From the NCBI RefSeq assembly GCF_022808955.1, contig NZ_JAKZEY010000005.1, positions 1-47,894 on the forward strand: a DNA stretch of 47,894 bases, read 5' to 3'. Origin of the DNA: Anaerococcus sp. AGMB09787 (GTDB lineage Bacteria > Bacillota > Clostridia > Tissierellales > Peptoniphilaceae). Numbering within the stretch: position 1 is the stretch's first letter; every line of letters starts with the position of its first letter. This document shows positions 1-47,894 of the stretch, one piece after another. The notes under the pieces were generated by a model. That model was not told where the DNA came from. It saw nothing but the letters and a program-made list of their open reading frames with translations, and searched no databases. The position numbers were made by a program, and so were the translations under genes.

Positions 1-21
1 AGCAGCCTTATTTAAGCTACT
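1..21 (-). terminator. possible hairpin downstream of rlmD
   Basis: On the minus strand AGTAGC and GCTGCT can pair as 6 bp (one G-U) around a 9-nt loop, about 180 nt after the rlmD stop. A U-tract would lie outside the window, so it cannot be confirmed as a terminator. The stretch between it and rlmD holds no convincing gene, only an out-of-frame reading described under findings. Confidence 0.25.
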
Positions 22-200
22 CTTGTAGAAAGTATAAAATGGGTTTTATCTTATTATATTTTTCTTTGTGTCTCCTCATACCAGTTGCAAAACTACTCTT
101 ACGTCCATGTAGTTTTTTTGGGTCTTTTTGACGTATCCTTCTTCATCTTTATCGAAGACAAAATGCTTATAAAACTGCTTAAAATGCAGGATTTCTATAT

Positions 201-1442
201 TTACATCTTTTGTATCAACGCTATAGTCTCCACGTGCATAGTCTGTGGGAACATATCTACTGCTTTGATTTTTTCTAGGGCATAGCCTTCTTTTTGGAAT
301 CTTTTTATGTCTCGTGCTTGGGTTTGGGGGTTACATGAGATGTAGATTATTTGGGGGATTTTGGTTTTTGCTAGGGTTTTTATAATTTCCTTGTCGATTC
401 CTGCCCTTGGTGGGTCTAGGGTTACAGCGTGGATTTGTTCTTTTTTTATAAATTTTTGGTCTATATATTTGGCGTTTTTGGCTATGAATTTGTAGTCTGT
501 TAAATTGTTTATCCTAGCATTTTCTTTGGCATCTACTATGGCTGATTTGTTTATTTCTACTCCTACCAAGTGGTCTCCATTTATTGCAATCGAGCTTGTG
601 CCTGATCCACAGAAGAGGTCTAGGAGCTTTTTGTCCTCTCCCAAGAATTCTTTTGCCAAGCCGTAAAGGTTTTGGATTTGGTAGTCGTTTACTTGGTAGA
701 AGTCATCTCTTGATACTTTGAAGGTTTTGTCCTTGTAGGTAAAGAAGAGGTGGTCTTCTCCCAGTCTAAGTGTCTTATTTTTCCCTAGAATATTTATTTT
801 GTAGGCTAGGTCCTTGGTTTTTAGGTAGTCGTAGACTTTATCTACCTCATCAGAGTAGAGGTTTAGGAGGATTTCCTTGCCATTTGACCTTATTGATATT
901 TGACTAAGTATATGGCCCATGGCCTCGGTTATATCTCTACTTAGAGCTTGTATATTATCAAAGTTTGCTCTTATATGATCATTTGCAAGGAGGCAGTCTT
1001 TTATGTAGACTAGGTCATCAGAGCTTTTTTTCTTGTAGGCTAGGTCACCATTATCTCCTACTTTTAAACGAATTTTGTTTCTATAGCCAAAGTCTTTGGA
1101 TTTTATTATTTTTATATTATCAAGGTCTATGCCTGCTGTTTTGTTAAGTGCGTTTTTTATTAGGTTTTGCTTTAGTTTTATTTGCCTATCGTAAGATATA
1201 TCCATTATAGAACAACCTCCACATTCATAGTAGTATGGACATGGAGGTTCTCTATAGTCTTTTGATTTTTGTAGGGTCTTGGTCTTTTTGGCTAGGGTAA
1301 AGTTTTTCTTTTCTTCAAGGAGTTCTATGTTACAGATTTCTCCGTAACTTCCCCCTTCTATAAAGTATACTTTGCCATCTTTTTTGCCAACACCCCTACC
1401 ATCTTGTAGGATATCTATGATTTCTATGTTTTCTAGTATCAT
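201..1442 (-). CDS. rlmD: 23S rRNA (uracil-5-)-methyltransferase, RlmD/RumA family
   Basis: SAM-dependent C5-methylation of a 23S rRNA uridine; RumA/TrmA family, 413 aa. An N-terminal TRAM-like region (about 1-55) is followed by the [4Fe-4S] cysteines C68, C74 and C77 (CxxxxxCGGC), with C150 as likely fourth ligand. The SAM-binding motif DLFCGSG is at 275-281, DPPRAG at 343-348, and the nucleophile is C370 in SCNP. Which uridine is modified (RlmC, RlmD or both) cannot be told from sequence. The start ATG overlaps the pyk stop by one base (TAATG), so it is probably translationally coupled as the last gene of the murB-to-pyk cluster. The protein ends shortly after the conserved HVET motif. In-frame coding-like sequence continues in another frame after the stop (see findings). 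Confidence 0.88.
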   Translation of the reverse strand: MILENIEIIDILQDGRGVGKKDGKVYFIEGGSYGEICNIELLEEKKNFTLAKKTKTLQKSKDYREPPCPYYYECGGCSIMDISYDRQIKLKQNLIKNALNKTAGIDLDNIKIIKSKDFGYRNKIRLKVGDNGDLAYKKKSSDDLVYIKDCLLANDHIRANFDNIQALSRDITEAMGHILSQISIRSNGKEILLNLYSDEVDKVYDYLKTKDLAYKINILGKNKTLRLGEDHLFFTYKDKTFKVSRDDFYQVNDYQIQNLYGLAKEFLGEDKKLLDLFCGSGTSSIAINGDHLVGVEINKSAIVDAKENARINNLTDYKFIAKNAKYIDQKFIKKEQIHAVTLDPPRAGIDKEIIKTLAKTKIPQIIYISCNPQTQARDIKRFQKEGYALEKIKAVDMFPQTMHVETIALIQKM

Positions 1443-3214
1443 TAGATAACTTTTGTATCTCCCTTGTATATTACTCCACCTATGGAATCTACTGTTATGG
1501 TATCTCCGTCTTCTACCATGTTTAGGATATTAACGGCTCCCACTACTGCAGGAATTCCAAAGTGAACTGCTGCTACTGCTGTATGGCTTGTTAGGCCTCC
1601 AGTTTCTGTTACTATAGCACTGGCTTTTTCAATAAATTCTGTAAGGTCTGAGTCTGTAAATTTGGCTACTATTATATCGCCATCTTCGAACTTATCCTTT
1701 AGTTCTTTTTTGGTTGAACCTATTACCACCTTACCCGATACTGATTTCGAACCAATACCTGTACCATTTGTCAATATATCGCCTATAACATGAACTTTGA
1801 TTAGATTAGAAGTACCTGATACTCCTAGAGGAATACCTGCTGTTACTACTGTAAGGTCTCCTTCTTTTACATAATCTTCAGCTAAAGCCCCTACTATGGC
1901 ACGCTCTATTAGTTCATCTGTTTCTTTTGCCTTTTGGATTACAATAGGATTAACACCCCATACTATGGATAGGCTTCTTGCGACTCTATCAGTTGTGGTT
2001 GCTGCTACTATATTAGTTTTTGGTTTGAATTTTGATATTATTCTTGATGTGTTACCAGATGATGTGCAAGAGATTATTGCCTTAGCCTTTAGTTCTTCTG
2101 CTATATACTTTGTAGATCTTGCTATTGAGTTGGTTACATTGTTAGATGATTCGATGTGAAGTCCGTATACATTTTTGTAGAAGTCATCTGAGAACTCTGT
2201 TGTAATACAAATATTTCTCATAGTTTTTACTGCCTCTACTGGGTATTTACCATTTGCAGTTTCTCCAGAAAGCATAACACAGTCGGTCCCATCGATTATA
2301 GCATTAGCTACATCTGTTGTCTCTGCCCTAGTTGGTCTAGGATTTCTAATCATAGAGTCAAGCATTTGGGTTGCTGTTATAACTGGTTTTGCAGCTGCAT
2401 TACATTTTCTTATAATTTCTTTTTGAACTAGGGGTATAAGCTCGGTTTTGATCTCTACTCCAAGATCTCCCCTAGCTACCATAATTCCATCACTTGCTTC
2501 TATGATTTCATCTAGGTTATCTACACCTTCTTGTGATTCGATTTTTGAAATGATTTTAATGTGTTCTCCACCATGATCTTCCAAGACTTTTCTAATGTCG
2601 TAGACATCTTCTTTTTTCCTTACAAAGCTTGCTGCTATGAGGTCGATGTCATTTTCTATACCAAATTTAATGTCATCAACATCCTTTGGTGTCAATGATG
2701 GTAGGTTGGTCTTTGATCCTGGTAGGTTTACTCCCTTGTGGTTTGATAGGATTCCGTTGTTTAGTACCTTACAAACAACTTCTGTGCCATCTTTTATTTC
2801 TGTAACTTCTAGTTGAACTAGGCCATCATCTATGTAAATAGCAGATCCTACTTCAACATCGTTTGGTAGTCCCTCATAGGATACTGAAACAATGTTTTGG
2901 TCGCCCTCTACATTTCTTGTTGTAAGTGTAAAGACATCACCAGGTTTTAAGTAAACTTCATCCACCTTGAAGTTACCTGTTCTAATCTCTGGACCCTTGG
3001 TATCTAGCATTATCGCAACAGGTTGATTTAGTTTTCTTCTAATTCTTCTAATATTTTTAATCTTTGCGAGGTGTTCCTCATGGCTACCATGGGAGAAGTT
3101 TAACCTAGCAACATTCATTCCATTGTTAATTAATTCTTCAAGAATTTCCCCGTCTTCACTGGCAGGTCCTATTGTACAAACAATCTTAGTCTTTTTTAAA
3201 ACTTCAGGCTTCAT
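1442..3214 (-). CDS. pyk: Pyruvate kinase with C-terminal PEP-utiliser-like domain
   Basis: Last ATP-yielding step of glycolysis: phosphoenolpyruvate plus ADP to pyruvate plus ATP. The N-terminus carries TKIVCTIGPAS and NFSHGSHEEH, with the active-site block ITATQMLDSM and the following NPRPTRAETTDVANAI. At 590 aa it is about 110 residues longer than the E. coli type. The extra C-terminus contains GGLTSHTAVAAV, resembling the mobile phosphohistidine domain of PEP synthase/PPDK, a known extension in Bacillus-type pyruvate kinases. It starts 8 nt after the pfkA stop, with RBS AGGAGAT just before ATG. Pairing with pfkA places the two irreversible glycolytic kinases in one transcript. Confidence 0.95.
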   Translation of the reverse strand: MKPEVLKKTKIVCTIGPASEDGEILEELINNGMNVARLNFSHGSHEEHLAKIKNIRRIRRKLNQPVAIMLDTKGPEIRTGNFKVDEVYLKPGDVFTLTTRNVEGDQNIVSVSYEGLPNDVEVGSAIYIDDGLVQLEVTEIKDGTEVVCKVLNNGILSNHKGVNLPGSKTNLPSLTPKDVDDIKFGIENDIDLIAASFVRKKEDVYDIRKVLEDHGGEHIKIISKIESQEGVDNLDEIIEASDGIMVARGDLGVEIKTELIPLVQKEIIRKCNAAAKPVITATQMLDSMIRNPRPTRAETTDVANAIIDGTDCVMLSGETANGKYPVEAVKTMRNICITTEFSDDFYKNVYGLHIESSNNVTNSIARSTKYIAEELKAKAIISCTSSGNTSRIISKFKPKTNIVAATTTDRVARSLSIVWGVNPIVIQKAKETDELIERAIVGALAEDYVKEGDLTVVTAGIPLGVSGTSNLIKVHVIGDILTNGTGIGSKSVSGKVVIGSTKKELKDKFEDGDIIVAKFTDSDLTEFIEKASAIVTETGGLTSHTAVAAVHFGIPAVVGAVNILNMVEDGDTITVDSIGGVIYKGDTKVI

Positions 3215-3222
3215 AATATCTC

Positions 3223-4182
3223 CTATCTTGATAATGAATTGGCAACTTCGTAAAGTTTCTCATTAAATTCAGATTTCTTGCTTGTTGCATCCTCAATACT
3301 TACTTCGATTATTTCACCATTAACATAACCTAGAGCTATATCTGTCTTCTCTTCATATAATAACTCAACTGCTCTGGCTCCCATAGTTGTTCCAAGTAGT
3401 CTATCCACTCCTGATGGTGATCCACCTCTTTGAACATGACCTAGGATAGTAACCTTTGTTTCAATTCCTGTCTTCTCTTCCAATTCTCTAGCAAGGGAAT
3501 ATGGATCTCCAACTCCTTCAGCTAGGGTAATTAGGTGGTGAAGCTTACCCCTCTTCTTACCATTTTCCATCTTTTCGATAATTTCATCAATGGAGAAAGT
3601 ATGCTCAGGGACTATGATAGATTCTGCTCCACCGGCAAGTCCTGAGTAAAGGGCGAGGTCTCCGCAATTTCTACCCATTACTTCAATTACAACAGCCCTA
3701 CCATGGGAAGATGAAGTATCTCTAAGCTTTCCTATTGCATCAATTACAGTCTCTATTGCTGTAAAAAATCCTATAGTAAAGTCTGTATAGCCCATATCAT
3801 TGTCTATTGTACCTGGGATAGCCACTGTCCTAATGCCTAGTTCTGATAAGGCCTTGGCTCCCTTAAAGGATCCATCTCCCCCGATAACTATAAGTCCTTC
3901 TATTCCATAATCTTCTAGGATTTGAGCTCCTCTTTTTTGACCTTCTGGTGTTTTAAATTCACTACTTCTCGCAGTACCGAGTATAGTACCACCCTTGTGG
4001 ATAATATCTGCTACAGATGATACATTCATCTCATAGATATCACCTTGCATTAGGCCATCATAACCATTTCTAATTCCCTTAACACGAAGGCCCTTATTTA
4101 GGGCAGTTCTCACTGCAGCCCTAATGGCTGAATTCATGCCGGGAGCATCTCCTCCGCTTGTTAGTATTCCTATTGTCTTCAT
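3223..4182 (-). CDS. pfkA: ATP-dependent 6-phosphofructokinase
   Basis: Phosphorylates fructose 6-phosphate; bacterial ATP-PFK family, homotetrameric in characterised members. ILTSGGDAPGMN at the N-terminus, GGDGS in the middle (ATP/Mg site), PGTIDNDM (catalytic Asp) and MGRNCGDLAL are all present. I start it at the ATG ending at 4182, giving 319 aa, the classic length. A GTG four codons upstream would put the Shine-Dalgarno TGAGGA inside the coding sequence, so it is rejected. That SD overlaps the dnaE stop, indicating coupling. G at the third position after PGTIDND and intact effector-type residues give no sign of a pyrophosphate-dependent enzyme. Confidence 0.95.
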   Translation of the reverse strand: MKTIGILTSGGDAPGMNSAIRAAVRTALNKGLRVKGIRNGYDGLMQGDIYEMNVSSVADIIHKGGTILGTARSSEFKTPEGQKRGAQILEDYGIEGLIVIGGDGSFKGAKALSELGIRTVAIPGTIDNDMGYTDFTIGFFTAIETVIDAIGKLRDTSSSHGRAVVIEVMGRNCGDLALYSGLAGGAESIIVPEHTFSIDEIIEKMENGKKRGKLHHLITLAEGVGDPYSLARELEEKTGIETKVTILGHVQRGGSPSGVDRLLGTTMGARAVELLYEEKTDIALGYVNGEIIEVSIEDATSKKSEFNEKLYEVANSLSR

Positions 4183-4190
4183 AAAATTCC

Positions 4191-7100
4191 TCACTTAATC
4201 TTAACATTATCTTTTCCTAAAAAACCTTCTAAGCTTCTAATATTTTCTTCCTTGAGATCTACCCAGAGCTTCTTGTCGAGCCTATAATTTTTGCCCTTAT
4301 CAGAAAAATAAACTACGACTGGACTATCTCCCTTCATAGAAGTTAAAAGTTTCCTAAGTTCATTATACCTTATGTACTCAGTTTTTAAGTACAAAGTTTT
4401 AATATTAATCTTTTCTACATCAATAAACTCATTAGCTAATAATTTTACATCAGATTCGTCAACTTGCAAGATCCCCTTTACGATAACAGGATTATCCTCA
4501 TCTAAGAGTAGCCTATAGTTCTTGTAGACCTCAGGGAATATCACTATTTCAAGGCTTCCTGTCATATCCTCAAGCTTAGCAAAGGCCATCAGTTCTCTTT
4601 TCTTGGTCATTATTTCACTTTTTTCTGTGATAACTCCAGCCATAGTTACAAATTTCCTATCAAGTCTAGCTCTCTCTAGGTCTGTCATCTCTTCCTTGTC
4701 GGAAGTCTTGTAGGTAACTATGGAATCAAGGGAGTCAGATATTCCTGATAGAGGATGGTCGGATATATAAAAGCCCAAGACCTCTTTTTCCATGGCAAGT
4801 TTGGTTTTCTTGGGGTATTCATTGATATCTGGTAATTTTATATCTTCGATAGGTTGAGTCTTATCTTCACTTCCAAAGGCATCAAGGAGGTTCATCTGGC
4901 CCTTAACATTTATTTTCCTATTTTCAATTACCGAGTCAATGGCCTTTGAGAAAACTGCCATAAGGGATGACCTCTTATAGGAAATGGAATCGAAGGCTCC
5001 TGCCTTTATTAGGGCTTCTATTCCCTTTTTATTAAGGGTCCTTTGGTCTACCTGGTCTACTCTTTGGAGGAAGTCCTTAAAGTTAAGAAAGTCTCCCCCA
5101 TCATCCCTAGCTTTTTCTATGGCATAAATCAAATTGGTACCAACTGACTTAATGGCTGATAGACCAAAGATAATTTTGCCCTTCTCTACAGAGAATTCTC
5201 GCTTGGACTTATTAACATCAGCTGGCAAGATCTCTATACCCATTGCCTTGGTTTCACTTACGTAGGTGTATAGCTTGGAAGGATTATCCATAACAGAGCT
5301 TATTAAATTCGCCATATATTCTTCTGGATAATTATATTTGAGGTAGGCAGTTTGAACTGCAACTAGACTGTAGGCTGCAGAATGGGACTTGTTGAAAGCG
5401 TACTTGGCAAAGGAAATCATTTCATCATAAATTAGGTTGGCATTTTTTTCACTTATCCCATTTCTCACGCAACCAGCTATCTCAATTTCGCCATTAGCAT
5501 CAACCTTTCCATGGATGAAGATATCCCTATTTTCTTCCATAACGTTCATCTTTTTCTTGGACATGGCTCTTCTCAAGTTATCAGCTTCTCCCAAGGAATA
5601 GCCAGCAAGTTTTTGTACTATTTGCATTACCTGTTCTTGGTAGACTATGATACCGTAGGTTACATCAAGTATTGGCCTTAGGCTCTCATCAATGTATTCA
5701 ACATGGCCGGGATTATTTTTATTTTCGATATATTTAGGAATTTCATCCATAGGACCTGGCCTAAATAGACTATTTGCCGCTATTAGGTCATCAAATACAG
5801 TAGGTTTAAGGTTCTTGAGGAAGTTTCTCATCCCAGCTGATTCAAATTGGAAGATTCCTATTGTATTGGCCCTGGTAAATAGACTCATTACGTCTTTATC
5901 ATTTACATCAATATTGTCAATATCTACGTCTATACCTCGATTTTTCTTGACATCCTTAATAGTGTCCTTGATTATAGTAAGGTTTCTAAGGCCCAAAAAG
6001 TCCATCTTAAGTAGGCCCAGCTCTTCAATCTCTGTCATATCATATTGGGTAACGACTAGGTCATTTGATATAGCGAGGGGAATAATATCTGTTAGCTTTT
6101 CTTTTGAAATTACAACTCCAGCAGCGTGGATTGATGTATGCCTAGGAAGGCCTTCCACCTTTCTAGCTGTTTCGATTAATCTTTTGGCTTCCCTGTCATT
6201 ATCATATATTTCCTTAAACTTAGGTGAAGCTTCAAAGGCCTTGTCTATGGTCATCCCTATAGTTGTCGGAATTAATTTGGCAATCCTATCGACCTTGCCG
6301 TAGGAGATATTGTAGACCCTACCCACATCTCTGATGGCATTTCTGGCCTGCATTCTACCAAAGGTTACAATTTGAGAAACATGGTCCCTACCATAGAGGT
6401 CATTTACATATTCTACTACCTTATCCCTCAAGATATAATCAAAGTCTATATCAATATCCGGCATAGATACCCTCTCAGGATTCAAAAATCTTTCAAAGAG
6501 TAGGTTGTATTTGAGGGGATCAATCTTTGTTATATCTAGGGCATAGGAGACAATGGACCCTGCAGCAGATCCCCTACCTGGCCCAACTGCTATATCATGG
6601 CTCTTGGCATAGGTGACGAAGTCCCAGACTATTAGGAAGTAGTCTACATAGCCCATAGAAGCTATGACATCAATCTCTTTTTTGGCCCTCTCTATAATCT
6701 TTGAATTAAGGCTTCCATATTTCTTAATTAGTCCTTCCTTCACAAGTTTTTTTAGGTAGTCTAAGTTGCTATAGCCATCTTCAACCTTGGTAAAGTAGGG
6801 CAAATGTGGCTCATGGAAGGTAAACTCAACATTGCACATATCGGCGATTTTTCGACTATTAGCTAGTGCATCATCATAGTCAGCAAATAAATCTGCCATT
6901 TCATGAGGACTTTTGAGGTAGAATTCATTAGATGGCATCCTCATCCTATCCTTATCCTCAAGGAGTTTGCCTGTTTGGATGCATTGGAGGACGTCTTGGT
7001 AGAGGGCATCCTCCTTTTCTACATAGTGGACATCATTAGTAGCTACCAAGGGAATACCAAGGCTCCTATGGAGGTAGTCAACTCCCTTATTTACCTTCTC

Positions 7101-7649
7101 TTGCTCTCTTAGTCCATGGTTTTGGATTTCCAAGTAGTAGTTACCTTGACCAAAGGCCTCTTGATATCTAAGGGCAGTATCCTTTGCCCCCTCCATATCA
7201 TCTTCCAGGATCCTTTGGTTTACTTCACCATTGAGGCAGGCTGAAAGGGCAACTAGGTTTGCTGCATGGTCCTTTATGTAGTCGAAGCAAACCCTAGGCT
7301 TGTAATAAAATCCATTAACATATGCTTCTGATACGATTTTTATTAGATTTTTGTAGCCTCCTATGTTTTTTGCAAGCAAAATTAGGTGGTAGTACCTTTT
7401 GTTGGTAGGATTTTTGATTGTGTGGTCCTTTTCACTTACATAGATCTCGCAGCCAATAATTGGCTTAATGCCACGCTTAGTTGCCTGCTTATAAAATTCT
7501 ATAACCCCATACATCTGCCCATGGTCAGTTATGGCGATAGAATCCATGCCAAGTTCCTTGCACTTGTCTAGGAGGACATCTATCCTAGAAAAACCATCTA
7601 AGAGGGAATATTCTGTATGGACGTGTAAGTGGGTAAATTTATTTTCCAT
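4191..7649 (-). CDS. dnaE: DNA polymerase III alpha subunit (DnaE type)
   Basis: Replicative polymerase, C-family. The PHP domain opens the protein (HLHVHTEYSLLDG). The palm carries GPGRGSAAGSI and the catalytic PDIDIDFDYILRDK. A helix-hairpin-helix region follows (tandem LNKKGIEALIKAGAFDS), then an OB-fold near the C-terminus (VTMAGVITEKSEIMTKKREL). Length of about 1152 aa fits DnaE rather than PolC, which would carry a 3'-5' exonuclease insert. The first two codons are both ATG; the second (7649) has the better spacing from AAGG. It overlaps the whiA stop by 11 nt. It lies between whiA and pfkA, a gene order common in Clostridia. Confidence 0.95.
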   Translation of the reverse strand: MENKFTHLHVHTEYSLLDGFSRIDVLLDKCKELGMDSIAITDHGQMYGVIEFYKQATKRGIKPIIGCEIYVSEKDHTIKNPTNKRYYHLILLAKNIGGYKNLIKIVSEAYVNGFYYKPRVCFDYIKDHAANLVALSACLNGEVNQRILEDDMEGAKDTALRYQEAFGQGNYYLEIQNHGLREQEKVNKGVDYLHRSLGIPLVATNDVHYVEKEDALYQDVLQCIQTGKLLEDKDRMRMPSNEFYLKSPHEMADLFADYDDALANSRKIADMCNVEFTFHEPHLPYFTKVEDGYSNLDYLKKLVKEGLIKKYGSLNSKIIERAKKEIDVIASMGYVDYFLIVWDFVTYAKSHDIAVGPGRGSAAGSIVSYALDITKIDPLKYNLLFERFLNPERVSMPDIDIDFDYILRDKVVEYVNDLYGRDHVSQIVTFGRMQARNAIRDVGRVYNISYGKVDRIAKLIPTTIGMTIDKAFEASPKFKEIYDNDREAKRLIETARKVEGLPRHTSIHAAGVVISKEKLTDIIPLAISNDLVVTQYDMTEIEELGLLKMDFLGLRNLTIIKDTIKDVKKNRGIDVDIDNIDVNDKDVMSLFTRANTIGIFQFESAGMRNFLKNLKPTVFDDLIAANSLFRPGPMDEIPKYIENKNNPGHVEYIDESLRPILDVTYGIIVYQEQVMQIVQKLAGYSLGEADNLRRAMSKKKMNVMEENRDIFIHGKVDANGEIEIAGCVRNGISEKNANLIYDEMISFAKYAFNKSHSAAYSLVAVQTAYLKYNYPEEYMANLISSVMDNPSKLYTYVSETKAMGIEILPADVNKSKREFSVEKGKIIFGLSAIKSVGTNLIYAIEKARDDGGDFLNFKDFLQRVDQVDQRTLNKKGIEALIKAGAFDSISYKRSSLMAVFSKAIDSVIENRKINVKGQMNLLDAFGSEDKTQPIEDIKLPDINEYPKKTKLAMEKEVLGFYISDHPLSGISDSLDSIVTYKTSDKEEMTDLERARLDRKFVTMAGVITEKSEIMTKKRELMAFAKLEDMTGSLEIVIFPEVYKNYRLLLDEDNPVIVKGILQVDESDVKLLANEFIDVEKINIKTLYLKTEYIRYNELRKLLTSMKGDSPVVVYFSDKGKNYRLDKKLWVDLKEENIRSLEGFLGKDNVKIK

Positions 7650-8544
7650 CATAACCTTCTTCTGCCAACTTAATAAACTTTTGTAGCCTATAATTTATCT
7701 TTGCCTTAGTCATAGGAGGATCCATAAGATTACCAAGCTCTTCTAGGGAAATATAGGGATTTTCTATCCTGAGCCTTGCAATCTCTTTCATTTCATCATT
7801 AAAGTCATCAAGACCTCCCACTCCTATTAGATAATTTATAGCGTCTACCTGCCTTAGTGATGCCTTGACAGTCCTGTCTATATTTGCCTTGTCAAAATTT
7901 GTTTGCCTGTTGATATTATTCCTTATGGACTTCATAGCCTTTACATTCTCTAATTCAAAAAGAGACTTATTAGCCCCTATCAAGGCCAAAAAATCCGAGA
8001 TTTTGTCACTATCTTTTAGGTAAACTATATAATAATCAGACCTAGTATAAACTTTTGGTTTTAATTCAAAGGTCTCCATAGACTCCTTGATTAGTCTAAG
8101 TTCCCTATCATCCCTTGCTATTACCTCCAGATTGTAGCCTCTTTGAGGGTCATTTATTGAACCCTTGTATATGAAGGCGATTTTTAGAAAAGATTTTATA
8201 TCATCCAAGTCAACTTCTTCAATATTTGTGAAATTATCTATAAAGCCATTTTCCTTCTTAGCAATTAAATCTTCTGAAATATGGCTATCTTCGACAATCA
8301 CCTTAAAGTCTCTTCTGCTTTTTTTATCCAAAATCTCAAAGGTTGGAGAATAGTTATATAAAATTTTGACAAGGTTATATATATACCTTGCCTTAATATT
8401 ACTATCAGTTTCAAATTTTATATAGTAGGACCATCTCTTTATCCTAATTGAACCTACAAAGTGAAGGCTTGAGACTAGCTCCCCTTCTACCGATATAGGA
8501 TCTTTTTTCATAACTTCCTTCTTACATCTTTGTGAAAAAGACAT
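7639..8544 (-). CDS. whiA: WhiA-family DNA-binding protein
   Basis: WhiA is a widely conserved protein of Gram-positives: sporulation regulator in Streptomyces, cell-division/chromosome-segregation factor in Bacillus. This 301-aa copy has the LAGLIDADG-derived N-terminal and middle region (SLHFVGSIRIKRW, FLKIAFIYKGSINDPQRGYNLE) and the C-terminal helix-turn-helix (ISLEELGNLMDPPMTKAKINYRLQKF). Homing-endonuclease catalytic function is not expected in this family. RBS AGGAG sits 5 nt before the ATG. It follows a phosphatase gene rather than the usual yvcK, which is unusual for this locus. The normal partner rapZ is one gene further upstream. Confidence 0.92.
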   Translation of the reverse strand: MSFSQRCKKEVMKKDPISVEGELVSSLHFVGSIRIKRWSYYIKFETDSNIKARYIYNLVKILYNYSPTFEILDKKSRRDFKVIVEDSHISEDLIAKKENGFIDNFTNIEEVDLDDIKSFLKIAFIYKGSINDPQRGYNLEVIARDDRELRLIKESMETFELKPKVYTRSDYYIVYLKDSDKISDFLALIGANKSLFELENVKAMKSIRNNINRQTNFDKANIDRTVKASLRQVDAINYLIGVGGLDDFNDEMKEIARLRIENPYISLEELGNLMDPPMTKAKINYRLQKFIKLAEEGYDGK

Positions 8545-8552
8545 ACCTGCTC

Positions 8553-9269
8553 CTAATTTATCATCATATCCCTAAGTTTATCAATTGTTTTGACATCTAC
8601 CTTTGCATAGTCTAGGTATTCATAGAAGCCTCCATATTTTCTAATGATATATTCATAGGCTTCTCTCATATTGTAGGGATCTGTTATCCTAAAGACTGAC
8701 CAGTCTTCGCTTTTCTCATATCTTTCTATATAACCTAGGTAGGCTGAAGATATTTCATAGTCAGCTATTATATCAGACTTTGAAACATCAGCTATACCCA
8801 TAAGAATCATGGAAATCATTCCAGTCCTATCCTTACCCTCTTGGCAGTGAAATAAAATGCTTCCTTCAGCCCCTGCCATAATTTCCATAATTTCTCTAAC
8901 ACCCTTGTAATTATCAATAAGGTTCCTATAGGATGCCCCTACTGATAGCTTTCTTGAGATAATCATATCAATCTCTTCTTGTCTAAACTCCCTATCGCCT
9001 GCTAGGGATACATTGTGATAGTCAAAATTGTCAGTGATTTTCTTATGGCTTTCTAGACTCTTATCAATTTCGCCTTCTCTTCTTAGGTCTATTACCGTTG
9101 TAATACCAAGATCTATTAAATATTTTATATCGCAATCTTTGGAATCATCAAGACTTGCACTTCTTATAAATTTGCCCCAATTTGTAACATTTCCATAAAT
9201 AGTAGGAACTCCCCCTAAGTCTCTGACATTTTTTATGTTTTCAACTGGGTATCTTTTTAAGTATTTCAT
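8553..9269 (-). CDS. Tyrosine-phosphatase-like protein (Y_phosphatase3/LipA-MptpB type)
   Basis: Predicted cysteine-dependent phosphatase of the family that includes Listeria LipA and mycobacterial PtpB; such enzymes act on phosphotyrosine and sometimes phosphoinositides. The signature loop HCQEGKDRTG (HCxxGKDRTG with the extra Lys/Asp typical of this group) is intact. The N-terminal NVRDLGG, the ITTVIDLRREGE general-acid region and GASYRNL also match. No signal peptide is seen, so it is probably cytoplasmic. I use the second ATG (9269): AAGGA is 9 nt upstream of it but only 3 nt from the alternative at 9275. ATGA overlap with rapZ indicates coupling. It occupies the position where yvcK normally lies between rapZ and whiA; substrate unknown. 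Confidence 0.8.
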   Translation of the reverse strand: MKYLKRYPVENIKNVRDLGGVPTIYGNVTNWGKFIRSASLDDSKDCDIKYLIDLGITTVIDLRREGEIDKSLESHKKITDNFDYHNVSLAGDREFRQEEIDMIISRKLSVGASYRNLIDNYKGVREIMEIMAGAEGSILFHCQEGKDRTGMISMILMGIADVSKSDIIADYEISSAYLGYIERYEKSEDWSVFRITDPYNMREAYEYIIRKYGGFYEYLDYAKVDVKTIDKLRDMMIN

Positions 9270-10117
9270 GACCATCTATCCTTTTCTCTATGTTTCTTAA
9301 CTAATATGTAATCATCATCTTTCATCTTTTCATAAAGGCTCTCTACCATATAAACTGACCTATGTTGACCACCAGTACAACCTATGCCTATAGTGAGCAT
9401 ATCCTTGCCTGAATTAATATAGTCAGGAATCAAACCTGTTATAAGGCAATATATAGTATCCATAAAGGTGTGGGACTTATCAAATGAATCTAAATATTCC
9501 TTTAGACTCTTATCTGTTCCATTTAAGTGTTTAAATTCTTCTATATAGTAGGGATTAGGAAGAAATCTTGTATCGAAGACAAAATCAAAATTATCTGATA
9601 AGCCGTATTTGTAGCCAAATGAGACTAGATTTATAATCATCATGTCCTTTTTGCCAGAAAAATCTGCCAATATTTTCTTTAGGTCAGCTGACTTAAAATC
9701 AGAAGTGTCAATTACTTTATCAGCCATGGCTTCTATGGGAATAAATAGGTCCTTTTCTCTCTCTATTCCTTCCTCTACATTTCCAAAGGATCCCAAGGGA
9801 TGAGGCCTTCTAAGTTCGTTATACCTTTTTAGAATGACCTCATCATTTGAGTATAAATAAATAATCTCAGTTTCTGTATTTATCTCTTTTACAGCCTCAA
9901 GAGACTTATATAATTCGTCTGAATTAAGAGTAGACCTAAAATCAATTACAACTGCCATTTGCTCGATTGGGTTTGCCTGGTTGGTATTTAGCTCAATAAA
10001 TTTTTCTATGAGGTAGGCTGGGACATTATCCATGGCATAGTAGCCCATATCCTCATAGGCCCTAAGGGCAGTTGTCTTGCCTGAGCCACTTAGGCCGGTA
10101 ATAATTTTAAGTTTCAT
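9266..10117 (-). CDS. rapZ: RNase adapter/nucleotide-binding protein RapZ (YvcJ)
   Basis: P-loop protein of the RapZ/YvcJ family. In E. coli it guides RNase E to the GlmZ sRNA; in B. subtilis YvcJ binds and hydrolyses GTP and affects competence. The Walker A GLSGSGKTTA opens the protein, and the family hallmarks ELRRPHPLG, DTRFLPNPYY and IGCTGGQHRSVYMVE follow. Length of 283 aa is normal. The start overlaps the murB stop by one base (TAATG) and its own stop overlaps the downstream phosphatase. RNase E is not expected in this lineage, so the role is more likely YvcJ-like or tied to amino-sugar/cell-wall control, consistent with the neighbouring murB. Confidence 0.93.
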   Translation of the reverse strand: MKLKIITGLSGSGKTTALRAYEDMGYYAMDNVPAYLIEKFIELNTNQANPIEQMAVVIDFRSTLNSDELYKSLEAVKEINTETEIIYLYSNDEVILKRYNELRRPHPLGSFGNVEEGIEREKDLFIPIEAMADKVIDTSDFKSADLKKILADFSGKKDMMIINLVSFGYKYGLSDNFDFVFDTRFLPNPYYIEEFKHLNGTDKSLKEYLDSFDKSHTFMDTIYCLITGLIPDYINSGKDMLTIGIGCTGGQHRSVYMVESLYEKMKDDDYILVKKHREKDRWS

Positions 10118-11019
10118 TATAAATCTCCAATTAACTTAACTTCTCTCTCTAGGGTAAAACCTGTCTTTTCCTTAACTATGGCCTTGACTTCATTTATAAA
10201 GTCTAGCATCTCCCTACAGGTTGCATTACCAGCATTTATCAAGAAGCCACAGTGCTTTTCACTAACTTGGCAATCTCCTACCCTATAGCCCCTTAGACCA
10301 CATTCATCAATCAACTTTGATGCATAAGAGCCTTCTGGTCTCTTGAAGGTTGAACCAGCGGACTTCTTATCTAGGGGTTGCTTGGATTCTCGTCTGTGGG
10401 TGAAGTCCTCATATTTAGCCTTAATTTCTTCAGGATCACCTTCTCTTAACTCAAAAGTAGCCGATGATACTATCAGGTCTTCTTCAAAAATTCTTGAGTG
10501 TCTGTAAGAAAAATGCATATCTTCATTATTAAACTCATGTACATTTCCTTCAATATCTATGGCCCTCACACTTACTAAAATATCCTTAATCTCTCCACCA
10601 TAGGCTCCTGCATTCATAGCGACCCCTCCTCCAATGGATCCAGGGATTCCTGATATTTCTTCCATGCCTGTAAGGGACTCTTTGATAGATGCAAGAGCTG
10701 CATCCTTTAGGGCTGTTCCTGATAAAGCTCTCAGGCTCTTGCCTTCGATCTTAATATCAGAATAATTATCAGCCAAAACAACTACAGCTCCCCTTATTCC
10801 CTTATCAGAGATTAAGAGGTTTGAGCCTCGTCCTATAATTGTCGTAGGGATATTATTCTCTGAATTTATTTTTAAGACTTCAATAAGTTCTTCTTCTGTG
10901 GTTGGTTTTATCAAAACATCTGCCTTGCCACCTATGCCAAAGCTTGTATAGTCTTTTAAATAGGCGTCATAAGATATATCTTTTAAGCCAGAATTTGCGT
11001 AAATATTTTTATAATCCAT
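10117..11019 (-). CDS. murB: UDP-N-acetylenolpyruvoylglucosamine reductase
   Basis: NADPH- and FAD-dependent reduction of UDP-GlcNAc-enolpyruvate to UDP-MurNAc in peptidoglycan synthesis. FAD-binding YTSFGIGGKADVLI, GRGSNLL and GIPGSIGGGVAMNAGAYGGE are intact. SAGSTFKRPEG contains the proton-donating Ser, and a conserved Glu lies in FTLEREVKL near the end. The ATG ending at 11019 gives 300 aa and has AGGAG at ideal spacing. An upstream in-frame extension of 17 codons has no RBS and runs through the predicted promoter, so it is rejected. First gene of the long minus-strand cluster down to rlmD. Confidence 0.95.
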   Translation of the reverse strand: MDYKNIYANSGLKDISYDAYLKDYTSFGIGGKADVLIKPTTEEELIEVLKINSENNIPTTIIGRGSNLLISDKGIRGAVVVLADNYSDIKIEGKSLRALSGTALKDAALASIKESLTGMEEISGIPGSIGGGVAMNAGAYGGEIKDILVSVRAIDIEGNVHEFNNEDMHFSYRHSRIFEEDLIVSSATFELREGDPEEIKAKYEDFTHRRESKQPLDKKSAGSTFKRPEGSYASKLIDECGLRGYRVGDCQVSEKHCGFLINAGNATCREMLDFINEVKAIVKEKTGFTLEREVKLIGDL

Positions 11020-11041
11020 ATCTGCTCCTATTTTTTTTCCT

Positions 11042-11070
11042 AATATAACTATACTCGAACTTCCATCCAA
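11042..11070 (-). promoter_or_regulatory. predicted promoter of the murB-rlmD cluster
   Basis: Minus strand: TTGGAT, 17-nt spacer, TATATT, about 20 nt upstream of the murB start. The predicted transcript start near 11035 leaves a leader of about 16 nt containing the AGGAG ribosome binding site. No other good promoter was seen further down the cluster, where genes abut or overlap. Confidence 0.45.
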
Positions 11071-11106
11071 TAACTATTGTCTAAAAATAGCCCTTTAAGA
11101 AAAAAT

Positions 11107-11135
11107 TTGTAATTTGGTGGAAACTTTGGTAAAAT
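11107..11135 (+). promoter_or_regulatory. predicted rpmB promoter
   Basis: TTGTAA, 17-nt spacer, TAAAAT, 30 nt upstream of the rpmB ATG. The -35 hexamer and spacing are the same as in the rpsT promoter in this window, another single-gene ribosomal protein unit. It is back to back with the murB promoter. Confidence 0.45.
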
Positions 11136-11165
11136 AATAAAGATAAATGATGAGGAGGTGGAAAT

Positions 11166-11354
11166 ATGGCAAGAACATGTGATATCTGCGGCAAGGGAAC
11201 AAAATCAGGCAAAAATGTTACATTCTCTCACAGACAAATTAACAGAAAATTTAAGGCTAACGTTCATAAAATCAAAGCTGTAGTTGACGGAAGTCCTAAA
11301 ACAATCAACGTTTGTACTAAATGCTTAAAAAGCGGTAAAGTAGAAAAAGCTTAA
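11166..11354 (+). CDS. rpmB: 50S ribosomal protein L28 (zinc-ribbon, four-cysteine form)
   Basis: Structural protein of the large ribosomal subunit, 62 aa. It keeps both cysteine pairs (CDICG at the N-terminus and CTKC near the C-terminus), so it is the zinc-binding C+ form rather than the zinc-free paralogue some bacteria use under zinc starvation. RBS GAGGAGG lies 6-7 nt before the ATG. It is a single-gene unit between its own promoter and a strong intrinsic terminator. Confidence 0.96.
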   Translation: MARTCDICGKGTKSGKNVTFSHRQINRKFKANVHKIKAVVDGSPKTINVCTKCLKSGKVEKA

Positions 11355-11372
11355 TAAAAAATATTTTATAGA

Positions 11373-11401
11373 AACTGCCGACTAATCGGCAGTTATTTTT
11401 T
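11373..11401 (+). terminator. rpmB intrinsic terminator
   Basis: Perfect 9-bp stem AACTGCCGA/TCGGCAGTT with a CTAA loop, followed by ATTTTTTT. Lies 18 nt after the rpmB stop. Confidence 0.92.
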
Positions 11402-11519
11402 ACCTTTCTTTAATTTACTTAGAGATTAGTAACCATAGTAATTTATAAATACAAGCTGCTCTTGTAAAATGTAGATCAATATATAGTGATAATTTCTTAT
11501 TTATAAAGGAGACCTAGGT

Positions 11520-11719
11520 ATGAATAGAAAAGTTGAATATATCTTATTGAAAGTAATTTTAATTATAATAGCCTTGTGGATATTTTTAATCCAAGTCAAG
11601 TCTTTGCAGGATATGGATATGACCTAGCTATTGATGGAATAGTTGTATGTAGGGGCTTAGCTCTTACTTCTGCCTTATATATTGCTTCAACTTTGATAGA
11701 TAATATCGCTAAAAATTAA
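11520..11719 (+). pseudogene. frameshifted small two-helix membrane protein
   Basis: An ATG with RBS AAAGGAG opens MNRKVEYILLKVILIIIALW, a hydrophobic helix, but the frame stops after 35 codons. The overlapping -1 frame continues smoothly from the T5 run near 11582-11586 (NPSQVFAGYGYDLAIDGI) into a second hydrophobic segment (LALTSALYIASTLIDNIA), ending at TAA 11717-11719. Adding one T (or removing two) in the T run restores a protein of about 66 aa with two membrane segments. It could be a recent mutation, a sequencing error in a homopolymer, or programmed slippage. I do not recognise the family. It sits alone between two terminators. Confidence 0.55.
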
Positions 11720-11753
11720 AATTTAATGATAAACTATCAGCTAAGCCAAATAC

Positions 11754-11786
11754 AAAAAACCTTCCTAGCAAAGTCGCCGGGAAGGT
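11754..11786 (-). terminator. rpsU intrinsic terminator
   Basis: Minus strand stem ACCTTCC/GGAAGGT with a 14-nt loop followed by TTTTTT, just after the rpsU stop. It ends the HIT-rpsU transcript. Confidence 0.88.
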
Positions 11787-11793
11787 CTTTAAA

Positions 11794-11976
11794 TTATTTA
11801 TTTTTTCTGTTTTTTCTTTTAGCAGCGTCATTTTTCTTTTTTCTTATAACGCTTGGTTTTTCGTAGTGTTCTCTTCTTCTGTATTCAGAAAGTACACCGG
11901 ATCTTGCGCATTGTCTTTTGAATCTTTTGATTGCACTATCGATTGATTCGTTTTCTCCAACTTTAATCTCTGTCAT
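11794..11976 (-). CDS. rpsU: 30S ribosomal protein S21
   Basis: Small-subunit protein that helps initiation through the mRNA-rRNA region of the 30S platform. The 60-aa sequence has the typical [20 protein letters not shown] core, the [16 protein letters not shown] block and a very basic tail. It is 36 nt downstream of the HIT gene with a GAGGGGGG-type ribosome binding site. In Bacillus and Clostridium rpsU is often found near dnaJ/mtaB, as here. Confidence 0.96.
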
Positions 11977-12012
11977 CTCTATCCCCCCTCTCGTATTCGC
12001 ACACTTCTCTTA

Positions 12013-12354
12013 TCAGCCTGGTGGCCACTTAAAGCCTCTGCCACCTAATACATGAAAATGCAAATGGGGAACAGATTGGCCTGCTTTTTCTCCAACGTTA
12101 GATACTACTCTATAACCTTCTTCTGAAAGTCCCTTGTCTTCTGCTAGTTTTTTAATTACCTTAAAAATCTTACCAACAAGGTCATAGTCGCTACCGTCAA
12201 GCTCGGCTATACTTTGTATGTGCTTTTTTGGTATTACAAGAAAATGGATAGGTGCTTGTGGATCTAAATCATTAAATGCAATAACATCTTCGTCTTCGTA
12301 GATTATATCTGATGGTATATCTTTGTTTATAATCTTACAAAATACACAATCCAT
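12013..12354 (-). CDS. HIT family nucleotide-binding protein (HINT type)
   Basis: Histidine-triad hydrolase of the HINT/YcfF class, usually acting on purine nucleoside phosphoramidates. It has the N-terminal DCVFCKIINKDIPS with a Cys pair, DLDPQAPIHFLVIPKKHI, and the triad HLHFHVLGG near the end. Length of 113 aa is standard. Co-transcribed with rpsU from a promoter immediately upstream. No physiological substrate can be inferred. Confidence 0.92.
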   Translation of the reverse strand: MDCVFCKIINKDIPSDIIYEDEDVIAFNDLDPQAPIHFLVIPKKHIQSIAELDGSDYDLVGKIFKVIKKLAEDKGLSEEGYRVVSNVGEKAGQSVPHLHFHVLGGRGFKWPPG

Positions 12355-12375
12355 ACTTCACCCCCATTGCTATAT

Positions 12376-12404
12376 ATAATACCACAAAATACATCTTTGG
12401 TAAA
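12376..12404 (-). promoter_or_regulatory. predicted promoter of HIT-rpsU
   Basis: Minus strand TTTACC, 17-nt spacer, TATTAT (preceded by TGG), placing the start about 14 nt before the HIT ATG. It lies in the 66-nt gap after mtaB. No terminator was seen between mtaB and this promoter, so read-through from the heat-shock operon is possible. Confidence 0.5.
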
Positions 12405-12420
12405 GGAAAAATTTTAAAAA

Positions 12421-13719
12421 CTAAACAAGTTTTCCTATTAATTCTTCCCCTAGTGTATCAATTATTCTTACATCTCTTATTTCATTACTTAAAACTTGAT
12501 CTTGGGTATTAACCCTAAGGTAGTTAGTAGAATAGCCTGACTTATAGCCTTCCAGGTCTGATTTTCCCTCAAATAAAACTGATAGGGTCTTTCCAACTTG
12601 CTTATCTAAGAAGTCTTTTTTGTTGGCTTCCTCTATTTGCTCTAGGTCCTTTAGCCTTTGCTTTTTGACATTACCATCTACTTGACCAGTCATCTTGCTC
12701 GCCCTGGTGCCTTCTCTTTTTGAATATTTAAAGAGGTGGGTCTTAGAAAACTTGATGTCCTTAACAAATTCTACAGTTTCCCTATGGTCTTCATCAGTTT
12801 CTGTAGGAAAGCCTACTATAATATCTGTAGTTATTCCTGCATTTGGGAATACTTCTCTTATTAGGTCGACTTTTTCCTTGTAGGTTGATGTGTCATATTT
12901 ACGGTTCATGGCCTTTAGGACCTTATCTGAGCCTGATTGAAGGGATAGGTGGAAGTGGTCACAGGCCTTGCCTGTAGCCTTCATTCTCTCTAGAAAGTCC
13001 CTAGTAATATGCCTTGGCTCCATTGATGATAGTCTAATTCTTTCTATTCCATCAACCTTTGCTACTTCTTCTATAACATTGATTAGTGATAGGTCCTCAT
13101 CCATAAAGTCAAGTCCATAGGATGCTACATGGATACCAGTAAGGACTATTTCCTTAAAGCCATTTTGGGCAAGTCTCTTTGATTCTTCTATAATGGATGC
13201 CATATCCCTGCTAACTACATTGCCCCTAGCATAGGGAATTAGGCAGTAGGAGCAATACATATTGCAGCCATCTTGGATTTTCATATAGGCCCTAGTCATT
13301 TCTGATTGGTTTGATATTTGAAGGTCCTCTATTTCCTTGCTATCGCTAACTTCTACGAACTTGTCTATATGGTCTTTGTTAGCTAGCATCTCCTCACAAA
13401 GCTCTACTACTTCTTCCTTATTTCTTGACCCTAGGACTATATCTACTCCTTCTATCTCGGATACTTCTTCTGGTTTTACCTGGCTATAGCAGCCCATAAC
13501 AGCGATTATTGCATCAGGGTTATTTTTCCTTGCCCTTGATATCATCTGCCTTGACTTCCTATCGGACATATTGGTTACAGTACAGGTATTTATTACATAA
13601 ATATCTGCACCGTCTTGCTCTTTGGTAAAGCCCCTATCCTTGAATATTTCTTCGACTGCTTCGCTCTCATACTGGTTTACCTTGCAGCCTAGGGTTATTA
13701 TGTTAAATGTTTTACTCAT
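12421..13719 (-). CDS. mtaB: tRNA t6A37 methylthiotransferase MtaB
   Basis: Radical-SAM methylthiotransferase that converts t6A37 to ms2t6A in ANN-decoding tRNAs. UPF0004 N-terminal domain (TLGCKVNQYESE, with NTCTVT and MGCYSQ supplying the auxiliary-cluster cysteines), then the radical-SAM CxxxCxxC in GCNMYCSYCLIPYARG, and a short C-terminal TRAM-like region. Length 432 aa. CKVNQ and IPYARG are typical of MtaB rather than MiaB or RimO. It overlaps the dnaJ stop by one base. In Bacillus, prmA and rsmE separate dnaJ from mtaB; they are absent here. Confidence 0.92.
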   Translation of the reverse strand: MSKTFNIITLGCKVNQYESEAVEEIFKDRGFTKEQDGADIYVINTCTVTNMSDRKSRQMISRARKNNPDAIIAVMGCYSQVKPEEVSEIEGVDIVLGSRNKEEVVELCEEMLANKDHIDKFVEVSDSKEIEDLQISNQSEMTRAYMKIQDGCNMYCSYCLIPYARGNVVSRDMASIIEESKRLAQNGFKEIVLTGIHVASYGLDFMDEDLSLINVIEEVAKVDGIERIRLSSMEPRHITRDFLERMKATGKACDHFHLSLQSGSDKVLKAMNRKYDTSTYKEKVDLIREVFPNAGITTDIIVGFPTETDEDHRETVEFVKDIKFSKTHLFKYSKREGTRASKMTGQVDGNVKKQRLKDLEQIEEANKKDFLDKQVGKTLSVLFEGKSDLEGYKSGYSTNYLRVNTQDQVLSNEIRDVRIIDTLGEELIGKLV

Positions 13720-14843
13720 TAATCAAAAAAGTCCTTTACTTTATCAAAGAAAGATTTCTCTTCCTTTACTTTTTTTCCACTTACTTTTGCATAAGCCTCA
13801 AGGGCTTCTTTTTCTTCCTTGGTTAACTTGGTTGGAGTAAGGATTTTGACATAAAAGTCCAGATTTCCCTTTCTCTTATTCCTACCATCCTCTATACCCT
13901 CTCCCTTTAGGGTAAACTTAGTACCTGTTTGGGTACCCTTTGGTATATCGAACTTTACAGTTTCCTTTAGGGTTGGGACCTCTATTTCGCCACCTAGGGC
14001 AGCAGTTGTAAAGGAGATAGGCATTTCATAATAAATATCTAGGCCATTTCTCTTAAAGATTTCATGGTCAGCTACATTTAATACTAGGTATAAGTCTCCA
14101 TAAGGGCCTCCATTTTCTCCAACGTGTCCCTTACCACTTACCCTAATTACGTTGTTATTCTCAACTCCTGATGGGACGGTTACTTCTATTGTTTCGTTCT
14201 TAAATTCCTTGCCAGATCCATGACAGTTCTCGCAAGGCTCTTCTATAATTTCTCCACTACCCCCACACTTATCGCAAGTTACAGTCCTTGACATAGTACC
14301 AAAGGCTGTATGGGATACTTCATTGATTACCCCACTACCATTACACTTATCACAGGTGTGGACCTTGGATGGATCTTCTGATCCCTTGCCCTCGCAGACA
14401 TGACATTCTACTTCTCTTCTAACTTGGACTTCTTTTTTGGTGCCAAAGGCTGCCTCATGGAAAGATATTTTAATTATCTTTTGGATGTCATCTCCCTTAA
14501 TAGGTCTTTTTGCCCTACGGGTTGATTGAGATGAGAATCCTGTTCCGAAGATATCTCCAAAGATATCTCCAAAGATATCTCCAAAACCTCCACTAAAGTC
14601 ATGGCTAAAGCCACCTCCACCATTGGTAAAGGCAGCCTCCCGATACCTATCATATTGGTTTCTTTTCTTATCATCAGAGAGAATTTCGTAGGCTAAAGAT
14701 GCCTCCTCAAATTTTTCGCTAGCTTTTTCATCATCAGGATTTAGGTCTGGATGGTATTTTTTGGCTAATTTTCTATATTGTTTTTTTATTTCATCTTTTG
14801 ATGCTGATTTACTTACACCAAGGACTTCATAAGGATCTCTCAT
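13719..14843 (-). CDS. dnaJ: Chaperone DnaJ
   Basis: Hsp40 co-chaperone stimulating DnaK ATPase. J domain 1-70 with KYHPD, a Gly/Phe linker, four zinc-finger motifs ([32 protein letters not shown]) and two C-terminal substrate-binding domains; 374 aa. The G/F linker contains GDIF three times in a row, encoded by a 12-bp tandem repeat. A hairpin lies between dnaK and this gene, which may set the DnaK:DnaJ ratio. Fourth gene of the HrcA-controlled operon. Confidence 0.96.
14548..14582 (-). repeat. 12-bp tandem repeat in the dnaJ G/F linker
   Basis: Three consecutive copies of the plus-strand unit AAAGATATCTCC (first copy lacking one A) encode the repeated tetrapeptide GDIF. Copy-number change would keep frame and only alter linker length. 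Confidence 0.8.
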
Positions 14844-14860
14844 TTTTCCTCCCTACCATT

Positions 14861-14889
14861 AAAAGAGGCTATTCCTCTTCGAAATAGCC
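14861..14889 (-). terminator. hairpin between dnaK and dnaJ
   Basis: Minus strand stem GGCTATT/AATAGCC with a 9-nt loop followed by TCTTTT. The U-tract is short and interrupted, so partial termination or 3'-end stabilisation of the dnaK mRNA is likelier than full termination, since dnaJ has no obvious promoter of its own. Confidence 0.5.
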
Positions 14890-14945
14890 CCCTAATTTTT
14901 TAAAAATTATACTCTTTTATCTAAATACTTTCAATTGCTAATATC

Positions 14946-16760
14946 TTATTCTTCATCATCATCGATTACTTCATAGTCAGCATCGACTACATCATCATCG
15001 TTGTTGGCTGATTGATCTTGAGCACCTTGGCTAGCTTGATACATTTTTTCGCTCATTGAGTAGATCTTTTGAGTTACTTCATCTGTTAGAGCTTTAATTT
15101 TTTCTATATCATCCGTCTTGGTAGCTTCTTCAAGTTCGTTGATTTTTGCTTCGATCTCGTCTTTTTCAGCTCCTTCAAGCTTAGCATCTTCTATAGTCTT
15201 TCTTGCTTGATAAATTAGGTTCTCAGCGTTATTTTTAGCGTCTATGCCTTCTTTTTTCTTCTTATCTTCTTCAGCATATTTTTCTGCTTCTTTTACCTTT
15301 TTATCAATTTCATCTTCGCTTAGGTTAGATGATGATGTTATTGTAATTTTTTGTTCTTTTCCACTACCTTGGTCTTTGGCAGTTACATTTACAATACCGT
15401 TGGCATCTATATCAAAGGTAACTTCGATTTGTGGTACTCCACGTCTTGCTGCAGGGATTCCTGTTAATTGGAACCTACCTAGGGTAGTGTTATCTGCTGC
15501 CATCTCACGTTCACCTTGGACAACGTGGATATCTACTTCTGTTTGTCCATCTGCTGCTGTTGTGAAGACTTGGGATTTCTTTGTTGGTATTGTTGTATTT
15601 CTTTCGATTAGTTTTGTAGCAACTCCACCTAGGGTTTCAATTCCTAGTGATAATGGTGTTACATCTAGTAATAATAGGTCTTTTACATCTCCTGATAGCA
15701 CACCACCTTGGATAGCTGCACCTAGGGCAACTGATTCATCTGGGTTGATGTCCTTTTGTGGGTCCTTGCTAATGATGTTTTTAACCATTTGTTGAACTGC
15801 TGGGATTCTTGTAGATCCACCTACTAATAGGACTTTTTCTATATCACTTGCGGCAAGTCCTGCATCTCTTAGGGCATCTTCTACTGGTTTTCTTGTTTCT
15901 TCTACTAGGTGTTTGGTTAGTTCATCAAATTTTGCCCTTGAGATACTTTCTTCCATGTGGACAGGTTGACCGTCTACTGCTGTTATAAATGGAAGAGATA
16001 CGCTTGTTGTTAGAGTTGATGATAACTCTTTCTTAGCCTTTTCAGCTGCATCCTTTAGTCTTTGCATAGCTGTAAGGTCTTTAGTTAAGTCTACACCATT
16101 TGATTTTTTGAATTCGTCAGCTAGGTATTTTACGATTTCGTTATCGAAGTCATCTCCACCTAGTTTGTTATTTCCTCTTGTAGCGAGTACCTCAAATACT
16201 CCGTCTCCTACTTCTAGTATTGATACGTCGAAGGTACCACCACCAAGGTCGTATACCATAATTTTAGCTTGGTCAGTTTCTTTATCCATACCATAAGCAA
16301 GGGCTGCTGCAGTTGGCTCGTTTATGATTCTATCAACCTTAAGTCCTGCTATTTGTCCAGCGTCCTTGGTTGCTTGTCTTTGAGCATCTGTAAAGTAAGC
16401 AGGTACTGTAATTACTGCGTTAGTTACCTTGTCATTTAGGTAGCTTTCAGCATCTGATTTTAGTTTTTGAAGAATCATTGCTGATATTTCTTCAGGTGTA
16501 TATGTTTTGCCATCTATTTCAGCAGTTTTCCAATCAGTACCCATTTCTCTTTTTACTGATGTGATTGTTCTATCTGGGTTTGTGATTGCTTGTCTCTTTG
16601 CAGTTTCACCAACAAGTCTTTCTCCGTCTTTTGAGAAGGCTACTATTGATGGTGTAGTTCTGTTTCCTTCACTGTTAGGAATTATAGTTGCGCTACCACC
16701 TTCCATAACAGCTACTGCAGAGTTTGTTGTTCCTAAGTCAATTCCTATTATTTTTGCCAT
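14946..16760 (-). CDS. dnaK: Chaperone DnaK (Hsp70)
   Basis: ATP-driven chaperone. Nucleotide-binding domain about 1-380 ([14 protein letters not shown], the [12 protein letters not shown] and [10 protein letters not shown] phosphate motifs, [12 protein letters not shown]), then the linker [15 protein letters not shown], substrate-binding beta domain and helical lid. The acidic tail ends [14 protein letters not shown]. Length 604 aa is normal for Gram-positives, which lack the extra N-domain loop of E. coli DnaK. 14 nt after grpE. Confidence 0.97.
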
Positions 16761-16774
16761 ATATTATCTTCCTC

Positions 16775-17329
16775 CTATTTTGCTACCTTGACCATAGCTG
16801 GTCTAAGTACTCTTCCATTTAGTGTATAACCCTTTTGGAAGGTTTCTATTATATAATTACTTTCCACAGTGTCGCTTTCCTCAGCTAGGACAGCTTGGTG
16901 GAAATTGTGATCAAATTCAACTCCGTCTGATTCAATCTCCTCTAGTCCTTCGTTTTGTAAAATCTTAATCAGTTCGTCACGAGTCATCATTACTCCTTTA
17001 ACGAAAGGATCTTCGCTATCAGCCTTATCTAGGGCCCTATCGAGATTATCCAAAACAGAAAGTAATTTTTCTATTAGGGAACTTGAAGCAAACTTCTTAA
17101 AGTCTTCCTTTTGACTTTCTTCCCTTTTTTTGTAGTTAGTAAAGTCTGCTAAAAGTCTTTGATACCTATCCTTATAGTCGTTCTCTGTATCTTCCTTCTT
17201 CTCTTCCTTAAGATCTTCACTTGCCTCATCTTCTTCATCGACAAGCTCAGCTTCTATAAAGTCTTCTTCATTTTCCTCTGGTTCTTCTATATTTTCATCC
17301 TTTTTGATATCATCAGCCAAATCATTCAC
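16775..17329 (-). CDS. grpE: Nucleotide exchange factor GrpE
   Basis: Releases ADP from DnaK. The 184-aa protein has a very acidic N-terminal tail (EEPEENEEDFIEAELVDEED), a long coiled-coil helix (YKDRYQRLLADFTNYKKR) and the beta-wing signature DGVEFDHNFHQAVLAEES with GYTLNGRVLRPAMVKVAK. It starts 6 nt after the hrcA stop, with a RBS overlapping the hrcA end. Confidence 0.95.
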   Translation of the reverse strand: MNDLADDIKKDENIEEPEENEEDFIEAELVDEEDEASEDLKEEKKEDTENDYKDRYQRLLADFTNYKKREESQKEDFKKFASSSLIEKLLSVLDNLDRALDKADSEDPFVKGVMMTRDELIKILQNEGLEEIESDGVEFDHNFHQAVLAEESDTVESNYIIETFQKGYTLNGRVLRPAMVKVAK

Positions 17330-17335
17330 CTTCCT

Positions 17336-18352
17336 TTATTCGCTTAATAAATCAGAAATCAGTTTAATGTTTCCTATAACCTCCCTGTAATTAATCCTTG
17401 TTAGACCAACTACTCCAATCTTGCCAACTGTGTATTTATCAATGGCAAAGTAGGAAGTTATAATAGTATTCTCTTTAAATTGATCGAGAGGATTTTCCTC
17501 TCCTATAGTGATGACTAGGCTCTTATCTTCTAAATCATCTGATAGCAAATCCCTTATCATTTCCTTGCTATCAAAAAGTTTAATAAATTCTTTAGCCTTT
17601 GTTAAATCATCAAACTCTTTAAAATTGAAAATATTACCAATTCCTTCGATTTTGACATTTCTATTTAACTCATCTTTAGAATTATTTTTAATTCTCACGA
17701 AAAGCTTATCTAAAAATACATATAAGTTATTGTTAATACTAGATTTTACCTTATCTATTTTCTCAGATAAGTCAGCTACATCTTCTCCTATTAAGTTCTT
17801 CTTGATAAAGATATTTAACCTAGAGAGTATGTCATCATCAATGGGACTTTCAAGCCCTATAGTTTCATTCATAATATCAGAATTGTCAAAGACTACTATA
17901 AGTAAGACCCTATAATCGCTTATCTTCATAAGTTCGATATTTAGGATTTTTTTGACATCCTTCTTCAATGTAACTGATACCGCAGTTAGATTAGTAATCG
18001 CTGCCAAAATTTTTGTCGCAGTCTCAACGATATCACTAGTATTGTGACTTTCCTTGCCAAGCATCTTCCTGATGCTATCAACTTTAGCTTCAGTTTCTGC
18101 TACAATCATTTCGTTCTCCAAAAGATAATTTACAAAATACCTGTAACCCTTATCTGATGGGAGTCTACCTGATGATGTATGAGCTTTCTTAAGTAAGCCA
18201 CTTTTTTCAAGGCTACTCATATCATTTCTAATTGTAGCAGGCGATACGTCAAAGGAGTAATCACTAGCTAAGCTCTTGGAACCTACTGGATCTCCTTCTA
18301 AAATATATGAGTTTATGATAGAAAAAAGTATTTGTAATCTTCTATCTTTCAA
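17336..18352 (-). CDS. hrcA: Heat-inducible transcription repressor HrcA
   Basis: Repressor that binds CIRCE operators and is kept active by GroEL in well-studied species. N-terminal winged helix (RRLQILFSIINSYI, VSPATIRNDMSSLEKSGLL), the GRLPSDKGYRYFV hallmark, a GAF-like middle domain and the C-terminal KIGVVGLTRINYREVIGNI; 338 aa. It is the first gene of its operon and lies directly behind a CIRCE element, so autoregulation is expected. Confidence 0.95.
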   Translation of the reverse strand: MKDRRLQILFSIINSYILEGDPVGSKSLASDYSFDVSPATIRNDMSSLEKSGLLKKAHTSSGRLPSDKGYRYFVNYLLENEMIVAETEAKVDSIRKMLGKESHNTSDIVETATKILAAITNLTAVSVTLKKDVKKILNIELMKISDYRVLLIVVFDNSDIMNETIGLESPIDDDILSRLNIFIKKNLIGEDVADLSEKIDKVKSSINNNLYVFLDKLFVRIKNNSKDELNRNVKIEGIGNIFNFKEFDDLTKAKEFIKLFDSKEMIRDLLSDDLEDKSLVITIGEENPLDQFKENTIITSYFAIDKYTVGKIGVVGLTRINYREVIGNIKLISDLLSE

Positions 18353-18368
18353 AGCTCCTCACCTCTTC

Positions 18369-18395
18369 TTAGCACTCTTTAATTATGACTGCTAA
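18369..18395 (-). promoter_or_regulatory. CIRCE operator
   Basis: TTAGCACTC, nine bases, GACTGCTAA on the plus strand. It matches the consensus TTAGCACTC-N9-GAGTGCTAA except for one base in the second arm. It lies between the predicted promoter and the hrcA start, the usual HrcA binding position. No second CIRCE was found elsewhere in the window. Confidence 0.92.
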
Positions 18396-18399
18396 TTAT

Positions 18400-18427
18400 A
18401 ATATACTTAGTTTAATAACCATGTCAA
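18400..18427 (-). promoter_or_regulatory. predicted promoter of the hrcA operon
   Basis: Minus strand consensus -35 TTGACA (18427-18422), 16-nt spacer, TATATT (18405-18400). An overlapping TATAAT at 18400-18395 would need a 21-nt spacer and is less likely. The start site would fall at the upstream edge of the CIRCE element, so bound HrcA would block it. Confidence 0.65.
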
Positions 18428-18430
18428 GTA

Positions 18431-18453
18431 GATTTTTACCCAAGGGGTAAATC
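18431..18453 (-). terminator. hairpin immediately after hemW
   Basis: Minus strand GATTTACCC, CTT loop, GGGTAAAAATC (two-base bulge), directly after the hemW stop and before the hrcA promoter. It has no U-tract, so it may be a weak terminator or an mRNA 3' stabiliser. Confidence 0.35.
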
Positions 18454-19572
18454 TTAGATAATCTCAACAAAAAATTCATTGGATAGGCTCATCCCCTTTT
18501 CAGTAAAGGCAAAGTTATCTCCTATCTTAAAATATCCATATGGGTTAAACTTAGCAATCTCTTCCTTGTATTTTTCCAAGAAGTCCTCCCCAAACTTCTT
18601 CTTAAATACTTCCAAGGAGAAACCCTCGCTCTCACGAAGCTTAAAGATAATATATTCCTTTTCTCTCTCATCCTTACTAATAAATTCCCTAGTAGCTATT
18701 GGTAGACAATTTTTTCTTATAGCTTGATCATATTTTATAAAGTTTTTGGTATTAGTATATCTAATATTTGACAAAAATCCTGAAGCTCCAAGGCCCACAC
18801 CTAGGTAGCCCTCATTGTCCCAATATTTTTTGTTATGAATGGACTCGTGGCCTAGCTTCGCAAAGTTTGATATCTCATAACGATTAAGACCCATTTTCTG
18901 AAGTTCCCCTATTATATAGGAGAAAACATCTACTTCTAGGTCATCATCCATAAGGTCAAGTCTTCCTTCCTTATCTAGGGCATAGAAACGAGAGCCCTTA
19001 TCAAGGATTAGGGAATACCAGGATATATGGTCAGGATCTAGCTTTTTTACCATGGCCAGGTCGTTTTTTATAGAATCAAGGTCTTGACCTGGGAGGTTTA
19101 GCATAAGGTCAAAAGATAAGTCAAAGTCATATTTTTTTATCATATCTATGTCCCTAAGGGCTATATTCTTCCTGTGGTTTCTCCCTATATTTTCCAAAAC
19201 CTTATCATCAAAGCTCTGCACACCTAGAGAAATCCTCGTTACTCCAAGGTCCTCATATATTTTTAATTTATCCTCATCGAGACTATTTGGATTGGCCTCA
19301 ATTGTAAATTCACGAGGGGCATAGTCAAATTTTTGTATCTTTCTTACGATTTTTTCTATATATTCTGGATCGATATAGGTCGGAGTCCCCCCTCCTATAT
19401 AGAGACTATCAATTGATAGGTCGAGCCTTTCCTTATAAAAGCTAATCTCTTTGATTAAATTATCAACATAAGAGTCTATATACTTATCAAGTCCCATAAA
19501 GGCCGTAAAATCACAATAATAGCACTTCTTTTCACAAAAAGGGATGTGGACGTAGCAGCCAACTTTCTCCAT
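18454..19572 (-). CDS. hemW: HemW-like radical SAM protein (coproporphyrinogen oxidase-like)
   Basis: HemW family; homologues bind heme and are thought to be heme chaperones rather than HemN enzymes. The radical-SAM motif is YVHIPFCEKKCYYCDF (CxxxCxxC), followed by IGGGTPTYI, the conserved EANP and SLGVQSFDD. The C-terminus has the HemN-like winged helix. The ATG at 19572 (372 aa) sits three bases after the upstream stop with GGGGA before it; a TTG at 19584 is less plausible. In most Firmicutes hemW follows lepA and precedes hrcA. Here it precedes hrcA but lepA is 8 kb away. Confidence 0.88.
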   Translation of the reverse strand: MEKVGCYVHIPFCEKKCYYCDFTAFMGLDKYIDSYVDNLIKEISFYKERLDLSIDSLYIGGGTPTYIDPEYIEKIVRKIQKFDYAPREFTIEANPNSLDEDKLKIYEDLGVTRISLGVQSFDDKVLENIGRNHRKNIALRDIDMIKKYDFDLSFDLMLNLPGQDLDSIKNDLAMVKKLDPDHISWYSLILDKGSRFYALDKEGRLDLMDDDLEVDVFSYIIGELQKMGLNRYEISNFAKLGHESIHNKKYWDNEGYLGVGLGASGFLSNIRYTNTKNFIKYDQAIRKNCLPIATREFISKDEREKEYIIFKLRESEGFSLEVFKKKFGEDFLEKYKEEIAKFNPYGYFKIGDNFAFTEKGMSLSNEFFVEII

Positions 19573-19573
19573 A

Positions 19574-20401
19574 CTAGTCCCCAAAATTATTTTCTACTAA
19601 TATAAATGAAGCATCCCTTAAAACTTTGAGGTCAATCTTAGATTTTTTGTCAATTTGTATAAGGTCAGATCCTATATAAAGTTTTGTATCGTAGGAAATA
19701 AGACCTGATATAACAAATATAAGGGCATTGGAGAAGTTTAATAGGTAGGAAAATTTTTCTCCTTCCTTAAGATCATAGCGGTTTATGATTTGCTTTTTAT
19801 GAGCGAGCTCATCTTTTCTAGATTTTTCCTTCTCTTTATCTAATAAATATTGGTCAAAGTCTTCCTTACTTAGGATATTTTCGTGGACAACCTCACTAGT
19901 CCCCATATGAGTTTTAATTAAACGGGAGGAATAATACTTAAAACCAAGCTTCATTTGGATTTTTTTGGACTTAAAATTCCCCCTAAAATGGCCTGCCACT
20001 ACATAATCAAGACCTATATCCTTAAATAAAAATTCTAATACCCTCTCCAAGGCTTCTTTCATGAGTCCCTTTTTCTGATAGGCTGACCCTATTATAAAGC
20101 CAATTTCTACAGCCTTTTTTCCAGCAAGATTTGTAAAAAATTTCTCATCATAAGGATGAAGGCCAATAGATCCTACAACTTTTCCTTCATAAACTAGGGC
20201 AAAGATATTGGAATCTTTTATAAAGCTATCTAAAACTTTTCGAGAATCCTCTATACTCTCATGGTGAAACCAACCTGCTGACTCTCCAAGGCCTGGCTCT
20301 TTAGCATAGGCATATAAGTCTTCTAAGTCACCTTCTTCAAAGACCCTAAGAGTAAGTCTGTCTGTCTTTAATTTTATATCTTTAATATTTATCTTATCCA
20401 T
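19574..20401 (-). CDS. RimJ/RimL-type GNAT acetyltransferase with C-terminal extension
   Basis: Residues 1 to about 175 form a GNAT domain of the RimJ/L (Acetyltransf_3) type: LKTDRLTLRVFEEGD, VVGSIGLHPYD, the acetyl-CoA loop GFIIGSAYQKKGLMKEAL and the late motif NFKSKKIQMKLGFKY. A charged linker (KEKEKSRKDELAHKK) leads to about 80 more residues, beta-rich by eye, containing ISGLISYDTKLYIGSDLIQI, a pattern that recalls a cupin half-barrel. That second assignment is weak. Substrate unknown. It is co-transcribed with and two bases from hemW. Confidence 0.72.
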   Translation of the reverse strand: MDKINIKDIKLKTDRLTLRVFEEGDLEDLYAYAKEPGLGESAGWFHHESIEDSRKVLDSFIKDSNIFALVYEGKVVGSIGLHPYDEKFFTNLAGKKAVEIGFIIGSAYQKKGLMKEALERVLEFLFKDIGLDYVVAGHFRGNFKSKKIQMKLGFKYYSSRLIKTHMGTSEVVHENILSKEDFDQYLLDKEKEKSRKDELAHKKQIINRYDLKEGEKFSYLLNFSNALIFVISGLISYDTKLYIGSDLIQIDKKSKIDLKVLRDASFILVENNFGD

Positions 20402-20433
20402 AATTTCCTTCCAAAAAAGCCGGCTATACTGGC

Positions 20434-21147
20434 TTATAGGACTTGGTGGTTCTTGGCTGCTATAAACATTACCTTTTTCTTCTTATCAGTCATATCTATC
20501 ATAATATCATCGTCACTTAGTCCTAACTCTCTTAATTTAACAATAGTATCGAGCAAAAATTCATTTGATCCAACTAAATAAACTATACAATTAGGAAGAA
20601 TTATTTCATTTAAGGAATCGAAGAATTCCTTGCGGCCAGCAAACCAATCTTGAGTAAAGTCGTGATCTTCAATACTAGCTAACTTATCTTCAAATACCCT
20701 CTTTCCTTCACGAGCTATGGTGTAAGATTTAGCTTGAGGAATATTTCCCTTATCAATTAAATATGTCCTAATAAGGGGAAGCATAGTTGTAAGTCCTACT
20801 CCCATTGAAAGAAGGACGATAGGTCGTTCTTCATATCTTAGACCCATATGTGATTCTATGTTTGATACATGTAAGTCATCTCCAATATTTTTACTTAGAA
20901 GGTCTTTCTTAAATTCTGACTTTCTTATAGAAAATTTTGTTGTAAAGCTTATATAATCATCACTAGATAAACTATTTATTGAAAAATCATGGGTCAAAGA
21001 CTTCCCTTCCCTAGGAATCTCTAACCTAAAGCTTGCTCCTTCTCTAAAGTCAACCCCATCTGGCTTTTCTAGCTTAAAGCTTTTGACATTAGGGATTTCA
21101 TCTATTATATCTAATATTTTAACCTTATATTTATTTGTATCTGTCAT
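20434..21147 (-). CDS. FAD/NAD(P)-dependent oxidoreductase (ferredoxin reductase-like)
   Basis: Single-protein flavin reductase of the FNR superfamily, 237 aa. FAD-binding barrel about 1-100 with the flavin motif HDFSINS, then the NAD(P) domain with MGVGLTTMLPLIRTYL (GxGxTxxxP-like) and a C-terminal YLVGSNEFL. There is no ferredoxin or globin domain, so its electron partner is unknown. I use the ATG at 21147, because GGAGG lies inside the four-codon extension to 21159. It has its own putative promoter downstream of the pyr terminator and leads the reductase-GNAT-hemW group. Confidence 0.72.
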   Translation of the reverse strand: MTDTNKYKVKILDIIDEIPNVKSFKLEKPDGVDFREGASFRLEIPREGKSLTHDFSINSLSSDDYISFTTKFSIRKSEFKKDLLSKNIGDDLHVSNIESHMGLRYEERPIVLLSMGVGLTTMLPLIRTYLIDKGNIPQAKSYTIAREGKRVFEDKLASIEDHDFTQDWFAGRKEFFDSLNEIILPNCIVYLVGSNEFLLDTIVKLRELGLSDDDIMIDMTDKKKKVMFIAAKNHQVL

Positions 21148-21173
21148 AATATCCTCCATTGATAATAAATATC

Positions 21174-21204
21174 ATTATATCTTGACTATACTAAAATTTT
21201 ACAA
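21174..21204 (-). promoter_or_regulatory. predicted promoter of the reductase-GNAT-hemW group
   Basis: Minus strand consensus TATAAT at 21179-21174, about 27 nt before the ATG. The best -35 (TTGTAA) is at a 19-nt spacing, so the call relies mostly on the -10 and on its place after the pyr terminator. Confidence 0.4.
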
Positions 21205-21207
21205 AAT

Positions 21208-21232
21208 AAAAAGCAGCAAGTACCCCTGCCAC
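21208..21232 (-). terminator. pyr operon terminator
   Basis: Minus strand GTGGCAGG/CTTGCTGC stem (some G-U pairs), GGTA loop, then TTTTTATTTTG. It lies just after the pyrE stop. Confidence 0.75.
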
Positions 21233-21249
21233 TTATCTAGATCTTATAT

Positions 21250-21828
21250 TTACTTATCCATCTTCCTTGATCCTGGTTTTTCGACTGGGATTTTGGCTAA
21301 GTCTTCTGGGATATCATCAGGATCCCAAGTTTGTATGTCAAGGGATATTGCTGATACTACTGGAATGCCATTTATTTCATCCTTGCCTGATCTATTTACA
21401 ATAGATGTAAGGGCTATAACTTCTGCTCCTGCTTCTTCTACTATTTTAACAGATTCAAAGGATGATTTACCTGTGGTTATAACATCTTCCACTATAATTA
21501 CCTTTGATCCTTCTTCTATTTCAAAGCCACGTCTTAGGCTCATTACATTATCAACTCTTTCTGTGAAGATTGCTGGAGTACCAAGAGCTCTGGCTACTTC
21601 ATAGGAAATAATTACTCCTCCCATGGCAGGTCCTAGGCATAGGTCAGGTAGAAGATTCTTTTCTTTTAATTTGCCAGCAATTATTTGTGCTACTTCTTCA
21701 CAATATTCCGGATGCTCGATTAATTTGGCACATTGGATGTACCTGTTTGAATGTTTACCAGAAGATAACAAAAAGTGACCTTCTAGTAGGGCGTCTGATT
21801 TTTTAAGTAATTCTACTGTTTTATCCAT
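21250..21828 (-). CDS. pyrE: Orotate phosphoribosyltransferase
   Basis: Joins orotate to PRPP to give OMP. The 192-aa protein has the PRPP-binding signature VIIVEDVITTGKS and the family opening HFLLSSGKHSNRYIQCAKL. Last gene of the pyr operon, 8 nt after pyrD, followed by an intrinsic terminator. Confidence 0.95.
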   Translation of the reverse strand: MDKTVELLKKSDALLEGHFLLSSGKHSNRYIQCAKLIEHPEYCEEVAQIIAGKLKEKNLLPDLCLGPAMGGVIISYEVARALGTPAIFTERVDNVMSLRRGFEIEEGSKVIIVEDVITTGKSSFESVKIVEEAGAEVIALTSIVNRSGKDEINGIPVVSAISLDIQTWDPDDIPEDLAKIPVEKPGSRKMDK

Positions 21829-21836
21829 TATTCCTC

Positions 21837-22736
21837 CTAAATTATATGTCTAATATCATCTAAAGAAGATATATTTTCTTCTTCCATAAACTTTTCAATC
21901 CCATCGATTATATCTGTCATAAGGTCAAGCTTTACGAAGTTACCAGTACCTACCTCGATAGCACTGGCTCCTGCCATAATAAATTCTATGGCATCAACGT
22001 AGTTTGTAATTCCACCCATGCCGATAATTGGAAGGTCTACCGCCTTAGCTACTTCATTTACCATCCTTAGGGCAATAGGCTTTATAGCAGGGCCTGAAAG
22101 TCCTGCAGTCTTATTGGCAAAGACAGGTTTTCTTGTTCTTATGTCAATGGCTAGGGCATTGAAGGTGTTGACAAGGCTTATTCCATCTGCACCATTATCC
22201 CTTGCTATCCTTGCAAAATCTCCTATATGGCCAACATTTGGGGATAGTTTTACAAAGAGGACTTTATCAGTAACTTCCCTAACCTTAGATACAACTTCAG
22301 CTGCCTTAACGGGATCTGTTCCAAAGGCCATTCCACCCTTTTTGACATTTGGACAAGAAATATTTAGCTCGATCATTTTTAGATCAGTCTTATCAAGCTT
22401 CCTTGCTCCTTCTATATATTCTTCTACAGTATGACCCCCAAGATTTGCCATGGTAACAAAGTCTCTTTGTAGCATAAAGGTAAGTTCATTATCAATAAAG
22501 TGATCGACTCCTGGATTTTGGAGGCCTATGGAATTCATTATCCCTGATGGGGTTTCATAAATTCTAATACCAGGATTGCCTAGGTTTTTATTTAGGGTGA
22601 GTCCCTTGGAGCTAACTCCACCTAGCCTATCAAGGTCAATATAGTCTTCAAATTCTTTTGCAAAGCCGAAGGTTCCGCTTGCAGCTATTACTGGATTTTT
22701 AAATTTTATTCCGCATAAATCTACTCTCAAGCTCAT
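21837..22736 (-). CDS. pyrD: Dihydroorotate dehydrogenase, class 1B catalytic subunit
   Basis: Oxidises dihydroorotate to orotate with FMN. In class 1B the electrons pass to NAD+ through PyrK, which is encoded directly upstream with no gap. Key segments are IAASGTFGFAKEF, NSIGLQNPG, ELNISCPNVKKGG (with the active-site region), LVNTFNALAID and the FMN-phosphate loop IIGMGGI and AIEVGTGNF. Length 299 aa fits class 1B. Confidence 0.95.
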   Translation of the reverse strand: MSLRVDLCGIKFKNPVIAASGTFGFAKEFEDYIDLDRLGGVSSKGLTLNKNLGNPGIRIYETPSGIMNSIGLQNPGVDHFIDNELTFMLQRDFVTMANLGGHTVEEYIEGARKLDKTDLKMIELNISCPNVKKGGMAFGTDPVKAAEVVSKVREVTDKVLFVKLSPNVGHIGDFARIARDNGADGISLVNTFNALAIDIRTRKPVFANKTAGLSGPAIKPIALRMVNEVAKAVDLPIIGMGGITNYVDAIEFIMAGASAIEVGTGNFVKLDLMTDIIDGIEKFMEEENISSLDDIRHII

Positions 22737-23453
22737 CTAAAAAACCTCCTTAGCATCAAATACTGGGCCATCCTTGCAGACCCTCACAAAGTCACCCTTG
22801 CGATTTTTGATAGTGCAGCCAAGGCAGGCCCCTATGCCACAAGCCATATAAGATTCCATGGATACATATAGTTTGGCTTTTTTTGTCTTACGAGCTAGGT
22901 TATATAGCATAGGATTTGGTCCACAGGCATAGATTACATCATAGTCATCTGGATTAATGGCATCTGTTATAAAGATCTTGTCGACTTTATCTATTGTAGT
23001 CACGATTTTATTTACATAAGGCTTAAAGGCATCAGTAAAGTATTCTTCATCAGAAAAGCCTGCATAAAAATCGACCTTGTCCTTTAGATTTTTAACAAGG
23101 TACAAGAGGGGAGCTATACCTATCCCTCCAGCAACTACTGCTATTTTTTTATCTTGGACTAAGTCAAAGCCATTTCCAAGTGGCCCTAAGATATTTACTA
23201 GATCCCCTGGCTTATAGGCCTTCATTAGCTCAGTCCCCTTGCCCTTTACTTGGTACAAGAGGCTAAGTCCATCTTCTTCTATATCGACTATACCAAAGGG
23301 TCTAGATAGGATGGGACTTCCAGAAAAATCATTAGATCTTAGCATAATAAATTGGCCTGGCTTGGCATCCATAGTAAGGTCGACTTTCATGAGGTAGATT
23401 CCTGGACCTATGTTTTTGTTTTCGATAATTTTAGCTTCCTTATAAGCTTTCAT
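22737..23453 (-). CDS. pyrK: Dihydroorotate dehydrogenase electron transfer subunit
   Basis: FAD and [2Fe-2S] subunit that couples PyrD to NAD+. FNR-like FAD domain ([16 protein letters not shown]), NAD domain ([13 protein letters not shown]) and the C-terminal cluster ligands CGIGACLGC plus the later VCKDGPVF. I start at the ATG at 23453, which begins inside the pyrF 3' end and gives 238 aa. The 25-codon upstream extension is pyrF sequence in another frame. Confidence 0.93.
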
Positions 23454-24306
23454 TAGCTGATATTTCCTTCCTACTCTCGATTGCCTTTTCTCTTGCATAG
23501 TAACCAATTTTTTCCTCACCATCATCAAAGTTTTGATAATTTTTTAGGATGGCCCTAGAAGAATTAACTACTCCACCATTTAGCTCTTTCATTAGGTTAA
23601 AGACATTTAAGCTGTCTGCCTTTTGAGCTCCAAAACCTGGTATCAAGAAGAAGTTTGTGTCATACTTATCCCTAATCTTCTTAACTTCTTTGCTATGGGT
23701 TGCTCCCACTACAAGGCCACATGGACCATATCCAGATTCTCCTAGGTACTTATCATTAATTTCTTTAATCTTATCCCCTACGGCATAAAAATATTCACTG
23801 CCATCCTTAAGTTCAAGGGTCTCAAAGTCCTTGGCGCCTGGATTGGAGGTCCTTAGCAAGACAAAAACTCCCTTTTCTCCACTTGCCAAGTATTCTTCGT
23901 AAGGTTCAATGGAATCCATCCCCATATAAGGATTTAGGGTTATAAAGTCAACTTCGAAGTCTCCCTCAAAGTGGGCCTTGGCATATTGTTTGGCAGAAGC
24001 TGCTATATCTCCTCTTTTGACATCGCCTATTGTTAGGAGGTCTTTCTCCCTTAGGTAGTCTAGAGTTTTCTTGTAGGCAAACATTCCTTCTAAGCCATAG
24101 GATTCGTAGTAGGCTATTTGAAGCTTATAAATAGCACAAACATCATGGGTATTATCAATTATTTCCTTATTAAAGTCAAAGAGGGCCTCAGATATGGACT
24201 TGCCTTCCTTCATACTGTCAGGAAGATAATCAAGGGATGTATCAAGGCCTATGCACATGAAGCCTCTTTCCTTGACTCTCTCATATAACTTATCAATTAT
24301 TTTCAT
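23440..24306 (-). CDS. pyrF: Orotidine 5'-phosphate decarboxylase (long, type 2)
   Basis: Decarboxylates OMP to [12 protein letters not shown] at the N-terminus, the catalytic block [13 protein letters not shown] (DxKxxD type) and LIPGFGAQ near the phosphate site. At 288 aa it is the longer PyrF subfamily seen in actinobacteria and some Firmicutes rather than the 240-aa Bacillus type. Both ends overlap neighbours (pyrC by 14 nt, pyrK by 14 nt). Confidence 0.94.
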
Positions 24307-25477
24307 ATTTTAATTCTCCTCTCCTATAAACTTTCTCAATAGATCCTTTGAGTGTCTTATCTATTAAGAGTGAATTTTTGGACTTGGACCTTATCTCATC
24401 TCTTGTGTAGGTATATTCTCTATCAAGGTCAACTAATACAAAGTCTGCCAGATAGCCTTCTTCTAGTTTGCCCTTCTTTATTCCTAATATCCCTGATGGA
24501 TTTGTAGACATAAGGGCTACTAGTTTATTTAAAGAAATCTCACCACTTTGAACCAAGGTCATATAAGAAGTTGAAAAAGCTGTTTCTAAGCCCAAAAATC
24601 CAGGTTTACCTTGAACCTTTTCTTCATCAGTATGGGGAGCATGGTCAGTTGCTATGGCATCCACATAGCCATTCTTAATAGCTCCTATCAAGGCATACTT
24701 GTCCTTATTTTCTCTTATAGGTGGATTAACTCTAAGGTCATCCCTCTCTGAGAGACTTATGTGATGAGGAGTAACTTCACAAGTTATAGGAGCTCCTAGG
24801 TCCTTAAAGTAGGAAATAGCACCAATCGATCCCTTGGTTGATACATGGGAGAAATGAATTGGGCAGGCTAACTTGTAAGATAGGTAACAATCCCTTATAG
24901 TCATAAGGTCTTCGGCTAGCTCGTAGTTTATGGCTGATAGGCCCCTTACTTCCTCATGGAGGGTCATATTTACACCGAGATCCTTTGCCTTAACCATGGC
25001 CTCATACATGGTAGTGTCATCGTCTACTCCATGGCCATCATCTGATATGAAATTTACTCCTTGAGGTAAATCATCTAGATGCTCTAAGCTCTTTCCATCA
25101 AAGTCCTTGGTTATAGCATAGACCTGATGGATATCGATTAGGTCGAGGTCTCTTCCCCTCGCCATTATATCCTCATAGACTTCCTTAGAAGATACTACTG
25201 GATCTGTATTTGCCATTAGGTTTACAGCAGTATAGCCACCCTTGAGGGCAGCATATGATCCAGTTTCTAGGTCTTCCTTGTAGGTAAAACCCGGATCTCT
25301 AAAGTGGGTATGGAGGTCAGTAAAGGCAGGCATTAAGAAAAGACCTTGGCAATCTATAATTTCGGTGTCCTCATCTTCCTTGTAGGCTCCTACAATTACT
25401 CCATCTTCGGTATAGATATTATTTTTTGTTATTGTTGTATCATCGATTCCAATAAAGTTTGTAAATATTTTCTTCAT
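24293..25477 (-). CDS. pyrC: Dihydroorotase
   Basis: Zinc amidohydrolase closing carbamoyl-aspartate to dihydroorotate. Metal ligands in [10 protein letters not shown], a later His in CPIHFSHVS and the catalytic Asp in AIATDHAPH. Length 394 aa is a little shorter than Bacillus PyrC but complete from the composite beta domain to the C-terminal [10 protein letters not shown]. It starts immediately after pyrI. Confidence 0.93.
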
Positions 25478-25478
25478 C

Positions 25479-25904
25479 TTATTCTACGTTATATATTTGA
25501 TCGCAATAGATGCACTTATACATTTTCTTTTCTGCATCTACTAGGACAAATTTGCTAGTAACTTCTCTTTCAGTAGTAGAGACGCACTTTGGATTTTGGC
25601 ACTTAAGGATTCCTTCTGTTACTTCTGGTAGGGATAGGGATTTTTTCTCAACTACCTTCTCATCTTTTATATAATTTACTGTTGCATTTGGATCAATTAA
25701 AGCAACAGCATCTAGGTTTAAATCCAAGTTATCCTCAATCTTTAGTATATCTTTCCTGCTTGAAGAAGTTGAATTTGCATTCAAAATTAGGGCAACTTCC
25801 CCATCGAGGTGTTCTAGTCCAAGTTCATTAAAGATTTTGATTCCCTTACCTACTTCTATGTGATCTATTACAATTCCGTTTTTTAAGCTAGTAATCTCAA
25901 GCAT
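25479..25904 (-). CDS. pyrI: Aspartate carbamoyltransferase regulatory chain
   Basis: Allosteric subunit of ATCase that binds CTP/ATP. The N-terminal nucleotide-binding fold ([20 protein letters not shown]) is followed by the C-terminal zinc domain with four cysteines in CQNPKC and CIYC. Length 141 aa. A separate PyrI is typical of enterobacteria, archaea and many Clostridia but absent from Bacillus, so end-product feedback at the enzyme level is expected here. Overlaps the pyrB stop by 8 nt. Confidence 0.94.
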
Positions 25905-26826
25905 TGTTAGCCTCCAATAATTTCAAAATAAGTGCCATTCTTACATACATTCCGTACTTAGCTTGTTTAAAGTAAACAGCTCTAGGATCCTTGTCAACAT
26001 CTGTTGATATCTCATTTACCCTAGGGAGAGGATGAAGAATAATCATATCATCTTTTGCCTTTTTGAGCTTGTCCTTGGTTAGGACATAAGAATCTTTTAG
26101 TCTAATGTATTGGTTCATAGAGAAGAATCTTTCCTTTTGGATCCTAGTCATATAGAGTATATCTAGGTCTTCTAGACTATCATCAAGGTTGGTTCTCTCT
26201 TCATATTCCAAATTATTATCTTCGAAGACAAATTTCTTTACATTGTCAGGAAGTTTTAACTCATCAGGTGATATTAATACATACTCGTTATTATCAAACA
26301 TACTCATTACTTTAAGTAAAGAATGAACTGTTCTTCCGTATTTTAGGTCACCACAAATTCCTATCTTATGACCCTCTAGGGTATTTTTAGTTTCCATGAT
26401 GGTCAAGATATCTGTAAGAGTTTGGGTAGGGTGTTGGTGGCCCCCATCTCCTGCGTTAATTATAGGGCAATCAGCTGTTTCGCTTGCAAGCTTGGCAGCT
26501 CCTTCCATAGGATGACGCATGGCAATAATATCAACATATTGGCTAACAGTTTTTACTGTATCTCTAAGACTTTCTCCCTTTTGAGAAGATGAGGAATTGG
26601 CATCAGAAAATCCTATTACCTTACCTCCAAGCCTTGACATGGCACTTTCAAAAGATAGCCTAGTCCTAGTAGATGGCTCAAAAAAAAGAGTCCCCAATAA
26701 TTTACCATTACATGAATTGGAAAAATCACTAGGACTCTTTACTATTTCTTTACCTAATTCAATTATCTCCATCAAATCTTCTTTTGATAGATCGTCTGCA
26801 CTTAATAATTTTTTGATCTTAAGCAT
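25897..26826 (-). CDS. pyrB: Aspartate carbamoyltransferase catalytic chain
   Basis: Carbamoyl phosphate plus aspartate to carbamoyl-aspartate, the committed step. The carbamoyl-phosphate motif [14 protein letters not shown], the mobile loop region [22 protein letters not shown] and HPLPRVNEI are intact. I start at the ATG at 26826 (309 aa), which has GAAGGAGAT at ideal spacing. The longer reading to 26928 would run through the predicted promoter and has no RBS. Confidence 0.95.
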
Positions 26827-26851
26827 AATATCTCCTTCTATAATTTTCATT

Positions 26852-26880
26852 ATTATATCAAAAGATAGATCAAAAATCAA
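26852..26880 (-). promoter_or_regulatory. predicted pyr operon promoter
   Basis: Minus strand TTGATT, exactly 17 nt, TATAAT. The start near 26845 leaves a leader of only about 19 nt to the pyrB ATG, too short for a PyrR-type antiterminator/terminator. It lies in the gap after the AI-2E-type transporter gene, where I saw no terminator. Confidence 0.75.
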
Positions 26881-26899
26881 TAATTTTTTAATTCTTGGG

Positions 26900-28042
26900 T
26901 TAATTAAGCCTTCTCTTCTTGATATCAAGCCTAGACTTTATCTCAACAAAAACCTCCTTAAAATCATAGAACCAATTATCAAGTAGTCCTGATTTTATAA
27001 GTCCCACTATAAAAATTGCCACAACTGGAGCAAAGATAGCCGTTACAATACCACCCATCCTAAGTCCTGCATAGAGGGCTATAGTTGATATCAAAGGGTG
27101 AATATCAGCAGACTCACCGATTATCTTAGGAGATATAGCCTGTCTAATTAACTGCCAACCTAGGGCTAGGACTAGAAGAATTAGAGCCTTCTCTGAATTA
27201 GAAAAAACTAAAAATTCTACCAAGGACCAGGGAATTAGTACAACCACAGTACCTACTAGGGGCAAGATATCTACAAAGGCCACCAACAAAGATATAGCTA
27301 AGAAAAATTCTTGACCAGTAAAGTATAGGACAAGGGCAGTAATAACAAAGCACAAAAAAGCCAAAATTAATTGGGACTTGACATAGTTTACAGTTGATGC
27401 CTTAAAGACCTTCCTAAAAACCCCAATACTCTCCCTAGAAGATTTGGAAATTGACTTTTCATATTTTTTGATAAAGCTCTCCATATTGCCAAGTATTATA
27501 TAAAAGGCTGTTATAAAGGTTATAGTAAAAAATATAATCGTTGATGAAGCATTGATTAGCTGCCCAGTAATGTTTACAGTTTTATTAAAAACCGTAGACT
27601 TAAGGGAGTTAAGTCCTATAAAAACTGAGTTTAGTACATTATTAATTATAGTTGTAACAACTGGTGGCCATAGTTTTGCATCTGAGCTTAACTTATTTAT
27701 AACCGATTCAATATAGGCCCTTATAGAAGGCCAATCCCTTATAACCTGGCTGATTAAACCGATAATTTGATTTAGTATTAGACCAAAAACCCAAAATCCC
27801 AAGATAATTAAAATTACTAGCAAACCTGTTCCGACTATATAGGAAAGGAATTTTTGCTTGATAGGAATTAGGTCATTAATCTTCTCCACTATGGGCCATA
27901 TTAGGTAGGCTATAGCAAAGGCTACTAGTATTGGCATCAGACTATCAAGTAGTCCAGGTAAAACATAGACTGCAAATAAAATACTCCCTAGGATTATCAA
28001 AATCCTTATAGCAAATCTTTGATAAAGAGCCTTTTTATCCAT
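26900..28042 (-). CDS. AI-2E transporter-like (PerM/YueF) membrane protein
   Basis: Polytopic membrane protein of the AI-2E/PerM family (380 aa) with about eight hydrophobic segments. It has the N-terminal pair ([36 protein letters not shown]), a loop with [22 protein letters not shown] and the C-terminal family block [19 protein letters not shown]. Members have been linked to autoinducer-2 export, Na+/H+ or Na+(Li+)/H+ exchange, so function should not be taken from the name. 8 nt after lepA. Confidence 0.82.
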
Positions 28043-28050
28043 TTTTTCTC

Positions 28051-29859
28051 CTACTCGTCTTCGAGTTTTAATACAGCGAGGAAGGCATCTTGAGGAACTT
28101 CTACATTTCCTAGCTGACGCATTTTCTTTTTACCTTCTTTTTGCTTTTCAAGCAGTTTTTTCTTTCTTGAAATATCTCCACCATAGCACTTGGCTATTAC
28201 GTCTTTTCTAAGTGCCTTAACTGTTTCTCTGGCTATAATCTTGTTACCTATGGCAGCTTGGATAGGTATTGCGAATTGCTGTCTAGGTATTTCATCTTTT
28301 AATTTTTCTACTATGCCCCTACCCCTATTGTAGGCAAAGTCCCTGTGGACTATGAGTGAGAGGGCGTCTACCGTTTTTTCGTTAATTAATATCTCTAGCT
28401 TGACTAGGTCAGAGCGTTCATAGCCAGCAAGTTCGTAGTCAAGAGATGCATAGCCCTTAGACCTTGATTTTAAGGAATCAAAGAAGTTATAGATTACTTC
28501 GTTTAGGGGAAGTTTGTATCTAATTGATACCCTATTTTCATCTATATAGGTCATATCCTTTAGCTCTCCACGCCTATTTTGGGCAAGCTCCATTACCTGG
28601 CCTATATAGTCCTTCGGTGTTATAATCTCAGCATTTGTAACTGGTTCTTCTATATATTCTATTTCTGTAGGATCTGGGAAGTCATTAGGGTTTTGAAGGC
28701 TTATTTTTTCATCCTTGCCCCTAAGTTTTACCTTATAGATTACTGATGGTGCTGTTGCAATAATATCTAGGTCATATTCTCTCTCAAGCCTTTGAGTTAT
28801 GATATCCATATGCAAGAGCCCCAAAAATCCTGCCCTAAGTCCTACGCCGAGGGCCTTGGAATTTTCTTGTTCAAATATCAAGGACGCATCATTTACTTGG
28901 AGCTTCTCTAGGCTATCACGAAGTTTATCAAAGCTCTCCCCTTCTGCAGGATAAATTCCTGAATATACCATAGGCAAGACTTCCTTGTAGCCAGCTAGAG
29001 GCTTATCTGTAGGATTGGTGAGGGAGGTTATAGTATCTCCCACCCTGGCATCCTTTACTTCCTTGATAGATGCTTCTATAAAGCCAACATCACCACTACG
29101 AAGTTCCTTTGTCGCTATCCTTGACCTAAGAGAGTAGCCTACTGTATTTACCTCGTATTTTTTGCCAGTATTCATCATGACTATCTCATCACCCGGCCTT
29201 ACTACTCCTTCAAAGACCCTCACATAGCAGATAACTCCCACATAAGAATCGTAGTAGGAATCAAAGATCAAAGCCTTAAAGGGCTTATCATCATGGTCTT
29301 CTGGAGCTGGTACATTATTTACTATATCTTCCAGTACGTCTTCGATATTAAGTCCGGTCTTGGCTGATACCAAGGGAATATCTTCCGTATCTAGTCCTAT
29401 TTGATTTTCAATCTCTTCCTTTACCTCATCAACCCTGGCTGATGGAAGGTCTATCTTATTTAATACGGGTAAGATTTCTAAGTCTTGCTCTAGGGCAAGA
29501 TATGTATTGGCAAGGGTCTGAGCCTCCACTCCTTGGCTTGCATCAACTACCAAAATCGCCCCTTCACAGGCCTTAAGAGACCTTGAAACTTCATAGTTAA
29601 AGTCCACATGTCCAGGGGTGTCTATTAGATTTAGGTCATAAACCTTCCCATCCCTAGCCTTGTATTGAATCTTAACCGCCTTTAATTTTATGGTTATTCC
29701 TCTTTCTTGCTCTAGTTCCATATCGTCAAGCATTTGATTTGATATGTCCCTCTTGGATATGTCCATAGAATTTTCTATGAGCCTATCTGCCAGGGTCGAT
29801 TTGCCATGGTCGATATGGGCAATTATCGAGAAATTTCTTATATTTTCTTTTTTCTTCAT
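28051..29859 (-). CDS. lepA: Elongation factor 4 (LepA)
   Basis: Ribosome-bound GTPase acting on translation fidelity and 30S biogenesis. GTPase motifs are AHIDHGKST (G1), RGITIK (G2), DTPGHVDF (G3), NKIDLP (G4) and SAKTG (G5). The EF-G-like domains follow, with the LepA-specific C-terminal domain ([32 protein letters not shown]). Length 602 aa. Between lepB and the transporter gene with 8-nt gaps on both sides. Confidence 0.97.
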
Positions 29860-29867
29860 AAATTCCC

Positions 29868-30440
29868 CTAATCTACATAAGGATCATTATCTATTAGTCC
29901 GATTGAATTAAAAGGATAAAATCTCAAGAAGGCATGGCCAACTATATTATCCTTGGTGATTGGCCCAAATCTCCTAGAATCATTACTAGCTCCAGGAATC
30001 CTATTATCACCCATAACAAAGTATTGGTCTTCTCCTAGTACCCACTCACTTTCTTCTGTAGAAGGAGTTGTTTGTGGGATAGAAGTATAAGTCTCGCTGA
30101 GTTCTTCGTCATTTACATAGACAGACCCATCCTTAATAGAAACCTTATCTCCCTCTTCTCCTATAATCCTTTTTACGTATAACTTATTGTAGGCATCTGG
30201 TGCTCTCAATATTATTATATCTCCCCTATCGAAGTCACTAAAGTGAGTTCCTATTTTATTAACTAACAAAATATCCCCATCGTGGAGGGTATTTAACATT
30301 GATTTACCTGATACCATTGTAGCATCTATTATAAACATTTTAACCAAAATAGTTATTATTAAGGCTATGGCAATGGTTTTGACCCAATCCCATATAGTGT
30401 ACAAGATGCCGTCTTTATTTGTATTAGAATTTTTACTCAT
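29868..30440 (-). CDS. lepB: Signal peptidase I
   Basis: Membrane-anchored Ser/Lys protease that removes signal peptides. One N-terminal membrane segment ([17 protein letters not shown]) is followed by the catalytic Ser in SGKSMLNTL, the Lys in [11 protein letters not shown] and box E ([21 protein letters not shown]). Length 190 aa, typical Gram-positive short form. First gene of the lepB-lepA-transporter unit. Confidence 0.94.
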
Positions 30441-30460
30441 ATCTACCTCTTTTCCCTTAA

Positions 30461-30489
30461 ATTATATACTAAAAAAACAAATCTTCCAA
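30461..30489 (-). promoter_or_regulatory. predicted lepB promoter
   Basis: Minus strand TTGGAA, 17-nt spacer, TATAAT, 20 nt before the lepB ATG. Divergent from the rpsT promoter. Confidence 0.65.
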
Positions 30490-30518
30490 ATCATTTATTA
30501 ATATATCTCCTATAAAAC

Positions 30519-30547
30519 TTGTAAACTTGATGTCTTTATGGTATTAT
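30519..30547 (+). promoter_or_regulatory. predicted rpsT promoter
   Basis: TTGTAA, 17-nt spacer, TATTAT. Start predicted near 30554, giving a leader of about 34 nt to the rpsT ATG. Known S20 autoregulation in E. coli acts on its leader; nothing recognisable was seen in this one. Confidence 0.5.
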
Positions 30548-30587
30548 AAATTAGTCGATATAAATTAAGAAGCGAGGTGAGAGTCGA

Positions 30588-30854
30588 ATGGCAAATATTA
30601 AATCTAGTAAGAAAAGAATTGACATCGCTAAAAGAAATACAGCTAGAAACAAGTCAAGAAAAAGCGAAATCAAAACTCTAATCAAGAAATTTGATGCAGC
30701 TGTTGAAGCTAAAGACCTTGACGCAGCAAGCGATCTTTTCAAAAAAGCTGACAAGAGATTAAAACAAGCTGAAGCTAAAAATATCATGCACAAAAACAAA
30801 GTTGCAAGAACATCTTCAAGAATGGCTAAGGCTTTAAATTCAATTAACGCATAA
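30588..30854 (+). CDS. rpsT: 30S ribosomal protein S20
   Basis: Small-subunit 16S rRNA binding protein, 88 aa, almost entirely basic helices. MANIKSSKKRI opens the protein, followed by RNKSRKSEIKTLIKKFDAAV and the C-terminal IMHKNKVARTSSRMAKALN. RBS AGCGAGGTGAGAG upstream. It commonly lies beside holA and lepA in Firmicutes, as here. Confidence 0.96.
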   Translation: MANIKSSKKRIDIAKRNTARNKSRKSEIKTLIKKFDAAVEAKDLDAASDLFKKADKRLKQAEAKNIMHKNKVARTSSRMAKALNSINA

Positions 30855-30857
30855 GAT

Positions 30858-30916
30858 AATGAGTGATAATCAGTAACGGATCCCCACATATGGCTACTGA
30901 TAATCACTCATTTTTT
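30858..30916 (+). terminator. long inverted-repeat terminator of rpsT
   Basis: Perfect 18-bp arms AATGAGTGATAATCAGTA (30858-30875) and its complement (30895-30912) around a 19-nt loop, followed by six Ts that run into the holA stop codon. In the holA direction the hairpin is the same but is followed by ATTATCTT, so termination that way would be weaker. Confidence 0.9.
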
Positions 30917-31928
30917 ATTTCACAAAATCACCTATCAAAAGTATCAATTCCTTACCCATATCGAGATTAGAAGTTTTTTGTTTTAGGTCCATATCAAAGA
31001 GTCTATCATGAAGATTAAATAAGTCATCTAGGCTAAAGTTCTTTACAAAGCCCTTTACCTTTCTAAGCTCGAAGGGAGATAATTTTAAATATTTACCTAT
31101 GAAGTTATCATTGACTCCCTTACTTACAAGGAGCTTTATCCCTATCATATTCCTGACCTGTCTTATTATCATGTGATAAATCATAAATAGGTCCTCGCCA
31201 GTTTTTTTCATATAGAGAAAAGTCTCTATAGCCTTCTTGGCATTTTTGTTACTCAAAGCATCTGTTAGGTTGAAGATATTTAAGTTTAAGACTTCATTTA
31301 GCTGCTCTCTTACGTCCTTTTCCCCTACAATTTCCTCATCAGAATTAGAAATAATCTTATCTATGGTATTGACTAGCTCATAGAGCTCTACCTCACTATT
31401 CTTATCAAGGTAGGAAAATCTCTGGATAATCTCATCAATAAGCCCCATCGAAATCTTCTTGCCTGCCTTTTTAAATCTCTTACCTATAAAGGAAGTTAGC
31501 TCCTTTCTATTTAGCTTGTCAATATTTACAATAGCCCCCGATTTTTGAACTTCCTTATAGAACTTCCCCTTGAAAGGACTATCATTTGAAAAGATTAGAA
31601 AAATCACATAATCTGGCAAGGTAACTAGGTCCTTGGTCAAGGGATCAAGAGTATTTTTGTAGTTCTTCATTCCGTTTTTGGATAGGTCTATATCACGCCA
31701 AATAATTACCTTCTTATCTTCCATAACTGGGTAGGTTTCTATGGCAGTTTTGATTTGGTCATAGTCAGCTTCTCCCTTGATATCAACAAGGTTGAAGTCC
31801 ACTATCCCTACCATATCCTTCGCAAGATCTATTATAGAATCTGACAAAAATTTCTCCTTAGAATCAAAGAGAAAGACTCCCCTTAGTTTATTTCCTTCAA
31901 AAGACTTCATAAATTCAACGTAGTTCAC
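30915..31928 (-). CDS. holA: DNA polymerase III delta subunit
   Basis: Clamp-loader delta subunit that opens the sliding clamp. AAA+-like fold without functional Walker motifs, as expected for delta: LRGVFLFDSKEKFLSDSI at the start, then ETYPVMEDKKVIIW, and the helical C-terminal collar LSPFELRKVKGFVKNFSLDDL and DMDLKQKTSNLD. Length 337 aa. The start overlaps the comEC stop by 4 nt (ATGA). Confidence 0.9.
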   Translation of the reverse strand: MNYVEFMKSFEGNKLRGVFLFDSKEKFLSDSIIDLAKDMVGIVDFNLVDIKGEADYDQIKTAIETYPVMEDKKVIIWRDIDLSKNGMKNYKNTLDPLTKDLVTLPDYVIFLIFSNDSPFKGKFYKEVQKSGAIVNIDKLNRKELTSFIGKRFKKAGKKISMGLIDEIIQRFSYLDKNSEVELYELVNTIDKIISNSDEEIVGEKDVREQLNEVLNLNIFNLTDALSNKNAKKAIETFLYMKKTGEDLFMIYHMIIRQVRNMIGIKLLVSKGVNDNFIGKYLKLSPFELRKVKGFVKNFSLDDLFNLHDRLFDMDLKQKTSNLDMGKELILLIGDFVK

Positions 31929-34099
31929 CTGAAATATCCTCCCTTAACATAGCCCTCTATAGAAAATTCTCCATCAAAGCTCATTTCAACTAATCCATCT
32001 ATCTGAGTATTATATATAATCCTATCGGCTACATTATCCATAATTTCTCTTGCAGGATGGCCATAAAGATTATTCCTTCCAGCTGATATTAAAACTATAC
32101 GGGGATCAACCCTCTCTATAAAGTCCCTCTGACTAGAAGTGGCAGACCCATGGTGGGATAGCTTCAATATATCAGCCTTCTCATCAATGTTTTTTTCTAG
32201 CTCTGCCGGCATATCACCCATGCTCATAATCTTAATCCCCCTTATATCAATTAGTAATCCCATAGAATCTGCATTCTCATCATCCGAATCACCTTCTGCA
32301 ATTACCTTTATTTCTGTATCTTTTAGAACAATCTTATCCCCCTTCTTTAGGAGAGTTGGATCATGGTCCTTTACTGACTTATAATTTGAATTTGTAACAA
32401 AAATATTTTCCACTTCAAAATTATCCAAGACCCCCTTGAGATTTCCTATATGGTCGCTATCCTCATGGCTTATAAATATCCCCTTAATCTTACCAATACC
32501 CAAGGATTTTAGATAAGGGATTAGGATGGCCTCGCCTGAGTCGTAGGACTTATACTTGGGTCCTCCCACATCAATCAAATAATAATCTCCCCTATCAGCT
32601 AGCAAGAAAGCATCTCCCTGACCTATGTCTATCATTTGATAGAAGGTCTTGTTGGTATCAGATAGGCTCCCAACTAGGAGAAGTACAAGAGATGCTAGGA
32701 TAATATATCCGTGCCTCTTTGCCCTTGACACTCCCAGGTTAATAATCACTAAAATCAATACAAAAAAGTATATCACTAGCAATATCGAAGGCTTGGCAAA
32801 GTCAATTCTTGTAAATCTTATTGATCCAAGAAGAATAGTCAGGCTCAAAATCCCCTCAACTAGGATATTAAGAATAACCAAGACTAGTAAACCAAGAGGC
32901 TTAATAATAAAAATTCCCATGACAAGTGCAAATATCATATACATAGCAAAGGTAAAAATTGGAACTACCAAAAAATTTGCAAGTATAGATATCAAATTAA
33001 TACTGCCATAATAATAAATTATAAAGGGAAAGAGTCCCACTTGGATGGCAGTCGTAAAGGCAAGGCTATCTCCTACATAAGTCTTCCCAAAGCGTCTTTT
33101 GAAATATGGATAGATCAAATAAACCGAAAGGGATGCTACAAAGCTAAGGACAAAGCCAGAGTTGAGGAGGGCAAAGGGATTAGCTACTAAGATGGCGCTC
33201 GCTATTATAAGTAAGGCTTTGACCCTATCAAAGGGCTTCTTATACAAAAATGCTAGAAAACCGATAAGGTTAAGACCAATTACCCTCATTACAGAAAATG
33301 GAAAGGAAATCAGATAGCCATAGGCAAGGGACAAAAAGAACCCTATCCCATAGGCATACTTATAAGAAATCCCCATTCTCGTGAAGATAAAAAGCAAAAA
33401 GCCCATCAGGATATCCAGGTGGAGGCCTGAAACAGCCAGAATATGGGCAAGGCCCAGGTCCCTTATCTCATCTCCATCAACTAAATTCTCACCCAAGACT
33501 ACAGATACTACAAAATTCGCCACAGGCTTAGAGAGATTGCTATCAAAAATCCTATGGATACATCCATAAAAGGAGTCCTTTATTCTAAGGAAAAAATTAC
33601 TACTAGGATAAACCTTAAAATCTCCATCAATCATAGCTTCAGAAAAAATATCCTTGCTGGCAAGGTATCTCCTATAAGAAAAAAGATTAGGATTTGTATT
33701 GGTATTAGGCTTCTTAAAATCAGCCCTCGCCACAAACTTATCCCCTATATGTAAGTCTTCATCAGAAAAATAGAGGGTCTTCTCCCTTATCTCTCCATCG
33801 GAAGCCTCAAGAAAATACCTAAACCCATCTTGACTCTCCCTCTTCTGAACAACAGTAAAAAACATCTTGCGAGATTCGTCCTTATACAAGGCCTTGCTAG
33901 AAAAACGAAGGGAGCTAAGCGAAAAAGACAAAACAAGTCCCAAGATACAAAAAATAGCCCTGGACCTCCTAAGGTAAAAAATAAGACCAAGGACAAGGCC
34001 AGATCCTACGACATAAAGTATATTAAGATTTTCAAAACTAACAAAAATCCCCACTCCAACCATAAGACCTAAAAGTAGGGCCAAAAAACTTCTCCTCAT
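31925..34099 (-). CDS. comEC: ComEC/Rec2 DNA uptake channel protein
   Basis: Predicted channel for single-stranded DNA uptake across the membrane. Two N-terminal membrane helices and an OB-like DUF4131 region (about 1-160) are followed by the multi-helix Competence domain (AHILAVSGLHLDIL hallmark). The metallo-beta-lactamase-like domain contains QMIDIGQGDAFLL, FISHEDSDHIGNL and ILKLSHHGSATS. Length 724 aa is full. Other competence genes (comEA, comF, pilus) are not in the window, so natural transformation cannot be inferred from this alone. Confidence 0.92.
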   Translation of the reverse strand: MRRSFLALLLGLMVGVGIFVSFENLNILYVVGSGLVLGLIFYLRRSRAIFCILGLVLSFSLSSLRFSSKALYKDESRKMFFTVVQKRESQDGFRYFLEASDGEIREKTLYFSDEDLHIGDKFVARADFKKPNTNTNPNLFSYRRYLASKDIFSEAMIDGDFKVYPSSNFFLRIKDSFYGCIHRIFDSNLSKPVANFVVSVVLGENLVDGDEIRDLGLAHILAVSGLHLDILMGFLLFIFTRMGISYKYAYGIGFFLSLAYGYLISFPFSVMRVIGLNLIGFLAFLYKKPFDRVKALLIIASAILVANPFALLNSGFVLSFVASLSVYLIYPYFKRRFGKTYVGDSLAFTTAIQVGLFPFIIYYYGSINLISILANFLVVPIFTFAMYMIFALVMGIFIIKPLGLLVLVILNILVEGILSLTILLGSIRFTRIDFAKPSILLVIYFFVLILVIINLGVSRAKRHGYIILASLVLLLVGSLSDTNKTFYQMIDIGQGDAFLLADRGDYYLIDVGGPKYKSYDSGEAILIPYLKSLGIGKIKGIFISHEDSDHIGNLKGVLDNFEVENIFVTNSNYKSVKDHDPTLLKKGDKIVLKDTEIKVIAEGDSDDENADSMGLLIDIRGIKIMSMGDMPAELEKNIDEKADILKLSHHGSATSSQRDFIERVDPRIVLISAGRNNLYGHPAREIMDNVADRIIYNTQIDGLVEMSFDGEFSIEGYVKGGYFR

Positions 34100-34215
34100 C
34101 TCAAACCTCTTTTTAATTATAACATAGTTTTCCTTATAAATTATATAATCCTCATAAGCCTCTCAATATTTTATTTATAAATTAATCGATATGATATAAT
34201 TATAAAGAGGTACTT
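34100..34215. promoter_or_regulatory. divergent promoter region comEC / AlaX-like gene
   Basis: Extended -10 elements face both ways: TGTTATAAT on the minus strand (34124-34116) for comEC, and TGATATAAT on the plus strand (34192-34200) for the downstream gene. Neither has a clear -35. Both would leave unusually short leaders of about 10 nt, so the exact starts are uncertain. Confidence 0.4.
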
Positions 34216-34830
34216 ATGATTAAAATATACGAGCAATTCCCTGAGATTTTATCAATCAAGTCCAGGGTTATTTCTAAAAATTATGACAAGAATAAAACTT
34301 ATTTGAATCTTGATAGGACTATTTTTATGCCTAATAATGATGTTCTTACTAATGACAAGGGCTTTATTGATGGGAAGAAGGTTCTAGGTATTGAGGAGAA
34401 GAATGGCAAGGTCCTTCATACTGTCGAAGGAAAGATTTCTAGGCGTGAGGTGGTTTTGAGCCTTGATAGGGAAGTTAGGTACAAGAACTTAAAACTTGCA
34501 AGTGGCTTTAGTCTATTTAGGATTTTCTTTGATACCTACAACCTCCCCCACAAGATGGATTTTGCCATAGAGGATGGTAAGGGGGCGATTTTTATAGAGG
34601 ATTTTAGACAGGGCCTTGATAGGGACCTTATCGAAGGGCAGATTAATTATGCCATTGATGCTGGTTTAAAGATTGAAAAGTCAAATGGTATAGTGGAGCT
34701 TCCTGGTATTGGTAAGACTATTAATAATTTAATTTGCTTTGATAGGACTTACAAGTTAAAGTTTTTTAAGATTCTTGATACCGAGAGGACAGATTCAAAT
34801 ATGAAGGTTATTTTTGACTGCGATAAGTAA
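34216..34830 (+). CDS. AlaX-like (alanyl-tRNA editing domain) protein lacking zinc ligands
   Basis: A 204-aa protein that aligns by eye with the alanyl-tRNA editing/AlaX domain: YLNLDRTIF (for YVVLDKTxF), DKGFIDGKKVLGIEEKNGKVLHTVEG, RYKNLKLASGF (for RFxxMQQHSGEH) and IVELPGIGKTINN (for IVEIxGxDxxPCGG). All four zinc positions are changed: HxxxH becomes A95-S99 and CxxxH becomes N170-C174. The GGGQP loop is replaced by NDVLT (41-45). Editing by the normal zinc mechanism is therefore not expected. The reading frame is intact and has RBS AAAGAGG, so it is probably expressed. It might bind tRNA or nucleotides, or be a relic; family assignment is inference from motif order and spacing. Confidence 0.6.
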   Translation: MIKIYEQFPEILSIKSRVISKNYDKNKTYLNLDRTIFMPNNDVLTNDKGFIDGKKVLGIEEKNGKVLHTVEGKISRREVVLSLDREVRYKNLKLASGFSLFRIFFDTYNLPHKMDFAIEDGKGAIFIEDFRQGLDRDLIEGQINYAIDAGLKIEKSNGIVELPGIGKTINNLICFDRTYKLKFFKILDTERTDSNMKVIFDCDK

Positions 34831-34849
34831 TTCTTATTTGAAGATTTAC

Positions 34850-34878
34850 TTGCCTAAATTTTTTTATAATGCTATAAT
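34850..34878 (+). promoter_or_regulatory. predicted promoter of the leader ORF and ABC exporter
   Basis: TTGCCT, 17-nt spacer, TATAAT (34873-34878). Start predicted near 34885, about 26 nt before the leader ATG. It begins 20 nt after the AlaX-like gene; no terminator separates them. Confidence 0.75.
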
Positions 34879-34910
34879 TAAATAAATTATTAAATGAAAG
34901 GAGAATAAAA

Positions 34911-34958
34911 ATGACAAAATTAAGATTAAATGAATTAGGAATAGATTGTAACAAGTAG
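34911..34958 (+). CDS. 15-residue leader peptide MTKLRLNELGIDCNK
   Basis: Tiny ORF with an excellent ribosome binding site (AAAGGAGA, GGAG 7 nt before ATG) directly behind a strong promoter, so translation is very likely. The stop codon abuts the 5' arm of an RNA hairpin at 34959. The downstream structure can alternatively hide the Shine-Dalgarno of the first ABC gene, which suggests a regulatory leader peptide. The peptide is hydrophilic with one Cys (residue 13), no signal sequence and no double-glycine motif; three of its four... Leu codons seen are TTA (positions 4, 6, 9). An alternative is that the peptide itself is the exporter's cargo or a modified signal. I recognise no homologue. Confidence 0.6.
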   Translation: MTKLRLNELGIDCNK

Positions 34959-35007
34959 AAGTAAGTCTTAGGATTACTCCTATAAACTTACTTATTTATA
35001 AGGAGTA
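34959..35007 (+). promoter_or_regulatory. two alternative RNA helices controlling the ABC exporter SD
   Basis: Helix A: AAGTAAGT (34959-34966) pairs with ACTTACTT (34986-34993), extended by TAGGA (34969-34973) with TCCTA (34978-34982) and a TTAC loop. Helix B: TACTCCTATAAA (34975-34986) pairs with TTTATAAGGAGTA (34995-35007), 12 bp with one bulged A and an 8-nt loop. Helix B includes AAGGAG (35000-35005), the only SD of the ABC gene starting at 35017. The helices share 34978-34986 and cannot coexist. Neither is followed by a U-tract, so control of translation rather than transcription termination is suggested. Confidence 0.65.
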
Positions 35008-35016
35008 TACAAGTAT

Positions 35017-36771
35017 ATGAAAGAAATTAAATTTTTATTGAAACAAATGGCAAAGTTTGAGCCATTCATGTTTGTTCTAATTGCACTTTATTCCATATTT
35101 ATCGGTATTAGACCCTTTATATGGATTATTTCACCTGCCTATATTTTAAAGAATACGGATAAGCCCTTTTCTTTTTTTCTGATATTTTTTATAGTAGTCT
35201 TACTTATAAGTTCACTTATAGGTTTTTTTGAGTCTTTTATTATGAATAACTACCGTATGAGAATGAACTCTATTAGGTATAGGTTCATTAGGATGGTTAC
35301 GGATTATTCCTTGCATCTCGATTTTGATAAGCAAAAAGATAAGGATTATATAGAAAAAATTAATAATGCCAATAAGGCTTGTAGGGATCCCTTTAATGGA
35401 GCTGGTGGTATTATGATGCAGCTTCCCCCACTTATGTCTGTAATAGTATCAATCGCAGGCTTTGCTTGGATATTTTTTGCTATGGGATTAAAGATATTCT
35501 TGATAGTTATGGCTATTAGTTTGATAACCTTATGGATCAATTACAAGACTACTATATTATTTCGAGACTTTTGGGACAGTCAGAGTAATAACTGGAATAT
35601 TTTTGAAAAGCTCAATTATCAGCTAAGAAATCCTGAATCAAAGCAAGACATCCTTATTTTTAACTTTATCTCCCTCTTTAGATCCTACTATATGGGAAGA
35701 AATAAGGAAAGAATAGATGGATTAGCAGAAGTTAATAATAAGGAATTGAAATTAAAAAGCCTAGGAAAATTAATTTCCATACTAAGGGATGGGCTAATGA
35801 TTTTTTGGCTTCTCTCTTCAATTATAAGGGGAGCTATTGATATAGGTGATTTTTATATGTTCTTTACTGCTATCTTTAGCTTTATCACCTTTGAGGAAAG
35901 TATTTTTTGGACCTTTGCAAACTTCAGAAATTCGGCAGTTTCCTTTAGATATTTCTTGAAACTATTTGAAGATGAAGATTTACTTGAAGAGAAGAGCCTC
36001 CCTCTTCCAGCTAAGATGGATGATTTTAAGATAGAATTTAAAAATGTGTCCTTTGGATACCCAAACACCGACGCCCTTGTACTAAAGGATATCAACCTAA
36101 TTATTCATAAGGGAGAATCCATTGCCCTAGTTGGTGAAAATGGAGCTGGCAAGTCAACCCTAGCCCTCCTCCTCTGTGGTCTCTATGAGCCTACATCTGG
36201 TCAAATCCTCTTAAATGGCATAGATATAAGAACCTATGGGAAGAATTACCTAGACCTAATCGGGGCAATCTTCCAGGACTCCCTCCTTATGCCCTTTACT
36301 ATCCAAGAAAATATTACCTTTAAGTCAAGAGAAACTGATTTGACTGATATTTATAGGAAGACTAGGCTAGATGAAATAGTCGAGAGTTATGAGGATAAGG
36401 ACAAGCAAGTCTTGCTTAGGACCTTGGATGAGAATGGTGTTGACCTTTCCGGTGGTCAAAAGCAAAGGATATTTTTATCGAGGGCCTTGTACAAGGATAA
36501 GTCTAAACTTTTGATTTTGGATGAGCCAACAGCCCAATTGGATGCCCTTGCAGAAAAAGACCTCTATATGCTCTATGATAAGTTAACCAAGGACAAGGCT
36601 TCAATATTCATATCCCATAGGCTAGCATCGACCAAGTTTTGTGATAGGGTTATCTTCCTTAAAAATGGAAAAATAACTGGCAATAATACCCACGAAAGAT
36701 TAATCGAAGAAAATGAAGAGTACAGGGACCTCTATAACTTGCAAGCAAAGAATTATAAGGAGGTATTATGA
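35017..36771 (+). CDS. ABC exporter half-transporter, subunit 1 (canonical NBD)
   Basis: Type IV (exporter-fold) half-transporter, 584 aa. Membrane domain about 1-310 with roughly six helices, then a nucleotide-binding domain: Walker A GENGAGKST (373-381), Q-loop Q420, signature LSGGQ (477-481), Walker B ending in D502-E503, D-loop QLD and switch His534. All catalytic residues are present. No C39 peptidase domain is fused, so it would not process double-glycine leaders. The SD is 11 nt from the ATG and can be sequestered in the leader RNA. It overlaps the next ABC gene by 4 nt (ATGA), so the two probably form a heterodimer. Substrate unknown: drug, lipid or peptide. Confidence 0.85.
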   Translation: MKEIKFLLKQMAKFEPFMFVLIALYSIFIGIRPFIWIISPAYILKNTDKPFSFFLIFFIVVLLISSLIGFFESFIMNNYRMRMNSIRYRFIRMVTDYSLHLDFDKQKDKDYIEKINNANKACRDPFNGAGGIMMQLPPLMSVIVSIAGFAWIFFAMGLKIFLIVMAISLITLWINYKTTILFRDFWDSQSNNWNIFEKLNYQLRNPESKQDILIFNFISLFRSYYMGRNKERIDGLAEVNNKELKLKSLGKLISILRDGLMIFWLLSSIIRGAIDIGDFYMFFTAIFSFITFEESIFWTFANFRNSAVSFRYFLKLFEDEDLLEEKSLPLPAKMDDFKIEFKNVSFGYPNTDALVLKDINLIIHKGESIALVGENGAGKSTLALLLCGLYEPTSGQILLNGIDIRTYGKNYLDLIGAIFQDSLLMPFTIQENITFKSRETDLTDIYRKTRLDEIVESYEDKDKQVLLRTLDENGVDLSGGQKQRIFLSRALYKDKSKLLILDEPTAQLDALAEKDLYMLYDKLTKDKASIFISHRLASTKFCDRVIFLKNGKITGNNTHERLIEENEEYRDLYNLQAKNYKEVL

Positions 36772-38528
36772 GAAATATCTATAGATTATTTAGAAGAATA
36801 GACCAAGACTACAAACATTTTACCTTGAAAGTTTGCTTGACTTCGATAGTTCTGGGATTTTTACCTATAATCAATATCCTTGCACCCAAGCTAATTATAG
36901 ATGAGCTTAGTGGAGTTATTTCTTTAGAAAAACTTGGATTGATAGTAGCAGTAATTTTACTAACTAATCTTATAAATTCATTACTAAAAACCTACTATAA
37001 TAACTACTTTGACCTGGTTTTTGAATCAATGACTGATAAAATGCTCTTTGACCTAAGCGAGAAGTCCCTAAGACTTCCCATAGAAGAAAGTGATAGTAAA
37101 GTGGTTCAAGATAAGCTAGAAGCTGCCCATGATGCTGTATTTACCTTGTTTGGCCTAGAAGAAGCTATGAATTTTGCTGTAACATCCATAATTACGGGGA
37201 TTTTTGCCATTGGAGTATTAATTAGATTATCAATTTTTATTCCCTTAATAGGTCTAGTAGTAATTATTGCCAACAAGAAATTCGTAAATCTTATCAAGGA
37301 AAATGAAATTAACTACCAAAAGCACAACATTCCTGACTTGAGGGTGTATAGGTATTTTACGAACTTCTCCCAAGATTTTAAATACTCAAAAGATCTAAAG
37401 ATCTATCGAGGCGAAGATCTAATCTTGGAAAAATCTAAGCATTATATGGATCAAATGATCGAGACGTCTAAATGCTATTTTAATAAGAACGGTATCTACC
37501 AGGGTATAATGAATATAACTTCCAATGCTACCATAGTGGCACAGTTGATATATTTGACCTATAAGCTAATTAAGAAGACGATAAGTCTTGCTGACTTCAC
37601 CCTTTATTTTAACTCAATTATCCAATTGATAAACACTATAAATCTATGTCAGAAAAACTATGCCCAAGTCATATCAGCCAATGAAAAATTAAATTCTTAT
37701 TTCGAGTTTATAAATCTAAAAGAGCAATATGACCCAGGCAAGGATTATGTGAATATTGATGATGATAAGATAAGTATAGAGTTTAGAAATGTAATTTTTA
37801 AATACCCAAAGAGCGATAAGAATACCCTAAAAAACTGCTCTTTCAAGATTGATAACGGAGAGTCTGTTGCCCTAGTAGGAAAAAATGGTGCAGGTAAGTC
37901 TACCATAGTCAAGCTCCTCTGCAAGTTCTATGAACCAAGCGAGGGGGCTATCCTAATAAACGGTGTAGACCTAAGAGATATAAGTAAAGAAGACTATTAC
38001 AAGATCTTATCTCCTACCTTCCAAGACTTTAGACTATTCCCTTTTAGGGTAAATGAAAATATTACAGCTGATAAGGCAGAAAACATTAGCGAGGACAAAA
38101 AAGAAGAAATATATAAATCGTTAAAGCTCTTGGGCATATATGATTGGGTGACTTCCCTCCCTAAAGGCGATAATACCTACCTAACCAACCTCTTCGATGA
38201 AGAAGGCATAGAGCCATCAGGAGGAATAGGTCAAAAGATCGCCCTATCAAGGTCCATGATCCATGGGGGCAAGTTCTTCATAATGGATGAGCCAACCAGC
38301 GCCCTAGATCCAAGAAGTGAGCAGGATATCTTTGAAAAGATGCTAGAAATATCCAAGGGTCAGACTTCCCTCTTCATCTCCCACAGGCTATCATCGACCA
38401 AATACGCTGATAGGATTATAGTCTGCGATGATGGATTTATTAAGGAAAATGGAAGCCACGATGACCTAATGAAGGTAGATGGTCTTTACAAAAAAATGTT
38501 TACTACCCAAGCCGAACTTTACTCATAA
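36768..38528 (+). CDS. ABC exporter half-transporter, subunit 2 (degenerate signature)
   Basis: Partner half-transporter, 586 aa. Membrane domain about 1-320, nucleotide-binding domain with Walker A GKNGAGKST (371-379), Q-loop Q419, Walker B D507-E508 and switch His539. The signature motif is PSGGI (483-487) instead of LSGGQ, so the ATP site formed with the Walker A of subunit 1 should be weakened. Such asymmetry is known in heterodimeric exporters (BmrCD, TM287/288, LmrCD type). There, however, the Walker B Glu is usually also altered in one subunit, and here both are intact. Ends before a strong bidirectional terminator. Confidence 0.85.
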   Translation: MRNIYRLFRRIDQDYKHFTLKVCLTSIVLGFLPIINILAPKLIIDELSGVISLEKLGLIVAVILLTNLINSLLKTYYNNYFDLVFESMTDKMLFDLSEKSLRLPIEESDSKVVQDKLEAAHDAVFTLFGLEEAMNFAVTSIITGIFAIGVLIRLSIFIPLIGLVVIIANKKFVNLIKENEINYQKHNIPDLRVYRYFTNFSQDFKYSKDLKIYRGEDLILEKSKHYMDQMIETSKCYFNKNGIYQGIMNITSNATIVAQLIYLTYKLIKKTISLADFTLYFNSIIQLINTINLCQKNYAQVISANEKLNSYFEFINLKEQYDPGKDYVNIDDDKISIEFRNVIFKYPKSDKNTLKNCSFKIDNGESVALVGKNGAGKSTIVKLLCKFYEPSEGAILINGVDLRDISKEDYYKILSPTFQDFRLFPFRVNENITADKAENISEDKKEEIYKSLKLLGIYDWVTSLPKGDNTYLTNLFDEEGIEPSGGIGQKIALSRSMIHGGKFFIMDEPTSALDPRSEQDIFEKMLEISKGQTSLFISHRLSSTKYADRIIVCDDGFIKENGSHDDLMKVDGLYKKMFTTQAELYS

Positions 38529-38532
38529 AAAT

Positions 38533-38567
38533 AAGCTGTTGCAGGAGAAATTTTGCAGCAGCTTTTT
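38533..38567 (+). terminator. bidirectional terminator between the ABC genes and SdpI-family gene
   Basis: AAGCTGTTGCA/TGCAGCAGCTT, an 11-bp stem with one G-U pair and a 10-nt loop, then TTTTTC. On the minus strand the same hairpin is followed by ATTTTTAT, so it can serve both convergent transcripts. Confidence 0.88.
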
Positions 38568-38568
38568 C

Positions 38569-38907
38569 TTATCTTTTGTGGACGCTTTTAAGTCTATTTT
38601 CTAAGGTGATGCCTAGAACTATATATGCCATAAACTCACTTATCAAGACTAGGACAACTATCAGAGTACTTGCCTCTAGGAACTTATAGATAAGTATACC
38701 GATGATAAAAAATAATAGACCTAAGCCTAAGGTACCCTTGGCCATGTATCGGTTGGCAAAGTACCAATTTTGCTTGTTTTTCATAGAGAGTTCTGACCTA
38801 TAGCCATACCTAGTATTTATCCTCTTATCCTTTACAGTATTACATACAAAGCTTGTAATAATTAGAAAAGCAGCTGGGAAGAACAACAAAAGCTCTTTAG
38901 CGTTCAT
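38569..38907 (-). CDS. SdpI-family membrane protein
   Basis: 112 aa, three or four hydrophobic segments. The family motif is clear: RINTRYGYRSELSMKNKQNW followed by FANRYMAKG (N-x-x-x-G-Y-R-x12-W-x3-N in SdpI/YhfL proteins). B. subtilis SdpI is an immunity protein and signal transducer for the SdpC toxin, but most family members are uncharacterised. It is co-transcribed with the upstream VTT-domain gene (9-nt gap) and converges on the ABC exporter. No SdpC-like toxin gene is present nearby. Confidence 0.75.
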   Translation of the reverse strand: MNAKELLLFFPAAFLIITSFVCNTVKDKRINTRYGYRSELSMKNKQNWYFANRYMAKGTLGLGLLFFIIGILIYKFLEASTLIVVLVLISEFMAYIVLGITLENRLKSVHKR

Positions 38908-38916
38908 ATCTCCTCC

Positions 38917-39510
38917 TTAAATAAATTTCTTAAATAAAAAGTCTAAACCCAAAACCCAGGCCATGGAATACATAAATATGGATGGGCCCTTAAACAAAAA
39001 TATTATAGTTGAAAACTTCCTTAAGGACATATCTGAAAGACCTGTCAAATAACATAGGAAGTCATCAGGGGCAACTGGAAATAATATTGCTAGGGCAAAA
39101 AATTTCTCGTAGGACTTTTCACTTAACTTAGAGCTATATTTATTATACTTTTCTTCACCAAAAATCTTTAAAACTATAGACTTGCCAAAAGTCTTTGATA
39201 TATGAAATACTAGGATAGATCCTAGGCAAATCGAAATATAATTATATATAAAGCCCCAAAAAGCCCCAAAAATTACAACTCCAAATACAACAGTAAGGCC
39301 TCCTGGTATGATAGGTAAAACGACTTGAATTATTTGAATCAGCATAAAAAATATAGGTGCTAATTTGCCCTTAGATAAGACATAGACCCTAAAGGTATCT
39401 ATTGAATTGAAAAGCCCAGCCTTGTATCCATAAAAACCCAAGGCCACAAAAATAACCATAACTAGAACGGTTACTATATTTAAGATATTTTTTCTAATAA
39501 AAACTTTCAT
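38917..39510 (-). CDS. TVP38/TMEM64-family (VTT domain) membrane protein
   Basis: 197 aa, about five hydrophobic segments. Features of the VTT/SNARE-associated (DedA-related) family are IIPGGLTVVFGVVIFGAFWGFIYN, GSILVFHISKTFG and the C-terminal FPVAPDDFLCYLTGLSDMS. DedA-superfamily proteins are now linked to lipid scrambling/flipping; the role of this one is unknown. It has a good promoter with an inverted repeat over the -10. Confidence 0.78.
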   Translation of the reverse strand: MKVFIRKNILNIVTVLVMVIFVALGFYGYKAGLFNSIDTFRVYVLSKGKLAPIFFMLIQIIQVVLPIIPGGLTVVFGVVIFGAFWGFIYNYISICLGSILVFHISKTFGKSIVLKIFGEEKYNKYSSKLSEKSYEKFFALAILFPVAPDDFLCYLTGLSDMSLRKFSTIIFLFKGPSIFMYSMAWVLGLDFLFKKFI

Positions 39511-39526
39511 AAATTCTCCTTAATCA

Positions 39527-39544
39527 GGTGTTCGCTATAACACC
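39527..39544 (-). promoter_or_regulatory. operator-like inverted repeat at the VTT/SdpI promoter
   Basis: GGTGTT, six bases, AACACC: perfect 6-bp arms that overlap the predicted -10 and transcription start. Either a repressor site or a small 5' hairpin. Confidence 0.4.
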
Positions 39545-39570
39545 ATACACTACCCAAGAAAGTAAGTCAA
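39542..39570 (-). promoter_or_regulatory. predicted promoter of VTT-SdpI genes
   Basis: Minus strand TTGACT (39570-39565), 17-nt spacer, TATGGT (39547-39542), with RBS AAGGAG 6 nt before the start codon at 39510. Confidence 0.6.
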
Positions 39571-39748
39571 CTATCTTTATATGAATATAAGCATTTGTTA
39601 ACTTAAATTGAAAATATTTATGCCCTAGGTCTCATGGATTTCAAATAATTTATTAAAGTTTAATATATTAATTTGCTATAAATATCTCACATAGTCTTTA
39701 TATATCACATTATAATTTATAATAATAGATTAGTTTTATTAAAAATTA
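39571..39748. other. AT-rich intergenic spacer
   Basis: Part of the 325-nt divergent gap between the VTT gene and codB. No gene, RNA motif or strong hairpin seen apart from the promoter elements listed at either end. Confidence 0.5.
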
Positions 39749-39777
39749 TTGACATGAATAATTCCCTGTGCTAGTAT
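39749..39777 (+). promoter_or_regulatory. predicted codB operon promoter
   Basis: Consensus TTGACA (39749-39754), 17-nt spacer, TAGTAT (39772-39777). Start expected near 39784, inside the dyad described next, leaving a leader of about 50 nt. Confidence 0.75.
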
Positions 39778-39778
39778 T

Positions 39779-39800
39779 AAAGTGTAATATGTTATACTTT
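39779..39800 (+). promoter_or_regulatory. operator-like dyad at the codB start site
   Basis: AAAGTGTAA, TATG, TTATACTTT: 9-bp arms with one mismatch, centred close to the predicted transcription start. The position suits a repressor. It does not resemble a PurR box or a purine riboswitch. Confidence 0.5.
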
Positions 39801-39835
39801 TAATGCATTATTAAATATTTTAATAAGGAGAAATC

Positions 39836-41146
39836 ATGAACGAAAAATCTTTAGAAGAAGCTAAACAGGATACTGATTATGAAAAATCTGCTGTTCCTGT
39901 AAATGCTAGGAAAAGCTTTTTAAGCATTACAATCGTTTGGCTTGGATTTGTATTTGTCATTACTAGTATGATGACAGGAGGTGGCTTAGCTAGTGGTCTT
40001 GTATTTAACGATATTCTATTATGCGTAATAATTGGTAACATCTTTTTAAGTTTGATTGCTATAGCAATAGCTAATATGGCTAGCAAAACTGGTCTAAGTT
40101 TTGCCTTGATAACTAGGTATACTTTTGGAAATAAAGGATCTAAACTTGCAACTTTATTTGTACCTATTGTAAATATAGGACGGTACACTATTCAAGCTGC
40201 TACATATGGTAATTTTATATCTAATGTTCTTAACATTAAAGGTGTCGGAGAATTAATAATTCTATTTTTAAGTGCTGTAGTTATGGGGATTTTTGCTTTT
40301 TCTGGTATTAAAGCGATAACAATTTTGGGATATGTTGCTATACCAGCTATTATTTTTCTTTCTTTAGGGACAGCAATGAAATCGATATCTATTGCAGGAT
40401 GGAATTCTATTATCAATTATTCTCCAACAGAAAACCTGAGTATTGTAAATGGTATAACAATAGTAATTGGTACCTGGATACTTTCTACCGCTACTTGCAT
40501 AGCTGATACAATGAGATTTGCTAAAAATAGTAAACAAGCAATGCTTAGTGCTACAATTGGTCTTCTAGGCGGAAACACATTATTAATTCTTTGTGGAGCT
40601 ATAGCAGGAATAGGTATGCAAAATAGCGATCTAACACAGGTATTATTATCATTAGGGTTAGTTATTCCAAGTTTGATACTTATGACAACAAATATATTTA
40701 CTACCAACGCAGCTAATTTATATTCATCTTCGCTAAATTTAGCTAATAGTTTCAGAACTGACAGAAAAAAAATAATTACAGTTGTATTAATTTTTTCTGG
40801 TTTATTATGCTTAACAAGACCTTATAATATTAGTGTATTATTTACATTTCTTAATGTTTTAGGTGTAATTGTTCCACCATTAGCAGGTATAATCCTTGCT
40901 AATTATTATGTAATAAATAAAAGAATATACCCAGACTTAGATAGCGATAAAATTAAAGATTGGGATGTAGTTCCATGGATAAGTTGGGTAATTTCTTTAG
41001 TTATAGTAAAGCTTCTTGAAAATATAGCTCTTGGAGAAAGTGCCGTTAATGGAATATTTGGTTTACCAGCTTTAAATGGTATAATTTTAGGATTATTAAT
41101 ATATGTATTAATTGCTAAACTTCAAGAAAGGCTAGGTAATAAATGA
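39836..41146 (+). CDS. codB: NCS1-family nucleobase permease (CodB-like)
   Basis: Proton- or sodium-coupled transporter of the nucleobase:cation symporter-1 family, 436 aa with about 12 membrane segments. The N-terminus SAVPVNARKSFLSITIVWLG and the following GGGLASGL resemble cytosine permease CodB. Helix segments such as TRYTFGNKGSKLATL and GGNTLLILCGAIAGIG fit the fold. Cytosine is the most likely substrate given the deaminase two genes downstream, but other bases are possible in this family. RBS AAGGAG 8 nt upstream. Confidence 0.8.
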   Translation: MNEKSLEEAKQDTDYEKSAVPVNARKSFLSITIVWLGFVFVITSMMTGGGLASGLVFNDILLCVIIGNIFLSLIAIAIANMASKTGLSFALITRYTFGNKGSKLATLFVPIVNIGRYTIQAATYGNFISNVLNIKGVGELIILFLSAVVMGIFAFSGIKAITILGYVAIPAIIFLSLGTAMKSISIAGWNSIINYSPTENLSIVNGITIVIGTWILSTATCIADTMRFAKNSKQAMLSATIGLLGGNTLLILCGAIAGIGMQNSDLTQVLLSLGLVIPSLILMTTNIFTTNAANLYSSSLNLANSFRTDRKKIITVVLIFSGLLCLTRPYNISVLFTFLNVLGVIVPPLAGIILANYYVINKRIYPDLDSDKIKDWDVVPWISWVISLVIVKLLENIALGESAVNGIFGLPALNGIILGLLIYVLIAKLQERLGNK

Positions 41147-41325
41147 AATATCCAGATTATATAAAAAAATATAAATATTTAGCAATATTAGGCATAATAC
41201 TTATGGGAATTGGATCTTTTATGGTATGCCTGTCTAATAGTAAGTTAGGATCAAACACAGGCACATTCCTACTTTGCTTAAGTATTGTCATATCTATAAT
41301 AGGTTTTTCAAAATGGCAACCATAA
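41143..41325 (+). CDS. small two-helix membrane protein
   Basis: 60-aa protein with two hydrophobic segments (YLAILGIILMGIGSFMVCL and TGTFLLCLSIVISIIGF). I do not recognise a family. Its ATG overlaps the codB stop (ATGA), which argues for a real, translationally coupled gene and perhaps an accessory role for the permease. It ends 37 nt before the deaminase. Confidence 0.6.
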   Translation: MKYPDYIKKYKYLAILGIILMGIGSFMVCLSNSKLGSNTGTFLLCLSIVISIIGFSKWQP

Positions 41326-41362
41326 TTTAAAAAATCAAAATAAAACATAAAGAGGATTAACA

Positions 41363-41905
41363 ATGAAAAAAGTATTTAAAGTTGAGTATGAAGAAAATCA
41401 AGAATATAATCTATCAGATTTAAAAGAGTATGAAGTTAAGCTACTTTATAGAGTGTTAGAAATATGCAAGGAATCAAAAGAAAAAGGAAATCATCCTTTT
41501 GGTTGTTTGCTGGCTGATGAAAATGGAAATATACTATTAGAACAAGGAAATGAAGAAGTTACATTAGGCGGAGATTGTACTGCACACGCAGAAGCTTTAT
41601 TAATGAGAAAAGCTTCCCAAATTTATTCAAAAGAAGAGATGAAAAAATTTACATTATATAATTGTGCAGATTCTTGTGCTATGTGTACTGGTGCTATGTA
41701 CTGGGGAAATCTTGGTAGACATGTATATATAGCTAGAGAGTCTGAATTAAAGAAGTACACTGGTGATGACATTAGAAATCCTACTTTAAATCTACCTAGC
41801 AGAGTAGTGTTTGCTAGTGGACAGAAAGAATTTGAGACTTTAGGTCCATTTAAAGAGCTTGAGCCTGAATTTTTTAAACTCCATAAAAATTATTGGGATA
41901 AATAG
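41363..41905 (+). CDS. Cytidine-deaminase-fold nucleobase/nucleoside deaminase
   Basis: Zinc deaminase of the CDA superfamily (guanine deaminase/TadA/yeast cytosine deaminase branch), 180 aa. The zinc and catalytic motif is HAE (75-77) with C105 and C108 in SCAMC. The usual EPC becomes DSC, a departure from the typical P-C-x-x-C. HPFGCLLADENGNILLEQGNE and GAMYWGNLGRHVYIA match the branch. Encoded with a CodB-type permease, so cytosine to uracil is the leading guess; guanine or a modified base is the alternative. It is not the bacterial CodA (amidohydrolase) type. RBS AGAGGA. Confidence 0.72.
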   Translation: MKKVFKVEYEENQEYNLSDLKEYEVKLLYRVLEICKESKEKGNHPFGCLLADENGNILLEQGNEEVTLGGDCTAHAEALLMRKASQIYSKEEMKKFTLYNCADSCAMCTGAMYWGNLGRHVYIARESELKKYTGDDIRNPTLNLPSRVVFASGQKEFETLGPFKELEPEFFKLHKNYWDK

Positions 41906-41921
41906 ATAAAATTCTAATAAT

Positions 41922-41946
41922 CTTATAATTTTTATTATATTATAAG
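41922..41946 (+). terminator. weak hairpin after the deaminase gene
   Basis: CTTATAA/TTATAAG, 7-bp AT-rich stem with an 11-nt loop. The nearest T-run (TTTTTT) starts about 12 nt later, so terminator function is doubtful. Confidence 0.3.
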
Positions 41947-42010
41947 CTGCTATTTAGTTTTTTCATATATAAGCAAGAATACAAATAACAGCTTTTTCAT
42001 ATGATGAATT

Positions 42011-43051
42011 GCAAATAATATTGCGACACCTAAATCAAACTAAGTTCGTGCATAAATAAATCAAATGGAGTTTGATAATTTAGACTTTTTCTAGGTCTAG
42101 TATTAAGCTCCATTAGTTTTTTAATTAATTCTTCTACTTTAATTTTAGATAAATCTGTTTTCTTTGGATAATATTCTCTTAGTAGTCCATTCAAGTTTTC
42201 GTTGCTTCCTCTTTGCCATGCTGAATATGGCTCAGCAAAGTAAAAGTAAATTCCTAGCTTTTAAGCTCCATAATTACAAGAAAATTTTTACCTCTATCTG
42301 AAGTAAAACTCTTCAAAGATTCTTTTGGAAGTGAGTGACATAGTTTTTTTATTGTTCCAAGATAGAAGACTTACTTCTATCTTGCATTGGTAATGCTATA
42401 TAGAATTTTGTTTTTCTCTCAATAAATGTAGCTAGGCATCTTTTACTTTTTCCTCTAGATGATACTTCTGTATCTAATTGCTAGTGTCCAAACTCTGCTC
42501 TTTTCTTGACTTTGATTGGTCTGTTTCTTATGGATGTTCCAACGTTAAATCTGCCTCAAGTTTCCTTAGTTTTTCTTGATTTTCCTTTTCTTCTAAGTTT
42601 GCTTATGTAAAATTGAATTAGTCTTGAATAAGGCTAATTGTATATAGTATTAAAAGAAATTCCACCTTTTAATACAGTAGAGGCAATTTGTTCTGGAGAC
42701 CACTTACAATTCAATTTCTCAATGATTTTATCCTTTATTTTTTCTGTAACTTTGCTATTTGCTTTTGTATGTGAAGATTTGGCATCTCTATCTTTGCTTG
42801 CTTCTATAGCCGAATAAGTGTTATTGCATCTTTTTAACTCTCTAGAAATAGTCGAGTGATAAACTCCAAGAATTTTTGCTATTGTTCGTAAAGATACGCC
42901 CTCTTGTTTTAATACCTCTATCTTATTTCTATCATTTAGGCTAAGATGTATATAACTCATATTAACCTCCGTAAATGTTTTTGTCGTTATTGCATTTTAT
43001 ACGAAGTTAACATGAGTTTTTTCTTACTTATGCTGTCGCATTTAATTTTAC
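42011..43051 (-). mobile_element. decayed IS30-family insertion sequence
   Basis: About 1.04 kb, the usual IS30 size, containing a broken IS30 transposase. The ends carry imperfect inverted repeats (left GCAAATAATATTGCGACA, right as read inward GTAAAATTAAATGCGACA, about two thirds identical with TGCGACA conserved). The exact boundaries are approximate and no target duplication was recognised. Confidence 0.75.
42030..42960 (-). pseudogene. IS30-family transposase, inactivated
   Basis: An intact N-terminal HTH part of 108 codons (LSLNDRNKIEVLKQEGVSLR, TIAKILGVYHSTISRELKR) ends at TAG replacing the Trp of the YNW motif. Reading on in frame gives YSRLIQFYIS, then TGA where Arg is expected (KET*GRFNVG) and TAG for Trp in EFGH*QLDTE. 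Two single-base frameshifts follow (near 42357, and a lost A near 42260). After these the sequence continues as the catalytic end with SDRGK and EPYSAWQRGSNENLNGLLRE, ending MHELSLI. Three stops plus two frameshifts make it inactive. Confidence 0.88.
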
Positions 43052-43266
43052 AAGTTATCTGGCAAATTGATTAAATATTAGACTCTATAAAAAATGTTTA
43101 TTTATCCTAAACACTAATAAAGTCAATACTCATAAATCCAATCTATATATGTGATGCTTTTAACCATAGCGATTAGTAAATTTATTCTGATTTAATAGGT
43201 TTTATATCATATATAAGACTGTATATTATACTTCATATTAATTATTATAAGTCTATCAAATAAATT

Positions 43267-43297
43267 AAAAACCTCCCCAGAATAAGCCTAGGGAGAT
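43267..43297 (-). terminator. terminator of the thioredoxin-sulfotransferase operon
   Basis: Minus strand CTCCC/GGGAG stem (extendable by ATCTCCC/GGGAGGT) with a 13-nt loop followed by TTTTTAATTT, 20 nt after the sulfotransferase stop. The rest of the 43052-43315 gap, next to the IS remnant, holds nothing recognisable. Confidence 0.7.
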
Positions 43298-43315
43298 CTT
43301 GAATTAATTCCATTA

Positions 43316-45196
43316 TTAAGCTTTTATAGTTACTCCTGTTTTATAGATCTTATCATCTACTAAAACTTTAACTTCATATTCTCCTGAGAAACCTTCTTTA
43401 GAGATTACTGTTGTTGTTTCTCTATCATCATCAGGCAAGAAAGTCCCAGCACACATTGCTCCTCTTATACCATGAGATGTTGATACAAAGTATTTTCTAG
43501 TTTCATCTTTTCCTTCAAAGATTAATTGTACAAGTTGTCCCTTTGTGAATTTACATTTAAATTCAACCCTATCTTTTTCTTCTTTGATAGTTGCTTCTTG
43601 CCAATCTTCAAATTCTAGATCTGTTTCTTCAGCAGGAATATCATAATCCATTTGAGTTGTTTCTCCAAGAGATCCTAATATTTTTCCTTCTCCTAAAACT
43701 AAATCTTCACCAACTTTATTATATAGGTTGATTTTTTCAGCTCTATAGTAGTTAGAATTTACTTCCATCTCAAATTTTATTTCATCGTCTGCAATTTCAT
43801 AAGTTCTTGATTTAAGTACTGATCTTGGATCATCTATTTGAGCATAAGGCCCTAGTTTAGCACTTGCATTTCCATCTTTATCATAAGCAACTCCACCTGA
43901 GTGTACTAGATAGTATCCTTCATTATACCATACTACGTTACATATATAAGGTGAGTAGAAATCTATTCCTAATTCTTTTCCAAATTGCCATGTTTGTTCA
44001 ATTTCCATTTTTTCTGTATCTATTCTATATTTAACAGCTCTAGAATAAGAATCATTAGGAGCTAAATATTTATCTGGGTTTTGGCTACCCCAATGGTGGT
44101 TATCAAAGCACATTACATCTCCAAGTGGAGTAATCAAGTTTGAATGTTGTTCATATTGCCATTCAAAGTTTTCTGTATCTCCAACTGGTTTGAATAAGTA
44201 TTTTTGATATTCTTCTGGCCATAATTCTGGATCAGATATAATCCAATTTAACTCAGCTGTATCAAAATCTATATTTACCATCGCGTTGTTGTGACGACCT
44301 GATAATGTTAGAGAGTTTGTATTTTCATCATACCATACAGCATTGCAATGGAACCAATCTTCATCTGACCATGAACCTGATTTTTGAGCACCTGGTTTTA
44401 TGAAATCTTTGAAGTGATATTCTTTTTTTATTTCTCCACTATCTTTATCTATTACAACAGCACCATCTTCTACTGTTCCATTTGCAGCATCACAGTTTAA
44501 AGCTACTATATCTCCATTTGGAAGATAGCATTGGTCATGATGGTATCCATAAGGAACCCTATATTCTTTATAGATTTTTCCTACTGCAGTAAATTCATAA
44601 ATACCTGACAAGAAATAAGGCATTTTCATAATTCTATCTGACCCCATAGAGAAGTTGCCATTTGGAAGAACTTTTACATCCCAAATCATTGGTCTTGTAA
44701 AGTCAAGTCTAACATCTCCAGCATAGTCAACGCCTATAGCAAGTTTTGCAGTTGCAGGGCAGCAGAACATTATTTGATCTTGCATATATCCAGCGCTTGT
44801 ATCTACATACTCAACTAAATCAGCTCCATCTGTCTTAGGAGTTTTGATTGTTATAGTAACTTTTTCTGATTCTCTTTGCCAAGGATAAATTTCTACCTTG
44901 TTTTCATAATCACTATATAATCCAACTATTGGTAAAATATGTTCTTTTGCCTTAGGGAAAGATTGATAAAAGTCTGCTTGTTTGGTTTTTCCTAAAACTC
45001 TTACATTTATCGCTGTTTCTTCTTCTGTTTCAAAACAAACAACTGCAGATAGGGCATTTAATTCATATAAGTTGTATTTTACTAGAGGATTTTCCATTGT
45101 ATAATGTCCATCATGGAATTCTTCTAGCATTTCTTTTTCTTTTCTTGCTTGAACATCAATTAGATGTTCTTGATATTCGTATTTTACTTTAGTCAT
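43316..45196 (-). CDS. Arylsulfate sulfotransferase (AssT family), cytoplasmic
   Basis: Transfers sulfate from a phenolic sulfate ester to another phenol without PAPS. 626 aa, beta-propeller family PF05935. His/Arg-rich blocks in order: YHHDQC (218-223), HCNAVWY (283-289), SGRHNNAMVNID (299-310), HSN (351-353), FDNHHWG (364-370) and YSRAVKYRID (384-393), resembling the catalytic segments of known AssT. There is no signal peptide, whereas the E. coli enzyme is periplasmic. About ten Cys are present. It overlaps the thioredoxin stop by one base and has RBS AGGAGG, so it is tightly coupled to a thioredoxin system. Donor and acceptor unknown. Confidence 0.8.
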   Translation of the reverse strand: MTKVKYEYQEHLIDVQARKEKEMLEEFHDGHYTMENPLVKYNLYELNALSAVVCFETEEETAINVRVLGKTKQADFYQSFPKAKEHILPIVGLYSDYENKVEIYPWQRESEKVTITIKTPKTDGADLVEYVDTSAGYMQDQIMFCCPATAKLAIGVDYAGDVRLDFTRPMIWDVKVLPNGNFSMGSDRIMKMPYFLSGIYEFTAVGKIYKEYRVPYGYHHDQCYLPNGDIVALNCDAANGTVEDGAVVIDKDSGEIKKEYHFKDFIKPGAQKSGSWSDEDWFHCNAVWYDENTNSLTLSGRHNNAMVNIDFDTAELNWIISDPELWPEEYQKYLFKPVGDTENFEWQYEQHSNLITPLGDVMCFDNHHWGSQNPDKYLAPNDSYSRAVKYRIDTEKMEIEQTWQFGKELGIDFYSPYICNVVWYNEGYYLVHSGGVAYDKDGNASAKLGPYAQIDDPRSVLKSRTYEIADDEIKFEMEVNSNYYRAEKINLYNKVGEDLVLGEGKILGSLGETTQMDYDIPAEETDLEFEDWQEATIKEEKDRVEFKCKFTKGQLVQLIFEGKDETRKYFVSTSHGIRGAMCAGTFLPDDDRETTTVISKEGFSGEYEVKVLVDDKIYKTGVTIKA

Positions 45197-45504
45197 TATA
45201 GTGCCTCCTTAATCATATTTTCTATAACTGGTTTTTGTTGTAATCCACCTCTTCTATTTACTTCTTGTCCATCTTTAAATAATACGATAGTAGGATAACC
45301 TTCTACATTGTATTCTTTAATTAAATCAGGGTTTGCTTCAAAGTCTACTTTTACTATATTTAAACCTTCGTTATTTTTGCTGATATCATTCAATACAAAT
45401 GAAAGCATCTTACAAGGGCCACAAGTTTTTGAATAAAAGTCTACTAAACTTACTCCTTCAGCAATTAAATCTTTAAAATCTCCACCTTCATATTCTCTAA
45501 TCAT
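45196..45504 (-). CDS. Thioredoxin-family protein (atypical TCGPC active site)
   Basis: 102 aa thioredoxin fold with the redox pair C28-C31 in KTCGPCKM and the cis-Pro in GYPTIVLFKDG. The Trp that normally precedes the CGPC motif is Thr, as in some clostridial thioredoxins. I start at the ATG at 45504, preceded by AAGGAGG; the eight-codon extension to 45528 contains that RBS. It lies between thioredoxin reductase and the sulfotransferase with 10-nt and overlap spacing. Confidence 0.86.
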   Translation of the reverse strand: MIREYEGGDFKDLIAEGVSLVDFYSKTCGPCKMLSFVLNDISKNNEGLNIVKVDFEANPDLIKEYNVEGYPTIVLFKDGQEVNRRGGLQQKPVIENMIKEAL

Positions 45505-45514
45505 AATATCCTCC

Positions 45515-46456
45515 TTAATTATTTTCATCCATTTCTTTTGACTTCTTGTAAAGTCTAGCTTCTTGAGCAGCTATAGCACCATCATTTGTAGCGGTAACAA
45601 TTTGGCGTAATCCCTTAGATATACAATCTCCAGCAGCAAAAACACCTGGCATACTTGTCCTCATTTTTTCATCTGTAATTATGTATCCCCTATCATTTTC
45701 TATACTTGTATCTTCAAGAAACTCAGTATTTGGAAGGGTTCCTATATATTCAAAGGCACCATCAGCCTCTACTATTTGTTCATTTTCTAAAGTATCCTTA
45801 TCAGCAAATTTAATTCCTTTAAGATGTCCATCTTCTACAAGAAACTCTTGTATTGCCTTATAAGAATTAACTTCTACATTATCTAAAGATCTAAAATATT
45901 CAGCTGTTGTAGGATCTCCAGTGAGATCAAAGTCTGTGACAACAGTAACTTTATTACAAATATCTGCTAGATATATCCCCTCATCGATAGCAGAATTACC
46001 ACCACCACAAACTATAACATCTTTATCTCTATATTTTGCTCCATCACATATAGCACACCATGAAACATTAACTCCAGCAAGCTCAGCTTCACCAGGTATA
46101 TTTAGCATGCGTGGTCTTGTACCTGTTGCAATTATAACAGTCATAGCTTCGAAAGCCTCATCGAATTCATCAGTATAGATTTTCTTAAACTCTCCATCTT
46201 CAATCTTATTTACTGTAGCATATTCAAATTCTACACCTAAATTTTGTGTATCTTCATACATCTTGTAGGCTAGATCTGCTCCATTAATTTTTCCGCTACC
46301 TGGGTAATTTTCTATAAGATTTGTATTTACTATATTTCCGCCTGGAGCTAGTTTGTCTAATAACAAAACGCTTAGATTAGCTCTTACTCCATAAATTGCA
46401 GCTGTCATTCCGGCAGGACCTGCTCCAATTACAATCAAATCATATCTTTTACTCAT
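45515..46456 (-). CDS. trxB: Thioredoxin reductase, low-molecular-weight type
   Basis: FAD flavoprotein, 313 aa: FAD motif GAGPAGM (11-17), redox pair C134-C137 in WCAICDG, second dinucleotide motif CGGGNSAIDEG and the C-terminal FAD segment GVFAAGDCISKGLRQIVTATNDGA. The pyridine-nucleotide loop lacks the usual HRR/R pattern at the expected place (it reads VTVVTDFDLTGD), so NADPH preference is not certain and another donor is possible. First gene of the reductase-thioredoxin-sulfotransferase group; RBS GGAGG. Confidence 0.88.
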   Translation of the reverse strand: MSKRYDLIVIGAGPAGMTAAIYGVRANLSVLLLDKLAPGGNIVNTNLIENYPGSGKINGADLAYKMYEDTQNLGVEFEYATVNKIEDGEFKKIYTDEFDEAFEAMTVIIATGTRPRMLNIPGEAELAGVNVSWCAICDGAKYRDKDVIVCGGGNSAIDEGIYLADICNKVTVVTDFDLTGDPTTAEYFRSLDNVEVNSYKAIQEFLVEDGHLKGIKFADKDTLENEQIVEADGAFEYIGTLPNTEFLEDTSIENDRGYIITDEKMRTSMPGVFAAGDCISKGLRQIVTATNDGAIAAQEARLYKKSKEMDENN

Positions 46457-46474
46457 AATTAACCTCCTATAATT

Positions 46475-46503
46475 ATTGTACCAATTATTAGAAAATATTT
46501 AAA
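46475..46503 (-). promoter_or_regulatory. possible promoter of the trxB-trx-sulfotransferase operon
   Basis: Minus strand TTTAAA, 17-nt spacer, TACAAT (46480-46475), 19 nt before the trxB start, in the 62-nt gap after the antiporter gene. No terminator precedes it, so read-through from the antiporter is also possible. Confidence 0.35.
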
Positions 46504-46518
46504 AGCTTTATTTCAAAA

Positions 46519-47730
46519 TTACTTATTTGTTTCTCCGGTTTTGGTATAGGCATATTTTGACAATAATATTCCAACCACATCATTTATTATTACACTTGCA
46601 GGGAGGGCTACGGTAAATATATATAAATATTCTGGGAATAAAACCGATGCCGTTGTAGCAGCATTGTTAAAAAATACTAGGGCAACTCCAGCAGCTGGTG
46701 TCATTGTTATACCTATTGTTTTCTTTACCGTCTCAGGCTCATTAGCAAGACTTGAACCAATATATCCTCCTATTATTTTTCCCAATCCTCTTACTATAAT
46801 AAATGTTATCAATATTAAGAAGTGATCAGGTATGAGTTTTGGATTTAGTGGCAAGCCAAGACTAAAAACTAAACACATTAGCCCAATTTCTTGAATAGAA
46901 TGAAATTCTCTTTTTACTGATAATAATTTTTCATCAGAAACCATATTTACATATACGGTTGAATATAATATACCGATTATTATAAAATTCATAGAAGGAT
47001 TTTCAAGTATGTAATTGTCAACATAAAATGCTAATATATTTGCAACAACCATAACTGAAACAAAAATTGCTAAGTCAGTTTTAGAATCCTTAGAATTTTT
47101 AATAAGTAATGATGCTATTACACCAAATATTAGACCGATTATTGCAGGTAAAGCCATCATATCAAACATTGACACATCAACTGATATACCAGCACTAAAT
47201 ATAGCTTGCACAAGAGCTAGAAATAAGTAAAAAACAATATTTGCTAAGATATTATCCAAACCTGTCACAGTTTTTAAAATATCTGTAAATCTACCTTCTG
47301 CCTTAAATTCACTAATAAGAGAAATATTAACACCTGGGGCCGTAGGCAAAGCAACTAACCCTATCAAGATTGCCAAAGGCCAAGGTATACCCATTACAAC
47401 AAAAGCTATTGCAAAAACCGCAAATACCAACAAAGCTGCACCTATCATTTCAGATAAGGTAATAGTTAAGTATTTACTTCCAGCTTTTTTTAGTTTCTTA
47501 AATACCATAGAGTAACCAACCATTATTCCTACAATCGTTTTTGCAAAATTCATTATAACAGTAAATGTAGGAATTGCCATGGCATCTTTACTTATAATAC
47601 CGATAACATTTGGACCTATAATAACCCCCGCTAATAGCCAACCTAAAATCTGCGGAAATTTTAACTTAGAAATAAGTTTTCCAGCTAAAAAAGCTATCAT
47701 ATATCCAAGCAACAAATTAATTATTAGCAT
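46519..47730 (-). CDS. Cation:proton antiporter (CPA2/Na_H_exchanger family)
   Basis: 403 aa, about 12 membrane segments. N-terminal KLKFPQILGWLLAGVIIGPNVIG is the classic CPA2 opening. ALPTAPGVNISLISEF and TGLDNILANIVFYLF correspond to the crossed-helix ion site, with a single Asp in the second. No KTN/TrkA regulatory domain. Ion specificity (Na+, K+) cannot be told. It may share a transcript with trxB downstream. RBS GAGG before the ATG; a dyad lies in the leader. Confidence 0.82.
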   Translation of the reverse strand: MLIINLLLGYMIAFLAGKLISKLKFPQILGWLLAGVIIGPNVIGIISKDAMAIPTFTVIMNFAKTIVGIMVGYSMVFKKLKKAGSKYLTITLSEMIGAALLVFAVFAIAFVVMGIPWPLAILIGLVALPTAPGVNISLISEFKAEGRFTDILKTVTGLDNILANIVFYLFLALVQAIFSAGISVDVSMFDMMALPAIIGLIFGVIASLLIKNSKDSKTDLAIFVSVMVVANILAFYVDNYILENPSMNFIIIGILYSTVYVNMVSDEKLLSVKREFHSIQEIGLMCLVFSLGLPLNPKLIPDHFLILITFIIVRGLGKIIGGYIGSSLANEPETVKKTIGITMTPAAGVALVFFNNAATTASVLFPEYLYIFTVALPASVIINDVVGILLSKYAYTKTGETNK

Positions 47731-47758
47731 ATAACCTCGCTTGCTTGATAAATTTTAT

Positions 47759-47784
47759 AATCAATTTGAACTTACAAATCGATT
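47759..47784 (-). promoter_or_regulatory. inverted repeat in the antiporter leader
   Basis: On the minus strand AATCGATTTG, TAAGTT, CAAATTGATT: 10-bp arms with one mismatch (G-U in RNA) and a 6-nt loop. It starts at about the predicted transcription start, so either an operator or a 5' RNA hairpin. Confidence 0.45.
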
Positions 47785-47793
47785 ATATATATA

Positions 47794-47822
47794 ATTATAT
47801 CATAGTTATAAAATAATCAAAA
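47794..47822 (-). promoter_or_regulatory. predicted promoter of the antiporter gene
   Basis: Minus strand extended -10 TGATATAAT (47802-47794) with TTTTGA 17 nt upstream. Start near 47787, leader about 57 nt. Beyond it (47823-47894) no gene start is visible. Confidence 0.55.
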
Positions 47823-47894
47823 ATTTTTTCTTAAGCTTTTATGATTCGTTAAATATTAAACACTAACGGATTGGTTATCCTATTTCTATCTCCT

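Follow-up and report, generated by a model that had tools for sequence, protein, structure and literature searches.

What controls the expression of two overlapping ABC transporter genes in Anaerococcus sp. AGMB09787, and does the short open reading frame (ORF) in front of them take part? The genes lie in a stretch of 47,894 nucleotides, hereafter the window, for which a preliminary description had noticed a strong promoter, a 15-codon leader ORF and two competing RNA helices ahead of the first ABC gene. It had proposed that a ribosome finishing the leader hides the Shine-Dalgarno sequence (SD) of that gene and that an early or absent ribosome exposes it. Comparison across relatives indicates that the regulatory element is real and genus-wide; its likeliest role is ribosome-mediated translation attenuation, with a fold that is on by default.

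The first ABC transporter gene (35017..36771, forward strand, 584 aa) was assigned by profile and homology searches and is overlapped by the second (36768..38528, forward strand, 586 aa; profile searches). Both proteins match the ABC ATPase profile. The Pfam transmembrane model is not listed for the first protein and is just missed by the second (27.8 vs 28), and no NCBIfam model reached its cut-off among the 25 matches listed per protein (of 187 and 184). The best named match of the first protein is from an Anaerococcus MAG (94% identical); its AlphaFold2 model, computed with four sequences, had a mean pLDDT of 41.5 and was not used. Heterodimeric ABC exporters usually have one degenerate site; both window proteins differ in keeping the Walker B glutamate, as read from their sequences. 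The pair may be a heterodimeric drug exporter. A full-length relative of the first protein (ABC1; E 3.0e-172 or better) was found in 29 of 31 Anaerococcus genomes, the strain's own included; in G012 the match is truncated, and G023 gave nothing at E <= 1e-40. All 29 genomes with a full-length first gene have a second ABC match immediately after it (partial in G002). ABC1 is nearly confined to the genus: relatives at E <= 1e-80 occur in 30 of 130 genomes of the family, 29 of them Anaerococcus.

All parts of the leader region lie on the forward strand. A promoter-like site (TTGCCT, 17 nt, TATAAT; 34850..34878) was recognised by consensus match alone. This site is present as described earlier, but the strength attributed to it is unsupported, since 34700-35100 holds one promoter-like match against 2.8 expected from shuffles, which is not above chance. 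The leader ORF (34911..34958) encodes 15 codons, MTKLRLNELGIDCNK, and ends with TAG at 34956-34958; it was defined from the sequence and by comparison with relatives. Its own SD, AAAGGAG (34897..34903), was read directly, and SD-like purine runs precede the relatives' leader ORFs as well. Helix A, the putative antisequestor (34959..34993; folding, -12.4 kcal/mol), has 13 pairs, joining 34959-34966 to 34986-34993 and 34969-34973 to 34978-34982, so that its 5' edge at 34959 is the base right after the leader stop. Helix B, the putative SD sequestor (34975..35007; folding, -10.0 kcal/mol), pairs 34975-34986 with 34995-34999 and 35001-35007, leaving A35000 bulged. Its 12 pairs would bury the SD of the first ABC gene, AAGGAG (35000..35005, read directly), and folding makes it mutually exclusive with helix A. 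That exporter SD is invariant or nearly so in an alignment of 23 leader sequences, and it is followed by an 11-nt spacer to the AUG (35006..35016) in which folding gives no hairpin. With the exception of the promoter's strength, the ORF, its SD, both helices and the exporter SD were all recovered at the positions first proposed for them. The leader's own SD (34899-34903) is also complementary to the anti-SD at 34977-34981, a third pairing that could feed back on leader initiation. No terminator-like site occurs in 34700-35100 of the window, where a leader of the bmrB type would carry an intrinsic terminator. No Rfam family reached its gathering score anywhere in the window, and the weak matches in 34840-35060 scored 14.8-15.4 bits.

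The upstream DNA of all 30 Anaerococcus loci was read. A common layout of SD, ORF, helix A, anti-SD, SD and AUG was present in 28 of the 31 genomes, once in each, with the anti-SD mostly CTCCTTG and the SD mostly CAAGGAG. The SD-preceded leader ORF has 12-16 codons in 27 of the 30 loci and 27 codons in L045. More specifically, the element precedes a full-length ABC1 orthologue in 27 genomes and a truncated copy in one (G012), and it ends at the AUG of the orthologous ABC gene (in G012, that of the truncated copy). The ORF, both helices and the placing of the stop beside helix A, first noticed in a single sequence, are thus kept throughout the genus. Of the remaining loci, L026 (G020) has neither anti-SD nor leader and has lost the element. 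L027 (G021), excluded from the 28 counted leaders, carries unrelated sequence of like topology, with a 12-codon frame, a weak SD and a stop at the edge of a long helix. In G012, the leader (L052; G012:C1:770590-771240) is kept before a first ABC gene that matches residues 1-218 only and contains five stops; this gene looks like a decaying copy.

A covariance model built from 23 of the 28 leaders detected (E <= 0.1) a single copy in 28 of the 130 family genomes, all Anaerococcus (28/31), and nothing in 99 family genomes of other genera. Because those 23 leaders went into the model, the genus matches are largely expected by construction, and what is new is the single copy per genome and the absence elsewhere. 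Outside the genus, ABC1 has a single relative at E <= 1e-80 (G059, L053), and inspection by eye showed no such leader upstream of it. An order-wide search of 249 genomes was less sensitive than the family search because 18 rather than 36 candidates were scored per genome, and the window's own copy was missed. It gave 30 genomes with a match at E <= 0.01, namely 27 Anaerococcus and three others (G188, G190 and G204). These three were rejected as the same element, being SD hairpins before a small gene with no comparable helix A; the sole SD-preceded frame listed for them, of 56 codons in L090, was also discarded as it looks like the end of the upstream gene. Of interest in their own right, these loci (L089, L090 and L091, in G204, G188 and G190) belong to other families of the order, and in each a strong SD hairpin precedes a conserved small gene (158-159 residues). 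The pair CTCCTTG...CAAGGAG has a match in 43 of the 130 family genomes, and none of five such stretches read outside the exporter clearly has a leader ORF plus helix A. Among these pairs, those of L086 and L087 (G014:C12 and G019:C55, two Anaerococcus genomes) could mask the SD of an ABC-ATPase-like gene of 243 residues, with no clear helix A seen, and in G041:C12, from a different genus of the family, two near-copies (L084 and L085) separated by about 4.4 kb precede a short ATG-started frame.

Stability of the isolated helix A and helix B hairpins was equalled by 3/200 and 1/200 dinucleotide shuffles, respectively. The entire 146-nt leader is not unusually stable (123/200 shuffles as good), nor are two longer stretches folded beside it (23/200 and 66/200). 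Given that the whole leader does not beat its shuffles, the single sequence is only suggestive, and we take the decisive case against chance to be the comparative one. Helix A gives the more stable fold in all 29 sequences compared (the 30 loci less L026; the B fold compared for L027 differs from the SD pairing). Shuffling its 5' part weakens helix A in all 15 representatives of the 28 leaders (p 0.0005 to 0.019). When the 3' part was swapped, 1 to 10 of 14 foreign parts folded equally well or better (5/14 for the window, 10/14 for L031 and for L032). For helix B, the core is paired in 96.3% of alignment cells, vs 38 to 69% when slid. No helix B pair in the leader alignment changed on both sides, which is expected if SD function constrains the 3' side. 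For 10 of the 15 representatives, 10 or more of 14 swapped SDs matched the native one in pairing, because the SD side hardly varies. The informative lineage for helix B is that of the window: it deviates from the genus consensus in the flanks of both anti-SD and SD with pairing retained, and the native partner beats all 14 swaps. Folding and comparison together thus argue for two mutually exclusive helices, one of which would hide the SD of the regulated gene.

Where would a translating ribosome stand with respect to these helices? In 23 of 28 leaders the stop codon starts at -1 to +8 nt relative to the 5' edge of folded helix A, and all three stop codons are used; in L039, L040, L041 and L044, extra outer pairs surround a helix A core found at the same place. 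A ribosome at the leader stop would be expected to cover the 5' arm of helix A. For the switch model, a 30-nt ribosome footprint was blocked at each codon and the probability of an unpaired exporter SD was computed. In this folding model, SD exposure is 0.02-0.93 without a ribosome or with one on the first seven codons, and falls toward the last codons in 27 of 28 leaders, by 3- to 36,000-fold from the AUG to the last codon (3-fold in L050, 30- to 36,000-fold in the other 26). Over the 27 leaders, the median exposure of the ribosome-free RNA was only 0.19; placing the ribosome on the AUG gave 0.15, and moving it to the last codon gave 0.001. The direction of switching first proposed, with the SD hidden by a ribosome at the end and exposed by an early or absent one, is thereby reproduced by the model in 27 of 28 leaders. 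When footprint size was varied, the fall was at least 10-fold in 26/27 leaders for three sizes and in 23/27 for the smallest (L045 left out). Shuffling the stretch before the anti-SD in 14 representatives reached the native on/off ratio in 37 of 420 shuffles (18 from L031, 8 from L043 and 4/30 for the window), and the median shuffle ratio was below 6 in 12 of the 14, the exceptions being L031 (236) and L043 (126). The leader of L031 contains a purine-rich run, which may be a further pairing partner of the anti-SD. The one leader that behaves differently is L045 (G008), whose 27 codons read through helix A and the anti-SD; its modeled SD exposure is lost mid-leader and returns toward the late stop, an end state opposite to the others, and it is either a natural exception or a sequence error. 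In the unrelated L027 (G021), exposure goes from 0.05 for a ribosome on the AUG to 0.006 for one at the last codon.

Folding of the relatives revealed a further structure, absent from the preliminary description, between the exporter SD and its AUG. This spacer hairpin occurs in 12 of 15 representatives, and its presence follows spacer length: all 12 representatives with 16-23 nt between AGGAG and AUG have it (p 0.0015 to 0.0195), and the three with 4-11 nt (the window, L028 and L029) do not. Its arms vary by clade (GCCG/CGGC, GCGG/CCGC, GTAGG/CCTAC, GAGG/CCTC), and about 6-8 nt of spacer, counted by hand, remain outside the stem. In most relatives the hairpin would place SD and start codon at a spacing that works for initiation. 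A spacing-shortening device is found in the split ribosome-binding sites of phage T4, for which a review gives a structure between SD and AUG that shortens over-long spacing from 27 to 11 nt in gene 25 and from 22 to 5 nt in gene 38 (PMC3014915). The Anaerococcus hairpin is a predicted one, and differs from the T4 cases as described there in that it sits directly behind an attenuator, in a bacterial genus, and is missing in the window's species.

Taken together, these features suggest that the element is probably a ribosome-mediated translation attenuator, responding to whether or not ribosomes get to the end of the leader ORF. Under efficient leader translation, ribosomes on the last codons and the stop would sit on the 5' arm of helix A, as both geometry and folding model suggest. 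With helix A blocked, the anti-SD would be free to pair with the exporter SD in helix B, and translation of the ABC pair would be low. If leader initiation is blocked, if a drug stalls ribosomes early or if starvation slows them, ribosomes would miss the leader end; helix A could then form and remove the anti-SD, leaving the SD more open and the exporter made. Translation inhibitors may on this mechanism induce the exporter.

Whether the signal is ribosome position or a particular nascent peptide can be weighed from the leaders themselves. In an attenuator of the arrest-peptide kind, a specific antibiotic (for instance a macrolide at a K/R-x-K/R motif) would stall the ribosome at a set early codon, so that helix A forms and the exporter is turned on. 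In the folding model, stalls at codons 4-7 give many leaders the same SD exposure as the ribosome-free state. Such a reading fits the finding that ATGACAAAATTAAGA (MTKLR, which contains K-L-R), in identical codons, begins leaders in three separate parts of the ABC1 tree. K/R-x-K/R is known as a macrolide motif (PMC12121999), and [KR]x[KR] is present in 13 of 22 distinct peptides vs 9.1 in shuffles (p 0.021, relatedness ignored; L045 left out). It also fits the leaders identical in DNA within clade V (three species) and clade W (two), and those of clade Y, which change less than the exporter (0.08 vs 0.11 nonsynonymous and 0.06 vs 0.53 synonymous). Against it, the peptides of different clades share little, 9 of the 22 lack [KR]x[KR], so that a conserved arrest motif of the erm type is not found, and nonsynonymous change per site in the leader exceeds that in the exporter 3 to 5 times in clades X (0.07 vs 0.023) and Z (0.24 vs 0.047). 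For these comparisons exporter substitution rates were taken without alignment, and clade W rates were dropped because L023 and L024 differ in length. Conservation of the 15 residues, another check proposed at the outset, accordingly fails between clades, though some clades keep their peptide. Given this divergence between clades, the element more likely senses where the ribosome stands than depends on one arrest peptide. A single conserved arrest peptide is not supported by these sequences, stalling motifs may act in some lineages, and we regard a drug-specific arrest mechanism for the element as a whole as unlikely.

Two other explanations dispense with a general reading of ribosome position. 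The leader ORF could be incidental to a plain SD-sequestering hairpin or to a switch driven by temperature, a protein or a small ligand; plain SD hairpins do occur elsewhere in the order, and the weak Rfam match of lowest E (0.62) is a ROSE-type thermoregulator, at 15.3 bits vs a cut-off of 43. A plain hairpin, however, would need neither ORF nor helix A, and in 27 of the 30 loci a 12-16-codon ORF with an SD of its own ends next to helix A despite the divergence of the peptide, which leaves this explanation quite improbable. Early Asn-rich codons, found in several clades whose leaders start MNNNI, MNINLN, MNNTSNN or MNININN, could instead stall ribosomes when charged Asn-tRNA falls, letting helix A form. 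But AT-rich unstructured starts favour AAT and AAC codons anyway, the MTKLR and MTIIK leaders have no Asn in their first five codons and an exporter is an odd target for amino-acid starvation; we give this sensor very little credence, the least of the readings considered.

We return to the attenuator that reads the end of the leader. In most species its signal would be ribosome position and not the peptide, as the divergence between clades suggests. In its strongest form, the element would be a peptide-independent, default-on sensor of ribosome flux, in which any failure to reach the leader end, even no leader translation at all, opens the exporter SD through the antisequestor, and which is coupled to a split ribosome-binding site and kept genus-wide while the peptide changes. 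This form we put forward tentatively, as a serious candidate somewhat short of an even chance, and we hold it, like the attenuator reading as a whole, at a slightly lower probability because clades V and Y keep their leaders.

How does this compare with known attenuators? Leaders of erm and cat genes use exclusive helices that hide or expose the SD of the resistance gene depending on the ribosome on the leader; the stalled ribosome itself rearranges a repressive fold, and the ribosome-free state is off. In Anaerococcus, by contrast, a ribosome at the leader end would give the off state and the ribosome-free state is predicted to be on. In ermC, efficient leader translation goes with a hidden ribosome-binding site (PMC4191407; the ermC logic also in PMC12121999). 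The nearest precedent is bmrB-bmrCD of Bacillus subtilis, also a leader ORF ahead of a two-gene ABC exporter, for which the authors propose that efficient leader translation prevents an antiterminator and slow translation allows it (PMC4191407). There, an intrinsic terminator lies inside bmrB and blocking leader translation lowered expression (PMC4191407). The output in Anaerococcus would instead be SD sequestration, with no terminator-like site in 34700-35100, and the exporter is predicted to be on without leader translation, where that of bmrCD is lowered (PMC4191407). What would be new here is bmrB-bmrCD logic acting on an SD instead of a terminator. By analogy with bmrCD, we would guess that the inducers are ribosome-targeting drugs exported by the pair. 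The Escherichia coli toiL-topAI upstream ORF responds to several classes of ribosome-targeting drugs through access to the downstream ribosome-binding site (PMC12121999). In that case the predicted partner of the topAI ribosome-binding site is toiL itself, so that a stall within toiL opens the site directly, and the target is a toxin-antitoxin pair (PMC12121999), whereas Anaerococcus would use a separate antisequestor for an exporter pair. The vmlR leader of B. subtilis likewise combines an upstream ORF with exclusive helices, including an SD-sequestering hairpin; a stall in its ORF prevents an anti-antiterminator, so that the antiterminator forms and both terminator and SD hairpin are avoided, and its target is an ABCF factor and not an exporter as in Anaerococcus (PMC9226507). 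In Streptococcus pneumoniae, patAB also has an attenuator before a two-gene ABC drug exporter, with a predicted terminator, antiterminator and anti-antiterminator; the portion of that report considered here names no leader ORF (PMC4319486), which Anaerococcus has. Among the matches listed from the open-licence literature, a scope that leaves subscription papers mostly outside, no description of the element was found.

If the proposed reading is true, the Anaerococcus element is a default-on translation attenuator whose ribosome-free state is opposite to that of the erm leaders. It would show the trp/bmr logic, in which a ribosome at the leader end means off, acting on translation initiation; such logic would need no terminator, no run of codons for a single amino acid and no arrest peptide. 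The 28 genomes that carry the element provide natural variants for asking whether the peptide matters or the signal lies in ribosome position alone. Since Anaerococcus lives as a commensal and opportunist of humans, an exporter that may respond to translation inhibitors is of practical interest in this genus.
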